From Erysipelothrix sp. (GTDB lineage: Bacteria > Bacillota_I > Bacilli_A > Erysipelotrichales > Erysipelotrichaceae), in assembly GCA_018335655.1 (NCBI GenBank), contig JAGXRX010000007.1, positions 1 to 64,000 on the forward strand: 64,000 nt of DNA, read 5' to 3'. The translations under genes were made by a program, and so were the position numbers. Below the pieces are notes generated by a model. That model was not told where the DNA came from. It searched no databases and worked only from the letters and a program-made list of their open reading frames with translations. Of the stretch, positions 1-64,000 are shown piece after piece (position 1 is the stretch's first letter; the number at the start of each line of letters is the position of its first letter).

Positions 1-773
1 ATACCAAATGCTATGGTAAGCATATTTAGTGAAGCAGGAAGACCTTGAGACAAGATATCAAATTGTGCTTTGAGTTTATAATACTTGATAGAAAATGATT
101 CGTAAGAAATATTCAGTATTTTTTTACATTGGTAAAGTAGATAAATGCTACCAAATATCTGTACAACAATCGTAGCGAGTGCTACACCAAATGTTCCCAT
201 CCTTGGAAGTCCAAAATATCCAAAAATGAAAAGTGGGTTTAAGACTAAGTTCATAAAGAAACCAATGATTAAAAAATTGCGATATGGTTTGGTTACACCA
301 CGTGATGATAACAGAGCATTTAATCCGAAATTGAGTCCAAAGAATACTGCTCCTGCATATATGGCTTGAACATAAATTGCACCTTGATTCAACGTCTCTC
401 CTCGTGCTCCTAAGGCATATAAGAGTGAAGGAGACACAATATATCCCGCAATAGAAACAATAAGACTAATAATCATGATTAATAACATGCCACTTGCGGT
501 CAATATCTTTGTTTCACTAACATCTTTTTTACCTGAAGAAATTGATAAAAGTACTGAAAGTCCAGTACTTACTCCTGAGATAATTGCAATTAACATGAAA
601 AATACAGCAAATGATAAAGACATCCCTGCAAGTGCTTCTGTACTAAGCTGACCTGCATAAAATGTATCTACTACATTAAACATGGTATTAAAGAAGAATC
701 CAACGCTCACAGGAACTGCCATAGTGATTAATTGTTTCTTAAGATCTCCTTGAGTATAGTCATCTAACAACAT
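1..773 (-). CDS. MATE family efflux transporter (3' part outside window)
   Basis: Reverse-strand reading from ATG at 773: MLLDDYTQGDLKKQLITMAVPVSVGFFFNTMFNVVDTFYAGQLSTEALAG..., typical MATE N-terminus; RBS-like AAAGGTGG upstream. Confidence 0.88.
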   Translation of the reverse strand, partial: MLLDDYTQGDLKKQLITMAVPVSVGFFFNTMFNVVDTFYAGQLSTEALAGMSLSFAVFFMLIAIISGVSTGLSVLLSISSGKKDVSETKILTASGMLLIMIISLIVSIAGYIVSPSLLYALGARGETLNQGAIYVQAIYAGAVFFGLNFGLNALLSSRGVTKPYRNFLIIGFFMNLVLNPLFIFGYFGLPRMGTFGVALATIVVQIFGSIYLLYQCKKILNISYESFSIKYYKLKAQFDILSQGLPASLNMLTIAFG

Positions 774-1184
774 AGGATTTACCACCTTTTTATGATATTT
801 TTCCTTTAACATCAGTTAAAAACTCTCAAACAACTTGAATAAATATTTAACTTTAAAGAATTTCGTGTATTTTAATCATTTTAACACTTATACAAGAATC
901 ACTTGTGATATATGACCATGAAGCATTAACATTTATAACTAAACAAAATGAGCAGATGATTTGCTAGATAACTTAACATCACTTAAACCAAAACCTTATA
1001 TTTAAGAGTTTAGTTACTACACAAGTCTAAAGCAGGTTAATGTGCATCAAAATCAATATTAGATTTAATTAGTAAGTGGGTTGTAAAATGTAATAAAATA
1101 CTTCACAATGGTATTAATTGGAATAATGTGACCATAAAACAAAGGACCGTTTACTAGAAGATCATAAGTAAACAAGGTGATATA

Positions 1185-2234
1185 ATGGATATGAAAGCAA
1201 AAGTATTACAAACATTAAGAAGTGATAGAGACACCATTGTGGAAAATATTGTGGGTAGTCAAGTATCAACTGGGAAATTTTCGAATGTTCAAAGACAAGC
1301 TTCTATTAGAGATGCAAAATATAATATTGACTATCTTGCGAGTGCTATAGAGATTGATAGTAAGGCAAATTTCAATGCATATGTCATATGGCTTAGAGAT
1401 ATACTAAGAACTTACAATCTTGAAGACAAGATGCTTGTTGATCATCTCAATAGTTTGCTTGACTATGTAGTATCTCGATATTCTGAGGAATTTGGTCATG
1501 TGATTGAACCATACATTACTGAAGGTATTTCGAGTATTCAAAATGGAAAAGGTGAAGAGTTTTCGTATTTAGATTCAAGTGAAGAATTTTTACCACTCGC
1601 ATATTCTTACTTTAACGCATTAATTGAAATGGATAAAAATAAAGCCGTTAGATTGATATTAGATATTGTTGAGAAGGACGAAGTCTCTATTAAAGACTTA
1701 TATTTGCATGTTTTTACTAATGTTTTATATGAGATTGGTCGCTACTGGGCAATGAGAAAAATTACGGTAGGACAAGAACATTTCGCAACTGCGGTTACTG
1801 TTTATACAATGTCATTACTGTATGATAAGATTTTTAGAATTGAAAAGAAAGATTATAAAATGATTGGAGTATGTGTAGGTGATGAACTACATGAGATTGG
1901 CATAAGAATGGTATGTGATATTTTTGAACTAAGCAAATGGGATACGTATTATTTAGGAGCGAATGTCCCTAACGAAAGTGTTCTAAGTGAACTTAGAAGA
2001 GTTAATCCTGATATTTTAGCTATATCTGTAACTCTAGCAAACAAAGTACCAGCGTGTATTGAGTTAATTAGTTTAATAAAAAGAGAATACCCTAACATCA
2101 AAATCATTGTAGGTGGACGACCTTTTAACACTGACAATGAACTATGGAAAACAGTAGGTGCAGATGGGTATAGTGTCGATGCGAACGATGCTGTAGAAAC
2201 TGCTAAGCGATTGGTGGGGGATTTACATGGATGA
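1185..2234 (+). CDS. Cobalamin B12-binding domain protein, CarH/MtaC-like sensor without an evident DNA-binding domain
   Basis: W-x9-EH (WAMRKITVGQEH) in the helical cap; ExHxxG (ELHEIG) B12-binding motif; C-terminal GG motif (IIVGGRPF). Confidence 0.85.
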   Translation: MDMKAKVLQTLRSDRDTIVENIVGSQVSTGKFSNVQRQASIRDAKYNIDYLASAIEIDSKANFNAYVIWLRDILRTYNLEDKMLVDHLNSLLDYVVSRYSEEFGHVIEPYITEGISSIQNGKGEEFSYLDSSEEFLPLAYSYFNALIEMDKNKAVRLILDIVEKDEVSIKDLYLHVFTNVLYEIGRYWAMRKITVGQEHFATAVTVYTMSLLYDKIFRIEKKDYKMIGVCVGDELHEIGIRMVCDIFELSKWDTYYLGANVPNESVLSELRRVNPDILAISVTLANKVPACIELISLIKREYPNIKIIVGGRPFNTDNELWKTVGADGYSVDANDAVETAKRLVGDLHG

Positions 2235-3189
2235 TCAAATTTTTAAAAACGTCTTTTTATATATTTGCGATAAAGAAGGCCACATTAAAACAGTTGTTAA
2301 CTCAATAATTGAAAATCAAACTATAGAAATAGATGAAAAAATATATGATCGTGTATTACCAGATGGTGAGGCACTTTGGAATTCTCATATTATTAACTCC
2401 AAGAGAGAAGATAATGTGCACTGGAAAGGTTTTCTAACGTGTTTAGGAGAAGAACCATATGCTTGTTATTTTGCTAGACTGAGTGAAAATCAAATAATGG
2501 TTTTAGGAATGAAGAATGAAATTCAACGATATTTATATGAAGAAATGCTAAAAATAAACGGTAAACTGACTAATAAAGTTAGAGGATTATATAAAGAGAA
2601 GACTATAATTAAGGAAAATGAGTATGAAGAAATTTCAAAAATGAATAATGAACTTTCAAATGCAAGAAGAGAATTAGTCAAGAATAACTATAAACTTGAA
2701 GAACTGAATCAAAAGTTAGAACAATTAACTATTAAAGATTTTTTAACCGATTTATATAATCGACGACATTTTTATTCATTTTCACGTGATGTTGCCAATA
2801 GAGCAAAGCGATTGGGCTATGCTTGTTGCTTAATTATGATTGACATAAATGGGTTTAAAAGCACCAATGATAATTTTGGCCATGATGTTGGTGATTCTCT
2901 TTTAGTTCACCTTTCAATGTGCATGAAAAACACATTTAGACATGGGCAAGATACTATATTTAGATTTGGGGGCGATGAATTTTTAGTTTTGCTTGAAGCT
3001 TCAAACTATAATGATTCTTTGGCGGCGATGAAACGATTAAATCAACTGTACGAACAAGACTCAAAAGGAACTTCTTTAGCAGCAGGTATTGTTGAAATAA
3101 AGCATGACGAAATCCAGGAAAATTTTGATGAGTTCATTAAAAAAGCAGATGAATTAATGTATCTAGAAAAAAAGAATGCGAGAGATTAG
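2227..3189 (+). CDS. GGDEF domain protein (putative diguanylate cyclase)
   Basis: FRFGGDEFLVLL active site, DFLTDLYNRRHF; coiled coil before GGDEF; start overlaps upstream CDS by 8 bp with GGGGG RBS. Confidence 0.9.
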   Translation: MDDQIFKNVFLYICDKEGHIKTVVNSIIENQTIEIDEKIYDRVLPDGEALWNSHIINSKREDNVHWKGFLTCLGEEPYACYFARLSENQIMVLGMKNEIQRYLYEEMLKINGKLTNKVRGLYKEKTIIKENEYEEISKMNNELSNARRELVKNNYKLEELNQKLEQLTIKDFLTDLYNRRHFYSFSRDVANRAKRLGYACCLIMIDINGFKSTNDNFGHDVGDSLLVHLSMCMKNTFRHGQDTIFRFGGDEFLVLLEASNYNDSLAAMKRLNQLYEQDSKGTSLAAGIVEIKHDEIQENFDEFIKKADELMYLEKKNARD

Positions 3190-3475
3190 CATTAAGTATT
3201 GCTTATTTTGAATGGAATTAATATTAGATCTTTAATCATTTCAACTTAACACAAAACAACTATAAGACAATTTTGCTTGTAAATATTGATACAAGGTTTT
3301 GTGAATGTTCTATTGAAAAACATTTAAAATCTTTTTGAGTACCTTCTTTTTCACATAACTCATAAAATTATTCAATAATGTTTCATTTGAAATGTTTTTC
3401 CCCGGCGTTTTAGGTGTATTATTATATTAATAAGTTTAATTGTTAGGACGAACAAAAACTGAAAGAGGGGAAAAT

Positions 3476-4345
3476 ATGTCATTAAGCCCATATGAGTACA
3501 AGAGTATTGTAGAGACAGCACCTAACCTAATATGGAGATCAGGTCTTGATGCAAAGTGTTATTATTTTAATAAAACATGGCTCGATTTTACGGGTCGATC
3601 TTTTGAACAAGAATTTGGTGATGGATGGGCAGAAGGCGTGCATCCCGATGATTTAGATCGATGCATAAGCATATATTTAGAAAGCTTTAATAAAAGAATC
3701 CGATTTGAAATGGAATATCGATTACGTCGTCATGATGGTGAGTGGAGATGGATTAATGACATTGGTGTGCCTGCGATTGATGAAAATGGCGACTTCAGTG
3801 GTTTTATAGGAAGTTGCTTAGATGTTACTGAAAGAGTCGTAGGGTTCTTGCTAAAAGAAATGGCTCAAAAAGATGGATTGACAGAAACTCTAAGCCGTCA
3901 GTATTTAATAAATCTTTTTGAACATGAATTTGAATCTGCGAAGAGAACAGGTAGCAAACTATCAGTAGCTATGATTGATATTGATAAGTTTAAGAGCATA
4001 AATGATTTATATGGGCACTTAGGTGGTGATTGTGCACTAAGAATGTTTTCATCTGTCGTTAAAGATACAATACGTCAAAATGATTTATTTGGTCGATATG
4101 GTGGGGATGAGTTTTTGGTTATATTTCCTAATAATTCAATTGACGAGGCCAGTAAAATAATTGATAGAATCAAAAGTGAATTAACAAAATCAACTTTAAA
4201 GCTAGAAGACGATGAAATCACATTATCAATTAGTGTTGGTCTTTGTGAGTTAAATGATGAAGATTCTCCTGAAGAATTAATTAAGAAAGCTGACAAAAAG
4301 ATGTATGATGTAAAAAAGGAAAGTAAGACTTTAAGAGGAGTTTAA
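3476..4345 (+). CDS. PAS-GGDEF diguanylate cyclase
   Basis: PAS/PAC (YRLRRHDGEWRWINDIGVPAIDENGDFSGFIGSCLDVTER), RQNDLFGRYGGDEF with RxxD I-site; ATG at 3476 after GAGGGG RBS. Confidence 0.92.
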   Translation: MSLSPYEYKSIVETAPNLIWRSGLDAKCYYFNKTWLDFTGRSFEQEFGDGWAEGVHPDDLDRCISIYLESFNKRIRFEMEYRLRRHDGEWRWINDIGVPAIDENGDFSGFIGSCLDVTERVVGFLLKEMAQKDGLTETLSRQYLINLFEHEFESAKRTGSKLSVAMIDIDKFKSINDLYGHLGGDCALRMFSSVVKDTIRQNDLFGRYGGDEFLVIFPNNSIDEASKIIDRIKSELTKSTLKLEDDEITLSISVGLCELNDEDSPEELIKKADKKMYDVKKESKTLRGV

Positions 4346-4354
4346 TAGACTAAG

Positions 4355-4389
4355 AGTAGTAGCAATTCATTATATGCTACTACTTTTTT
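4355..4389 (+). terminator. Intrinsic terminator
   Basis: AGTAGTAGCA-ATTCATTATA-TGCTACTACT followed by T-run. Confidence 0.9.
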
Positions 4390-4687
4390 ATTAAATATAA
4401 ACTTTCATATGAAATATATATATAAGTGTTGCAATACCAAAGATACAATATCCTCTTTAAATCATATTATTCATCAATATAGAATCATTTTATAGATGAT
4501 GTCTGTGCATATGTGACTGTAAATGATGTAACGATTTTAATCATGTTGAAGCACTTTATTAATGATAGTGAAGAAGATTTTAAAAACTGTTTACAAGTAT
4601 CAGTAAGTAATATAAATCACAAAGATATGTTTACTTGTCATAATGTGCAACAATAGAGTTGACGATAAACAATGAAGGAGTGAATAT

Positions 4688-6793
4688 ATGAACAAAAAAA
4701 CTACGGGTCATAATCACAATCATGAGAATCATATGAATAACAGTCATCAAGATAATATAGCTAAGAAAGATGAAAATGATGATCATATTATGAGTGATCA
4801 TGATACACATCAAGAGACACAAGCAACAAATAAACATGATGGACATCATGATCATCATGCAATGATGGCTAATGATTTTAAGCGAAGATTTTTTATCTCG
4901 CTTTTTTTAATGTTTCCAATTTTAATCTTATCTCCAATGATTCAGATGTTTTTGAGCGTTGATTGGAGGTTTGCAGGGGATAGTTATATATTATTCGCAC
5001 TATCAACGATCCTATTTATTTATGGAGGTAAACCCTTCTTAATAGGGGCAGTTGGTGAACTAAAAAAGAAATCCCCAGCAATGATGACATTAATAGCCTT
5101 TGCTATTACTGTGTCCTATATATATAGTACATTCGCTGTATTCTTGTCGATAGGAAATGATTTTTTCTGGGAGTTAGCAACATTAATTGTCATTATGTTA
5201 TTAGGTCACTGGATTGAAATGAAGTCAGTCATGGGAGCATCAAGAGCATTAGATGAACTCCTTAAACTAATGCCTGAAGAAGCACATCTAATTAATGAAA
5301 ATGGTGAAACTGAAACTGTACTAGTTGCTAATCTTAAAACTGGCGATAACATCTTAGTTAAACCTGGTGAAAAAATCCCAATTGATGGAATAGTATTTGA
5401 TGGTAATTCTGAAGTCAATGAATCAATGATTACTGGTGAATCTGTTCCGGTAGAAAAATCAGATGGTGATGAAATCATTGGTGGTTCAATTAATGGAGAA
5501 GGAATATTGAAGTTTAAGGTAAGCAAAGTTGGAGACGAAACATTTCTTTCTCAGGTTGTAAAACTTGTTAAAGAGGCACAAGAATCTAAATCTCATACCC
5601 AAAGATTGGCTGATACAGCTGCGAAATGGCTTTTCTACTTGGCAATATCTGCTGGGACCTTAACCTTTGGTGTATGGATGTCTCTTGGTAGTGAACTAAG
5701 TTTTGCTATGGAAAGAGCAGTTACTGTAATTATCATCTCATGTCCTCATGCACTTGGACTCGCAATTCCTTTAGTCACTGCTGTTTCTACTAGTATAGGG
5801 GCAAAAAGTGGACTACTTATTAGAGATCGCAGTGCATTTGAAAACGCAAGAAAGATTAATTCAGTGGTATTTGATAAAACAGGCACTCTAACAAAAGGAG
5901 AGTTTGGTATCACGGATATGAAAGCCATTAATATTACTGAGGATGAACTACTTTCTATTGCTTATTCTTTAGAATCAAACTCGGAACATCCAATTGCGAA
6001 TGGAATAGTCAATGAAGGCAAGAAAAGAAATCTTGAATTAAGAGATGTTAGTGATTTTCAAAATCTTACTGGTAAAGGATTACAAGGAAGCATTAATAAT
6101 AAAAAAATCATGGTTGTAAGCCCAGGGTACATCAGAAGCAATAATATAGAATTTGATGAGCAGTATTATGAAGATTTAGCTCAACAAGGTAAAACTGTGG
6201 TCTTTGTCCTTGAAGACAATAAACTTATTGGATACATTGCCTTAACAGATATTATAAGAGATTCCGCTAAAGAAGCTATCGACACGTTAAGATCAATGGG
6301 AATAGAATCAATCATGTTAACTGGAGACAATCAAAAAGTAGCATCCTATGTCGGTGAAAAACTGGCGATTGATACGATTATTGCAGAAGTATTACCTCAA
6401 GAAAAGTCAGCCAAAATAGATGAACTTATTAAAAAAGGAAGAATTGTAGCAATGACAGGAGATGGTGTTAATGATGCACCATCCTTAGCACGCGCAGATC
6501 TTGGTATTGCGATAGGAGCAGGAACTGATGTTGCTATTGAAACAGCTGATATAATATTAGTAAAGAGTAATCCACTCGATGTAGTAAACATTATAAAACT
6601 ATCAAAGGCTACTTACAAAAAGATGGTGCAGAATTTAATCTGGGCTACAGGGTATAATTTAATAGCACTTCCGCTTGCATCTGGAATTTTATATAATCAA
6701 GGAATTGTAATTAGCCCAGCAGTTGGTGCAGGGTTAATGTCTTTAAGCACAATCATTGTAGCTATTAATGCTAGATTTCTAAGAATTGATTAG
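4688..6793 (+). CDS. copB: Heavy-metal P1B-type ATPase, CopB-like (copper)
   Basis: CPH transmembrane motif (IISCPHALGLAIP), DKTGT, TGES, GDGVNDAP; His-rich N-terminus (HNHNHENHMN...HHDHHAMM). Confidence 0.93.
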   Translation: MNKKTTGHNHNHENHMNNSHQDNIAKKDENDDHIMSDHDTHQETQATNKHDGHHDHHAMMANDFKRRFFISLFLMFPILILSPMIQMFLSVDWRFAGDSYILFALSTILFIYGGKPFLIGAVGELKKKSPAMMTLIAFAITVSYIYSTFAVFLSIGNDFFWELATLIVIMLLGHWIEMKSVMGASRALDELLKLMPEEAHLINENGETETVLVANLKTGDNILVKPGEKIPIDGIVFDGNSEVNESMITGESVPVEKSDGDEIIGGSINGEGILKFKVSKVGDETFLSQVVKLVKEAQESKSHTQRLADTAAKWLFYLAISAGTLTFGVWMSLGSELSFAMERAVTVIIISCPHALGLAIPLVTAVSTSIGAKSGLLIRDRSAFENARKINSVVFDKTGTLTKGEFGITDMKAINITEDELLSIAYSLESNSEHPIANGIVNEGKKRNLELRDVSDFQNLTGKGLQGSINNKKIMVVSPGYIRSNNIEFDEQYYEDLAQQGKTVVFVLEDNKLIGYIALTDIIRDSAKEAIDTLRSMGIESIMLTGDNQKVASYVGEKLAIDTIIAEVLPQEKSAKIDELIKKGRIVAMTGDGVNDAPSLARADLGIAIGAGTDVAIETADIILVKSNPLDVVNIIKLSKATYKKMVQNLIWATGYNLIALPLASGILYNQGIVISPAVGAGLMSLSTIIVAINARFLRID

Positions 6794-6862
6794 TCTGATT
6801 GGATATAAGTATTAAAAGAACATAGACTTGAACTTATATAATATTTGAAATGAGGTGCAAAC

Positions 6863-8281
6863 ATGCAAAACAGAATTTTAATAAGAAGTGCTTTAGCAAT
6901 TGTGATAATAGTACTGTTTTACTTTGCACTAAATTTTTACAATACTCTAAATAACCCAATAAATACTAATGGTAATCAATCAGTTAATAAACCTTTACCA
7001 ATTCCAACTTTATTAGAACCATTTAAGACAGATGAGTCATCCTCAGACTACGATATAAAAGTTCAAAAAGGCACAACTAACTTTATTGGAGACATGCAAA
7101 CACCAACAATGGGATATAATGGAAGCTTTTTAGGACCCGTCATTAAAGTAACTCGAGGTCAAGAAATCCGTATGCATGTAAGCAATGAACTTCAAGTTGA
7201 TACATCTGTTCATTGGCATGGACTTGAAGTCGAAGGATCAAAGGATGGAGGTCCTCATCAAGTCATTTCAGCAGGGTCACTATGGCAACCTTCTTTCACA
7301 ATAGATCAACCTGCCGCAACATTATGGTTTCATCCTCATGTCATCGGTACGACTGCGACTCAAGTTTATTATGGATTAGCAGGATTAATAATTGTTGAAG
7401 ATGAAAATTCAAAGTCACTTAATTTACCTGATGATTATGGTGTTAATGATATCCCACTAATTATTCAAGATAGAAGTTTTAATCGAAATGGTTCATTTAG
7501 ATACGATAACAATATGATGGATGGTGTAGTGGGTGACTATATTATGGTCAATGGGGCAATAACTCCTTATTTAGATGTTAAGCAAACTAAAATGCGTTTT
7601 AGAATTCTTAATGGTGCAAATGCAAGTAACTTTAATTTAAGACTTAGTGATGGTAATTTTCATCAAATTGCATCAGATGGAGGTTTACTTGAGAAACCGC
7701 TATTAACCAGAACATTATTTATCTCCCCAGGTGAGCGAGCTGAGATTATTATAGATTTTTCAAAGTATAAAGAAGGTGATAAGATTCGCTTAGTAAGTGA
7801 CAATGATTTGGTAATGACTTTTAATGTAGGTGCAGAAATGATTGATAATACTGTACTACCAGAAGTTTTAACAACCATTGAAAAACTCGATATAAATCAA
7901 GTGACGGCTATTAAGACAATTGAACTCGATGGTATGGGTCATATGGTTACATTAAATGGTCGCAAGTTTGATATTAATAGAATCGATGATAATGTTTCCC
8001 TTGGTGCTACTGAAATTTGGGAAATATCATCTACAAGAGGCATGATGATGAGCAGTCCAGGTCATCCATTTCATATTCATGGCACACAATTTCAAGTACT
8101 TAGCCGAAATGGTGGTGAACCAAGAGAAAATGAAAAAGGATGGAAAGATACAGTATTTGTGCGAACTGGAGAAACAGTAAGAATCATAGTACAGTTTAAG
8201 TACAAAGGAATCTTCATGTATCATTGCCATATCTTAGAACATGAAGAAGAAGGTATGATGGGACAATTGGAAGTTGAATAA
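6863..8281 (+). CDS. Multicopper oxidase
   Basis: HWHG, WFHPHV, HPFHIHGTQF and HCHILEHEEEGMM copper-ligand motifs; N-terminal signal/TM segment. Confidence 0.95.
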   Translation: MQNRILIRSALAIVIIVLFYFALNFYNTLNNPINTNGNQSVNKPLPIPTLLEPFKTDESSSDYDIKVQKGTTNFIGDMQTPTMGYNGSFLGPVIKVTRGQEIRMHVSNELQVDTSVHWHGLEVEGSKDGGPHQVISAGSLWQPSFTIDQPAATLWFHPHVIGTTATQVYYGLAGLIIVEDENSKSLNLPDDYGVNDIPLIIQDRSFNRNGSFRYDNNMMDGVVGDYIMVNGAITPYLDVKQTKMRFRILNGANASNFNLRLSDGNFHQIASDGGLLEKPLLTRTLFISPGERAEIIIDFSKYKEGDKIRLVSDNDLVMTFNVGAEMIDNTVLPEVLTTIEKLDINQVTAIKTIELDGMGHMVTLNGRKFDINRIDDNVSLGATEIWEISSTRGMMMSSPGHPFHIHGTQFQVLSRNGGEPRENEKGWKDTVFVRTGETVRIIVQFKYKGIFMYHCHILEHEEEGMMGQLEVE

Positions 8282-8310
8282 GTAATAATTAGTTTTCATA
8301 ATCAGTGGGT

Positions 8311-8360
8311 TAGTAACATAGGGTTTTAGTTTCTAAGGCTAAAACTCATGTTACTTTTTT
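8311..8360 (+). terminator. Intrinsic terminator
   Basis: AGTAACATaGGGTTTTAG ... CTAAAACTCATGTTACTTTTTT. Confidence 0.85.
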
Positions 8361-8437
8361 GATTCGACAATTTTAGAAAAACAGTGAATGAATTGAGTTA
8401 TAATTAATTGTATAAAAGAGATAGGAAGTTGCATCAC

Positions 8438-9385
8438 ATGAAACTATCCAATGAGCAGTTAAAGAAGATATATTATGGTGCTTATAATATTATTGAATCC
8501 GAAGAGGGTTATTTACAATCATATCATTATACAAAGCAACAGATGCGCTATCTAGAAGAGTGTGATGATTTTTGGTATGACAGAAACAAAGCATCCAATG
8601 GAAAGACACTTGAGTTTAACACAAGTGCTACACAATTCTCTTTTGAATATAAAATACCTTGGATAGGATCTTATGACACTATCGAACTTTCTATAGATGG
8701 ATTAATCACCAAAGTAGTATATGTCAAAGATTTAAAACCAGAAGGTGTATTAACTTTCGAAATGCCTTCATATGAAAAGCATGTCGCCGTTTACTTATCT
8801 GTGGATGCTATTGTTTTGATAAGAAACTTTGAGATTGACGATGATATATATCCAGTTGATAAAACGCCAAAGGTTTTATGGATGGGGGATTCTATAACAC
8901 AAGGCTATGGTTCATTTCGATCAGCACATACCTATGTGAATGTGGCGAATCGCTATCTTAATTACGATATCATTAATCAAGGACTAGGTGGGTTTATCTA
9001 TGATAAAAATATACTTGAGAATATGCAAGGTTATGTTCCTGAAAAGATTATTGTTTCATTAGGATCAAATCAATATCACACAACAAGTATGAAGGTAATT
9101 GAAGAATACTACACTAGATTATCAGAAATGTATCCAAATATCCCAGTGCTTTGTATAACACCAACTTGGAGAGGTGATTCACTGGACAAAAACCATGTGC
9201 TTAAAGAATTTGGTCAGAAAACAAAAGATATATGTGCTAAGTATTCCACTATTACTGTGATTGATGGATTTAAACTTGTACCTCATACTTTTGAATATTT
9301 CATTGATGAAGTTCATCCAAATGCACTTGGTATGGAGATATATGGAAGAAATCTTGTGCTCGCAATTCAAGAAGCAGGATTTTAG
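8438..9385 (+). CDS. SGNH/GDSL hydrolase
   Basis: WMGDSITQGYG block I and DEVHPNALG block V; N-terminal beta-rich domain; ATG at 8438 preferred. Confidence 0.85.
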   Translation: MKLSNEQLKKIYYGAYNIIESEEGYLQSYHYTKQQMRYLEECDDFWYDRNKASNGKTLEFNTSATQFSFEYKIPWIGSYDTIELSIDGLITKVVYVKDLKPEGVLTFEMPSYEKHVAVYLSVDAIVLIRNFEIDDDIYPVDKTPKVLWMGDSITQGYGSFRSAHTYVNVANRYLNYDIINQGLGGFIYDKNILENMQGYVPEKIIVSLGSNQYHTTSMKVIEEYYTRLSEMYPNIPVLCITPTWRGDSLDKNHVLKEFGQKTKDICAKYSTITVIDGFKLVPHTFEYFIDEVHPNALGMEIYGRNLVLAIQEAGF

Positions 9386-9467
9386 GGACAATAGATTGAA
9401 TATGCTTATGGAATAGTTATTAATTAGATTACAGATACGTAGGCATGAATGAAAAAACAAGAAAAAA

Positions 9468-10013
9468 ATGAACTGGCTCGAAGAAGTACAAATAAGAATT
9501 AAAAGAAAAAACCAGCTTTTGTTTTCGAAAGATAGTCTTTTTTTAGATGACTTAAATCAGTTGATAAAACAGCAAAATCACCGAACCTTAGTCTTGTGGG
9601 CTTTAGAGTTAGCCAATGAAGCAGTTCAAATATTGGCTCAGCGATTTCCTAGTGAACATCGACTTGAGTTAGCAGTTCATTTATCTAGAGATTGGGCATT
9701 AGGTAAAGCAAACATGACTTTAGCACGACACGCAATTTTGCAAGCTCATGCAGTGGCAAAAGATCTTGATTCTCTTGAAGATATTGCAATGTGTCATGCG
9801 ATTGGACAAGCATGTAGTGTTGTTCATACAAGCAAACATGCGCTTGGGTTCCCAATATATGAGTTAACAGCAATCATTAGACGTCATGGAATCCCTGAAT
9901 GTGAGAAGGCTGTCGAAGATCGAAAGCAATACTACATGGATAGAATTAATTACTGGAGTCATCACTATAATGATGATAACTATCATTGGGCAGATTTCAT
10001 GAAGAAGATTTGA
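9468..10013 (+). CDS. Imm5-like putative immunity-family protein
   Basis: Ala/His-rich helical sequence (LVLWALELANEA...ILQAHAVAKD...CHAIGQACSVVHTSKHALG) resembling proteins annotated Imm-5-like. Confidence 0.6.
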   Translation: MNWLEEVQIRIKRKNQLLFSKDSLFLDDLNQLIKQQNHRTLVLWALELANEAVQILAQRFPSEHRLELAVHLSRDWALGKANMTLARHAILQAHAVAKDLDSLEDIAMCHAIGQACSVVHTSKHALGFPIYELTAIIRRHGIPECEKAVEDRKQYYMDRINYWSHHYNDDNYHWADFMKKI

Positions 10014-10113
10014 AGTTGTATTAAAGCTTTATTCTTTAATGAATACAAAGCCAAGCGTGAGTAAACTATACTTCATTGATATAATGACATATGGATGATG
10101 AGGGAGGAATAAT

Positions 10114-10497
10114 ATGAACATTGAAAAGTATTGTAAAGATGATGAGTCACTTCTTTTTGATCTTCTCGTTGATGAGGGAGATGAGTGGAGTGATTATCAT
10201 GGAGCACAAGGACGTGATCACTACATTAAGGCTTTAGAGTCTAGTTTAGTCTATGTTGCCAAGGATGAAACAGGTATTTGTGGCTATATAAGATGTCGAG
10301 AAGACAATGGTTTTGGAATCTACGTTTATGATTTACTTGTAAGAAGATCACATAGAGGTAAGAAAATTGGTAAGTTACTCATTGAAAGATTAAGTAAAGA
10401 CTTCCCAGAACAACTAATCTATGTGATGAGCGATGTTGATCCATATTATGAAAAACTTGGATATCAAAAAATAGGCTCAATATTTGAAATAAAGTAA
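10114..10497 (+). CDS. GNAT family N-acetyltransferase
   Basis: YVYDLLVRRSHRGKKIGKLLIERL acetyl-CoA binding motif. Confidence 0.88.
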   Translation: MNIEKYCKDDESLLFDLLVDEGDEWSDYHGAQGRDHYIKALESSLVYVAKDETGICGYIRCREDNGFGIYVYDLLVRRSHRGKKIGKLLIERLSKDFPEQLIYVMSDVDPYYEKLGYQKIGSIFEIK

Positions 10498-10623
10498 TCA
10501 ACATGATTAATAATGAATGCATGATGTTTAAAGTAATACTCTTATCACTAAGACACTATCTCATTGAAACTTCATTAGGCACATATGTGTTTATGTAATA
10601 TAATATGCAAAAGGAGTTTCACC

Positions 10624-10932
10624 ATGAAATACTCAATTAATGGTTACATTACTGCTACGACTGGAAAACGTGAAGAACTACTTAAATATTTACTTGAAGC
10701 TGCAAATGAAATGAAGAATCTTGATAATTGCCAATGCTATATTGTTGGCACCAACGATGAAGAAAGCGATAATGTTTATGTTTTTGAAGTGTGGGACAAT
10801 GAAGAAGCTCACAAAGCTTCTTTAACATTACCAGTATTTCAGACCTTAATTCAAAAAGCGAAACCCATTATTGCGGGACTAAAATCGTATCCTCCATTGA
10901 AAATTCATGGTGGTAAGGGAATCACTAACTAA
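10624..10932 (+). CDS. Antibiotic biosynthesis monooxygenase (ABM/YgiN-like) domain protein
   Basis: TGKREELLKYLLEAA...YVFEVWDNEEAHKASLTLPVFQTL; RBS AAAGGAG ahead of ATG 10624. Confidence 0.85.
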   Translation: MKYSINGYITATTGKREELLKYLLEAANEMKNLDNCQCYIVGTNDEESDNVYVFEVWDNEEAHKASLTLPVFQTLIQKAKPIIAGLKSYPPLKIHGGKGITN

Positions 10933-10986
10933 AGAGTTTAATAGAAGTAAATATTGATTTCAACGTGTCTGAAAGGAGCATAGATC

Positions 10987-12120
10987 ATGTTCACCAAAGA
11001 AGAAATGAGAAAACCAATCATTGCAAGTTTAGTTATACTATTTGGTATCATCATGTATCATTTGATTGATAATCTTGGTGAAACAATGGATACTATTGCA
11101 TATATTCTAGGAATATTTTCCCCGATTGTTGGGGGCTTTGTTTTAGCATATCTTCTAAATATTCCAATGAAGACTATTGAGTTAAAACTCTTCAAAAACC
11201 TTAAAGTAAAAACAGGAATAAAAAGAGCATTATCTCTAGTAGCTACATTATTACTAGTGATTGGTTTCATAACTCTATCAATCTATTTTGTTTTACCACA
11301 ACTCATCAATAGCATACAACAGTTGCAATTTGAAGCAACAACAGATTACTTCAAAGGTTTAGAAACGTACTTTAAAGAGAAGGTCGTTCAATTTAATTTA
11401 TCTGATGATATTGTAAATCAAATTCTAGCAATCTGGACTTCAATTGTTAATGGTGCAACTAATTTCATTCTAAGTATCGCAGATCAAGCACTCAATGTGT
11501 TTGGAGGCCTTATTACTGTAGTGTTTAACACAATCATTAGTATGGTATTAGGAATCTATATATTACTCAGTAAAGAAAGACTTTTTAGTACTTTTAAGAA
11601 AGTATTCTATGCATTCACACCTAAAAAGTTTTGTGATCAATCAACTAAGTACATCCACATAATCAATCATTCATTTGAAAATTTTATTCGAGGGCAAATC
11701 CTTGAAGCATTAATTCTTGGAGTCGTTTGCTACATAGGAATGATAATCTTTAGGTTTGAATATCCTTTAGTTATTAGTTTCCTTATTGGTATAACGAATA
11801 TTATTCCATTGTTTGGGCCATACATTGGTGCAGTACCTTCATTGTTGTTACTAGTTATCGTAAATCCTGTAATTGCACTTTGGTTTATCTTGTTCTTAAT
11901 TGTTTTACAACAAATCGAAAGCAATTTGATTTACCCAAGAGTCGTTGGTTCCAATATGGGAATCTCAGGATTTTGGATTATCTTTGCAGTTGTGGTTGGG
12001 AATAGCTTGTTTGGAATCCTTGGAATCTTACTTGGTATTCCACTACTTTCCTCGTTATACGTTATTGTGAAAGAGATTGCTGAAAGAAGACTTAAAGAGA
12101 AGAATATTGAGATAGTTTGA
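10987..12120 (+). CDS. AI-2E family transporter
   Basis: Multi-TM; conserved C-terminal IFAVVVGNSLFGILGILLGIPLLSSLYVIVKE; VLQQIESNLIYPRVVG. Confidence 0.88.
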   Translation: MFTKEEMRKPIIASLVILFGIIMYHLIDNLGETMDTIAYILGIFSPIVGGFVLAYLLNIPMKTIELKLFKNLKVKTGIKRALSLVATLLLVIGFITLSIYFVLPQLINSIQQLQFEATTDYFKGLETYFKEKVVQFNLSDDIVNQILAIWTSIVNGATNFILSIADQALNVFGGLITVVFNTIISMVLGIYILLSKERLFSTFKKVFYAFTPKKFCDQSTKYIHIINHSFENFIRGQILEALILGVVCYIGMIIFRFEYPLVISFLIGITNIIPLFGPYIGAVPSLLLLVIVNPVIALWFILFLIVLQQIESNLIYPRVVGSNMGISGFWIIFAVVVGNSLFGILGILLGIPLLSSLYVIVKEIAERRLKEKNIEIV

Positions 12121-12324
12121 TTAAAGTTTATACTAAAAGCAAAAACTAATCTTACATAGCACATGAATTAAGTTAGTTAATTTCGATCTACACAAGTTCT
12201 AATGAATGTGTCTTTTGATATGTAATAGTGTGATGTGAAAAGACTTCATAAAAATCTAATTGCTACGATTATATGCCAAATTGGTTATAATCTGATAGTA
12301 ATGATTATAAAGGGGAATGATAGT

Positions 12325-12735
12325 ATGAAAAAAAGGAGAGTACTAATTACAGTATTTGCAGTATTAGTTGGTTTAGTGATATCTGGAGTAGTTTTTATGA
12401 ATTTGATGATAAGTATGGCAGAAGAAGGCTTAGAAAAGATGAATAATATGACACTTTCTGATGTTAATTTGAGTTTGATATCAGATGGTAAATATGAAGG
12501 TAGTTATGAGTCCTTCCCTGTGAAAGTCAAATTGAGAGTCACTGTTTCAAATCATAGGATAACTTTGATTGAATTATTGAAACATGATAATGGACAGGGA
12601 AAAGATGCTGAAAAAATACTAGATCGAATTATTGAAAATCAGACGATTAAAGTTGATGTGATTTCTGGCGCTACCTATAGCAGTAAAGTAATTCAAAAAG
12701 CTGTAGAAGTTGCTTTATTGGGCTCATCTGATTAA
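12325..12735 (+). CDS. FMN-binding domain protein (membrane anchored)
   Basis: N-terminal TM; VDVISGATYSSKVIQKAVEVAL containing the SGAT flavinylation motif; ATG 12325 after AAAGGGGA RBS. Confidence 0.88.
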   Translation: MKKRRVLITVFAVLVGLVISGVVFMNLMISMAEEGLEKMNNMTLSDVNLSLISDGKYEGSYESFPVKVKLRVTVSNHRITLIELLKHDNGQGKDAEKILDRIIENQTIKVDVISGATYSSKVIQKAVEVALLGSSD

Positions 12736-12793
12736 AAGATGTTGCATCTTCAAAACATTTATGACAATCATTTAATTAATGGAGACTATTAAA

Positions 12794-13279
12794 ATGAAAT
12801 TCGAAACAAAAAGTATACTTCCGAAGAATATTGATAATGAATATAGAGGCAATAAAGTCTCAAAGTATATGTTTTTGCTTTTTACTTTAGTAACGATTAT
12901 AAGGAGTTTAATTCATATATTTTCTAGCGATGGAGGAGCACAATCAATAGCTACCATTCCATTAGATAGTTATCCATCTGCAGCTGCTGCAACTGTAGTC
13001 TTAATGTTTGCTTTATGGGGATTATCACAACTCTTGATGAGTATTGTATACGTAGTTGTATTCATCAGATATCAATCATTAATACCAGCTATGTATATCC
13101 TCTTAATCATCGAATATACAATGCGTATGGTTGTTGGAATGATGAAACCAATTGTTACTGTAGGGACTGCACCTGGAGGAATAGGGAACTTCATCTTAGT
13201 TCCTCTTTGCATCATTCTTTTTTTGATGTCGATAAAAGTCAGTAAAAAACATATGGAGAATTCAGATGACAAAAGTTGA
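12794..13279 (+). CDS. Hypothetical membrane protein
   Basis: ORF with multiple hydrophobic segments; RBS GGAG; no family recognised. Confidence 0.7.
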   Translation: MKFETKSILPKNIDNEYRGNKVSKYMFLLFTLVTIIRSLIHIFSSDGGAQSIATIPLDSYPSAAAATVVLMFALWGLSQLLMSIVYVVVFIRYQSLIPAMYILLIIEYTMRMVVGMMKPIVTVGTAPGGIGNFILVPLCIILFLMSIKVSKKHMENSDDKS

Positions 13280-13721
13280 AACACAAGTTCCAAGGTTTGT
13301 TTGGATCACACTAATTATTCTTGGATGTATTGATCTAGTTAGAGGATTTATGCATACAGTTCTTCTTGAGTATTCAGCTATTAATATCGCTGGCTTTGAT
13401 CTAACTACCTCAACAGCAACAGAGCAATTAAGATTGCTTGGTACCTTTGGTATATCAAACTGGATCACCGGTGTCCTATTTATTTTGATTGGATTGAAAG
13501 CAAAACATATTTCAATCCATGTCATGGGTCTAATCCCAGTAGCTTATGGTTTTAGTATGCTTGCGATAAGAATGAACTTAGCAAATTATGCACAGTCTCA
13601 AGCTGCATGGGGTGGATTGGCTATGTTAGTACCTTACTTAATTGTTGCAACAATGACTTTCATTGCAGGACTTTTCGTTATGAGGATAAGATCAATGAGT
13701 AAAGTCACTTCAAAAAGATAG
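13266..13721 (+). CDS. Hypothetical membrane protein
   Basis: ORF overlapping preceding CDS by 14 bp; four hydrophobic segments. Confidence 0.72.
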   Translation: MTKVETQVPRFVWITLIILGCIDLVRGFMHTVLLEYSAINIAGFDLTTSTATEQLRLLGTFGISNWITGVLFILIGLKAKHISIHVMGLIPVAYGFSMLAIRMNLANYAQSQAAWGGLAMLVPYLIVATMTFIAGLFVMRIRSMSKVTSKR

Positions 13722-13863
13722 ACAAGTTTTTGCTTTTAACTTACTTATTTCTTCTTTTTTAATAAAAAACACTAAATTTTATAACTAAATGTAAAAAATA
13801 CTTGACATAATGTATAGTATTATGTACTATATGTATATAAAACTAAACAAAGGAGATTACATT

Positions 13864-14361
13864 ATGTCATACCAAGAAAAGCGTACAATTTTCACAGTAG
13901 TGTCAGGAATCATTATTCTAGTGGCATATGGTCTATATGCATATGGTAAAGTCCAATCAGGAAATATTGATGTCGAGGATTTAAAATTCTGGGCAAATAC
14001 AATGCTTCTATTTATTGGAATTGGAATTGTTGTTACAATCATCGGTCAAATCGTATTTCACATTCTTATTGCCATTTCAATAGCTGTTAAAGAAAAGGTG
14101 TATAATAATGATACTAGTGATGAGCAAATAGAAAAAACCATTAATAGTGAAATGGTTACTGATGAAATGGATAAACTCATAGAATTAAAATCAATGAGAT
14201 TTGGATTTATCTTTTCAGGAATTGGATTTGTGGCTGGGCTAATATTACTTGCCTTGAATTATTCCCCAGTAATAATGCTAAATATCTTGTACGTATCTTT
14301 CAGTGTTGGATCTCTACTAGAAGGATTTGCTCAGATATTCTATTATAGAAAAGGAATATGA
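13864..14361 (+). CDS. Hypothetical membrane protein, partner of XRE regulator
   Basis: ATG 13864 after AAAGGAG; about 4 TM segments; immediately followed by HTH gene. Confidence 0.75.
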   Translation: MSYQEKRTIFTVVSGIIILVAYGLYAYGKVQSGNIDVEDLKFWANTMLLFIGIGIVVTIIGQIVFHILIAISIAVKEKVYNNDTSDEQIEKTINSEMVTDEMDKLIELKSMRFGFIFSGIGFVAGLILLALNYSPVIMLNILYVSFSVGSLLEGFAQIFYYRKGI

Positions 14362-14365
14362 TAAC

Positions 14366-14587
14366 GTGAAGAAGCTTAAAATTAAGAATAATATCCGTAC
14401 GCTCAGATTCTTTGCAAATGAGATCACCCAACAACAACTTGCAGAAAAAGTAGGAGCTTCAAGGCAAACGATTGTTGCTGTCGAAGCAGGAAAGTATACT
14501 CCTTCACTAGAATTAGCATTTAGAATTGCTGATGCATTTGGAGTCAAAATTAACGAAGTATTCGAGCACGAAACAGAGGAAAATTAG
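14366..14587 (+). CDS. XRE-family helix-turn-helix regulator
   Basis: KIKNNIRTLRFFANEITQQQLAEKVGASRQTIVAVEAGKYTPSLELAFRIADAFGVKINEVFEHE; GTG start at 14366 after AAAGGA. Confidence 0.92.
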   Translation: MKKLKIKNNIRTLRFFANEITQQQLAEKVGASRQTIVAVEAGKYTPSLELAFRIADAFGVKINEVFEHETEEN

Positions 14588-14591
14588 TAAA

Positions 14592-15317
14592 ATGAAAGTT
14601 ATTATCACAGGAATGAATGGTACAGTTGCTCCATATATTTATGAAGAACTAATAAGTAAGAATATTGAGGTTGTTATTTGGGATAGAAGCAAAACAGATA
14701 TCACTTCTCAAGAAAGTGTTCATCAGTTCATTCAAGAACACCAACCTGATTTGTTCTTTCATATTGCAACAGGACCATTAGAATGGGTTGAGTACATCGT
14801 ACATTCTACACAAAAGCTTGGGATAAAACTTCTCTTTACAAGTACAGTTTCTGTTTTCTCTGACAAAGGAACTGGTCCATATGATATTTCAAGTATTCCA
14901 AATGCAGAGGATGACTATGGAAGCTACAAAATCCAATGCGAGAAATTCATAGAAAAATTCCATAAAAATGCGGTTATTGTAAGACTAGGTTGGCAAATAG
15001 AAGCTAATGCACGTCCAAACAATATGTTTCATTCACTTTCAAAACAGCAAGCTTCAAAAGGCTTTATTGAGGCAAGTTCACGTTGGTATCCATCATGCAG
15101 TTTCCTGACTGATACTGCGAAAACGGTTGTATATTGCGCACTAAACTTTTCACCTGGTATCTATATGGCAAATTCAAACACAAAATATTCATTCTTTGAA
15201 ATCGTTAGTCATCTTAAAGAAAAATATAAAACTGATTGGATTGTAAAAGAAACTACTTCACTAGAGCGCGATGATCGAATGATCGATAATCGTGTTGAAA
15301 TTGGAGAATTATTCTAA
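14592..15317 (+). CDS. NAD-dependent epimerase / dTDP-4-dehydrorhamnose reductase-like protein
   Basis: KVIITGMNGTVAPYIYEEL Rossmann start, Y-x3-K (YGSYKIQCEKF). Confidence 0.78.
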   Translation: MKVIITGMNGTVAPYIYEELISKNIEVVIWDRSKTDITSQESVHQFIQEHQPDLFFHIATGPLEWVEYIVHSTQKLGIKLLFTSTVSVFSDKGTGPYDISSIPNAEDDYGSYKIQCEKFIEKFHKNAVIVRLGWQIEANARPNNMFHSLSKQQASKGFIEASSRWYPSCSFLTDTAKTVVYCALNFSPGIYMANSNTKYSFFEIVSHLKEKYKTDWIVKETTSLERDDRMIDNRVEIGELF

Positions 15318-15363
15318 TTTGAATATACAGTCATATTTAAGTTATCAACAAAATGAATTTTCT

Positions 15364-15389
15364 ATAGGCACTAAAAATGCCTATTTTTT
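15364..15389 (+). terminator. Intrinsic terminator
   Basis: ATAGGCA-CTAAAAA-TGCCTAT-TTTTT. Confidence 0.88.
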
Positions 15390-15573
15390 ATGAATATTTT
15401 AAGCAACAATGCATCAATATTGAAAACAATATTGTATAATAACCATGGACATAACATCATTTTTCCTTGTCAACTCAAGATGAGTGCAAAATATTGATAT
15501 TGTGTTAAAATAGGGAATTGAATGAAAGGATTAAAGTAATTGAAGAGATTACTTTAGCTAAACAAAAAACAAT

Positions 15574-16440
15574 ATGATGAAAATTTTTAAAGTCTTGTTA
15601 TTAGCACTTTTACCAGCCACATTATTATCTATCTTTTTCTTCAGAGAAAAAGCAGTTTTACTGATAATTGTTGGGGTTGGTGTTTCGGTTGCTTCAGAAG
15701 CACTTTTCCAATTCATCTTTAAAAGAAAATACACTTATAAAGATGGAGGAGCAATTGTTACAGGATTACTTTTAGCTTTATCAGTCTCACCCTCAACTCC
15801 ACTTTATGTCTTAGCAGCTGCAAGTGCAGTTGCAATTATTCTAGGAAAACAAGTTTTTGGAGGATTTCCAAAGAACTTATTCAATCCAACACTACTTGGT
15901 CGTCTTTTCATTGTCCTTGCTTTCCCAACAGCCTTAAAACCTTGGCTAAGTCCTATTGATATGGTTGCTACTGCAACGCCACTTCAAATTTTTAGAGAAA
16001 CAGGTGTAATGACTCCTATATGGGATCTCTTTATTGGAAATATTGGAGGTAGTATCGGAGAAGTATCAGCGTTAGCATTACTTCTTGGAGCATCATACTT
16101 ATTCTATAAGAAATTTGCTAACTGGCGTATTCCTGTTGGTATATTAGCAACCGTTGCTGTGATTGCTGTATTAGTTGGTCAAAATCCATTCTTCCACATA
16201 TTCTCTGGAAGTTTAATACTAGCATCAGTATTTATGGCCACAGATCCTGCAACTTCACCAAAGTCAGATAATGGTCGATGGATCTTCGCAATTTCAATTG
16301 GGATTATCGTCATGGTCATTCGTTTATGGGGTTGGGTTCCAGAAGGAACTACATTTGCAATACTTGGTATGAACTATTTAGTACCATTTATTAATACTGA
16401 GATGGATCGTTTAAAAGCAGAAAAAACAAAGAAGGCGTAA
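15574..16440 (+). CDS. RnfD/NqrB family electron-transport subunit (orphan)
   Basis: Multi-TM; GGAIVTGLLLALSVSPSTPLY; VATATPLQIFRETG resembles the covalent-FMN Thr motif; MATDPATSPKS. Confidence 0.85.
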   Translation: MMKIFKVLLLALLPATLLSIFFFREKAVLLIIVGVGVSVASEALFQFIFKRKYTYKDGGAIVTGLLLALSVSPSTPLYVLAAASAVAIILGKQVFGGFPKNLFNPTLLGRLFIVLAFPTALKPWLSPIDMVATATPLQIFRETGVMTPIWDLFIGNIGGSIGEVSALALLLGASYLFYKKFANWRIPVGILATVAVIAVLVGQNPFFHIFSGSLILASVFMATDPATSPKSDNGRWIFAISIGIIVMVIRLWGWVPEGTTFAILGMNYLVPFINTEMDRLKAEKTKKA

Positions 16441-16459
16441 TACTAATTACGCTTTTTTT
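16435..16459 (+). terminator. Intrinsic terminator overlapping stop codon
   Basis: GCGTAAT-ACTA-ATTACGC-TTTTTTT. Confidence 0.9.
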
Positions 16460-16514
16460 GTAAAGTAACCTCTGAAGCTTAAAAAGGATGAAATCAAAAG
16501 TTAAGGAGATAAAA

Positions 16515-16955
16515 ATGATTGAACTTCATTTTTCTATAAGTATTGAAGCATCTAAAGAATGTGTTTGGAAAACACTTTGGGATGATAATTCTTTTCGTGA
16601 TTGGGCTAGTATTATCGATGAAGGTACATTTATGCAAGGTATTATGAAAGAAGGTAAGGAAGTCCAATTCATTTCGTCTATCAATGGGTATGGTGTTACT
16701 AGTACTGTTGAAAAGATGATTGAAAATGAATATGTTTTGTTTAAACATCAAACTGATACAATCGATAGTGGTCAAGACACTCGAGAAAGAGAATGGAGTG
16801 GTGGTACTGAGAGTTATTCACTTAATGAGTTAAATGGATTGACCATACTAAATGTTAATATGGATGTTCCATACCATCAAGAAGAAACTTTTGTTAGTTT
16901 AGTACCGCATGCTCTTGAACGAATAAAGGAACTAGCTGAAGAGAAATCTATCTAG
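16515..16955 (+). CDS. SRPBCC family protein
   Basis: IELHFSISIEASKECVWKTLWDDNSFRDWAS START/SRPBCC N-terminal pattern; AAGGAG RBS. Confidence 0.75.
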   Translation: MIELHFSISIEASKECVWKTLWDDNSFRDWASIIDEGTFMQGIMKEGKEVQFISSINGYGVTSTVEKMIENEYVLFKHQTDTIDSGQDTREREWSGGTESYSLNELNGLTILNVNMDVPYHQEETFVSLVPHALERIKELAEEKSI

Positions 16956-16969
16956 TCTAATTGAATTAA

Positions 16970-17008
16970 TTAATACCAATACTGTTATCTGTATTGGTAT
17001 TAATTTTG
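16970..17008. terminator. Perfect 13-bp inverted repeat, likely terminator
   Basis: TTAATACCAATAC-TGTTATCT-GTATTGGTATTAA-TTTT. Confidence 0.75.
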
Positions 17009-17163
17009 ATAGGAGTTGAAGATAGTTGAAAAATACCGATTATACTTACTTTATATTCTATTAAAAGATTAAAAAACAAGGTTTGATTTATCTATTGCTT
17101 GTGGCTATAATAGACTAATGCAAGCGATTTCATAATAACAGTCGCTATGAAACCGGTGATACT

Positions 17164-18999
17164 ATGATCAAACTATTTGGCATGATGTTATCAACAACAG
17201 AAAATCTATATGAAGAAGAAATATGGTCGCAACTAAGTGATTATGTAACGTCACCTGATGAGCGAATCCTCTTTTTTTGTGGACGTCCTTTAGAATCAAC
17301 ATTCGAAGATGAAGCATTTAGCAATGTCATCTATAACCTTATGAAAATGATTCGTTTAGAAGGAGTTATTTCGCTAACGGGTTCACTTAACTATTACGTA
17401 GGTTCAAAGGTGTATAAAGAATACTTAAATTCGATTGCAAATGCTCCAATTGTGAGTTTATCTATTCCAATTGATGGTGCTAACCTAGTGCAATGTGACA
17501 ATTTCATGGGTAGCTATGAGATTACAAAGCATCTCATTAATCATCAATATCGAAAATTCGGAATCATCAATGGGCCATCTTACTCTTCAGAATCAAACGC
17601 AAGATTTCGAGGTATTGAACAAGCTTTTAATGAACACAATATCCATGAGTATGTTTTACTAGAAGGGGATTATTCTAAAAAATCTGGTTATTTAAACGCA
17701 GTTGAATTATTGACTCAAAATGTAGAAGCTATTATTTGTGGTAATGATCAGATGGCTATCGGAGCAATCAAAGCTATAAATGAAGCAGGTAAAAAGATTC
17801 CAGATGATATCGCAATTGTAGGATTTGATGACATTGAACAAGTAAGATTACTAGAAGTTCCACTAACAACTGTGAAGCAACCATTTGGAAATATGGCATG
17901 TAAAGCATTTGATCTACTTAAAGAGGATAATAAATCTGATCAATGCATTCCAGCTGAGTTAATAATCAGGGAATCATGTGGATGTCCAAAAGCATTTAAT
18001 AGTATTGAACATGAAGAACATGATAAACGCTACTATATGCAAAAGTATGCTGAAAGTCTAAGTGAGTATACTTTAATGTTGCAATTAAGATCATCATTTG
18101 ATCAGGTTCAAACCCTGGATCATTTGTTTGAAGTCATTGATGAATACCTTATGAAGATTAAAGGTGTGCAATTACATCTTTGCTTGTTTGATGAATCCTC
18201 ACAGATTATTGATAAACCTTTAAAATATGAATGGCCCTCGAAAATTAACTATGCGTATGGAAGTATTAATGGTTGTTTGATGCCAGTTCAAGTTTTTCCA
18301 ACACGAAATGGGCTTCCTTCAGAAGTTATCAAGCAATCTAATTCAAAATCTTATCTTTTCTATCCAATTCATCAACATGACATCTTATATGGATATCTCG
18401 TGATTGACGCAATTACCGCAAGAAATCGCATTTTTACCTCATTAAAAAGAGAAATCACAAACACTTTGAGCCGCCTTGATTTGATGGTTAAAATTCAATC
18501 CTATACAAAACAGTTAGAAAAAATTGCGCAAACAGATATATTAACGGGTATCCTAAATCGTCGAGGGTTCTTCGAGTATGCATCAAAAAAATTCGAATAT
18601 GATTTATCAATTGGCAATACACCAGGGATTGTATTTTGTGATGTGAATGGTTTAAAGAAGGTCAATGATCACTTTGGACATGAATTTGGAGACCGTATGA
18701 TTTCTGATACAGGTTTAATATTGTCTCAAGTATTCAAGAACTATGTGTTGGCAAGAATGGGTGGAGATGAGTTTGTGGTTTATATCTCACATTGTTCACA
18801 ATCTTATTTAGATGATTTAGGACATGAATTGATTGAAAAAATTCATCAATTCAATGGACATAGTATTGCTGTTTATCAGATTTCACTTGAAGCAGGGATG
18901 GCCTATTATGATCCTAAGAAACATGCGTCATTAGAGGAACTAATTACGGAAGCTGATCAAAACTTATATACTAAGAAACGTTTTAGAGTCATTAAATAA
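17164..18999 (+). CDS. LacI-type periplasmic-binding-fold domain fused to GGDEF
   Basis: LacI/PurR-like ligand domain (AIICGNDQMAIGAIKAINEAGKKIPDDIAIVGFDDIEQVRLLEVPLTTVKQPF) without HTH; C-terminal TDILTGILNRRGFF and RMGGDEFVVYI. Confidence 0.92.
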   Translation: MIKLFGMMLSTTENLYEEEIWSQLSDYVTSPDERILFFCGRPLESTFEDEAFSNVIYNLMKMIRLEGVISLTGSLNYYVGSKVYKEYLNSIANAPIVSLSIPIDGANLVQCDNFMGSYEITKHLINHQYRKFGIINGPSYSSESNARFRGIEQAFNEHNIHEYVLLEGDYSKKSGYLNAVELLTQNVEAIICGNDQMAIGAIKAINEAGKKIPDDIAIVGFDDIEQVRLLEVPLTTVKQPFGNMACKAFDLLKEDNKSDQCIPAELIIRESCGCPKAFNSIEHEEHDKRYYMQKYAESLSEYTLMLQLRSSFDQVQTLDHLFEVIDEYLMKIKGVQLHLCLFDESSQIIDKPLKYEWPSKINYAYGSINGCLMPVQVFPTRNGLPSEVIKQSNSKSYLFYPIHQHDILYGYLVIDAITARNRIFTSLKREITNTLSRLDLMVKIQSYTKQLEKIAQTDILTGILNRRGFFEYASKKFEYDLSIGNTPGIVFCDVNGLKKVNDHFGHEFGDRMISDTGLILSQVFKNYVLARMGGDEFVVYISHCSQSYLDDLGHELIEKIHQFNGHSIAVYQISLEAGMAYYDPKKHASLEELITEADQNLYTKKRFRVIK

Positions 19000-19180
19000 T
19001 CAAGCAAGATTCTGATTTCATCTATGTTTCTTACACTTTACTTAAAAAAATACTATAACTAACTTTGTGCAAATATTAACAATATTTTTCTTGTGGATTG
19101 AAAATGTTGATGATACGATTAAACAAGTAGAAGTCACAAATCAAATTTGTGAATGATATTATCACTTAACAGGAGGTATT

Positions 19181-19663
19181 ATGAATATTTCAATTATTGT
19201 TCATTCTCAAACAGGTAACACACTTTCCGTAGCTCAAAAACTAAAAACAAGACTTGAAGAAACAGGACATTTTGTCTCACTAAGTCACATTAAAGACATT
19301 GATTCAAAAGATACAAGTAATCAACAACCAGGAACGATTTTTTTAGGAGATGAACTACCTGAAAAAAGTGATGTCCTTGTGTTGGCTGGATGGGTACAGG
19401 CATTTAGTTTATGCCAAGGATTTTCAAGTTTCTTGAATAATTGGTCTACTATTAAAGCTCATCAAACTCATGTCTTTGTTACTCATCACTTTCCATATGC
19501 TTGGATGGGTGGAAACAATGCAGTTTCACAAATCAAATCAATCTTAAGCAATCAAAATATTACTGTAAGTTCTTCAAAGGTATTTAACTGGTCAAATAAA
19601 AACAATCCTAAACAAATAGATTTATGGGTTGATGAAACTGTTAAAAGAATCGAAGGTAAATAG
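19181..19663 (+). CDS. Flavodoxin-family protein
   Basis: ISIIVHSQTGNTLSVAQKL phosphate-loop motif; AGGAGG RBS. Confidence 0.85.
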   Translation: MNISIIVHSQTGNTLSVAQKLKTRLEETGHFVSLSHIKDIDSKDTSNQQPGTIFLGDELPEKSDVLVLAGWVQAFSLCQGFSSFLNNWSTIKAHQTHVFVTHHFPYAWMGGNNAVSQIKSILSNQNITVSSSKVFNWSNKNNPKQIDLWVDETVKRIEGK

Positions 19664-19973
19664 AGCATTCACACATTAGACAACTTGGCAAATTTTGGTT
19701 TACTGAATACCCATTGAAGTTTCAAAATTTTAACATATGTTTTAGAATACATAAATATTATCAATCGCTAAGAAACTATTAGAATTTTTTTGATTATCAT
19801 TCTATTATATAGATTAATCCTTTCATGATACGAATCAATCATCTCATTTAATCTTTGCAGAAAATAATATGTGAGGTAATATAAGAATAATTACAATGAA
19901 TTGCTAATGAATCACAAATCAATTCAACATTTTAAAAAAAAGAAAAATGTCAAGTGACTCGAAAGGTAAAACC

Positions 19974-20645
19974 ATGGATGCTTATCAAGATTTTATTAAT
20001 TGGTTCAATCTAACAACAACTGATTTAAAACATAATGAATCAAGTCGAAAACCTTTCTTTGGTATTAGTTATCCAAGACTTAAGGAGTATTCAAAAGTCA
20101 TTATAAAAGGAAGTCTTTATGACTTCCTTAATTCTAATCAATTTGTAGTATATGAACTTGAGATCATCCAAACGTACCTAATAGGAAGTATAAAGGATAT
20201 TAACCTTGCACTTCATTATTTTGAGTCTTTTGCACCTCATGCTAAAGAGTGGAGTGTTGTAGACTCTCTAACTCAAAGATTTGTGATTGCTAAGAAACAT
20301 CCAAGTGAAGTGTTTAAACTTATTGAAACATATGCTGCTATTGATGATGAGTTTTATCAACGTATTGCAGCTGTATTACTTTTAAGTCATTATCTTAATG
20401 ATGAAACTATTGATCAGTCTATTGATATCCTTATAAGTTTAAAACACCAAGGCTACTACACAAAAATGGCAGTCGCATGGGCATTTACATCAATCATGTG
20501 TAAATACCCAAGCAAATGTTTAGTTGTGTTAAATGAACACCATTTAGATCCTTGGACCCATAATAAAGCCATCTCAAAAATGATTGATTCATTTCAAATA
20601 GATGAACAACATAAACTTCATTTGAAAGAATTGAGAAGGAAATAG
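19974..20645 (+). CDS. DNA alkylation repair protein, AlkD-like
   Basis: HEAT-like; FGISYPRLKEYSKVI, EWSVVDSLTQRFV, YYTKMAVAWAFTSIMCKYP, WTHNKAISKMIDSFQI. Confidence 0.82.
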   Translation: MDAYQDFINWFNLTTTDLKHNESSRKPFFGISYPRLKEYSKVIIKGSLYDFLNSNQFVVYELEIIQTYLIGSIKDINLALHYFESFAPHAKEWSVVDSLTQRFVIAKKHPSEVFKLIETYAAIDDEFYQRIAAVLLLSHYLNDETIDQSIDILISLKHQGYYTKMAVAWAFTSIMCKYPSKCLVVLNEHHLDPWTHNKAISKMIDSFQIDEQHKLHLKELRRK

Positions 20646-20686
20646 TTATAAGTAAATACATAACAGGGAAAAAGAAAGGGGTAAAC

Positions 20687-21886
20687 ATGAAAAAAGTGCT
20701 TTTTGGAGTTGTTGGTTGGAATATTGCCGAGACAACACGCATGATTGAAGTAGCAAAACTATTGAGATCGGAGTATGAATGTCATTTTTTCTCATATGGG
20801 GGTAAATTTGAACAGTTAGTAGAAGAAGCGGGATTTACTTTACATCATCTAAAACCGGTTGAAGATGATGCAAAAATACAACATTTATGGAAAGTTGATC
20901 GTGGAGAAACCTTTAAACAACCTTGGACGTTAGAAGAATTAAAACAGAGAATTGAAAATGAAATTCAACTCATTGATACTATTAAACCTTCATTTGCATT
21001 TCTTGGATCAGTCTTAAGTTTTTCATTATCGTGTCGCATTAAGAAAGTAAAACTGTTCAACATCGTTCCATTAGCATTATCACGTCCATACTTAGAAGCA
21101 GGTTTACCGATGAGTCCTTTTACTCCTAAGTTTTTGAATCAAATCGCTGTTTGGATTTTACTTAATGTTCCACTTGTTATGGGAAACTTCAGGAAAGTCT
21201 CAAAGCTTTATGGCTTAAAACCACCAAAGAATGCTTTTGAAGTCTGGACTGGTGACATAAACATTGTTACAGATGTTAAAGAACTAAGTATGTTACAATC
21301 CTTACCAAAGAACTGGTATTTCTCAGGGCCATTGTTTGCTCATCTCGATACGCCAATTCCAGAAAATATAAAAGTTCTACTCGAAACTACTGATAAACCA
21401 AAAATATATTTTGCGATGGGGAGTTCAGCAAATCATCATGTTTTAAGGAAAACACTTGAAGGGTTTTATGGACTAGATGTCGTTGTCGTTGCACCAATAA
21501 AAAGCCACTTAAAACAAGATGATGTTGTTCCAAAGAATGTTTATGTCACAGATTGGTTGCCTGCATTAGAAGTATTAAAACATGTCGATATTGCCGTAAC
21601 GCATGGCGGACAAGGTACAGTTCAAACTAACATTGCTGCAGGTGTGCCTTTCCTTGGTATTGGTATGCAACCTGAGCAGTCACTAAATATCTATCAAAGT
21701 GTTAAATTTGGTAATGCACTACAAATACAAAAGAAGAAAGTAAATAAACATAATGTTAAGGAAGCGATATTGAAGTTGCTAAGTGAAGATGAATACCGTA
21801 AACGTGCTTTGCTTGCAAAATCAATGATGGAGCAAATCAATGTTAGTAAAATCATTGTTGATATCATTAAGCAGAACACTTTATAA
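20687..21886 (+). CDS. UGT/MGT-like glycosyltransferase
   Basis: GT-B layout with DIAVTHGGQGTVQTNIAAGVPFLGIGMQPEQSLN. Confidence 0.85.
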   Translation: MKKVLFGVVGWNIAETTRMIEVAKLLRSEYECHFFSYGGKFEQLVEEAGFTLHHLKPVEDDAKIQHLWKVDRGETFKQPWTLEELKQRIENEIQLIDTIKPSFAFLGSVLSFSLSCRIKKVKLFNIVPLALSRPYLEAGLPMSPFTPKFLNQIAVWILLNVPLVMGNFRKVSKLYGLKPPKNAFEVWTGDINIVTDVKELSMLQSLPKNWYFSGPLFAHLDTPIPENIKVLLETTDKPKIYFAMGSSANHHVLRKTLEGFYGLDVVVVAPIKSHLKQDDVVPKNVYVTDWLPALEVLKHVDIAVTHGGQGTVQTNIAAGVPFLGIGMQPEQSLNIYQSVKFGNALQIQKKKVNKHNVKEAILKLLSEDEYRKRALLAKSMMEQINVSKIIVDIIKQNTL

Positions 21887-21945
21887 AAATATCTAATCAT
21901 GGAATTTGATTATTTACAGAGGTTATAAATACTAATTTCACTTAA

Positions 21946-21980
21946 AAAACAGTTTGTGATAGATTCACAAACTGTTTTGA
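21946..21980. terminator. Bidirectional terminator between convergent genes
   Basis: AAAACAGTTTGTGA-TAGAT-TCACAAACTGTTTT, perfect 14-bp stem. Confidence 0.9.
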
Positions 21981-22048
21981 GTAGTCAATTATTATTGATT
22001 GATCACATTACTTATTATTTGATCAAGTAAGTATACTAATGTTTTGGC

Positions 22049-23197
22049 TTAATATCTAAAAATTGCACAAACTCCAGTGTCACTTGGCATTTTGTCCTTT
22101 GGTAAGATGAATACATCACCTTTACGCATTAACACAAGTTCAGCAATATCATCTAGGATATCATCTAAATCAGGGCTATCAATGCTTCCAAACTTAACTT
22201 CACCTGTTTCCATGTCGATTTTTCCGCCAACAATTCTATTTTCCTCAATTAGTACTGTATCAATGCGACCATCAAAGGCAGCTGATGCAATCTTTGCGAC
22301 TTTTGAAGAACCTAAAGAACCAGATTCTGCTTGATTGAATGTATCAATAAGTTCTTGAATCTTCGCTTCATGAATAGGTTCTATAATTTCTAACACTTCC
22401 TCTTTTATCTCGTCTAAATCCATCGATTCATAAGATTTTGCCACACCTTCTTCATGTAAGTATGGATTAATACTCTTGTTTTTAAAATCAGAATGATATT
22501 CACCAAGTGCAACTATAATTAATGGTAGCTTTGACTTACTTGAATAGTTGTCATATACGAATTTATCAACATATCTGAAGTATTTTTCTGTATCAATATC
22601 TGTTTCTTGTTTAGGGTCACCATGACCATGGTACATAGCGTTACCACTTGCACCACCATATGATCCATGTGATAAATATGACTCAGTCTTTTGTTCTCCC
22701 AAAACATCTTCAAGTGATGTTGGAGTATCTGAAGATATTTTTAGTTCCATAATTCGATTTCTATTGCCTTGATAAACTGAAAAACTATTACGACTTAATC
22801 CAAGTAATTGATAGTTTTCTAATGATTGAAATGCTTTAATTAATGGTTTTATATGAAAACTATTTGCAACCGTCGCAAATTCATTGACTGTTTCTTGAAG
22901 TAGATATATAACACATTGAGATTGATTTCCTAAAACTGCAATACCGTCAAGGGTGTTATTCCAAAAATCAGCATCTTCTTCAAGTTCATATAAGGGTGCC
23001 ATGATAGTGCTAACAAGTTCTTTTTCATACTTTAAACTTAATGCGTCATCAATATCGCGTAGTAAGTTTTTAAAAACAATTGGATCTTGTTTGTTTTCTG
23101 GAAAGCGTCGATGTGTCGGTTGATAGAGTGTAATCATTGGACCTTCCGTTTGAAAGATAATTTCATGCGGGAAATGTTTTGCTAATTCGTAAGTCAT
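22049..23197 (-). CDS. baeRF-family protein (bacterial eRF1-like, family 3/7-like)
   Basis: EIIFQTEGPMITLYQPTHRRFPENKQDPIVFKNLLRD ... VALGEYHSDFKNKS ... AAFDGRIDTVLIEENRIVGGKID; ATG 23197 preferred. Confidence 0.75.
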   Translation of the reverse strand: MTYELAKHFPHEIIFQTEGPMITLYQPTHRRFPENKQDPIVFKNLLRDIDDALSLKYEKELVSTIMAPLYELEEDADFWNNTLDGIAVLGNQSQCVIYLLQETVNEFATVANSFHIKPLIKAFQSLENYQLLGLSRNSFSVYQGNRNRIMELKISSDTPTSLEDVLGEQKTESYLSHGSYGGASGNAMYHGHGDPKQETDIDTEKYFRYVDKFVYDNYSSKSKLPLIIVALGEYHSDFKNKSINPYLHEEGVAKSYESMDLDEIKEEVLEIIEPIHEAKIQELIDTFNQAESGSLGSSKVAKIASAAFDGRIDTVLIEENRIVGGKIDMETGEVKFGSIDSPDLDDILDDIAELVLMRKGDVFILPKDKMPSDTGVCAIFRY

Positions 23198-23533
23198 GTG
23201 GGGGTTCCTCACTTTTCTGGTTTTATGAAGATTAAAAAACTGTGTGTTGATCATCATGAGTATTATTAGTCTAGTTCTATAGTCTAAGTATTTTGAACAA
23301 CTAAAACGTATACAGTTCCTAACCTCACTATACGCTTTACACCGCTAATTAGCAAATTTAGGCATCTTTTAGAATAGTTTTTCATGATTTAAACGATATT
23401 TTTAACTAATACTAAAAATATCTCTTAAATGCCTTTCATCAAAGTGAATCTTCAATGAAAGCTTTTCTCATTTTTTTGAAATACGGCAATGTTATGAGAT
23501 AATACTTAAAAGAAACACTTTGGAGGTTGATCA

Positions 23534-25036
23534 TTGAGCATCATTGGCGAAAAATTCAAAGAGGTCAGTGCATCGGTTATTCCGATTCTTATTTTGGTGA
23601 CTTTTTTGCATTTGTTTATCGTACCAATGCCTACAATACTATTTATTCGTTTTTTGATAGGTAGTTTATTTGTAATGGTCGGTTTAACACTTTTTTTACT
23701 TGGAGTAGATATTGGAATAGTTCCATTAGGAGGGTTGACTGGTAAAACATTAGCAAAGAGTAAATCACTTTGGATACTCATTATTGCAGGCTTAATTCTT
23801 GGATTTTTTATTTCGATTGCTGAACCTGGATTACTTGTGTTAGCGAATCAAGTATCATTTGTGAGCAATGGCTTAATTAGTAATGTAAGCATCTTACTCG
23901 TTGTTTCGATTGGACTAGCTTTCATGTTTTCACTAGGATTTATTCGTATCTTTTACAATATTCCACTTTTTAAGATACTATTAGCACTTTATGGTCTCGT
24001 CTTTGTTCTCTCTTTGTTTGCATCAAAAGAACTGTTTGCAATTGCCTTTGATGCGTCTGGGGCAACAACAGGAATTTTGGCAGTTCCATTTATCCTTACT
24101 TTATCATTGGGTATATCACGACTTAAAAAGGATAGTAAAGCATCAGAAAAAGATAGCTTTGGATTAGTTGCAATTGCTTCAGTGGGTGCAATTATTGGAG
24201 TTCTTCTTCTTGATATTTTCTCTGTAAAACAGGAATTCACTGCAACTCTAACATCCTCAATTAGTGATTCTCAATCAATGTTTGCACCATTTATAAATAC
24301 ATTTTCATCAAATTTTGTAGAAAGCATTATGGCTATACTCCCACTTGTGGTAATATTCCTTTTACTTCAGAAGTTCGCATTTAAAATGAAAAAGCGAGAA
24401 GTTAGAAAACTTAGTATTGGATTTATCTACGTCATGATAGGCTTACTTCTATTCCTAATCGGAGTTAGTGCCGGTTTTATGGATGTTGGTGCATTTTTAG
24501 GGCAAAACTTAGTTGTACTTAAAAATCCTGTTATCATTATCCTAGTTGGTTTTATCTTAGGTGCCTTAACAATCTTAGCTGAACCTGCAGTCTATGTATT
24601 AACTCATCAAATCGAAGAAGTGACGAGTGGATATATTAATAGAATTGCTGTGTTAATTCCATTATCTATAGGAGTTGGTTTAGCAGTATCTTTATCAGTG
24701 CTTCGAGTTTTAGTTACTGAAATCCAGTTATGGCATTATTTATTACCAGGATACATGATCAGTTTAGGACTTATGTTCTTTATTCCAAAACTATTTATAG
24801 GAATTGCCTTTGATGCGGGAGGAGTTGCAACTGGCCCTGTGACAGCAACATTCATTCTAGCATTCATTCAAGGAGCTGCTCATGCTCATGAAGGAGCAGA
24901 TCTATTTGTCGATGGATTTGGAATGATTGCATTAGTCGCAATGATACCAATAATCACATTACAATTGTTAGGACTTATATATAAGCAAGCAACATTAAAG
25001 AAAGGAGGGGTACACCATGCAAAACCAAAACTTTGA
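23534..25036 (+). CDS. DUF1538 family membrane protein
   Basis: Internal duplication: LLGVDIGIVPLGGLTGKTLA...AEPGLLVLANQV and LIGVSAGFMDVGAFLGQNLV...AEPAVYVLTHQIEEVT; TTG start after GGAGG. Confidence 0.88.
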   Translation: MSIIGEKFKEVSASVIPILILVTFLHLFIVPMPTILFIRFLIGSLFVMVGLTLFLLGVDIGIVPLGGLTGKTLAKSKSLWILIIAGLILGFFISIAEPGLLVLANQVSFVSNGLISNVSILLVVSIGLAFMFSLGFIRIFYNIPLFKILLALYGLVFVLSLFASKELFAIAFDASGATTGILAVPFILTLSLGISRLKKDSKASEKDSFGLVAIASVGAIIGVLLLDIFSVKQEFTATLTSSISDSQSMFAPFINTFSSNFVESIMAILPLVVIFLLLQKFAFKMKKREVRKLSIGFIYVMIGLLLFLIGVSAGFMDVGAFLGQNLVVLKNPVIIILVGFILGALTILAEPAVYVLTHQIEEVTSGYINRIAVLIPLSIGVGLAVSLSVLRVLVTEIQLWHYLLPGYMISLGLMFFIPKLFIGIAFDAGGVATGPVTATFILAFIQGAAHAHEGADLFVDGFGMIALVAMIPIITLQLLGLIYKQATLKKGGVHHAKPKL

Positions 25037-25691
25037 CACTACGTATGACATGATTTATGTCATTATTAATCACGGATTAGGAAGTAAGGTATTACATAAG
25101 GCTAGAGAGATGGGAGTAAAAGGTGGTACTGTTTGCTTTGGATTAGGTACGATTAATCAGCCACTCTTAAATTTTCTAGCACTCTATGACGAACATAAAG
25201 AAGTCATCATTATGGGTGGAGATCAAATAACGATTGATAAGACTATTGATCACCTAAATAAAACATTTAAGTTTCATAAACCGAACCATGGAATTATGTA
25301 TCGAATAAATTCATGCAGAATGCTTGGATCGCGATTCAATGATTGCTCAGAAAGAACTTCAGAAAAGGAAACAGTGAATATGTACCACATCATTACCACA
25401 ATTGTTGAAAAAGGACGAGGAGAAGAAGTTGTTAGTGCTTCTAGAGCTGCAGGTGCACGTGGTGGAACAATCATCAATGCACGAGGCTCTGGAGTAAACT
25501 CAACGACAAAAGTTTTTAATATGGAGATTGAACCAGAAAAAGAAATTGTTATGATTGTTACTAAGTCTAATGAATCAGAAGCTATCATTCAAAAGATATA
25601 CCAAGAACTTAACTTAGATAAACCTGGAAACGGAATTCTCTTTGTACAGCATGCTGCAGAAGTTCATGGACTTTTCCATGATTCAAAATAA
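25017..25691 (+). CDS. Tandem PII-like regulator associated with DUF1538
   Basis: Two ferredoxin-like/PII repeats: MIYVIINHGLGSKVLHKAREMGVKGGTVCFGLGT and IITTIVEKGRGEEVVSASRAAGARGGTIINARGSG; 20-bp overlap with DUF1538 gene. Confidence 0.85.
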   Translation: MQNQNFDTTYDMIYVIINHGLGSKVLHKAREMGVKGGTVCFGLGTINQPLLNFLALYDEHKEVIIMGGDQITIDKTIDHLNKTFKFHKPNHGIMYRINSCRMLGSRFNDCSERTSEKETVNMYHIITTIVEKGRGEEVVSASRAAGARGGTIINARGSGVNSTTKVFNMEIEPEKEIVMIVTKSNESEAIIQKIYQELNLDKPGNGILFVQHAAEVHGLFHDSK

Positions 25692-25696
25692 GACCT

Positions 25697-26185
25697 ATGA
25701 AAACAACCAGTGATAAAAGAGATGAAGATTTAGAAAGAAAACAAATTGACAAACTCATAAGTAAACATTTGATTCGAAATATCAATGAGCTCCAAGAAGA
25801 ACAATTGACCTTTGGAAACAAAGTAGCAGATAAACTTGCTGATTTTGCAGGAAGTTGGAAATTCATTATTTCATTTTTGGTTATAATCGTTATTTGGATA
25901 AGTATTAACTCATGGGTAATTCTGTTTAGTCCTTATGATCCATATCCTTTCATACTCCTTAACTTAATACTTTCATGTATTGCTGCACTACAAGCACCAA
26001 TCATCATGATGTCTCAAAAGCGTCAAGAGTCTAAAGATAGAATACGCTCTGAGCACGACTTTGAAGTGGATGTTAAAACTGAGATACTTGTAGAACATCT
26101 CGTGAAAGAACTAAGAGATATTAAGTCTCAACAAGCAGCTATTCTAGAAAGTATTGAAAAAGCTAATGAGAAGATTGATAAATAA
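25697..26185 (+). CDS. DUF1003 family membrane protein
   Basis: TFGNKVADKLADFAGSWKFIISFLVIIVIWISIN...YDPYPFILLNLILSCIAALQAPIIMMSQKRQESKDRIRSEHDFEVDVKTE. Confidence 0.9.
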   Translation: MKTTSDKRDEDLERKQIDKLISKHLIRNINELQEEQLTFGNKVADKLADFAGSWKFIISFLVIIVIWISINSWVILFSPYDPYPFILLNLILSCIAALQAPIIMMSQKRQESKDRIRSEHDFEVDVKTEILVEHLVKELRDIKSQQAAILESIEKANEKIDK

Positions 26186-26280
26186 GTCGTCCATTAATTT
26201 TTGATTTTCTACTTCATCTGAAAAGGGAGTAATGATTATTGAATATTGATATTCAATAGATCAAATAATCACTAAAATAC

Positions 26281-26309
26281 TTGACTAATAGTGGTGTATG
26301 TCATATTCT
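26281..26309 (+). promoter_or_regulatory. Sigma70-type promoter for the fluoride riboswitch transcript
   Basis: TTGACT-N17-TATTCT ending a few nt before the aptamer. Confidence 0.75.
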
Positions 26310-26313
26310 TGTC

Positions 26314-26371
26314 ATGGGAATGAAATCTCCCATGGGAAACCAAAACTGCGAACTCGCTGATGACTTCTGTG
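26314..26371 (+). ncRNA. Fluoride riboswitch (crcB motif)
   Basis: ATGGGAATGAAATCTCCCATGGGAAACCAAAACTGCGAACTCGCTGATGACTTCTGTG: GGG-aAUG...CCC stem, AAACUGC and GCUGAUGACUUCU match the crcB consensus order. Confidence 0.82.
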
Positions 26372-26398
26372 TTTTTTGAAGTACATTGGCTTTTTTTT
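26356..26398 (+). terminator. Riboswitch expression-platform terminator
   Basis: GCTGATGACTTC-TGTGTTTTTT-GAAGTACATTGGC-TTTTTTTT; the 5' arm is the 3' half of the aptamer. Confidence 0.82.
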
Positions 26399-26412
26399 AT
26401 GAAAGGAAAACT

Positions 26413-27585
26413 ATGTTATTTTCGTTAGCACTCATGTTTTTACTTGGAATGATTTTGGGAAAGTTGTTTGATTTAATCAAATTACCAAAACTAATAGGAT
26501 TGTTACTAACAGGGATGATCTTAGGTCCAAGCTTGTTGAATATTTTAGATGTAAAAATCTTATTGATCTCTTCAGATTTACGCCAACTTGCCTTAATTAT
26601 TATCTTGATTCGTGCTGGACTTAATCTTGATTTGAAAGATTTACGCTCAGTTGGTTTTTCGGCACTAATGATTAGTTTTCTTCCTGCATTATTTGAAATA
26701 TTTGGAGTCATAATCATTGCTCCTTATTTTTTCAATATTACCTATTTGGAGGCAGCACTTTTAGGAAGTGTGCTTGCGGCAGTATCCCCAGCAATCATTG
26801 TTCCTAGAATGCTTAAACTAAAAGAATTACGACTCGGTACAGAAAAAATGATTCCACAACTAATTATGGCAGGGTCATCCATGGATGATGTATTTGTCAT
26901 TGTTATCTTTACATCTCTTCTGTCGTTATCATCAAATCATGTAATGTCATCAGTCTCTTTGATAACACTCCCTACATCCCTCATCTTTGGGATTATGATT
27001 GGAATCATAACAGGTCTAATATTATCTTGGTGGTTTACACGCTTTCATATTCGTGACACTGGTAAAGTAATCATAATGCTTTCTTCATCATTTCTATTAC
27101 TAAGTTTAGAGCATATAAACACAACCCAAATCGGATTTTCATCTTTGCTCGCAGTTATGATTATGGGCGCAACAATTCAAATTCGAAAAGAAAATGTTGC
27201 ACAACGTTTATCATTTAAGTTTTCAAAGTTATGGTTAGCAGCAGAAGTCCTTCTATTTGTGTTAGTAGGAGCATTAGTTTCAATAGATAGTATATTTACT
27301 TTTAGTTTAGGGGCAGTAGTTGTTCTTGCTATTTCACTATTATTTAGATGTATAGGTGTTGTATTGAGTTTAGTAAAAACCAATTTCAATTATAAAGAAA
27401 AACTATTTACAATATTTACATATCTTCCAAAAGCAACAGTTCAAGCTGCTATTGGAGGAATCCCACTTGCTATGAATCATCCCCAAGGTGAGTTGATACT
27501 ATCTATGGCAGTTATCTCAATTCTAATAACCGCCCCACTTGGGGCATTCTTAATGGATCGTTTTAATCATCGCTTACTTAAATAG
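26413..27585 (+). CDS. Cation:proton antiporter (Na+/H+ exchanger family)
   Basis: GLLLTGMILGPSLLNIL, AVSPAIIVPRMLKL, MAGSSMDDVFVIVIF, LPKATVQAAIGGIPL. Confidence 0.9.
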   Translation: MLFSLALMFLLGMILGKLFDLIKLPKLIGLLLTGMILGPSLLNILDVKILLISSDLRQLALIIILIRAGLNLDLKDLRSVGFSALMISFLPALFEIFGVIIIAPYFFNITYLEAALLGSVLAAVSPAIIVPRMLKLKELRLGTEKMIPQLIMAGSSMDDVFVIVIFTSLLSLSSNHVMSSVSLITLPTSLIFGIMIGIITGLILSWWFTRFHIRDTGKVIIMLSSSFLLLSLEHINTTQIGFSSLLAVMIMGATIQIRKENVAQRLSFKFSKLWLAAEVLLFVLVGALVSIDSIFTFSLGAVVVLAISLLFRCIGVVLSLVKTNFNYKEKLFTIFTYLPKATVQAAIGGIPLAMNHPQGELILSMAVISILITAPLGAFLMDRFNHRLLK

Positions 27586-27731
27586 AGATTTTTTTGGACA
27601 GTATTGTGTTGTTAAGGCTAAAATCATAAAGATTTCTCGATTATCGGTACTCCCAGTAAGATTTTCTTATAATACATAAATATCTTAAAGTATAATGATG
27701 TTAACTGATAACTCGCATGAAAGGAGTCATT

Positions 27732-28721
27732 ATGCCTTTTGATATTATAAGATCCGATATAACACAACTTGATGTAGATGCGATTGTTAATACAGTAAAA
27801 CCAAATTTTGAAGCGGGACCTGGAGTTGACTCTGCAATCCATCATGCAGCTGGGCCACAACTAGCAAGAACTCTTTCAGAACTAAGACATCTTGATGTTT
27901 CTGAGGTAGCTATAACACCAGGCTTTAATTTGAAAGCACGATATATAATCCATACCGTTGGACCTCACTGGGAGGGTGGTATAGAGGAAGAAGAGAAATT
28001 GCTTGCAGAGTGCTACAATAATATTTTAAAGTGTGTCGTCTCTAACAATCTTGATAGTGTCGCAATCCCTCTTATCTCAACGGGCTTTCATCGCTTTCCA
28101 AAAGAAAAAGCACTAAAGATTGCAATGGCTGTAATACAGAGGTTTATAGTAAAAAGAGATATTCAAGTGACATTGGTTGTGTACGATTCAACATCCTACA
28201 TTCTTTCCCAAAAACTAGTGATGTTTGTTCAAAACTATATCACATCTCGTTTTAGCGAGCCCAATCTTGATAGTCTCATGAATGAGCGATCAATGTCGTT
28301 TGAAAATGAAGTCACTTCGTCATATCAACAATCACGTTCAAGGCGCAGAGCACGTAATATTGATGATATTGTCGCGATGCGAGAAGAAACGTTTTCGCAA
28401 AGACTTATCAGATATATCGATCGAAGTGGTTTAACAGATTCTGCTGTGTATCATAAAGCGAATATTGATCGCCGTCTATTCTCAAAAATCAGAAGCAATG
28501 TAAACTATCAACCAAGTAAACCAACGGTCCTTGCATTTGTTATTGCCCTTGAGTTGAATCTTGATGATACTCATGACTTACTACTTAGTGCTGGATATGC
28601 ACTTTCATCATCCCATGTACTGGATCTCATTATTGAGTATTTCATTGAAGAAAAGAAGTATGACATTATGGAGATAAACACTATATTATTTCATTTCAAT
28701 CAACCTCTCTTAGGATCATAA
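27732..28721 (+). CDS. Macro domain protein with C-terminal HTH-like region
   Basis: MPFDIIRSDITQLDVDAIVNTVKPNF...GPGVDSAIHHAAGPQL...IPLISTGFHRFPKEKAL; C-terminal VYHKANIDRRLFSKIRSNVNYQPSKPTVLAFVIALEL. Confidence 0.9.
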   Translation: MPFDIIRSDITQLDVDAIVNTVKPNFEAGPGVDSAIHHAAGPQLARTLSELRHLDVSEVAITPGFNLKARYIIHTVGPHWEGGIEEEEKLLAECYNNILKCVVSNNLDSVAIPLISTGFHRFPKEKALKIAMAVIQRFIVKRDIQVTLVVYDSTSYILSQKLVMFVQNYITSRFSEPNLDSLMNERSMSFENEVTSSYQQSRSRRRARNIDDIVAMREETFSQRLIRYIDRSGLTDSAVYHKANIDRRLFSKIRSNVNYQPSKPTVLAFVIALELNLDDTHDLLLSAGYALSSSHVLDLIIEYFIEEKKYDIMEINTILFHFNQPLLGS

Positions 28722-28728
28722 AAAAATG

Positions 28729-28754
28729 TCGCTTCACAAGCGACCTTTTATTTT
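28729..28754 (+). terminator. Hairpin between macro and VWA genes
   Basis: GTCGCTT-CACA-AGCGACC-TTTTA. Confidence 0.65.
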
Positions 28755-28793
28755 GGTAGAAACATTATGATGTATTCACAAGGAGGTCATACT

Positions 28794-29438
28794 ATGACAA
28801 ACAACTTAACAGAGATTATGTTTATACTAGATCGCAGTGGATCAATGTCAGGACTTGAATCAGATACTATTGGAGGATTTAATGCTCTAATTAGAAAACA
28901 AAAAGAAAATCCTGATGATGCAGCCATTACTACCGTACTCTTTGATGATGAAATAAAAGTGATTCATCATCATGCCAACATCCGCAATATCCTTCCAATG
29001 AGTGAAGAAGATTATCAAGTTAGAGGCTCTACAGCGCTACTTGATGCTGTAGGTCAGTCAATCATTAATATGGATCTTTACCAAAAGGAACTTCCACCTT
29101 CAATGCGTGCTAAACATGTCATGATTGTGATTACGACTGATGGCTTAGAAAACGCAAGTCGTCATTTCACTCATGCGCGTGTTAAACAACTTATAGAGAG
29201 ACAAAAAGCACTTTACAATTGGGAATTTATTTTCTTAGGTGCAAACATGGATGCTCTATCTCAAGCAAGAAGCTTTGGTATTCACGAAGACAAAGCAGTA
29301 AGATTTCATAGTGATAAAGAGGGGACATCACTTAATTATGATGTATTAAATGAAGCAATCAATGCAAAGCGTGCTAACAAAACGATTACTAAAGAGTGGA
29401 AACAACGCATAGAAAAAGATTTTGATACTAGAAAATAA
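28794..29438 (+). CDS. VWA domain protein
   Basis: MIDAS-type ILDRSGSMSGLESDTIGGFN, RGSTALLDAVGQS, VIVITTDGLENAS; AGGAGG RBS. Confidence 0.9.
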   Translation: MTNNLTEIMFILDRSGSMSGLESDTIGGFNALIRKQKENPDDAAITTVLFDDEIKVIHHHANIRNILPMSEEDYQVRGSTALLDAVGQSIINMDLYQKELPPSMRAKHVMIVITTDGLENASRHFTHARVKQLIERQKALYNWEFIFLGANMDALSQARSFGIHEDKAVRFHSDKEGTSLNYDVLNEAINAKRANKTITKEWKQRIEKDFDTRK

Positions 29439-29504
29439 TACACCTATATTTTTGAAAGAATTATTGTTTAATGTCTTGATTATAGTGAATAGCTAAAAGA
29501 CAGC

Positions 29505-29530
29505 AAAAAAGGGAATAACTCCCTTTTTTT
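29505..29530. terminator. Bidirectional terminator
   Basis: AAAAAAGGGA-ATAAC-TCCCTTTTTTT. Confidence 0.88.
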
Positions 29531-29552
29531 GGTTTGTAAATTATTGATGCTT

Positions 29553-29918
29553 TTACTTACCAGTCGATAATTCAAAGATTGTGCCAACTTCAACAATAGC
29601 CCCAACACTTCCACTACTTTCGAATATTAATCGGTTTCCTTTAATCAAAAATATGTAAACTTCTTCTTCACTAACCATTAATGTTAATTTATCATCTTCA
29701 ACGGAATAACTACCTGATGGGCGATAAGACGTTGCAATATGTCGATTAAACTCAAATTTATTATCTTCTTTAAGAAGCACCCAAGCGTATTCAGGATCAT
29801 CTGCATCTTTCATAGTATACTTGCCTAAATCAGGTAATCTGTTTGGGGTATACACGGTACATGCACTGACTGAAGTGACGAGTAAAACAAGTAGAATTAA
29901 CATAGCGATTTTTTTCAT
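29553..29918 (-). CDS. Hypothetical lipoprotein
   Basis: Signal peptide with lipobox: MKKIAMLILLVLLVTSVSAC. Confidence 0.8.
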   Translation of the reverse strand: MKKIAMLILLVLLVTSVSACTVYTPNRLPDLGKYTMKDADDPEYAWVLLKEDNKFEFNRHIATSYRPSGSYSVEDDKLTLMVSEEEVYIFLIKGNRLIFESSGSVGAIVEVGTIFELSTGK

Positions 29919-30204
29919 AGTTTGTTTCCTTTATTGTTTAGTGCAATGATTAGTAAAACTGTTATTAAAACAATTTTCTAAATTAACTATATCATAAAAT
30001 ATATAACTATATTTTAATTTTTATCAGTGTTAACTGACCGATTATGAAAGTTACATTTTAAAGCAAATAATCGTTAGAATGTTCATTAGAATCTACACAA
30101 AATAAGTGAAAAAATGTGCAAAAAACAGAAATATTTGTATATTTTATGATATTTTTTCACTAAAATTGAGTATAATGTATTCAAAATTATTTGGGTGGTG
30201 AACA

Positions 30205-31410
30205 GTGAGAAAGAAAATATTATCCTTACTATTTCCAGAACAACACTTCAAACATGTCATTGCAACAAACATGTCGAATCTTTTTAAAGTGACATTATTT
30301 ACAATTCCTATCAGTGTAATACATGTAGTTGCATTTGTTTTTTTTGTTAATCCTCAAACTATCTCAGAAATAAATTGGAGACTTGGAATAATTATTGCGC
30401 ATAGTTTGATAATTGTTGTCGCATGTATAATAAGTTTTACTATTCTTGTCTTAAAAAACTATAAAAAAGAAAAAACGATACTTAATTTAATCACACTACT
30501 TGTTTCCGTTTTTTTTATTATGTTCATAGGTATTTGGATTGTGGTAATTGATCAAAGTGTAACAAGCAGTATTTCTGCATTTATTATTATTTATATGGCT
30601 ACTAGTGTTGTATTTCTAATGCCTCCTTTATTAGGTGGATTGGTTTATTCATTAGTTTATGGTGTTTTCTATATTGTAATGGGTATTGTAGTGCAGAATT
30701 CAAATGTTTTATTATCACATCGATTTGACGGGTTTACAGCATTAATTATGGCTATTGCGCTATCAAACATTCTATGGTTTTACTTTACTAACTATGAGAG
30801 TCACAAACTTCAAATACAAGAGCAAAATCAATCTCTTGAGCAGCAAAAACTAGAACTTGAACAACTTAATTATCGCTTAGGTGTTATTGCTTCTATGGAC
30901 AGCATGACACAACTTCTTAATCGACGTGAGTTTGAGATTCAAGTTAACACTGAAATGAATGTCTTTCGAGAAGAAGGTTTTTCCTCAAGTATGGTCATCG
31001 TTGATATAGATCAATTCAAAGTTGTGAACGATACTTATGGCCATCCTGTTGGTGATGAACTTCTTAAGCAATTCTCTCTTCTTCTAAAAGCAGTCCTTAG
31101 AGACAAAGACCTTATAGCTCGTTGGGGAGGCGAGGAGTTTGTCATTATGATTCATGAAACAAACCCTAATGATGCCTTTAAAATAGCAGAGCGATTACGC
31201 AAAAAAATCGAGAATACAACTTTTCACGTTAAAGAACATGACATTAGAATTACCGCAAGTTTTGGTATTGCACCACTAAATTCAACAGATGAAGAACCTT
31301 TATACACTAGTTATTTAAAAGCTGATAAAGCTTTGTATCTTGCAAAGGATTATGGACGTAATAAAACGGTGATCTATACACCTATGGAGAGATATAATGA
31401 GCCTTCTTAA
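30205..31410 (+). CDS. Membrane-anchored diguanylate cyclase (GGEEF)
   Basis: About 6 TM N-terminus, then MDSMTQLLNRREFE and LRDKDLIARWGGEEFVIMI (I-site RxxD and GGEEF intact); GTG start. Confidence 0.94.
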   Translation: MRKKILSLLFPEQHFKHVIATNMSNLFKVTLFTIPISVIHVVAFVFFVNPQTISEINWRLGIIIAHSLIIVVACIISFTILVLKNYKKEKTILNLITLLVSVFFIMFIGIWIVVIDQSVTSSISAFIIIYMATSVVFLMPPLLGGLVYSLVYGVFYIVMGIVVQNSNVLLSHRFDGFTALIMAIALSNILWFYFTNYESHKLQIQEQNQSLEQQKLELEQLNYRLGVIASMDSMTQLLNRREFEIQVNTEMNVFREEGFSSSMVIVDIDQFKVVNDTYGHPVGDELLKQFSLLLKAVLRDKDLIARWGGEEFVIMIHETNPNDAFKIAERLRKKIENTTFHVKEHDIRITASFGIAPLNSTDEEPLYTSYLKADKALYLAKDYGRNKTVIYTPMERYNEPS

Positions 31411-31840
31411 GAAACTGCACTTCAAAGATATTAATCCCTTTATCGTCATTAATTTACCGAAGCAACTTCAAGAGACGTTAGATGAAATGACAGGGTTTTT
31501 CCCACGCAGTGACGTCATAATTCCTTCATGTAAATTTGTCTTATGCTTTGTTTTAAATCAAGATGATCTAAAGAAACTAATCCCTACATTGATTCCATAT
31601 CTTGATGAAGATGCAATGTTTTGGGTTGCATATCCAAAAAGGACTTCAAAGCAATTTAAAACAGACTTAACTCGAGATAATGGTTGGGAACTATTAGGCA
31701 AGTATGGTTATGAGCAAGTCAGTCTTGTATCACTCAATGATGATTTTTCGATTTTTCGAATTAGACATGTCAAGTACATTAAGACTATGATTCGAAGTGA
31801 TTCGATGAAACTAACCAAAAGTAAGAATAATGACGTTTAA
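31397..31840 (+). CDS. DUF3052-like protein
   Basis: FWVAYPKRTSKQFKTDLTRDNGWELLGKYGYEQVSLVSLNDDFSIFRIRHVKY; overlaps DGC gene end by 14 bp. Confidence 0.6.
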   Translation: MSLLKKLHFKDINPFIVINLPKQLQETLDEMTGFFPRSDVIIPSCKFVLCFVLNQDDLKKLIPTLIPYLDEDAMFWVAYPKRTSKQFKTDLTRDNGWELLGKYGYEQVSLVSLNDDFSIFRIRHVKYIKTMIRSDSMKLTKSKNNDV

Positions 31841-31864
31841 GAATGGATATTCCATTCTTTTTTA
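31839..31864 (+). terminator. Intrinsic terminator
   Basis: AAGAATGGA-TAT-TCCATTCTT-TTTT. Confidence 0.88.
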
Positions 31865-31926
31865 GTTCTAAATTTTTATTGAATCACTGAATCATGGTAT
31901 GATTATTCAATATTCTAGGAGGCTTT

Positions 31927-33114
31927 ATGAGTGAATTCAAACTAAATCAAATATCTACTTCAACATTTTTAAAGGATGTTTTAATATGTTCACTTGGAGC
32001 TTTTGGTGGACCAGAAGCCCATTATGGGATTTTTATGCAACAAATGGTTGTCAAGAAGAACTACTTAAGTGAGGAAGAACTTCTTGAACTTATTGCACTA
32101 ACAGGAGTCTTACCAGGTCCAAGTAGTACTCAAACAATCATTGCCATTGGACATAAAGTAGGAGGACCACGTTTAGGACTTCTTACTCTTCTAGTATGGG
32201 CATTACCTATAGTATTGTTTATGACATTATTATCTTTTGCCTTTGATTTTCTTGTGAGTAATAATCTTTCCCTTGATATTGTGCGCTATATAGGTCCTAT
32301 GGCAATAGGATTCATTCTTCTAGCAACCTTTCGTATTTCTAAAAAAGTAATAAAAGATAACTTAACCGTATTCTTATTTCTGTTTAGTGCCTTGTTTTCG
32401 TACTTGCTTCGAGTAGCGTGGATATATCCTGTCTTATTATTAATTGGAGGGCTGGTTAGTGTTCTTAGTCAAAAGCAAAAAGCAGTTGCGAACAAAGTAA
32501 AACTAAACCCACCTTGGAAATATTTAATCCTCTTTATCATCATTGCAATCGGAAGTTTTTGGTTAGCTTTGTTCACTTCAAATCCAATTCTTATAATATT
32601 TGAAAAGTTTTATCGCTATGGTTATCTAGTGATTGGGGGAGGACAAGTTGTCATTCCACTTATGTACTCAGAACTCGTGGATGGATTCAAATATTTAAGT
32701 TCTCAAGAGTTTTTAGTAGGATATGGCTTTGTGCAAGGCATGCCTGGTCCTATGTTTAGTTTTAGTGCTTTTGTAGGAGGATTAGCACTTCGTGATAGTG
32801 GTAATATCCTTCAATTCTTAGGAGGAATCATTGCAGCTGTTGGGATATTTCTTCCTGGAACACTACTAATCTATTTTGTTATACCGGTTTGGGAGCAATT
32901 TAAGAAAAGTGAGATTATAAAATCATCACTAAAGGGTGTCTTGGCAGTTGCTGGTGGGTTTATGTTTACGATTGTTGTAGTTCTTATTATTAGAAATGAT
33001 TTAGATCTGATGAGTATCCTTGTAATCACTGGGACAACATTACTCCTTTGGTCAAATAAAGTACCTGCTCCATTGATTGTCTTTGGCGTAATACTTTTAG
33101 GTCTAATTATTTAG
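31927..33114 (+). CDS. chrA: Chromate transporter (CHR family, two-domain)
   Basis: LGAFGGPEAHYGIFMQ...LTGVLPGPSSTQTIIAIGHKVGGPRLGLL; second half GGGQVVIPLMYSELV...VQGMPGPMFSFSAFVGG. Confidence 0.92.
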   Translation: MSEFKLNQISTSTFLKDVLICSLGAFGGPEAHYGIFMQQMVVKKNYLSEEELLELIALTGVLPGPSSTQTIIAIGHKVGGPRLGLLTLLVWALPIVLFMTLLSFAFDFLVSNNLSLDIVRYIGPMAIGFILLATFRISKKVIKDNLTVFLFLFSALFSYLLRVAWIYPVLLLIGGLVSVLSQKQKAVANKVKLNPPWKYLILFIIIAIGSFWLALFTSNPILIIFEKFYRYGYLVIGGGQVVIPLMYSELVDGFKYLSSQEFLVGYGFVQGMPGPMFSFSAFVGGLALRDSGNILQFLGGIIAAVGIFLPGTLLIYFVIPVWEQFKKSEIIKSSLKGVLAVAGGFMFTIVVVLIIRNDLDLMSILVITGTTLLLWSNKVPAPLIVFGVILLGLII

Positions 33115-33158
33115 TTGTTCTTTTCTTTACTAAGTATGAAAGAGAGATTTACCTGTTT

Positions 33159-34040
33159 ATGAATCAAAACAACATTGAGCATTACTTAAACCAACACTAT
33201 GATCATGTTCAACCTATCACATTAGGTTGGTCACATGACCTAAAGTATTGCGTAAGCAATGACTCAGACTCTAAGAAGTTCTTTATTCGAATTAATCCTA
33301 TCAACAATGAAGTATCTGAGAAATATCGCTTTGATCAAATGCAAACTCTCTATTTAAAAGGATTACCAATCCAAAAACCAATATCATTTGAAACAGTTGA
33401 TGATTTTATAGTTCAAACTTTTGAATGGATTGAAGGGGAAGTTTTAGAATTCATACTAGCTTCACTTGATATCAATACACAAAGAAAACTTGGTGAAGAA
33501 GCAGGAAAGATCTTAAAGAGAATCCATGAATTACCAAGTCAGTATCCAATGGATTGGATAGCTTTCATTCAACGCAAGTTTGAGCGAAAACTTATGGCTT
33601 ACATGCAATGTGGGATAAAAGTAAATCATGAAAGTGACTATCTTAGTGTTTTAGAAAAGAAACTTGATATAAAGAATCGTGAAACGACCTTTCAACACGG
33701 AGATTATCATGTTGGAAACATGCTTTATGCCAATGGTGAGTTAATAATCATTGATTTTAATCGCTCAGATGATGGTGATCCATGGCAAGATTTCGATCGA
33801 ATTGCTTTTAGCACAAAAATAAGCCCTGAGTTTGCTAAGGGACAAATTCAAGGATACTTTAATCATGATGTCCCTGAAGATTTTTTTACAACGCTACGAT
33901 ACTATTTCTCCTTAAATGCTTTCGGATCTATCCCATGGGCTATTCCTTATGGTGAGCAGGAGGTAGCAGTCATGCAAGAAATCGCATCATTAATCCATTC
34001 GTGGTATGAGAACAGTGACATTCCAACATGGTACAAGTAG
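33159..34040 (+). CDS. Aminoglycoside phosphotransferase-fold family protein
   Basis: TTFQHGDYHVGNMLYANGELIIIDFNRSDDGDPWQDFDR kinase loop. Confidence 0.88.
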   Translation: MNQNNIEHYLNQHYDHVQPITLGWSHDLKYCVSNDSDSKKFFIRINPINNEVSEKYRFDQMQTLYLKGLPIQKPISFETVDDFIVQTFEWIEGEVLEFILASLDINTQRKLGEEAGKILKRIHELPSQYPMDWIAFIQRKFERKLMAYMQCGIKVNHESDYLSVLEKKLDIKNRETTFQHGDYHVGNMLYANGELIIIDFNRSDDGDPWQDFDRIAFSTKISPEFAKGQIQGYFNHDVPEDFFTTLRYYFSLNAFGSIPWAIPYGEQEVAVMQEIASLIHSWYENSDIPTWYK

Positions 34041-34100
34041 CAAAAGTGTCGTTATAACACACACTATAGAATTATGATAAAATTTAAACGAGGTGATATT

Positions 34101-34622
34101 ATGGACCAAAAAGAACTTCTTCAAACACGATTTAATCATCATCCAATGAGACATCCTAATCTATCTTGGGAGGACGTATCTCCTTTTTTGGATGCTAAAA
34201 TGTGGGATATCATTCAATACATGGAAGAAACAGGAGGTGAACCTGACCTTATTGAGTATCAAGGGAAATGGTTAATGGTGGACATGAGCAAAGAATCACC
34301 AATAGAGCGTAGAAATTGTTGCTATGACAAGCAAGCACGTGTCAATCGTAAGAAATTCCCTCCGCAAACTTCTGCTCAAGAAGATGCTATGTTGCATCAA
34401 TTAACCCTCGTTGATGAGGATCTATATTTATTTATTAATAAGATTGAGCATTTAGATTTAAAAACATCAAGTTGGTTGTTAACACCAGAAGAGATTCGAT
34501 CCAAAGGAGGAGCTCTCACCGGAGACACTCGCTTTGGAAGAACATTTATTTACCATAACGGTGCAGATTCCTATTATGGTGTAAGAGCTTATCGTGGCTA
34601 CTTTGAGGTTAAACAAGGATGA
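34101..34622 (+). CDS. DUF4256 family protein
   Basis: RFNHHPMRHPNLSWEDV...METGGEPDLIEYQGKWLMVDMSKESPIERRNCCYDKQAR...FGRTFIYHNGADSYYGVRAYRG. Confidence 0.85.
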   Translation: MDQKELLQTRFNHHPMRHPNLSWEDVSPFLDAKMWDIIQYMEETGGEPDLIEYQGKWLMVDMSKESPIERRNCCYDKQARVNRKKFPPQTSAQEDAMLHQLTLVDEDLYLFINKIEHLDLKTSSWLLTPEEIRSKGGALTGDTRFGRTFIYHNGADSYYGVRAYRGYFEVKQG

Positions 34623-35158
34623 ACTTACATACACCTCGATTAACACTTCGAGCATTTCATCAAGATGATTCAGAAATGGTCGCTAAGCTATGTCACAATA
34701 AAAAACTCTATGACATGACACTATCACTTCCTTATCCATATACCATTGAAATGGCAAAATCATGGATTGCATTACATGAAACATGGAGACAGGAACTTCA
34801 ACGATTTGAATGGGCTATTGTTCATACTCAAACAAATCAACTCATGGGTGCAATTGGTTTAGGTTATAATCGCAATCATCATCATGGTGAGGTAGGTTAT
34901 TGGCTCGGTGAACCATTTTGGAAACAAGGATATGCTTCTGAAGCATTAAAGCGTGTTATTGAATGGGCATTTAATGAACAACATTATCATCGAATCTTTG
35001 CTCGTCATTTCTTATTTAATCAAGCATCTCGCAAAGTTATGGAAAAAGCAGGACTGACCTATGAAGGGACCATGGTTGATCATATGCTAAAGGATGGAAA
35101 ATACATTACATTGGATTGCTTAAGTATCATTAATCCGAATTCTGGTAAAGAGACATGA
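34619..35158 (+). CDS. GNAT N-acetyltransferase (RimJ/RimL-like)
   Basis: HTPRLTLRAFHQDD...GEVGYWLGEPFWKQGYASEALKRVIEWAF. Confidence 0.92.
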   Translation: MNLHTPRLTLRAFHQDDSEMVAKLCHNKKLYDMTLSLPYPYTIEMAKSWIALHETWRQELQRFEWAIVHTQTNQLMGAIGLGYNRNHHHGEVGYWLGEPFWKQGYASEALKRVIEWAFNEQHYHRIFARHFLFNQASRKVMEKAGLTYEGTMVDHMLKDGKYITLDCLSIINPNSGKET

Positions 35159-35859
35159 CATTTCTTAAAAGGAGATTTCGATGGATACTAAGTGGATTAC
35201 TCTTTGGATTATTACTCTTCACAATCATTCCATATCATATATCCTATGCACCTGAAAGGCTTGCCATTGATGCTTATAAACAAGCAACCCCTACATCATT
35301 TGGGTATGAATATAACTCACAAGCTAAGATTCATATCATTATGTACCCTGGTGGATTAGTATCTCATATTGCCTATGCACCACTAGCTTATGATTTATCA
35401 CTCAAAGGTTATCGAGTCAGTGTACTTGAAGTTCCACTCAATTTAGCAATTACACAACCTCTAGCATTTAAAGGTGTTGATGTTTCAAATAGTGAACTAA
35501 TCATCCTAATGGGTCACTCATTAGGGGGTGTAACAGCATCCATTGCTATGGAAACAAATACAGTGGACGGTCTTATCCTTTTAGCATCATATCCACTTAA
35601 TGCTTCATTAATTCAAGGTAATCCAAAAATTTTAAGTATTTTAGGATCAAAGGATGGACTTCTCAATCTTGATGCTTATGAAGAAGCAGTTTTAGGATTA
35701 TCTTTTGAAGAAGTTATCCTTGAAGGGGGTAATCATGCTCAGTTTGGTTCCTATGGACCGCAAACTAATGATTTAGAAGCATCAATATCACCGAGTATTC
35801 AGCGAACACTTATCATTAATGCTATAGATGAATGGATTAACACAAAACTCATTCCATAA
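35155..35859 (+). CDS. Alpha/beta hydrolase
   Basis: ILMGHSLGGVTASIAM nucleophile elbow; LSILGSKDGLLN; EGGNHAQFG. Confidence 0.88.
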   Translation: MTFLKRRFRWILSGLLFGLLLFTIIPYHISYAPERLAIDAYKQATPTSFGYEYNSQAKIHIIMYPGGLVSHIAYAPLAYDLSLKGYRVSVLEVPLNLAITQPLAFKGVDVSNSELIILMGHSLGGVTASIAMETNTVDGLILLASYPLNASLIQGNPKILSILGSKDGLLNLDAYEEAVLGLSFEEVILEGGNHAQFGSYGPQTNDLEASISPSIQRTLIINAIDEWINTKLIP

Positions 35860-35868
35860 GGAGAAATT

Positions 35869-36330
35869 ATGTACTATCTAGCGTATGGTTCAAATCATGG
35901 CATCGATCAAATGAAATTAAGATGTCCTAATGCAAAGAAAATCGGAAATTCGGTTTTAAATGATATTCAGCTAGTTTTTATTGGTGAAAATAAAAATGAA
36001 GGATATGCTTCACTTGCGATGAAAGAAGGAGCTCAAACTCCAATTACCATTTATGAGTTAAGTGAATCAGATGTTCAAGCACTTGATCGTTTTGAAGGTG
36101 TTTCTAAATATGTTTATCGTAAAGAAAACTGGAGAATTCGCTTTGATGGTCAGCGCATTGAAGGAATGGTATATCTACGAACATCTGGAGTATATCAACT
36201 TCCTAGTGATGAATATTTGAATCGAATGATGAAAGGTTATCAAGATCAAGGCTTTGAGTTGAAGACAATTCATTTTGCCTTAGATTTAAGTGATAGTTTG
36301 GAAGGGAAACCATGTCTGAACAAGATTTAG
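35869..36330 (+). CDS. Gamma-glutamylcyclotransferase-like protein
   Basis: MYYLAYGSNHGIDQMKLRCPNAKKIG; LDRFEGVSKYVYRKENW. Confidence 0.88.
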   Translation: MYYLAYGSNHGIDQMKLRCPNAKKIGNSVLNDIQLVFIGENKNEGYASLAMKEGAQTPITIYELSESDVQALDRFEGVSKYVYRKENWRIRFDGQRIEGMVYLRTSGVYQLPSDEYLNRMMKGYQDQGFELKTIHFALDLSDSLEGKPCLNKI

Positions 36331-36839
36331 TCATTACTTTAAGACCTTTTAGACAAGATGATTTCAATGCTTGGTTATGGGTCCATGAACATCAACATCC
36401 TTCTATGAATTCATTTGATGAAGGATATTTTCCAACGCAAGGATTTAATGAACGATACTTTAACTCATTGATTACAGAATATGAGGAACTAAGTGAAAAC
36501 CATGATGCGTTTGTATTTGGCGCATTTGATCAAGAACAACGTCTTTGTGCAATCGCTCAACTTATAACATTGAGTGACGATTTAAAGACTGCAGAATTAA
36601 AACTTAGAGTTTTTAATTTATATTTTAATCGTGGTGTAGGTAAACAATCGCTAATATTACTTTTAGAGAAAGCAAAGGAAATTGGTTACTCTAAACTACT
36701 AGCTCACTGTTCACTACATCATGAAGTGGCACAGAAACTATTCACGTCTTTAGGATTTAGTGATGAAGGGCACAAACTTGTTCAAGAATGTGATCAAGTG
36801 TGTTGGCCAACAAAACATGTCTTTTCTATAAATTTGTAA
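36312..36839 (+). CDS. GNAT N-acetyltransferase
   Basis: TLRPFRQDDFNAW...FNRGVGKQSLILLLEKAKEIG...LFTSLGFSDEG. Confidence 0.8.
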   Translation: MSEQDLVITLRPFRQDDFNAWLWVHEHQHPSMNSFDEGYFPTQGFNERYFNSLITEYEELSENHDAFVFGAFDQEQRLCAIAQLITLSDDLKTAELKLRVFNLYFNRGVGKQSLILLLEKAKEIGYSKLLAHCSLHHEVAQKLFTSLGFSDEGHKLVQECDQVCWPTKHVFSINL

Positions 36840-36884
36840 TATTAGTAAAAGTAAACAAAAAGTTTTCTATTAACAAAAAAAGAC

Positions 36885-36913
36885 TTGCATTATAGTATGT
36901 TATCCTATAAAAT
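36885..36913 (+). promoter_or_regulatory. Predicted promoter of the polyamine operon leader
   Basis: TTGCAT-N17-TAAAAT. Confidence 0.6.
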
Positions 36914-36919
36914 CATGTA

Positions 36920-37171
36920 GTAATAGAAGTCCACAGGATACTGTGCTATTGCAACCAATTTTGTTTCCTTGACCGACACTTAATGTGTCTTAAACGGCCA
37001 AACGGACAGCCAGGTTAAAAGCCGAAATTGCGATTGTAAATCGTGTTGATTGATGATGGTTCATCAAAGAGTTCTTCTCAACATGGGCACCCCAAACTTT
37101 GTTTGGATTCCTTAACTTCAGGCATTATTGCGTAAAAGTGTGTTGTGAAGGCCATCATCTGGTCTTTTTTT
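36920..37171 (+). ncRNA. Structured 5' leader with attenuator architecture upstream of speD (class unassigned)
   Basis: Hairpins AATAG-CACAG/CTGTG-CTATT, GACAC/GTGTC, CGGC/GCCG, CGAT/ATCG, TTGATGA/TCATCAA, CCAAAC/GTTTGG; GATGATGG (37052-37059) is the exact reverse complement of CCATCATC (37152-37159) in the terminator. Confidence 0.65.
37150..37171 (+). terminator. Terminator 17 nt upstream of speD start (attenuator)
   Basis: GGCCA-TCATC-TGGTC-TTTTTTT. Confidence 0.82.
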
Positions 37172-37187
37172 CATGTAAGGAGCACTC

Positions 37188-37994
37188 ATGAGCAAAATCA
37201 AACTGTATGGATTTAATAATCTTACCAAAACACTATCATTCAATATCTTCGATATTGCGTACGTTGAAAATGAAAAGCAACGTCAAGACTATGTCGCTTA
37301 TATTGATGAGCAGTATAATGCACACCGTCTCACAAGTATTCTTGTGGATGTAACCCACATGATTGGGGCAACAGTTTTAAACATTTCTAAACAAGACTAT
37401 GATCCTCAAGGAGCGAGTGTTACTTTACTTATCTCTGAAGAACCTCTTGAAGACGGACAACTTGACGCATCATGTTCAGTGGATCCTCAATTCATTAAAA
37501 AAGAAAGTGTTGCAGGACATCTTGATAAATCACATGTGACTGTCCATACTTATCCTGAGTATCATCCAGATCTTAATATCGCAACCTTTAGAGTTGATAT
37601 TGATGTGTCAACATGTGGAAAAATTTCTCCACTTAATGCACTCAATTATCTAATTAATTCCTTTGATTCAGATATTATTACACTTGATTATCGTGTACGT
37701 GGATTCACACGTGATGAGAATGGAAGAAAACTCTTTATTGACCACCCAATCACAAGTATTCAAGACTACATTGAACCTGTAGTATTAGATAAGTATGATG
37801 CCGTGGACATTAACATGTACCAATCAAATATTTTCCATACTAAACTTATCTTATCGGATGTTCAATTAGCGAACTACTTATTTGCATCATCCCCACAAGC
37901 CTATACACCTAAACAAAAACTAGACATTACACGACGTCTTCGTCAAGAGATGATCGAGATATTCTCATCATCAAATGTCTTTGACAATGAGTAA
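37188..37994 (+). CDS. speD: S-adenosylmethionine decarboxylase proenzyme, E. coli-type
   Basis: KSHVTVHTYPEYHPDLNIATFRVDIDVSTCGKISPLNALNYLI, pyruvoyl Ser in SHVTVHTYPE. Confidence 0.93.
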   Translation: MSKIKLYGFNNLTKTLSFNIFDIAYVENEKQRQDYVAYIDEQYNAHRLTSILVDVTHMIGATVLNISKQDYDPQGASVTLLISEEPLEDGQLDASCSVDPQFIKKESVAGHLDKSHVTVHTYPEYHPDLNIATFRVDIDVSTCGKISPLNALNYLINSFDSDIITLDYRVRGFTRDENGRKLFIDHPITSIQDYIEPVVLDKYDAVDINMYQSNIFHTKLILSDVQLANYLFASSPQAYTPKQKLDITRRLRQEMIEIFSSSNVFDNE

Positions 37995-39426
37995 GACTCC
38001 ACTGCTTGATGGACTTAATCGCTACGTCAAGAAACGTGTTGTAGCATTTGATGTCCCAGGTCACAAACAAGGTAAAGGGGATAAAACACTCATTGATGTC
38101 TTTGGGGCTCAATGTGTTCAATATGACTTTAATTCATCTCAATATTTAGATAATCTTGGTAATCCTTCGGGAATTATTAAGGAAGCTCATGATCTTGCAG
38201 CTCAAGCTTTTAGTGCAAACCATGCTTTCTTTATGGTCAATGGCACATCGATGGCTGTGATGGTTATGATTTTAGCATGTGTTAAAGAGCATGAAAGTAT
38301 TATCATGCCACGAAATGTACATAAATCAGCACTCAATGCCTTAATTCTAGGAGGTGCACATCCAATCTATGTTGATCCTGGCATGGATCCTCAACTTGGT
38401 ATTTCCTGTGCGATGGATGCAGATGATGTAATAAAGACCATCAAAGAACATCCTTATGCGAAAGCAGTGTTTGTAAATAACCCAACATATTATGGCTTAG
38501 TCAGTGACTTAGCTTCAATTGTGAAGGTAGCACATGAGTATGGTATGAAGGTTCTTGTAGATGAAGCTCATGGAGCACATTTCTACTTTCACAATGACTT
38601 ACCAGTCTCAGCCATGGCAGCAAAAGCAGATATGAGTAGTATCTCACTTCATAAAACAGGGGGATCACTCACTCAGTCATCGATTCTTTTATGTGGAGAG
38701 AACATGGATTATGATCATGTCCTTCAAACAATTAACTTACTTCAAACGACTTCTGCGAGTTATATTCTTATGGCTTCTCTTGATGTCGCTCGCGCTAAAC
38801 TTCAAGAAGAAGGTGAGGCGATGTTCACAAAAATCATGGCACTCGCTGATTATGCACGAAATGAGATTAATGCCATGGGTGGATATATTGCCTTTGGAGT
38901 TGATCGCATAGGACAACACGGAATCTTTGGATATGATCGCACAAAACTGAGCATTCATACCCAAGGAGTAGGATTAAGTGGTAAAAAAGTGTACGATATA
39001 TTAAGAGATGAGTATGGTATTCAACTTGAATTTGGTGATGTTTCTAATGTCTTAGCCATTATTTCAGTTGGAGATCGTGCTTTAGAAGTTGAGCGTTTGA
39101 TTGCTGCACTTCAAGATATAAAACATCGCTATAAGCAAGCACAAACAACTCAAAATATCCAAGAATTTATTCAACCTCATGTGTTAATGAGTCCTAAGCA
39201 GGCTTATAGTGCTCATCATGAAATGGTCGATTTTAATTCATCTTTAGGTAGAATTAGCGCAGAAATGATTATGGCTTATCCCCCAGGAATTCCTATTTTA
39301 TCTTATGGGGAAGAAATCACGTCCGATGTCTTAGAGTACATTGCGTTTGGACGATTAAATGAGCAATTTTTAATGGGATCACATGATTCCAGTTTAAAGA
39401 CCCTTAAGGTCGTCAAGGAGGACTAA
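37975..39426 (+). CDS. speA: Arginine (Orn/Lys/Arg) decarboxylase, PLP fold type I
   Basis: FDVPGHKQGKGDKTLIDVFG, VNGTSMAVMVMI, LVDEAHGAHFYFHNDLP, SISLHKTGGSLTQSS (PLP Lys). Arginine specificity inferred from downstream speB. Confidence 0.9.
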   Translation: MSLTMSKTPLLDGLNRYVKKRVVAFDVPGHKQGKGDKTLIDVFGAQCVQYDFNSSQYLDNLGNPSGIIKEAHDLAAQAFSANHAFFMVNGTSMAVMVMILACVKEHESIIMPRNVHKSALNALILGGAHPIYVDPGMDPQLGISCAMDADDVIKTIKEHPYAKAVFVNNPTYYGLVSDLASIVKVAHEYGMKVLVDEAHGAHFYFHNDLPVSAMAAKADMSSISLHKTGGSLTQSSILLCGENMDYDHVLQTINLLQTTSASYILMASLDVARAKLQEEGEAMFTKIMALADYARNEINAMGGYIAFGVDRIGQHGIFGYDRTKLSIHTQGVGLSGKKVYDILRDEYGIQLEFGDVSNVLAIISVGDRALEVERLIAALQDIKHRYKQAQTTQNIQEFIQPHVLMSPKQAYSAHHEMVDFNSSLGRISAEMIMAYPPGIPILSYGEEITSDVLEYIAFGRLNEQFLMGSHDSSLKTLKVVKED

Positions 39427-40280
39427 TGGAACTTTGGTACACAGAGCAACAAACAGAACATGTGCGTTTCTCTATAAAAATTAAACAGCATCTATTTTCA
39501 GCAAAAAGTGACTTCCAACAAGTGGATGTTTTTGATTCAGTAGAATTTGGACGCTTCTTAACCCTTGATGGACTCATGATGGTAACTGAAAAAGATGAAT
39601 TCATCTATCATGATATGATTGTCCATGTTCCTATGGCTTCAAATCCAAATATTAAAAAAGTATGTGTCATTGGAGCTGGAGATGGTGGAACTGTTCGTGA
39701 ACTACTGCGCTATCCTCATCTTGAATCCATTGATATGGTTGAGATTGATCCAATGGTAGTGGAAGTGAGTTTAGCATATCTTCCTCAAACCGCAAGTCAA
39801 GTTCACCATGAAAAAGTAAATCTATTCTTTGAAGATGGTTTGAAATTCATTCGCTCTAAAGTGGATGAATATGACCTCATCATTGTAGACTCCACGGATC
39901 CATTTGGACCTGGTGAAGGATTATTTACGAAAGAGTTTTATTCAAACTGCTATCGTGCCCTTAATGCGAATGGAATCTTAGTGAATCAACATGAATCACC
40001 ATACTATCCTGCATTTGAGCGCAACATGCGTCGTGCACACCAACGTATTTCTGAAGTGTTTGATGTAGCAAAGGTATACCAAGCTCATATTCCTACTTAC
40101 CCTAGTGGACATTGGTTGTTTGGATATGCTTCAAAAGGAATACAACCAATCAATGAACATAATCAATCTTGGAGTGATTATGGATTAAATACAAAGTATT
40201 ATAATCCACAACTTCATGTCGGCTGTTTTGCGCTACCTACGTACGTGATTGAGTCCTTGAAGGAGGATTATCATGATTAA
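39426..40280 (+). CDS. speE: Spermidine synthase
   Basis: VCVIGAGDGGTVRELLRYP, IIVDSTDPFGPGEGLFTKEFY. Confidence 0.96.
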   Translation: MELWYTEQQTEHVRFSIKIKQHLFSAKSDFQQVDVFDSVEFGRFLTLDGLMMVTEKDEFIYHDMIVHVPMASNPNIKKVCVIGAGDGGTVRELLRYPHLESIDMVEIDPMVVEVSLAYLPQTASQVHHEKVNLFFEDGLKFIRSKVDEYDLIIVDSTDPFGPGEGLFTKEFYSNCYRALNANGILVNQHESPYYPAFERNMRRAHQRISEVFDVAKVYQAHIPTYPSGHWLFGYASKGIQPINEHNQSWSDYGLNTKYYNPQLHVGCFALPTYVIESLKEDYHD

Positions 40281-41127
40281 TGCGAAAGACGTGTTCATGG
40301 CTTGTGAGGCTTCCTATGAGGAGGCTAAGATTGTCATGTTTGGTGTTGACTTTGATGGTACATGTTCCTTTAGACCAGGAACTCGCTTTGGGCCAAGTGC
40401 ATTAAGACGTGCTTCCTATGGTGTTGAAACATTCTCATGGTCAACTCAAAAGGATTTAGAAGACTATCAAATCTTTGATCGTGGTGATCTTGGATGTCCA
40501 ATGGGTGACAATGTCACGACTCAGGCAATGATTAAAGAAACTACAAAGACTATTCTTAATGATGGTAAGTTTCCGCTTATGATTGGAGGAGAGCATTCAA
40601 TTTCCTATCCAAGCATTGAAGCAACCTATGAGAAATATCCAGATTTAATGGTAATTCAATTGGATGCTCATGCAGACTTGCGTGAGTCTTACATGAATAA
40701 TCCTCACTCGCATGCAAGTGTGATGTATCGTACTGTAAATCTATTAGGACCAAAGCGTGTCGTTCAATGGGGTATTCGCTCAGGGACAAAAGAAGAATTC
40801 GCTTTTGCGAAGGATAACACAATACTTCTTCCTGCCTTAGTTCAGGCATTAAAAGTTGTGGTGTCATCGCTTGGTTCAACTCCAATCTATCTTACGATTG
40901 ATGTGGATGTTATCGATCCAAGTTTACTTCCAGGGACTGGGACACCAGAACCGGGTGGTATAACATACGGTATATATGAAGAAGTTTTAGAAGTATTGAG
41001 TACACTTAATATTGTCGGTGCGGATGTTGTTGAGTTATCCCCAGATTATGATCATTCAGGGGTAAGCAGTGTTGTGGTCGCGAAAATGGTGCGCCAATTA
41101 TTGATGTTGATAGGAGAAAAACAATGA
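40273..41127 (+). CDS. speB: Agmatinase
   Basis: [69 protein letters not shown]. Confidence 0.95.
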
Positions 41128-42296
41128 GCAAGAAAATTTACTTTACGTCTGAATCAGTGACCGAAGGTCATCCTGATAAAATTTGTGATCAAGTGTCCGA
41201 TGCGGTTCTTGATGCAATTCTAAAAGAAGATCCTACAGCACGTGTAGCGTGTGAAACAGCGATTACTACAGGTCTAGTACTCGTCATGGGTGAGATTACA
41301 ACATCCACTTATGTTGATATTCCAAAGATTGTTCGCCAAACCATTTTAAACATTGGTTATGATCGTGCAAAATATGGTTTTGATGCACAAACATGTGGTG
41401 TCATTACTTCAATTGATGAGCAATCACCAGATATTGCCCAAGGTGTTGATCGTGCTTATGATGCGCAAAGCGATTATGACAATGGAGCAGGGGACCAAGG
41501 AATGATGTTTGGGTATGCGTGTGATGAAACACCAGAACTTATGCCACTTCCTATTTCACTCGCTCATAAACTAGCTCGCCAATTAGCAACTGTTCGCAAA
41601 GACAAAGCACTTGATTACTTACGTCCTGATGGAAAGACTCAAGTGAGTGTTGAGTACATTGATGGTAAACCAACACGTGTGGATACAATTGTAATTTCAA
41701 CCCAACATGCAGACCATGTTTCGCATGAACAAATTATTGCGGACATTAAAAAGTATGTCATTGAACCTATTGTGGGTTCTGAGTGGGTGGATGAAGACAC
41801 AAAATACTTCATTAATCCAACTGGTAAGTTTGTCGTCGGTGGACCACAAGGAGATAGTGGTTTAACTGGTCGTAAGATTATTGTTGATACCTATGGTGGT
41901 ATGGCACGTCATGGCGGTGGAGCATTCTCGGGCAAAGACCCAACCAAAGTTGACCGCTCTGCTGCTTACGCAACACGCTATGTTGCGAAAAATATCGTAG
42001 CTGCTGGATTAGCTTCAAAATGTGAAGTTCAAGTCGCTTATGCGATTGGAGTCGCTCGTCCTGTATCAATCTTCGTGGATACTTTTGGAACTGGAATCTT
42101 AGCTGATGATGAATTAGCACTTATCATTGCGAAAGAATTTGATTTACGTCCAAAAGCAATCATTGATACTTTACAACTTCGTCGTCCACAATATCGTCAA
42201 ATTGCAGCTTATGGTCACATGGGTCGTGAAGACGTTGATGTTGCATGGGAAAAAGTAAATCGTGTGAATGATTTGCGTAAATATCTTCCTCAATAA
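41124..42296 (+). CDS. metK: S-adenosylmethionine synthetase
   Basis: [59 protein letters not shown]. Confidence 0.98.
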
Positions 42297-43663
42297 TGTA
42301 TAATACTAAGAGAAAGGAAACTTTCTCTTTTATGTTCAAAAACTTTAAACGCGATATCTTTCCACTTGCTTGGCCAATTTTCATTGAAATTGGTCTTTTC
42401 ATGATTATGGGAAACATTGACGTTGTGATGTTATCACGAGTGTCAGAAACCGTTGTCAGTGCAGTTGGAAATGTCAATCAGGTATTTAATCTTATTGCCC
42501 TCATGTTCAGTGTTGTAACGTCAGCATCTGCGATTTTAATCTCGCAAAGTATTGGGGCAAAGAAAACTCAGGAACTTCCAACCATTGTCTCGCTAGCTTT
42601 TACCTTAAACATGTCTTTAGCTTTCCTACTTGGACTTGGTGTGTTAGCTTTTGGTGCTTACTTCTTAATGCTTATTAATGTTCCAATAGAATCGATTCAA
42701 GTTGGAAAAGGTTACATGATGATTGTAGGATCAACTTTATTTGTGCATGCAGGAAGTTTAGTACTAACGACGACACTTCGCTCCCAAAAGCACACTAAAG
42801 AAGTTATGCATATTTCAGTACTTATAAATATTCTTAATGTGATTGGTAACTATACATTCTTATTTGGTCCTTTAGCATTCCTAAACATGGGTGTGGTTGG
42901 GGTTGCGTTATCCACAGCTGTATCACGAACGATTGGACTTATTTTGAATTACCGCTTATGTGGAAGACTGGTCAACTTTACTCCAAAACTTCGACATTTA
43001 AAGAATGTAACTAAAGAATTATTATTTAAAATGATTCGATTAGGCTCACCAGCAGCAATAGAACCATTGTCATATCAACTTGTTCAGGTCATTATGTTTT
43101 CATATATTAACTCGTATGGTCATGTCGCCATCAATACACGAATCTATGTGCAAACAGCGACTTGGTTTGTCTATCTTTCAGTATTAGCCATTGCACAGGC
43201 AAGCTTAATCATGGTCGGTGAGAAAATTGGCCAAAATAGGCCAGATGAAGCACGAAGTATGGTATTTAATAACCTGAAAATATCTCTCATGATTTCTGTA
43301 ACCATGTCACTAGTTCTAGCCATCAATAGTCGCTTCTTTATCGGAATGTTTACCGATAATGAAGCCATCTTACAACTCGCAAGCACCATATTATGGATCG
43401 ATGTAATATTGGAGATTGGAAGAACCTTTAATCTTGTATTAATCTTGTCAGCACGTGGTGCTGGGGATGTGAGATTTCCAATGATCATTGCGATTATTGT
43501 CATGTGGATTGTAGGGTTAGGTGCAGGAGTGACCTTAGCGACAGTCTTTAATATGCAACTTGTGGGGATATGGATTGGACTCACATGTGACGAATGGGTA
43601 CGAGGTCTTCTTATGATGATGCGTTGGCGAGGTGAAAAATGGAAGCAATTCAAAATGGTATAA
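42296..43663 (+). CDS. MATE family efflux transporter
   Basis: WPIFIEIGLFMIMGNIDVVMLSRVSETVVSAVGN; GSPAAIEPLSYQL. Start 42296 or 42332. Confidence 0.92.
   Translation: MYNTKRKETFSFMFKNFKRDIFPLAWPIFIEIGLFMIMGNIDVVMLSRVSETVVSAVGNVNQVFNLIALMFSVVTSASAILISQSIGAKKTQELPTIVSLAFTLNMSLAFLLGLGVLAFGAYFLMLINVPIESIQVGKGYMMIVGSTLFVHAGSLVLTTTLRSQKHTKEVMHISVLINILNVIGNYTFLFGPLAFLNMGVVGVALSTAVSRTIGLILNYRLCGRLVNFTPKLRHLKNVTKELLFKMIRLGSPAAIEPLSYQLVQVIMFSYINSYGHVAINTRIYVQTATWFVYLSVLAIAQASLIMVGEKIGQNRPDEARSMVFNNLKISLMISVTMSLVLAINSRFFIGMFTDNEAILQLASTILWIDVILEIGRTFNLVLILSARGAGDVRFPMIIAIIVMWIVGLGAGVTLATVFNMQLVGIWIGLTCDEWVRGLLMMMRWRGEKWKQFKMV
42310..42331 (+). terminator. Perfect hairpin between metK and MATE gene
   Basis: GAGAAAG-GAAA-CTTTCTC-TTTT. 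Confidence 0.75.
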
Positions 43664-44118
43664 GTTTTAAGCTTTTGAAGGACTATCCTCAATATTTTAG
43701 TGAATGGTCATCATTCATTATTTCAGCATGGGCGAGTGAGACGACAAAACCTTTATATGAAGATCATTTCAAGTGGATGATGCAAAGTGATAATGTCATT
43801 CCAACATGGGGAGTTCTTTTGAAAGATAATGAAGTAATTGGGTGTTGTGGTCTTATTGTGAATGATTTTAACTCACGTATGGATGTATGGCCTTATTTAG
43901 CTGCAGTGTATATCGATGAATCACAACGTGGTGCAGGACATGCAAAAACCATGATTAATACCATGGTTCAAATAGGATTTGATTTAGGATTTAAAGACAT
44001 TTATTGTGCAAGTGATCTTGTAGAATTTTATGAATCTTTAGGGTTTAAACATATTGGAAAAACTTATCATCCTTGGGGTGAAAATGAACTGCTTGTGATT
44101 AGTTCGCTTGAAGAATAA
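43639..44118 (+). CDS. GNAT N-acetyltransferase
   Basis: PYLAAVYIDESQRGAGHAKTMINTMVQIGFD, FYESLGFKHIGKTYHPWGENELLVI. Confidence 0.88.
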   Translation: MEAIQNGISFKLLKDYPQYFSEWSSFIISAWASETTKPLYEDHFKWMMQSDNVIPTWGVLLKDNEVIGCCGLIVNDFNSRMDVWPYLAAVYIDESQRGAGHAKTMINTMVQIGFDLGFKDIYCASDLVEFYESLGFKHIGKTYHPWGENELLVISSLEE

Positions 44119-44719
44119 CACACCGATTTGTGACTACTATCATCTTAAAATTAAACATGTCAGCAATGCTCTGACATGTTTTTAGACTGCATAAAAACAC
44201 ATGGGTTGGATCTTTGGCGTAATACCAATTATTGATAGAGGGGATATCATCATGGCGATGAGTTTGAATAAAAAGCAAACCTTGTGGTTTCAAAAGACTT
44301 CTTAAACGCTGAAATTCTTTATGGGGATGATGAAAGTGCTCAATGACTTCACTTAGAATAATAAAGTCGTATTGTTCATTAAGTGCTTCTTCATTTGGAT
44401 AAAAGAAAGCATCATAATGATTTAACGACACAGTATCTTTCAGAAGCTTTTCCATTGCGAAGACTGGTCCACAACCAAAATCTAGACCTAAAGAGCCTTC
44501 AAGAACATGTTCCTTCACAAGTTGTGAAAGGGGAGTTAAGAAATTAAGATAAGGTTGGTTATCTAAAGTATTCTTATGAAGTTTATATCGCTCATGTTCT
44601 TCACTACGATTAAGATAAGTCATTGGGTTTCTAACATACGCATCACAAACAAGGCAACGTGCAAACTCATAAGAAGAATAGGTTAAGATGCTTTTACATA
44701 AGGGACAGTTATATTTCAT
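44099..44719 (-). CDS. Class I SAM-dependent methyltransferase with N-terminal zinc-ribbon-like motif
   Basis: CPLCKS...CLVC; LGLDFGCGP; YDFIILSEVIEHFHHP; convergent 20-bp overlap with the GNAT gene. Confidence 0.85.
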   Translation of the reverse strand: MKYNCPLCKSILTYSSYEFARCLVCDAYVRNPMTYLNRSEEHERYKLHKNTLDNQPYLNFLTPLSQLVKEHVLEGSLGLDFGCGPVFAMEKLLKDTVSLNHYDAFFYPNEEALNEQYDFIILSEVIEHFHHPHKEFQRLRSLLKPQGLLFIQTHRHDDIPSINNWYYAKDPTHVFLCSLKTCQSIADMFNFKMIVVTNRCVILQAN

Positions 44720-44814
44720 GATGTAACCATAACAAATCATTGACTTAACCTCAAGTCTAATCATTGACTTTAATGCTCAAACGCATGATAATAGACTATG
44801 CCTAAGGAGTCATT

Positions 44815-45138
44815 ATGAAAGAATTTATCAACATCGAAACCAAAGAGAGTTATGAAGCACTCAATCAGCTTCAGGAACCATACATTTTATATTTCACCAC
44901 ACCAACGTGTAATGTATGTAAATCTATCTCGCCTAAACTTTTAAAAATGATTGAACCATATCCAATTCAAGCGTACAAGATTGATGTCTCTGTTTTAGAA
45001 GACATCCCTGCACAACGTCTTATTTTTAGTATTCCCACGATTATTGTCATGATGGATCAAAAAGAAGTCGCACGTGAAGTAAGATTTATTCAATTTGAAA
45101 ACTTAGAGCGCTTATGTGCTCTTGCGTGTGAAGCATGA
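44815..45138 (+). CDS. Thioredoxin-family protein
   Basis: ILYFTTPTCNVCKSISPKLLKM (CNVC), SIPTIIVMMD. Confidence 0.88.
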   Translation: MKEFINIETKESYEALNQLQEPYILYFTTPTCNVCKSISPKLLKMIEPYPIQAYKIDVSVLEDIPAQRLIFSIPTIIVMMDQKEVAREVRFIQFENLERLCALACEA

Positions 45139-46118
45139 ATGCCGTTGAAGCCATGAAAGCTCGGCGTTTAGTACGCTATGCTTATGAAATATATGACTTA
45201 AAACCATGGGAGCATAAAGATAAGTTAGGAATCATTTTAATTCAACTAAACAATAGAAAAACACCATATTATGTTGTCTTCTTAGAAGAAAGTATTGTAG
45301 TGCTTCCTAATGTTGCGGCACTAATTGGACTGTTTTTGAATGCTCAATATGAGCATATGCCTTCAATTCAACGTTTGCGCTACCAACAACACCTTCTTTG
45401 TACTTTTGTGCATCCTAGTGAAGTGGATGATGTGATGATGGAGTTGTTTACATCGAGTGAAGCAAGTGTTCGTGAAGATGTTCTTCCTATGTTTGAATCA
45501 ACGATGCCATCACTGCTACCGGATGTGTTAGTTAAAAAAGAAATTGATGTCCTTGTGGATGTTTATGTGCAAGCGCTAAGTGCTATTAAAGAAATCCTAG
45601 AAGAAGATCAAACAATCAATTTTGATGAGCAAATGCACACATGGAACTTTAGTTTTGATGAAAACAGATGGGTGTTGTCAAGTGATGAATTACCATCATC
45701 TAATCTTGATGTGGAACCTTTAGTGTTAGATTCACATTCAACTGAAATCATTAATAATGCACAACAATTAGACGATGAATGGGAAGTTGATATCGCATAC
45801 ACAAGTATTATGTTAGAACCTCAAGAAAATCATCGCCAACATGCCATTCGCTTAGGGATGATTGCACATCATGAAGCACCATATATTTATGCTCAAGGGT
45901 TAATCAAAGAAGATAATCATCCTCATCTTCAGCTTTTAGAAAGCTTTGTGAATGTCATTAAAGAGCGTGGTAAGCCAAAGAAGATATTTGTTCGTGATCA
46001 AATCATGTTGGAAGTCATGACTTCTTTGTGTGAATCAGTAAATATTGAAATTCAAGAAAGTGAAGTCTTGAATACAATTGATATATTTGTAGAAGAATTA
46101 TCTGAATCGATGATGTAA
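45135..46118 (+). CDS. Hypothetical protein
   Basis: ORF with 4-bp overlap with thioredoxin gene; no firm family recognised. Confidence 0.75.
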   Translation: MNAVEAMKARRLVRYAYEIYDLKPWEHKDKLGIILIQLNNRKTPYYVVFLEESIVVLPNVAALIGLFLNAQYEHMPSIQRLRYQQHLLCTFVHPSEVDDVMMELFTSSEASVREDVLPMFESTMPSLLPDVLVKKEIDVLVDVYVQALSAIKEILEEDQTINFDEQMHTWNFSFDENRWVLSSDELPSSNLDVEPLVLDSHSTEIINNAQQLDDEWEVDIAYTSIMLEPQENHRQHAIRLGMIAHHEAPYIYAQGLIKEDNHPHLQLLESFVNVIKERGKPKKIFVRDQIMLEVMTSLCESVNIEIQESEVLNTIDIFVEELSESMM

Positions 46119-46147
46119 AAAAAGTTCAATGAGGTTCTACTGGGAGA
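46116..46147 (+). repeat. Left arm of 32-bp inverted repeat
   Basis: TAAAAAAAGTTCAATGAGGTTCTACTGGGAGA; 30/32 identical to reverse complement of 46777-46808. Confidence 0.93.
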
Positions 46148-46173
46148 ATCGGTGCTTAGTGCACCGAAATCTC
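46144..46173 (+). repeat. Hairpin inside the left end of the IR-bounded segment
   Basis: GAGA-a-TCGGTGC-TTAGT-GCACCGA-aa-TCTC. Confidence 0.8.
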
Positions 46174-46278
46174 TCAAATATCCTTTTAACAATTGATATG
46201 AAAGTAGACTCAAAACTTTATAGAATAACAACAATAAGTACACTAATTTATGAATATGGATTTAACAAAGTAATTGCA

Positions 46279-46313
46279 AAAAAGCACCAAACGCATATTT
46301 GATGGTGCTTTTT
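46279..46313. terminator. Bidirectional terminator
   Basis: AAAAAGCACCA...TGGTGCTTTTT. Confidence 0.9.
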
Positions 46314-46354
46314 AATATTTGACTCTGTTATAACATATAGGTTCATACTAAATC

Positions 46355-46576
46355 TTAATTATTAGTTCTATTTTTGAATGCAATTCCAACTATAAATAAA
46401 ACAATAGATGGAACTATGAAGTATAAAGCATTAACAAGAATCCAAGCATAAAATGGTGCTGAATTTGTGATACTTGAATATTGAGTGTAATCAATTATCG
46501 TTTTCACAAGAAAGCAAACAACAAGAATAGTGCTCAAAATGTTAAAGAGGTTCGTAAAATTAAATTTCTTTTTCAT
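46355..46576 (-). CDS. Small membrane protein inside the IR-bounded segment
   Basis: MKKKFNFTNLFNILSTILVVCFLVKTIIDYTQYSSITNSAPFYAWILVNALYFIVPSIVLFIVGIAFKNRTNN, two hydrophobic segments; AAGGAAA RBS region. Confidence 0.6.
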   Translation of the reverse strand: MKKKFNFTNLFNILSTILVVCFLVKTIIDYTQYSSITNSAPFYAWILVNALYFIVPSIVLFIVGIAFKNRTNN

Positions 46577-46776
46577 AACTTCCATTTCCTTTTGATTTTA
46601 ACAACAACAAAATAATCAAAGAATTAACGATGTTTAAAGCTTGTCCATAATATCCCTTGGTTATTGCTGTTATTGCATGCGAAATTCATTTTTAAACACG
46701 CGAGTAAATAAGGTATCTCAGGATTATGAATCTAAAACGTAAACGCCATCCGAACCACTTTTGCTAAATGCCTCAA

Positions 46777-46808
46777 TCTCCCAGTAGAACCTCAATGAAC
46801 TGTTTTTA
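46777..46808 (-). repeat. Right arm of 32-bp inverted repeat
   Basis: TCTCCCAGTAGAACCTCAATGAACTGTTTTTA. Confidence 0.93.
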
Positions 46809-47972
46809 TTATGCGTTAATGTGCTTTGCGATAATATGTGCAGCTTTATAGAGTTGTTCTTCACTATGTGCTGCACTAATCATGACACGAAGTCGTGCAG
46901 TACCTAGTGGAACTGTTGGAAACTGAATGGCACTAATATAGACTCCATCTTTTAAGCAAGCTCTTGAAATTGCAACGGCTCGCGCTTCATCCTTAATAAG
47001 AATAGGTGTGATTGGAGTTTGAGTTGGTAATAGTGTTAGTCCAAGTTCTTTACACAAAGCTTGAAAGTATCGTGCATTATGCCACAAGAGATCAACTTGT
47101 TTTTGAGAGTCTTTAAGTAGTTTAAATCCTTCAATAAGGGGTGCTAAGACAGCAGCAGGTAGGGCAGTAGAGAATAGAAGCGGTCTTGCATTCACAATAA
47201 GATAGTCTTTCATAATTTGTGAACATGCAACATAACCACCAACAACTCCTAAAGCTTTTGAAAGTGTACCAATGGTAAAGTCTACTTGGCCACTAAGATT
47301 AAAGTGAGCGACAGTACCTTTTCCATACGGTCCTAATACTCCAGATCCATGGGCATCATCAATATAAGATAAACAATCAAATTCCTTTGCGACAGCCACA
47401 AGACTTGGTAAGTCTACAATGTCTCCATCCATAGAAAATACGCCATCAGAAATAATTAAGGCATGACGATAAGATGAGCGATGCTCTTGAAGTAATGTTT
47501 TTAGTGCTTTGAAATCATTATGAGGATAGACAAACTTTTTTGCTCTTGATAAGCGAACACCATCAATAATTGAAGCATGATTAAGCTCATCGGAGAAGAT
47601 TACATCACCTTCAAGGGCGATTGCTTGGATGACACCTGCATTACATGCAAAACCACTTTGAAATACAATGGCTGCTTCTTCTTGTTTGAATGCGGCGATA
47701 TTATTTTCTAGAGTTTCTAGAAGATCATTATAACCTGCAATAGTACGAACAGCACCTGCTCCGACACCATGAGTTTTAATGGCTTCAATTGCTTTCTCTT
47801 TAAGAGAAGGATGATTTGCAAACCCTAAATAGTTATTTGAAGAAAGATTAATAATCTCTTGATCATTGACAAGGATTATCGCATCATTCTTACCATCAAT
47901 TCGTGGAGGTAGTGCGTAAGAACCACTTTGTTTCTTAGCCTCTACCCATGATTTAAAATAGTCTTGATTCAT
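46809..47972 (-). CDS. kbl: Glycine C-acetyltransferase (2-amino-3-ketobutyrate CoA ligase)
   Basis: INLSSNNYLGFANHP, DDAHGSGVLGPYGKGT, TIGTLSKALGVVGGYVA; adjacent tdh. Confidence 0.93.
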   Translation of the reverse strand: MNQDYFKSWVEAKKQSGSYALPPRIDGKNDAIILVNDQEIINLSSNNYLGFANHPSLKEKAIEAIKTHGVGAGAVRTIAGYNDLLETLENNIAAFKQEEAAIVFQSGFACNAGVIQAIALEGDVIFSDELNHASIIDGVRLSRAKKFVYPHNDFKALKTLLQEHRSSYRHALIISDGVFSMDGDIVDLPSLVAVAKEFDCLSYIDDAHGSGVLGPYGKGTVAHFNLSGQVDFTIGTLSKALGVVGGYVACSQIMKDYLIVNARPLLFSTALPAAVLAPLIEGFKLLKDSQKQVDLLWHNARYFQALCKELGLTLLPTQTPITPILIKDEARAVAISRACLKDGVYISAIQFPTVPLGTARLRVMISAAHSEEQLYKAAHIIAKHINA

Positions 47973-49012
47973 GTTGGATCACTAACTTTCAATACTACTT
48001 TGCCACAGTTTCCACTCGCCATATATTCCATGCCAAGTTCTAGTGAAACAAAAGGTAAAGTATGAGTATGAATGATATCAAGATGAAGTTCTTTACGAAG
48101 TAAGTAACCATGGATTTGATCCCAAGTTTCAAACATACGACGACCTGTAATACCTGCAATTGTAATACCTTTAAAGACAATATCTTTTGAAATATCAATG
48201 AGTAGTGGTTGAGATGCAACTCCAAGCATTGCCATATGTCCACCATCTTTTAAGAATCTAAAAGCTTTTGCGATTGCTTGAGGATGACCACTCATTTCAG
48301 CAACAACATCAACTCCGTATCCATTAGTGTATGTCATTAATTTATCAACAACATCCTCTGTTGTTGCATCCAAGATTAGATCAGCTCCAAGTTTAAAAGC
48401 TAAATCAAGACGGTATGGGTTTATATCGATTGCAACCACTTTTTTAGCCTTGTTAGCTTTAGCGACATCAATTGCCATTAGACCTATAGGTCCACAGCCA
48501 TTGATAACGACAATTTTGTCTTTAACATCTGTTGAATTAATGGTATGAACTGCATTTCCTAAAGGTTCAAGCATAGATAACTGCTCAAGTGGAAGATCAA
48601 TATCATTCATATTAAGTGCATTTTGAGCTGGTAATGCAATGTATTGTGCAAAACATCCGTCAGTATCAACTCCGATGACTTTTGTGTTTTTACATATGTG
48701 CCCATTATTATTTAGGCAATGTTCACACGTATTGCAAATAATATGTGTTTCCGCAACGACAATGTCTCCAATTTGATGCGTTGTATTTTCAGGACCTACT
48801 TCAATGATTTGTCCTACAAATTCATGCCCCATGATTGTTGGGGGCTTAACTCGACCTGCACTCCATGCATCCCATGAATAAATATGAAAATCTGTTCCGC
48901 AAATAGATGTATACAAAACTTGAATAAGCACTTCATCCCCCTTAATGTGAGGCATTGGGGCTTGGGTAAACTCTCCTCCGATAACGGCATCATGTTTTTG
49001 AAAGACTAGCAT
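47969..49012 (-). CDS. tdh: L-threonine 3-dehydrogenase (zinc MDR)
   Basis: SICGTDFHIYSWDAW, GHEFVGQIIEVG, CxxCxxNNGHIC zinc site, NGCGPIGLMAIDVAKA. Confidence 0.94.
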   Translation of the reverse strand: MLVFQKHDAVIGGEFTQAPMPHIKGDEVLIQVLYTSICGTDFHIYSWDAWSAGRVKPPTIMGHEFVGQIIEVGPENTTHQIGDIVVAETHIICNTCEHCLNNNGHICKNTKVIGVDTDGCFAQYIALPAQNALNMNDIDLPLEQLSMLEPLGNAVHTINSTDVKDKIVVINGCGPIGLMAIDVAKANKAKKVVAIDINPYRLDLAFKLGADLILDATTEDVVDKLMTYTNGYGVDVVAEMSGHPQAIAKAFRFLKDGGHMAMLGVASQPLLIDISKDIVFKGITIAGITGRRMFETWDQIHGYLLRKELHLDIIHTHTLPFVSLELGMEYMASGNCGKVVLKVSDPT

Positions 49013-49069
49013 AGTTAACTCCTTAGTTACTTCTATTTTATCACATTGGACCGTAAACACTTCAACAAA

Positions 49070-49093
49070 AAATGCCTTCTTGCGAAGGCATTT
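49070..49093 (-). terminator. Terminator of the trxB/tandem-Trx unit
   Basis: AAATGCCTTC...GAAGGCATTT; T-run on minus strand. Confidence 0.88.
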
Positions 49094-49095
49094 GA

Positions 49096-49743
49096 TTAAG
49101 ATAGGTTTTCGATTGCTTCTAAAATGACATCAAAGGGTTGATTTCCAACAAGTTCAATTGAATCATTAATGACAATCTTAGGTACACTTGAAACATTGAA
49201 GCGATTAGATAATTCTGAGAACGTTTGTGCTTCCACCATTTCGCCTTCAATGTTAGGATTTAACATTGCAAGTTTGTGTGCTTTTTGAACTGCACCAGGA
49301 CAATGAGGACATGACAATGTCACAAACACTTTGATATTTACAGGTTTTTCAATAGCATTAATTCGTTTTAAATAGTCTTGTGGAACTTCTTCTTCATGAG
49401 CATTACCCATGTCTAGAATTGCTGGGATGAATGAATTAATCTCATGTCCTGCAGGAATTCCATTAAACTTAACACCATGATTTTGCCCTTTATGATCAAG
49501 GAGTACAAAACTTGGAACCATTTCAATATTGTATTCTTTTGCTAAGGCATAATCTTTGTCGATATCATAATGAGCAAGATGAATCTTGTCGGATAATTCT
49601 TCTACTTCGTGAAGTAAAGCATGGGTTTCTTCACAGCTTACACATTCACCTTGTGATGTAAAAAAGGCAATAGTTACATCATCCTTGATTTCTTTAAATA
49701 CGGTGCGCAATTGGTTTGCGACTTCATCATTCATTATACGCAT
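49096..49743 (-). CDS. Tandem thioredoxin-fold disulfide oxidoreductase (PDO/AhpF-NTD-like)
   Basis: Two Trx folds with CVSC and CPHC; VPSFVLLDHKGQ and VSSVPKIVIND cis-Pro loops; AGGAGG RBS. Confidence 0.85.
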   Translation of the reverse strand: MRIMNDEVANQLRTVFKEIKDDVTIAFFTSQGECVSCEETHALLHEVEELSDKIHLAHYDIDKDYALAKEYNIEMVPSFVLLDHKGQNHGVKFNGIPAGHEINSFIPAILDMGNAHEEEVPQDYLKRINAIEKPVNIKVFVTLSCPHCPGAVQKAHKLAMLNPNIEGEMVEAQTFSELSNRFNVSSVPKIVINDSIELVGNQPFDVILEAIENLS

Positions 49744-50719
49744 AGTTTCCTCCTAGTTGGTTTATGTATTCAGATGCTGCTAAGGCAGCAGTAGCACCTT
49801 GTGCTACAGCAATAATAATCTGCTTATAAGGACTTTCACACACATCTCCAGCAGCATATAAGCCAGGAAGAGAAGTACGTTGATGAGTGTCGACAAGGAC
49901 ATGTCCTGAGTCTGAAAGCGTGACGATATCTTTAACAAGATCTGAGTTTGGAATGTTTCCAATCTCTACAAATAGTCCATCTGCTTCAATACTTCGCTCA
50001 GTATTTGTTGACTTATCGAGTACGTGGATACCTTTCATTCTTGTGTCACCATAGATTTCAAGAATTTGGGTTTGTTTGAAGACGCTGATTTTCTTATGAT
50101 TCATCATTTGATCCACAAGAATTTTATCGGCTCTAAATTCAGAGCGATGGACGACAATGACTTTGCTTGCCCATTTCGCAACATCAAGGGATGCCTCAAC
50201 AGCAGAATTTCCACCCCCTGCAATAATGACAACTTTATCTTTAAATAAAGGGGCATCACAGATTGCACAATAGGCTACTCCTTTATCACTAAAAGTTTCT
50301 TCTCCAGGGACATCTAAACGTCGAGGATTTGAACCACTCGATAGTAGTACGGTTTTAGCCTTTAAGATTTGCTTGTTATCAAGATGTATTTTAAAGATTG
50401 AACCAACTTTTTCAAGTTGTGTAATAGATACTTCTTCAAGCATTGGAATATCAAACTGTTTTATATGATGAATGTAGGCTTCATTTAAACCTTCACCACT
50501 GATTTGTGCTATTCCTAAATAATTGTCAACACTGGAGGTATTAAGAAGTTGTCCACCCAATCGTTTTGCAATGATTGCGGTTGTTAAACCTTTACGAAAT
50601 GCATACAGTGCTGCATTATAACCTGCAGGACCACCACCAATAACTAAATGATCATAAATAATAGCATCATCTAAAGTTGGAGATTTCAAAACTTGATTAA
50701 AATTGAATGAAAAGCTCAT
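49727..50719 (-). CDS. trxB: Thioredoxin reductase-like FAD/NAD(P) oxidoreductase
   Basis: IGGGPAGYNAALYAFRKG, CAICDAPLFKDK, GGGNSAVEASLDVA, GLYAAGDVCESPYKQIIIAVAQGA. Confidence 0.92.
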   Translation of the reverse strand: MSFSFNFNQVLKSPTLDDAIIYDHLVIGGGPAGYNAALYAFRKGLTTAIIAKRLGGQLLNTSSVDNYLGIAQISGEGLNEAYIHHIKQFDIPMLEEVSITQLEKVGSIFKIHLDNKQILKAKTVLLSSGSNPRRLDVPGEETFSDKGVAYCAICDAPLFKDKVVIIAGGGNSAVEASLDVAKWASKVIVVHRSEFRADKILVDQMMNHKKISVFKQTQILEIYGDTRMKGIHVLDKSTNTERSIEADGLFVEIGNIPNSDLVKDIVTLSDSGHVLVDTHQRTSLPGLYAAGDVCESPYKQIIIAVAQGATAALAASEYINQLGGNYAYNE

Positions 50720-50761
50720 AGGTACCTCCTGATACTATTATAAAGGGACACTATTTGAATT

Positions 50762-51427
50762 TCAAGCATCTTGCAATGATTTCTTAACAATCTTTGAAAT
50801 TGTTGATTGATCGAGTCCTAAAAATAGTTCGCCAATTTCTTTTAATGAACACACAGTGGTTTGGTATAAATTGAATACACATTCATCTCTAAGAGACTTA
50901 TCAGCCATAACTTCTTCAAATGAACAGTTGTGCTCATTAAGAAATGTATTAAGTTGTTCTTCAACAGATTTAACATCACATTCAAAGCATTCTTCATCGA
51001 AGGTGGTAAGAAGATCAAGTGGAGATGTTGCAAGTTGATGATAGACACAATATGAGTTATACGGTGATTTTGCTGGTTTATTAACTGCATTAAGAATTGA
51101 TTCTAAATCCGACAAGGTATCAATAGGTTTACTTTTAAAGCGTTGTGTGAATAATTTTCCTTGTGGTTTTTTGTAGTTAGTATAGGTGATTAAAAGGGAA
51201 GACATTATTTTTGAAATATTCATATGTGGTGTACGTACTAATAGTTCAAAACTAAAGTCACTAAGTAAACAGTAAGCAAAGATGTCAAACTTAAACTTTC
51301 GTTTCGAGAAATTTAACATTGCTAAAAAATGGTCACGATCTTCATTTGACTCAAACATTGGTTGAGTTGAAGATTGCGTAACAAGTAGTACACTTGCGTT
51401 GTGATTTGATCGAGCAGTACGTGGCAT
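50762..51427 (-). CDS. RAYT/REP-associated transposase-like protein lacking the HUH histidines
   Basis: MPRTARSNHNASVLLVTQSS...AYCLLSDFSFELLVRT...MSSLLITYTNYKKPQGKLFTQRFKSKPI; C-terminal HTH LKEIGELFLGLDQSTISKIVKK. Confidence 0.75.
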   Translation of the reverse strand: MPRTARSNHNASVLLVTQSSTQPMFESNEDRDHFLAMLNFSKRKFKFDIFAYCLLSDFSFELLVRTPHMNISKIMSSLLITYTNYKKPQGKLFTQRFKSKPIDTLSDLESILNAVNKPAKSPYNSYCVYHQLATSPLDLLTTFDEECFECDVKSVEEQLNTFLNEHNCSFEEVMADKSLRDECVFNLYQTTVCSLKEIGELFLGLDQSTISKIVKKSLQDA

Positions 51428-51512
51428 AAATCAACTTTAAACTATCTCTACAGAAATTTCAAGTGATGTCCCATTAGTTTAGTAAGAATGAGGTTTAAAT
51501 TTATGATACACT

Positions 51513-52757
51513 ATGTCCATGAAACATATTGGACTAATATTAGCTCAAGATCTATCGATTGATACAGATCTTCATCTTCAAGAACTTAAAGCTTTATGTG
51601 CGACGATTGACATTGAAGTGCCTTTTGTGGTGACTCAAAAAATGCGTGCGCGCAAACCTGGACTACTTGGACAAGGTAAGTTGAGTGAAATTAAACTCGC
51701 TATGGATGAGCGAGTTACTCACATTATCACACTGCAAACACTATCTCCCAATGATCGTACTTTGTTAGCTGAGTATTTTCCTAATCAAATTATTATGGAT
51801 AAATTTGAGGTCGTTGTTACAATATTTGAGAGACGAGCTTCTTCAACACTAAGTAACTTACAAGTAAAACTACTACGTCTTCAAATGGAATATGCAAATC
51901 TAGCAGGGAGCTATGAAAGCTATTCTAAACAAGGTGGAGGTGGTGTAAGCCGAGGTCAAGGTGAACAACAACTTCAAATTGATCGACGTCATTTATCACG
52001 ACGAATGATAGAAGTACGAAATAAGATTGAGAAAGAACATAAAAAGAATGAAATGATGACACAACGTCGTCAGAAAAATAGTGTGTTTACAGTGTCTCTT
52101 GTTGGATATACCAATGCTGGTAAGTCAACTCTACTTAATGCACTCTTAAGTTTAAGTAAAGCAAGCAAAACAAGCAAAATGGTAGAGTCCAAGAATCAAG
52201 TGTTCTCATCTTTAGACACAGCGACTCGACGTATTGAAATTCCGTTTTATGCACCATTTTTACTCATTGATACTGTTGGACTAATTCATGAATGTCCTGC
52301 AGAGCTTGTTGAAGCCTTTAAAACAACTATGAGTTCACTTGATGAAGCTGATTTAGTCATTGCACTCATCGATGCATCGCGCCAAGATACTCAAGCACAG
52401 TTAGAAACAATCCTTAGTTATGCACCAACCCTTGATGAAGACAAACTATTGGTTGTCTTTAATAAATGTGATTTAAATCCACTGCATACAAATCATTTAT
52501 GTATAAGCGCTAAAAATGGTGACAGTGTTATGAAACTTGTGGAGATCATTGATGATCGTCAAACTCATGATTTTATTCTTGTGAAGGGTGAATGTGATGA
52601 GAGTGAAGTTGGTCAACTTTTCCAAGAGAGCAGTGATTGTGTCATCACAAAATTAATCAAAGGATCAGATAGTATTTATTGTGAAGCTAAGATTGCTCCT
52701 CATCGCAAAGACTTAATGGCAATTCTTGTAACTCAAAATACTAGTGTTCGCTCATAG
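51513..52757 (+). CDS. hflX: GTPase HflX
   Basis: GLLGQGKLSEIK, SLVGYTNAGKSTLLNALL, IDTVGLI, NKCDLNP. Confidence 0.94.
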   Translation: MSMKHIGLILAQDLSIDTDLHLQELKALCATIDIEVPFVVTQKMRARKPGLLGQGKLSEIKLAMDERVTHIITLQTLSPNDRTLLAEYFPNQIIMDKFEVVVTIFERRASSTLSNLQVKLLRLQMEYANLAGSYESYSKQGGGGVSRGQGEQQLQIDRRHLSRRMIEVRNKIEKEHKKNEMMTQRRQKNSVFTVSLVGYTNAGKSTLLNALLSLSKASKTSKMVESKNQVFSSLDTATRRIEIPFYAPFLLIDTVGLIHECPAELVEAFKTTMSSLDEADLVIALIDASRQDTQAQLETILSYAPTLDEDKLLVVFNKCDLNPLHTNHLCISAKNGDSVMKLVEIIDDRQTHDFILVKGECDESEVGQLFQESSDCVITKLIKGSDSIYCEAKIAPHRKDLMAILVTQNTSVRS

Positions 52758-52763
52758 AATAAA

Positions 52764-52790
52764 AAGAAAGTTCTTACTTTCTTTTTTTCA
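52764..52790 (+). terminator. Intrinsic terminator
   Basis: AAAAAGAAAG-TTCTTA-CTTTCTTTTTTT. Confidence 0.88.
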
Positions 52791-53002
52791 GCATTTTCTA
52801 ATAAATAATGATTAGGCTTCAGAAGACTTGTTTCGCTTACAGGATTCCATTACATTTCAAGATAAAAATAATGTCAAATCACAAGTAAATCAACTCCATA
52901 TTAATCACTATTTAAATGATTAAAGTTATCTTACTCAATAAAACACACTACAAAAATAGGGAATATTCTGTTATAATATGTCAAAGATAAGGAGGACAAT
53001 TT

Positions 53003-53689
53003 ATGGAATGGTCTTGTAAATGTCATGGCTGTGAACATCAAATGTGCACGAATCGTGTTCCTATTTTTTCGTCCTTGTCGCATGAAGAAATGGATGCTAT
53101 TCAATCACTCATTATTCAAAGAACATATAATAAAGGTGAAGTCATTATTAAAGCGAATGAACCTATGCATGCTATATTCATTCTTAATGAAGGGGTTGTT
53201 AAGATTAATAAACGTTTTCAGGATAAAGAGCAAATTCTATATTTACTCACTGAAAATGAATTCTTTGGTGAAACTAACTTGTTTGCACAAACAAATTCTA
53301 ATATGAATGTCATTGCCTTAACAAAAACAGTATTATGTACTATCTCAAAAGCAGATTTTGAAAAACTAGTGTATAAGTATCCTTCCATTGGACTTAAGAT
53401 GCTTGAAGAGATTACACATCGTTTAATCAAGACACAACAGTTAATTGAAAATACAGGATTTAAACCTATAGATGATCGTATTGTAGAGATGCTCAAAGAG
53501 TTTGCTCCTAAATATGGTAAAAGCGCTGAAAAGGGAACACTCATTGAACTTCCTTTAAATCGTGAGGAATTAGCCAACTATCTTGGATTAACTCGTGAGA
53601 CTATATCACGTAAGTTAGCAAAAATGGATAAAGAAGGTTTAATCAAAATCATTGGACATAAAAAGATTTTATTATATCATTCATCTTAG
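53003..53689 (+). CDS. Crp/Fnr family regulator with N-terminal Cys cluster
   Basis: CKCHGCEHQMCTNRVPIFSSL; cNMP-like barrel; HTH LPLNREELANYLGLTRETISRKLAKMDKEGLI. Confidence 0.93.
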   Translation: MEWSCKCHGCEHQMCTNRVPIFSSLSHEEMDAIQSLIIQRTYNKGEVIIKANEPMHAIFILNEGVVKINKRFQDKEQILYLLTENEFFGETNLFAQTNSNMNVIALTKTVLCTISKADFEKLVYKYPSIGLKMLEEITHRLIKTQQLIENTGFKPIDDRIVEMLKEFAPKYGKSAEKGTLIELPLNREELANYLGLTRETISRKLAKMDKEGLIKIIGHKKILLYHSS

Positions 53690-53707
53690 TGATGAATGAT
53701 TTTTTTA
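53683..53707 (+). terminator. Intrinsic terminator overlapping stop codon
   Basis: ATTCATC-TTAGT-GATGAAT-GATTTTTTT. Confidence 0.85.
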
Positions 53708-53720
53708 GAAAGAGGATTCT

Positions 53721-54995
53721 ATGACTAAACCTGTTGTTTATTGGACAAGTCGTGCGCTTCGTGTTCGTGATAATCCAGCTTTATCTTATGCACAACATCT
53801 TGCGTTTGAAAAAAAAGTACCACTCAAAGTTGTCTTTGTTGTCTATCCTCATTTTCCATATGCTAATGAGCGTAATATGCACTTTCTTTTGAGTGGTCTA
53901 AAAGAAATGCAAGATAAACTTAAACTGCTTAATATCCCACTTGAATGTATCCTTAAAGATCCAGTTGAATATTTTCAAGAACACACTCAACACTTTGAAG
54001 CAATAGTCATGGATCATCATGTTTTAAAACCAGTAATCGCAACTCAAAAGCGTGTTATTGAGCATGCTAAAACAGTGAATGTGAAAACGTATGTCTTAAG
54101 TGTTGCACCTGTTGTCCCAGTGGAAGTTGCTAGTCCAAAACTAGAATTTTCTGCGCGCACAATTAGACCTAAGATTATGGGTCAATACAAAGCATGGCTT
54201 CAAGAAGCTGAACCAGTTATTGCTCATAGTTTTAATAAAGAAAACTTAGAATTACCAGATATTGATGTAGATGCAATCATTAATGCTCATCCTCATTGGA
54301 AACAACTGAAACGATCAGTTCTAAAACCTGGAGAAGATGCTGCTTATAAACAACTAGAACACTTTATTAATAAAGGACTTCAACATTACGGTGACAGAAA
54401 TGAAATAGACTCACAAGGTCAATCTAATCTCTCAGCTTACCTACACTTTGGTATGATATCCCCCAAGGTTATGATTTCTAAAATAGAATCGACTCAATCT
54501 CCTCATGCACCACTTTTTGTAGAAGAAGCTTTAGTGCGAAGAGAACTAGCAGAAAACTATTGTCATTATCAAAAGAATTATGACTCGCTTGATGGTGCAT
54601 GGCCCTGGGCTAAGACAACACTGCTTGAGCATGTTCATGATCCACGCCTATTTGAATATAATCTTGAAACCTTTGAGCAAGCAAAAACTCATGATGCCTT
54701 ATGGAATCATTGTATGCAAACAATGATAGAAACTGGTTATTTACATTCCTATTTACGAATGTATTGGGCAAAAATGGTTTTGTATTGGACTAAGCATCCA
54801 GAGGATGCTATAAAGATTCTTATCCACCTTAATGATACTTACTTTCTAGATGGTCGTGATCCTAACGGTTATACTGGAATTATGTGGAGTGTTGCGGGTG
54901 TTCATGATCGCCCTTGGTTTAATCGACCTATTACAGGATTGATTAGAGCAATGGGACTTGAGGGAACATTAAAAAAGACGAAAATTCGTCTTTAA
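53721..54995 (+). CDS. phrB: Deoxyribodipyrimidine photolyase (cryptochrome/photolyase family)
   Basis: VYWTSRALRVRDNPALSYA, SNLSAYLHFGMISP, RRELAENYCHY, LDGRDPNGYTGIMWSVAGVHDRPW. Confidence 0.94.
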   Translation: MTKPVVYWTSRALRVRDNPALSYAQHLAFEKKVPLKVVFVVYPHFPYANERNMHFLLSGLKEMQDKLKLLNIPLECILKDPVEYFQEHTQHFEAIVMDHHVLKPVIATQKRVIEHAKTVNVKTYVLSVAPVVPVEVASPKLEFSARTIRPKIMGQYKAWLQEAEPVIAHSFNKENLELPDIDVDAIINAHPHWKQLKRSVLKPGEDAAYKQLEHFINKGLQHYGDRNEIDSQGQSNLSAYLHFGMISPKVMISKIESTQSPHAPLFVEEALVRRELAENYCHYQKNYDSLDGAWPWAKTTLLEHVHDPRLFEYNLETFEQAKTHDALWNHCMQTMIETGYLHSYLRMYWAKMVLYWTKHPEDAIKILIHLNDTYFLDGRDPNGYTGIMWSVAGVHDRPWFNRPITGLIRAMGLEGTLKKTKIRL

Positions 54996-56557
54996 ACAAT
55001 CAGATTTATGAGATCCTTAAGAACTTGAAGGGTCTCTTCTTTTTCTTTGTAGACAGTTGGAATTTGACTGAGTAGCTGTGAAAGATACTTGTGTAGCGTA
55101 AATACTGTGTTTCCTTCAGTAGTTACAAGTGCAATATGATTAAGTTTAGAAGGAGAAGTAGGAGTCATGACAACTCCAATGTGTTCTCGAACGGTAATAT
55201 TAATGTTCATATCTCTTTGAATACTAGGTTTACGAAGGAAAATTAGATGATAGTTTTTGTATTCTTCAACCATTGACTTAATACTTTCGCAGTATTGCCT
55301 AACTTCTTGTGAAGTGAGTTTCATTACCCGATTAGCAAAGAAGCGACTCTCAAAAAAAGTATGTTCAGGATCTAAGATTAAATCTCTCATTGTTTTAAGG
55401 TTAATGACTTCTTTCATATCAATATTGATAATTACTTGACTTCGTGACAAAAGATATCGTCTTACTATACTCATGTATCGCTCAGCAGCATCCTGGGGTA
55501 GGGTTAATGCATAGCGCTCAAACACACTCAGTGGCAAAAAGAATGGACTCGTCAGATTATTAAAAATAATCATGTTAAATTCAGCACTTTCAGTGATCAC
55601 CATTCGCTCCAATAAACTTAATTGTGTCTCAGTTGTGTATGTAGTGACAAGTGATCGACATGTTGCCATTCGCCCTAAGAATAAAGCAGTTTGCATATGT
55701 ATAGAAGTAATGTCAAAGTGCAAATATCCAATTTTCTCATAATCAGACAACTGTGAACTTAATGAGACATAAGCCAATTTCTCTTTAATTATAAAGGTTG
55801 TTGATCGAACACTTGGTATGGCGTAGTTAGGAAAATAGAAAGCATTCACTTTACCATTTAACATTAAAGGAAACCAAGTGTTTAGAGCACGAATATATAA
55901 TTCACTAGGACGTGAATTCATGAAAATTACTGATAATCGATGGCCTTTACTGGTGATTCTTTTAAGATAATTTGCCCACAATACTGGGAAATAATCATCT
56001 TCAATCCACCAACCTGAATCTTCATCTGAGAATATGTAAATATCAGTGACTTCAGTAAGTTCTAGTGCAATCTTTAGGAAATATAAGACTGCATTACGTT
56101 TACCAATATTATCTTTGTAAATATACACGTCAGTTCGTGTAGATAAATCAAGTTGAATGACAGGGTGTTCAATCGAATTCTCACTACCTGTGATTATCGA
56201 TCTCACATGGGTTAGAGTATCTGAGTTGGCTGCATAATTCATAAGTGGAATTTGAGGCTTCGAATTAGAAACAACTAACCAATCTTCAAAAACATCAAGA
56301 TCAGATGTCAAATGTGTTGCGATTGTTCGATGACCTGCAATAATCATATTAAGTTCTTCACGCTGAGCTTGTGTCTTAATTTGAGCTAAGAAGAACTTTG
56401 CAAGTTCTCGGTATTGTCCATTCTTATAAGAAGGAACACGATTGCCATTCTTCCAACGGCTTAGTAAAGAAACATCAAAGCCACATTGTTTTGAAACAAG
56501 CTTATGATTGACATTAAATAGTCGATATAGATAAGAAAATTTCTCATGAAAGAACAT
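54992..56557 (-). CDS. Large N-terminal HTH protein with unassigned C-terminal region
   Basis: N-terminal HTH (VNHKLVSKQCGFDVSLLSRWKNGNRVPSYKNGQYRELAKFF); remaining roughly 450 aa not recognised. Confidence 0.75.
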   Translation of the reverse strand: MFFHEKFSYLYRLFNVNHKLVSKQCGFDVSLLSRWKNGNRVPSYKNGQYRELAKFFLAQIKTQAQREELNMIIAGHRTIATHLTSDLDVFEDWLVVSNSKPQIPLMNYAANSDTLTHVRSIITGSENSIEHPVIQLDLSTRTDVYIYKDNIGKRNAVLYFLKIALELTEVTDIYIFSDEDSGWWIEDDYFPVLWANYLKRITSKGHRLSVIFMNSRPSELYIRALNTWFPLMLNGKVNAFYFPNYAIPSVRSTTFIIKEKLAYVSLSSQLSDYEKIGYLHFDITSIHMQTALFLGRMATCRSLVTTYTTETQLSLLERMVITESAEFNMIIFNNLTSPFFLPLSVFERYALTLPQDAAERYMSIVRRYLLSRSQVIINIDMKEVINLKTMRDLILDPEHTFFESRFFANRVMKLTSQEVRQYCESIKSMVEEYKNYHLIFLRKPSIQRDMNINITVREHIGVVMTPTSPSKLNHIALVTTEGNTVFTLHKYLSQLLSQIPTVYKEKEETLQVLKDLINLIV

Positions 56558-56580
56558 AAAATACCTCGCTAAAAGCATTT

Positions 56581-56633
56581 TGACACAAATTGACAAAAAA
56601 TGTCAATGACAAAATGTCAAAAAATGTGTGACA
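56581..56633. promoter_or_regulatory. Array of six TGACA/TGTCA half-sites, candidate operator
   Basis: TGACAcaaatTGACAaaaaaTGTCAaTGACAaaaTGTCAaaaaatgtgTGACA. Confidence 0.65.
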
Positions 56634-56715
56634 ATGATTAACATATAAGTTAAAATAAGGTCGGTAGTGAACGTGTTGGAATGGGGAATGTCCAAATGGG
56701 TGCGGGGATAAAAAA

Positions 56716-56738
56716 GACGGTTACGTCTTTTTTTGTGC
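56716..56738 (+). terminator. Intrinsic terminator in HTH/exonuclease intergenic region
   Basis: AAAAAGACG-GTTA-CGTCTTTTTTT. Confidence 0.85.
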
Positions 56739-56771
56739 TACAATACTATTTATTAAGTAAGGAAAGTGGAT

Positions 56772-57335
56772 ATGAACCGATTTACAGCAATAGACTTTGA
56801 AACTGCAAACAAATATCAATTAAGTGCGTGTGCATTAGGAATCGTAGTTTTTGAGGACGGTATGGAAATCATGCGAAAGTCCTTTTTAATAAAACCACCT
56901 TCACCTTATGATTATTTTGATCCTACTAATGTCAGAATTCATCAGATCACTTCATCAATGGTTTCACTCTCTCCATCGTTTTATGAAGTTTTCCCAATCA
57001 TTGAACCATACTTACGTGATAGCATCATCATTGCACACAATGCAGATTTTGACTTAGGGATATTAAGAGCACTAATAGCTCATTTTCATTGCGAGCTTCC
57101 ACCAATGTTTTATGGTTGTACCGTTCAACTTTCACGCAAAGCATTTGAAGGATTAACAAACTATAAACTTAATACTGTCGCAGAAGCATTAGGGTTTCCA
57201 CTTAATCATCACGATGCCTTATCTGATGCACTAGCATGTGCGAATATCATGCTTACAACGATGATGGGAATGAATGAATTTAACGTGTTAAATTGTTTCA
57301 ATGACCTTGGTGTGAACATAAAACAGATTATTTGA
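56772..57335 (+). CDS. DnaQ-like 3'-5' exonuclease
   Basis: FTAIDFETANK, IIAHNADFDLGIL, HDALSDALACANI. Confidence 0.93.
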   Translation: MNRFTAIDFETANKYQLSACALGIVVFEDGMEIMRKSFLIKPPSPYDYFDPTNVRIHQITSSMVSLSPSFYEVFPIIEPYLRDSIIIAHNADFDLGILRALIAHFHCELPPMFYGCTVQLSRKAFEGLTNYKLNTVAEALGFPLNHHDALSDALACANIMLTTMMGMNEFNVLNCFNDLGVNIKQII

Positions 57336-57408
57336 AAGCAGTTACATTTATTTCATCATTTACATTTTGCCTTAAGACTTATATAATACAAGTATTATTG
57401 AGGAACCT

Positions 57409-57798
57409 ATGAACACATTTGAAAACAATGCTTACTTTTGGCAAAAAATAGATACTTTGACTTTTTCAAGTCATTTTGTCTTATCTCAATCTAAAGGATC
57501 GAGTCACCCTACGTATCACAACCTTGTTTATCCCCTTGATTATGGATATCTTAAAGATACACTCTCAGCAGATGCAAATGGAATTGCCATGTATAAAGGA
57601 TCACTATCAACATCCATGGTCAATGCATGTGTAATTGCGGCAGATATATTGAAAAAAGATATTGAAATTAAGCTTTTACTTGGCTGTACTCCCTCAGAGG
57701 AAGAAGATATCCTTCGATTTTTAAATCAGACTGAATTTCAAAAAACGGTGTTAATCCGTCGCGCTAACACTGTACCAACATGGGCAATGAATGACTAG
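57409..57798 (+). CDS. Inorganic pyrophosphatase-like protein
   Basis: SQSKGSSHPTYHNLVYPLDYGYLKDTLSADANGIAMYKGS, PPase-like core; IKLLLGCTPSEEEDILRFLN. Confidence 0.65.
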   Translation: MNTFENNAYFWQKIDTLTFSSHFVLSQSKGSSHPTYHNLVYPLDYGYLKDTLSADANGIAMYKGSLSTSMVNACVIAADILKKDIEIKLLLGCTPSEEEDILRFLNQTEFQKTVLIRRANTVPTWAMND

Positions 57799-57810
57799 GC
57801 CCATTTTTTT

Positions 57811-59124
57811 ATGATAACAACACAATTAACAATTCAAAAAGTAGGAATCAATGGCGAAGGCATCGGTTACTATAATAAAAAACCTGTCTTTGTTTTAAAG
57901 TCAGCGTTAGGAGATGTCGTCACTGTCAATCTCACACTTGCAGCGTCAAAGACGTATTTTCAAGGTGAACTTGTAAGTATCATTCAAGTTTCACCACACC
58001 GTGTACAACCAATTTGTGAACACTATGATACATGTGGTGGTTGTGCTTTAATGCATGTTAAGCAAAAAAGTGCAGATATGACTAAAGTTGATCTCATCCG
58101 TCAAGCACTTAACAAATATGCTCAAATCGATCCACCAATCACATTTGAATCAAATCCTAATCCTTTTGAATACCGTAATCAATGTAAATTTGTCTTAGGA
58201 GAGAATCCTAAAGGAATAAACAGTGGTTTGTTTGCTGCGAATTCCAATGCGTTTGTACCAATCACAACATGCCATGTTCATGAAAAGAATGTTGAAATGA
58301 CACGTGTCAGTGTTGTAGAGCTTCTTCAAAAACACAAAGCACCAATATATACACGCGCAACACCTCAAGGCTTTAGAAATCTTGTTATTCGCTCCATTGA
58401 TGGTCAAACCATGGTTTCACTTATTAGTGATCGTGCTATTGATATGCCAGCTCTCTATGATGACATAGCAGCACTACCTACAGTCATCAGTGTTTATGCA
58501 AGTTATAATCCAGATCGTAAATCACTAGCAATCTTTGGTGATCAAACAGTCCATCTTCGTAAACAAAAACACTTAACCTTTACAATGCATGGATTAACAT
58601 TATCGCTATCACCATCTTCATTCTTTCAACTAAATACTACCGTAGCGAAGTATATGTATGCCTATGTGAGTTCATTAATCCCTAAAGACTATACCGTAGT
58701 GGAAGCCTTTTGTGGAATTGGAGTTATGGGATGTATGATTGGATCAAAAGTTAATAAAGTTATTGGCTATGATATTGATCGCTCATCGATTAAAGATGCG
58801 AACGAAAATGCTAAACGCAATGGATTAAACCATGTTCAATTTCATGCGAAAGATGCTCATGAAGGCGTTCGCAGTGTAGCGAAACTTACCACTAAGTTTA
58901 CATTACTCGTTGATCCACCAAGAACTGGACTTTCATCATCATTTATTCAAACCATCATTCAATCAAAAATCAAACATGTCATTTATGTCAGTTGTAATCC
59001 AAGTACACTTGGTAAAGATTTAGCACAACTTAAAGATGATTACTATGTTGAATCAGTTAAAGGATTCGATATGTTCTCGCAAACGCCATTAGTCGAAACG
59101 GTAGTATCTCTACGTCGTAAATAG
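57811..59124 (+). CDS. rlmD: 23S rRNA (uracil-C5)-methyltransferase, RlmD/RumA family
   Basis: TRAM-like N-terminus, CEHYDTCGGCALMHV Fe-S motif, LLVDPPRTGLS, YVSCNPSTLGKDL. Confidence 0.92.
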   Translation: MITTQLTIQKVGINGEGIGYYNKKPVFVLKSALGDVVTVNLTLAASKTYFQGELVSIIQVSPHRVQPICEHYDTCGGCALMHVKQKSADMTKVDLIRQALNKYAQIDPPITFESNPNPFEYRNQCKFVLGENPKGINSGLFAANSNAFVPITTCHVHEKNVEMTRVSVVELLQKHKAPIYTRATPQGFRNLVIRSIDGQTMVSLISDRAIDMPALYDDIAALPTVISVYASYNPDRKSLAIFGDQTVHLRKQKHLTFTMHGLTLSLSPSSFFQLNTTVAKYMYAYVSSLIPKDYTVVEAFCGIGVMGCMIGSKVNKVIGYDIDRSSIKDANENAKRNGLNHVQFHAKDAHEGVRSVAKLTTKFTLLVDPPRTGLSSSFIQTIIQSKIKHVIYVSCNPSTLGKDLAQLKDDYYVESVKGFDMFSQTPLVETVVSLRRK

Positions 59125-59162
59125 ACTATAACTTAACTTTTCTTAGATGAATGACTAAATGT

Positions 59163-59195
59163 AGGTAAATCATGAATCCCATGATTTACCTTTTT
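59163..59195 (+). terminator. Intrinsic terminator
   Basis: AGGTAAATCATG-AATCC-CATGATTTACCT-TTTT. Confidence 0.9.
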
Positions 59196-59312
59196 AAATA
59201 TCAATAAGTATTTGTTATGCTTTTATAAAGAATAATTGATAAAGGTATTTAAACGTTTATTCAAAACCTATTGAAAAATATGGGATAATTTGTTAAACTT
59301 TGTTCAGCTAAA

Positions 59313-59384
59313 CACCGTATATCCTCGTGAATATGGCACGAGAGTTTCTACCCAACGACCGTAAACTGTTGGACTACGATGGAA
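59313..59384 (+). ncRNA. Purine riboswitch, guanine-type (C74)
   Basis: CACCGTATATCCTCGTGAATATGGCACGAGAGTTTCTACCCAACGACCGTAAACTGTTGGACTACGATGG. Confidence 0.97.
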
Positions 59385-59404
59385 CACCGCATCTTTTCTG
59401 CGTG

Positions 59405-59431
59405 CTTCCCATCGAAAACGGGAAGTTTTTT
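59405..59431 (+). terminator. Riboswitch terminator
   Basis: CTTCCC-ATCGAAAAC-GGGAAG-TTTTTT. Confidence 0.9.
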
Positions 59432-59473
59432 CGTTTTTAAACGGGTTTAGCATACAGAAAGGGGAACATTTAC

Positions 59474-60790
59474 ATGTTCGACAAATTTTTTCGCATTACA
59501 GAAAAAGGTAGTACAGTCAAAACCGAGCTTCTAGCCGGACTTACCACATTCTTAACAATGGCTTATATTCTTGCAGTTAACCCGGGGATTATGTCAGATG
59601 GCGGAATGCCATTTGCAGGTGCTTTCTTAGCTACAGCTTTAGCTGCAGGTTTTGCATCTATCTTAATGGGTTTATATGCTAACTATCCAGTTGCTTTAGC
59701 TTCTGGTATGGGTCTTAATGCTTTCTTTACTTATACAGTAGTCTTTGGTTATGGTTTATCTTGGCAAGCTGCATTATCTGCAGTCTTCGTGAGTGGGGTA
59801 TTATTCTTGCTTATCTCACTTACAGGTGTTCGTAAAGTTGTTATCAATGCAATTCCTTCACAATTAAAACTTGCTATTGGTGCTGGTATTGGTTTCTTCA
59901 TTGCTTTCATTGGTTTAAAGAATGCAGGGATCGTAGTATCTAACCCAGCAACGTATGTTACATTAGGAAACTTCATGACTCCTGCTGTTGCTTTGGCTTT
60001 ATTTGGTATTGTTGTAACAGTTGCTTTACTTGCTAAAAAAGTTAGAGCTGGTGTCTTCTTCGGTATGGTTATAACGGCAGTACTAGGTGTTGTTTTAGGA
60101 CTTGCTGGTGTTGAAGGTATGCCTTCACTTCCAACTGCTGTCTTCTCATTAAACTTAGATTTTTCAACAGTCTTTGCATTCACTACAGGATTTGAAGAGT
60201 TGTTAGCTAGTCCAAAACTTATTGTAATTATTGTTACTTTCTTATTCGTTGATTTCTTCGATACTGCTGGAACTTTAGTTGCAGTTGCAAATCGTACTAA
60301 TCTTATCAATGAAAATGGCGAACTTGAAAACGTTGATAAAGCTCTAACTACGGATGCTGTTGGAACAATCGTTGGTGCTGCTCTTGGTACTTCAACAGTT
60401 ACTTCTTACATTGAATCTGCAGCAGGGGTTGAAGTGGGTGGCCGTACTGGTCTTACTTCAGTCACTACTGGTGTCTTATTCTTAGTTGCTATCGTATTTG
60501 CTCCAATCTTAGCGGTTGTTAACTCAACAGTTACAGCTCCAGCACTAGTCATCGTTGGTATCCTCATGGCTCAACAATTAGGTGGAGTGGACTGGGATGA
60601 TTTCACAGCAGCAGCTTCAGGGTTTGTTGCAGTCATCATGATGGTATTAAGTTTCTCTATTTCTGATGGTATCGCATTAGGATTCATCACTTACGTCGTT
60701 GCTAAAGTTGCAAGTGGTAAGGCAAAAGATGTTAATATTGTTGTATGGTTATTATTACCATTATTCATTATTCACTACGTCATAAAATAA
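59474..60790 (+). CDS. NCS2 family (AzgA/PbuG-like) purine permease
   Basis: TELLAGLTTFLTMAYILAVNPGIMSDGGMP; TSTVTSYIESAAGVEVGGRTGLTSV; guanine riboswitch upstream. Confidence 0.95.
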   Translation: MFDKFFRITEKGSTVKTELLAGLTTFLTMAYILAVNPGIMSDGGMPFAGAFLATALAAGFASILMGLYANYPVALASGMGLNAFFTYTVVFGYGLSWQAALSAVFVSGVLFLLISLTGVRKVVINAIPSQLKLAIGAGIGFFIAFIGLKNAGIVVSNPATYVTLGNFMTPAVALALFGIVVTVALLAKKVRAGVFFGMVITAVLGVVLGLAGVEGMPSLPTAVFSLNLDFSTVFAFTTGFEELLASPKLIVIIVTFLFVDFFDTAGTLVAVANRTNLINENGELENVDKALTTDAVGTIVGAALGTSTVTSYIESAAGVEVGGRTGLTSVTTGVLFLVAIVFAPILAVVNSTVTAPALVIVGILMAQQLGGVDWDDFTAAASGFVAVIMMVLSFSISDGIALGFITYVVAKVASGKAKDVNIVVWLLLPLFIIHYVIK

Positions 60791-60804
60791 AAACAAAGTA
60801 TCGA

Positions 60805-60836
60805 TTAAGCGGAAGAATTCTTCCGCTTAATTTTTA
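60805..60836 (+). terminator. Palindromic terminator
   Basis: TTAAGCGGAAGAATTCTTCCGCTTAA-TTTTT. Confidence 0.85.
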
Positions 60837-60852
60837 AAATAAGGAGATCCCC

Positions 60853-61983
60853 ATGAAAATTATACAAGAAGCTTACACCTACGATGATGTTTTACTTGTT
60901 CCAGCCTATTCGAGTATTACTCCAGCCTTTGTAAATCCTCGATTACGATGGAATGAGCATATTGAAATGCATGCACCTATTTTTGCTGCGGCAATGGATA
61001 GTGTGAGTGAAGAAACGATGGCTATTGCTCTCGCAATTGCTGGTGGCATTGCATTCATTCATAAAAACATGAGTATTGATGATCAAGCTTCTATGGTTAG
61101 AAGTGTTAAAGCAGTTAATGTCAGCTTTGAAGAGCATCCTCATGCTTGCGTAAATCAACATAATAAACTTGCAGTTGGAATTGCAGTCGGTGTAGGAGAA
61201 GACACAATCAAGCGTGTTATCGCTTGTGTTGAAGCAGGTGCTGATTTAGTGAGTGTTGATTCAGCCCATGGCCACTCATTAGGAGTCATTGAAACGATTA
61301 AGGCAATCAAAGCTCTTTATCCTACAATTGAACTCGTTGGTGGTAATATCGTCTCATATGAGGCTGCAATTGCCTTAAAAGAAGCAGGTTGCACTGCAGT
61401 TAAGGTAGGTGTTGGTCCAGGTTCTATTTGCACAACACGCGTAGTAGCAGGGGTTGGGGTTCCTCAACTAAGTGCTGTCATGAATGTAGTCGAAGCATTA
61501 AAAGGAAGTGGTGTTAAAGTTATTGCGGATGGTGGAATTAAATACTCTGGAGATATTGTGAAAGCCATTGGAGCTGGAGCTGATGCTGTGATGTTAGGTT
61601 CACTTCTTGCAGGTTGTGATGAAACACCTGGTGAGTTCATTCAAGTGGGTGAGAAACTCATGAAGAGCTATGTAGGTATGGGCTCACTTAAAGCTATGAA
61701 AAAGGGAAGTAGTGATCGCTACTTTCAAGGTGGTGTTAAGGATTTAAATAAATTAGTTCCAGAAGGAGTCGAATCACTTGTCCCTGCAAAAGGTCCTGTA
61801 AGTGACGTTATTTATCAAATGATGGGTGGACTTCGCTCTGGTATGGGATATTGTGGTTGTGCTGATTTAAGTGAGTTAAAAGAGAAAGCACAGTTTGTCC
61901 GTATTACGAATGCTGGACTTGTAGAATCACATCCTCACGATGTTTTAATCGCAAAGGAGGCTCCAAATTACCGTGGCCGATAA
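60853..61983 (+). CDS. guaB: IMP dehydrogenase lacking CBS domains
   Basis: [20 protein letters not shown] catalytic loop, [13 protein letters not shown] flap, [13 protein letters not shown]; 376 aa with no room for a CBS pair. Confidence 0.92.
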
Positions 61984-63502
61984 AATATTAGTCTGTGACT
62001 TTGGAAGTCAAACCAACCGTTTAATTGCACGTCGTATTATTGAGATGGGTGTGAAGTGCGAACTCATTGATCATGAAAATATTGCGTCTCACTTAGAAGA
62101 TAGTGATGTGAAAGGGATTATCTTTTCAGGTGGACCTCATTCTGTTTATGAAAAAGGTGCCATGATGATTGATCCCGTTGTATATGAAAGTGGCTTACCA
62201 ATCCTTGGTATTTGCTATGGTATGCAAATGATGACATTCCAACAAGGTGGAGTTGTTAAAGCTGGACATAGTAAGGAATATGGTAAGACTGCGATGACAT
62301 TAATTGAATCATCACGACTTACTCAAGGTATGAGTTTAGGAACTCAAGTGTGGATGTCTCATGGAGATCATGTAAGTGTTTTAGCACCTGGATTTAAGGC
62401 AAAAGCTTATAGTTATAATACACCGTTTGCTCTCATTGAACATGAAACTAAACCTTGGTATGGGGTACAGTTTCATCCTGAAGTGACTCATACTCTTGAA
62501 GGATTAGTATTACTAAAAAACTTTGTGTTTGAGATAGCTAAGGTCAGTCAATTATGGCGTGCTCAAGACTTTATTGAAGAAGAAGTAGCACGTATACGAG
62601 ACGAAGTAAAAGATAAGAAAGTATTGTGTGCACTGTCTGGAGGAGTTGACTCCTCAGTGACTGCAACCTTACTTCATAAAGCAATCGGTGATCAATGTAC
62701 GTTCATGTTTATTGATCATGGATGTATGCGTCATGAAGAAGGTGCATGGATTAAGAAAACATTTATTGATGAGCGTGGGTTTAATCTTGTGATGATTAAT
62801 GCTAAGAAGCGTTTCTTTGATGCTTTAAAAGGAGTTATTGAACCTGAGCAAAAACGTAAGGTTATTGGAAACATGTTTATTCGTGTCTTTGAAGAAGAAT
62901 CAGCAAAGTTAGGTGATTTTGCGTTTCTTGCGCAAGGAACTTTATATACCGATGTCATTGAATCTGGTACAAAGACAGCTCAAACTATTAAGTCACATCA
63001 TAATGTTGGTGGACTTCCAGAAGATATGAAATTTAAAGTCATTGAACCTTTAAAAACACTTTTCAAAGATGAAGCAAGACAAGTTGGACTTGAGCTTGGA
63101 CTTCCATATGAACTTGTCTATCGCCAACCATTTCCAGGACCTGGATTATCCATTCGTGTTATGGGAGAGGTGAATGAAGAGAGTGTTCGAATTGTAAGAG
63201 AAAGTGATAGGATCTTTAAAGAAGAACTTATTGCCTTTGATCTATACGATAAAATTTGGCAATCTTTCAGTGTGAATACCAATGTTCGCAGTGTTGGTGT
63301 CATGGGAGATCAAAGAACATATGGAGTCATGGTATCCCTTCGTGCGATTACATCCCTTGATGGAATGAGCGCGGATGTTGCTCATATACCAATGGATTGT
63401 TTACTTCAAGTATCTAATCGTATTGTGAATGAAGTGGCTGGAGTGAATCGAGTCACGTATGATATTACGTCTAAACCACCCGCAACCATAGAGTGGGAGT
63501 AG
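61973..63502 (+). CDS. guaA: GMP synthase (glutamine-hydrolysing)
   Basis: GICYGMQMMTFQQGG, GVQFHPEVTHT, ALSGGVDSSVTATLLHKA, RQPFPGPGLSIRVMGE; GTG start after AAAGGAGG. Confidence 0.98.
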   Translation: MADKILVCDFGSQTNRLIARRIIEMGVKCELIDHENIASHLEDSDVKGIIFSGGPHSVYEKGAMMIDPVVYESGLPILGICYGMQMMTFQQGGVVKAGHSKEYGKTAMTLIESSRLTQGMSLGTQVWMSHGDHVSVLAPGFKAKAYSYNTPFALIEHETKPWYGVQFHPEVTHTLEGLVLLKNFVFEIAKVSQLWRAQDFIEEEVARIRDEVKDKKVLCALSGGVDSSVTATLLHKAIGDQCTFMFIDHGCMRHEEGAWIKKTFIDERGFNLVMINAKKRFFDALKGVIEPEQKRKVIGNMFIRVFEEESAKLGDFAFLAQGTLYTDVIESGTKTAQTIKSHHNVGGLPEDMKFKVIEPLKTLFKDEARQVGLELGLPYELVYRQPFPGPGLSIRVMGEVNEESVRIVRESDRIFKEELIAFDLYDKIWQSFSVNTNVRSVGVMGDQRTYGVMVSLRAITSLDGMSADVAHIPMDCLLQVSNRIVNEVAGVNRVTYDITSKPPATIEWE

Positions 63503-63536
63503 TTTAAGAAAGTCTATATCAAATAAAACTAGAAAT

Positions 63537-63580
63537 CAGAGCTATAGTTTTAAATCCAATAAACTAATGCTCTTTTTTTC
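63537..63580 (+). terminator. Intrinsic terminator
   Basis: AGAGCtatAGTTT...AAACTaatGCTCT-TTTTTT. Confidence 0.85.
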
Positions 63581-63721
63581 TGAATGTTTGAAACATTCAT
63601 AAAGTGATCAAACCAAAATGATTTTCTTGAATAATTACGGATTACTTTAATACAACAAAAAGTTTTTATAAAGTTTAGTTTGTTTATGTTATACTAATCA
63701 AATGTCAAAAGGAGTGCTTAA

Positions 63722-64000
63722 ATGATTGAAGTAAGAGATATAACGATGCAATTTGATTCTCGTGTTCTTTATGAACATGTTAATTTGAAATTTACAGATG
63801 GGAATTGTTATGGATTAATTGGTGCCAATGGGGCTGGTAAATCTACTTTTTTAAGAATACTTAGTAAGGATTTAGAACCTGATTCAGGTCAGGTGGTTAT
63901 TCCTGAAAACGAAACATTATATATGTTGAAGCAAGATCAATTTGCTTATGATGAATTTACAGTTCTAAATACAGTGATGATGGGTCATGAAGCACTCTAT
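63722..64000 (+). CDS. ABC-F family ATP-binding protein (5' part, runs off window)
   Basis: MIEVRDITMQFDSRVLYEHVNLKFTDGNCYGLIGANGAGKSTFLRILSKDLEPDSGQVVIPENETLYMLKQDQFAYDEFTVLNTVMMGHEAL. Confidence 0.93.
   Translation, partial: MIEVRDITMQFDSRVLYEHVNLKFTDGNCYGLIGANGAGKSTFLRILSKDLEPDSGQVVIPENETLYMLKQDQFAYDEFTVLNTVMMGHEALY

Follow-up and report, generated by a model that had tools for sequence, protein, structure and literature searches.

A photocobilin-like B12 receptor gene overlapping the gene of a predicted diguanylate cyclase in Erysipelothrix sp.: a candidate two-protein switch

The stretch of Erysipelothrix sp. DNA considered here (64,000 nucleotides, hereafter the window) forms the left end of contig C7 and carries two overlapping genes, ORF A and ORF B, whose features are as follows:

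1185..2234 (+): ORF A, 349 aa from an ATG start, a predicted sensor with an N-terminal photoglobin, a B12 cap and a B12-binding domain
1242..1544 (+): photoglobin (phycobiliprotein-like) domain of ORF A, residues ~20-120, assigned from sequence
1608..1802 (+): B12 cap helical bundle of ORF A (Pfam B12-binding_2, residues 142-206), with GRYW188-x9-E198-H199
1857..2195 (+): B12-binding Rossmann domain of ORF A, residues 225-337, with E234-L-H236-E-I-G and G258-A-N-V-P262
2213..2234 (+): ribosome-binding-like site, GGTGGGGG, then the 8-bp stop/start overlap, ATGGATGA
2227..3189 (+): ORF B, 320 aa from an ATG start, in which the GGDEF domain is preceded by an N-terminal region that matches nothing in Pfam and by a coiled-coil-like stretch
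2227..2730 (+): N-terminal region of ORF B, residues 1-168, the last part of which is EISKMNNELSNARRELVKNNYKLEELN
2734..3186 (+): GGDEF domain of ORF B, with an intact RFGGDEF and without a canonical RxxD I-site

The 8 bp ATGGATGA are common to the stop of ORF A and the start of ORF B, and GGTGGGGG stands at 2213-2220, ahead of the ORF B start; from this arrangement we infer that the two genes are translationally coupled. Both reading frames (1185-2234 and 2227-3189), their 8-bp overlap and the G-rich ribosome-binding site had been described in an initial annotation, together with an ExHxxG motif (E234-L-H236-E-I-G239) and a W-x9-EH motif (G185-R-Y-W188-(9)-E198-H199) in a protein without a MerR HTH, and all of these are present. 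Upstream of ORF A lies a gene in the opposite orientation whose sequence points to a MATE-type transporter, so that ORF A probably heads its unit. No promoter or terminator around the pair was convincing when compared with shuffled sequences. A second contig, C53, is identical to positions 1-2058 of the window and adds 1841 bases upstream, so that C7 and C53 can be joined. About 290 bp 3' of ORF B lies a PAS-GGDEF gene (3476-4345), and such a gene likewise follows the pair in UBA6182 (L004). Elsewhere, the window contains a His-rich heavy-metal P-type ATPase-like gene adjoining a multicopper oxidase-like gene (4688-8281), a fluoride riboswitch 5' of a cation/proton antiporter-like gene (26307-26376) and a purine riboswitch 5' of an NCS2-like permease gene (59295-59396). 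The photolyase-like gene at 53721-54995, which had already been regarded as unlinked to the pair, has a position that does not support a link.

The domain identity of both proteins is assigned from their sequences. Pfam searches place B12-binding_2 at residues 142-206 (1e-10) and B12-binding at residues 225-337 (3.7e-23) of ORF A, in which they find no MerR HTH, and GGDEF (PF00990) at residues 170-319 of ORF B (2.4e-30), whose intact RFGGDEF motif predicts a diguanylate cyclase. The photoglobin domain at residues ~20-120 of ORF A had been overlooked, and it is this domain that defines the closest family. Among PDB entries, photocobilins match ORF A best (8j2y, 1.5e-18; 8j2w and 8j2x, 1.3e-17), followed by CtMerR; the photocobilin matches are strong in the B12 region and weak in the globin region, where they nevertheless fall at ligand residues. 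Photocobilins are again the best PDB matches for a six-row profile of full-length relatives, in which residues 34-82 of ORF A are matched, in each photocobilin, to the domain that binds bilin (domain E 0.14-0.9), D43 corresponding to SasPcob Asp270 and W69 to SasPcob Trp296 (SasPcob numbering is the chain index + 6, verified on His108 and Trp61). Both SasPcob residues have been named as biliverdin contacts, and AbPcob has a His at the Asp270 site, in agreement with the same work (PMC10979010). D43 is kept in 26 of the 31 aligned family proteins and W69 in 31 of 31, and the conservation of the latter need not mean bilin, since SasPcob Trp296 also touches the corrin.

The photoglobin assignment leans on a bridge through Azospirillum. 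An N-terminal profile that includes Azospirillum rows matches photocobilins (2e-5) and dozens of phycobiliproteins in the PDB, whereas a Bacillota-only profile is weak (best 0.016); in hhalign against the globin of a Streptomyces photocobilin, the N-terminal profile reaches 96.5% and the Bacillota rows by themselves 93.0%, a weaker result that agrees with the former. The N-terminus of the Azospirillum thermophilum homologue exceeds the Pfam Phycobilisome cut-off (3.7e-9) and matches that of the window protein with an E value of 6e-11. The CxRD site of phycobiliproteins reads S40-I-R-D43 in ORF A and C-V-E-D in Azospirillum and Skermanella, and among these only the latter two could attach a bilin via the CxRD Cys, because ORF A has Ser40 there. 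An AlphaFold model of ORF A from a two-sequence input (window and UBA6182) is poor (pLDDT 49). The tendon repeat protein 7rdr, top PDB match of profile A5, was rejected as a repeat artefact, single stretches giving i-E >100.

As for the B12 site, its ligand residues are conserved: G185, W188, E198, H199, H236, G239 and G258 are invariant in the 31 aligned family proteins, and the lower-ligand His, found in an E/DxH motif (E234-L-H236 in ORF A), is likewise His in 31/31. Since these cap and B12 residues are identical in 31/31 and the partner gene recurs downstream, the motifs of ORF A are not a matter of chance. Light-responsive cobalamin-binding domains bear the signature GxxW, EH, GxxH and GxxxP (PMC11796333). 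Three of its elements are present in ORF A as G185RYW, E198H199 and G258ANVP, whereas GxxH is not strictly matched, G232-D-E-L-H236 being one residue longer with the ExH retained; D233 stands where SasPcob has Gly, and the family mostly reads G-x-E-L-H at this site. Position 189, equivalent to CarH His132, is His in 12, Gln in 12, Ala in 2, Tyr in 2 and another residue in 3 of the 31 proteins, the window protein having Ala189. The initial annotation had cautioned that an Ala after the Trp, in place of the CarH His, might change the chemistry; this carries little weight, because CtMerR, SasPcob and AbDPcob have Arg, Gln and Tyr there, respectively, and all three are light-responsive (PMC11796333). 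In TtCarH, the H132A variant undergoes a modest rearrangement after light and does not monomerise (PMC11796333), so the window protein may similarly change shape while staying a dimer.

The pairing of sensor and partner is conserved well beyond the window. The relatives come from genomes that belong to the same order and class as the window, the closest being UBA6182 (Erysipelotrichaceae, Bacillota), and the survey of genes beside W-x9-EH sensors that had been proposed earlier returned a partner gene directly 3' of the sensor at 27/27 open Bacillota loci, the window included, as well as in Ilyobacter (Fusobacteriota). At 26 of the 27 loci the partner ORF exceeds 250 aa, and at the remaining one (L048) the contig ends within it; a locus with a broken sensor (L051) was left out of this count. 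With mechanically chosen starts, most pairs overlap by 1 to ~98 bases, two being spaced by 2 and 31 bases, and the order is kept at protein identities down to ~25%. The partner motif is GGDEF, AGDEF or SGDEF in all but one case, a 256-aa protein (L012) that may signal without catalysis, since its motif is gone. The I-site RxxD serves feedback and is not needed for diguanylate cyclase activity. None of the 26 partners carries it, and the usual product feedback is therefore unlikely in them.

The output domain is exchanged outside these phyla: GGDEF is found in Bacillota and Fusobacteriota, and a histidine kinase in Azospirillum. In Azospirillum brasilense the gene after the sensor has HisKA and HATPase in place of GGDEF, and the N-terminus of this kinase aligns in 158 columns to that of the Bacillota partners (hhalign 96.9%), the alignment being strongest in the coiled coil, which is of a common type. 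The kinase of Azospirillum thermophilum is annotated as two overlapping ORFs, and the Skermanella sensors have no adjacent co-directed partner. A scan of viral contigs found no relatives, and plasmids gave no match when searched with just the N-terminus of ORF B. Some of the relatives' loci (L013, L014, L024, L057 and L062) encode B12-binding proteins of ~215 aa (1510-2142 in L013) with an H(E/D)(I/L)G-type site and without W-x9-EH; their genes overlap or adjoin an FtsX/MacB-like permease gene, which in L013 is followed by an ABC ATPase gene.

Could ORF A instead be the corrinoid protein of a methyltransferase system, of the MtaC/MtbC/MtgC type? Its best NCBIfam scores are indeed to MtgC and MtbC (2e-15 and 2.5e-12) rather than CarH (8e-8), although all lie far below the cut-offs, the relatives score best as CarH, and the photoglobin is an extra domain. 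In a tree of the B12 region, the window protein groups with UBA6182 (100/100), then with Azospirillum and Skermanella (94/81), within a 30-row photoglobin-B12 clade (97/90) that leaves Ilyobacter outside, and the corrinoid methyltransferase subunits and MetH form a distinct group (100/98); branches are long at the forks around photocobilins, CarH and methyltransferase subunits. Given its closeness to Azospirillum, the sensor gene may have been horizontally transferred. Neither MTTB, the methyltransferase family searched for in the host genome, nor a methyltransferase adjoining the pair was found. Thus, one outcome that the initial annotation had named as fatal to its reading, a methyltransferase-subunit phylogeny with a partner enzyme, did not materialise; this role is rejected by the B12-domain tree and the absence of MTTB, and it is most improbable. 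Equally improbable is a coincidental gene overlap: the genome is rich in GGDEF domains, one of them in the gene that closely follows ORF B, but none of the 27 open Bacillota loci departs from the order, which mostly comes with overlap and is also kept in Ilyobacter, despite the low identities.

The host genome (1.65 Mb, 90% complete) has the capacity to make AdoCbl: a gene for a PduO-type adenosyltransferase lies together with a cobalamin riboswitch and two genes for membrane or secreted proteins. A glutamate-mutase-type operon is assigned from its ORFs and a B12 match, and the genome encodes 21 GGDEF and 5 EAL domains, with no match to PilZ. Heme oxygenase (PF01126) is absent from this genome and from the 25 other sensor-bearing genomes. 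Since none was found, biliverdin is probably not made in the host and AdoCbl is the likely chromophore; a bilin, if used, would come from outside or by another route. These findings bear on two further explanations. ORF A might be an AdoCbl-availability sensor that reports coenzyme supply, for instance for glutamate mutase, to the cyclase, light being incidental. The mutase operon, the riboswitch 5' of the adenosyltransferase gene and the missing heme oxygenase agree with this, as does AbDPcob, whose cyclase is less active with AdoCbl bound, even in the dark, than in the apo form (PMC10979010), and for the last reason ligand and light sensing are not exclusive. We nevertheless consider it unlikely, given the invariance of the W-x9-EH cap, by which the adenosyl group is held and its loss reported, and given that such a sensor has no obvious need of a photoglobin that keeps its ligand-type residues. 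A sensor of redox or another cobalamin state, or one whose main signal is a photoglobin ligand other than biliverdin, is improbable: the full conservation of the adenosyl-pocket residues and the fit of Gln or Tyr at 189 with the light response of photocobilins oppose it, even if it would accommodate both the lack of a heme oxygenase in 26 genomes despite the retention of D43 and W69, and the Ala189 that removes the CarH bis-His light state.

By sequence, ORF A thus appears to be a homologue of photocobilins in which the globin precedes the B12 part and the cyclase is a protein of its own. The reading that we favour, and hold to be reasonably probable, is that the two proteins form a B12-dependent switch in which this homologue acts in trans on the co-translated diguanylate cyclase; the earlier proposal that a CarH-like AdoCbl sensor passes its state by contact to a coupled cyclase is partly supported, namely by conservation and by the in-trans precedent (PMC10979010). 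By analogy with CarH and photocobilins, we infer AdoCbl binding, a light response and physical contact. In the dark, W188 would pack against the adenosyl group of bound AdoCbl and E198-H199 would lie at the dimer interface, while the photoglobin would cover the corrin edge via W69. Light would break the Co-C bond, upon which the adenosyl group would depart and the E-H helix shift, and the N-terminal region and coiled coil of ORF B would sense the new conformation of ORF A through contact, so that GGDEF dimerisation and the synthesis of c-di-GMP would change. Since no heme oxygenase was found, AdoCbl alone would be the default chromophore, with a response to green or blue light. The sign of the effect on ORF B is unpredictable, because SasPcob without biliverdin acts in trans with the reverse sign (PMC10979010), and the more so where biliverdin is lacking.

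ORF A shares with CarH (Thermus thermophilus) and CtMerR the AdoCbl cap residues, including W-x9-EH, and differs from them in the lack of a MerR HTH, in the Ala in place of His132 and in the extra photoglobin; the predicted output of the pair is c-di-GMP synthesis, whereas theirs is DNA binding. AerR/PpaA is also an HTH-less B12 protein that acts on a partner protein, the repressor CrtJ, and by this description it resembles ORF A with its proposed partner. In the photoglobin-B12 proteins of Schneider et al. 2022, the globin-B12 pairing is said to be tied to prokaryotic signalling domains, a combination also seen here. The closest likeness is to the photocobilins SasPcob and AbDPcob, with which ORF A shares the CarH-like B12 cap and Rossmann domain, W-x9-EH, ExH, and a phycobiliprotein-like globin whose biliverdin-contact positions hold Asp and Trp, as well as, in the AbDPcob fusion, the link to a diguanylate cyclase (PMC10979010). 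In contrast to them, the globin of ORF A is N-terminal, the cyclase is a separate, overlapping gene, and no heme oxygenase was found in its host or in 25 relatives. AbDPcob is inhibited in the dark and activated more than tenfold in the light, and in vitro photocobilins in the light state also activate a cyclase that is supplied in trans as an isolated protein (PMC10979010). Two photocobilin homologues on Streptomyces plasmids (L080, 2983-4077; L081, 3010-4071) have a PP2C phosphatase on one side and a STAS protein on the other, a neighbourhood in line with the partners predicted in PMC10979010.

Photocobilins with the B12 domain at either end, fused cyclases and in-trans control in vitro have thus already been published (PMC10979010). 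What is added here is that receptor and cyclase occur naturally as a conserved pair of genes, that a version with a kinase exists, and that the pair is spread among bacteria in which no heme oxygenase was found; none of this was seen in the published work consulted, although part may be contained in Schneider et al. 2022. More broadly, the family may represent a natural split photocobilin, in which a photoglobin-B12 receptor is served by a dedicated trans output with an exchangeable catalytic domain, and the bilin fold is recast in a structural or allosteric role within a c-di-GMP light switch that uses AdoCbl only, in bacteria without heme oxygenase; we put this forward tentatively, as a prospect not far short of even. 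The natural partners of unfused photocobilins had only been predicted, in-trans activation being known in vitro, and the ORF A-ORF B pair offers a matched receptor and output for a direct test of such control. The pair is likely a natural instance of enzyme control by a B12 photoreceptor through protein contact, and it raises the matter of what role a bilin-type domain plays in small-genome Bacillota in which no heme oxygenase is found.
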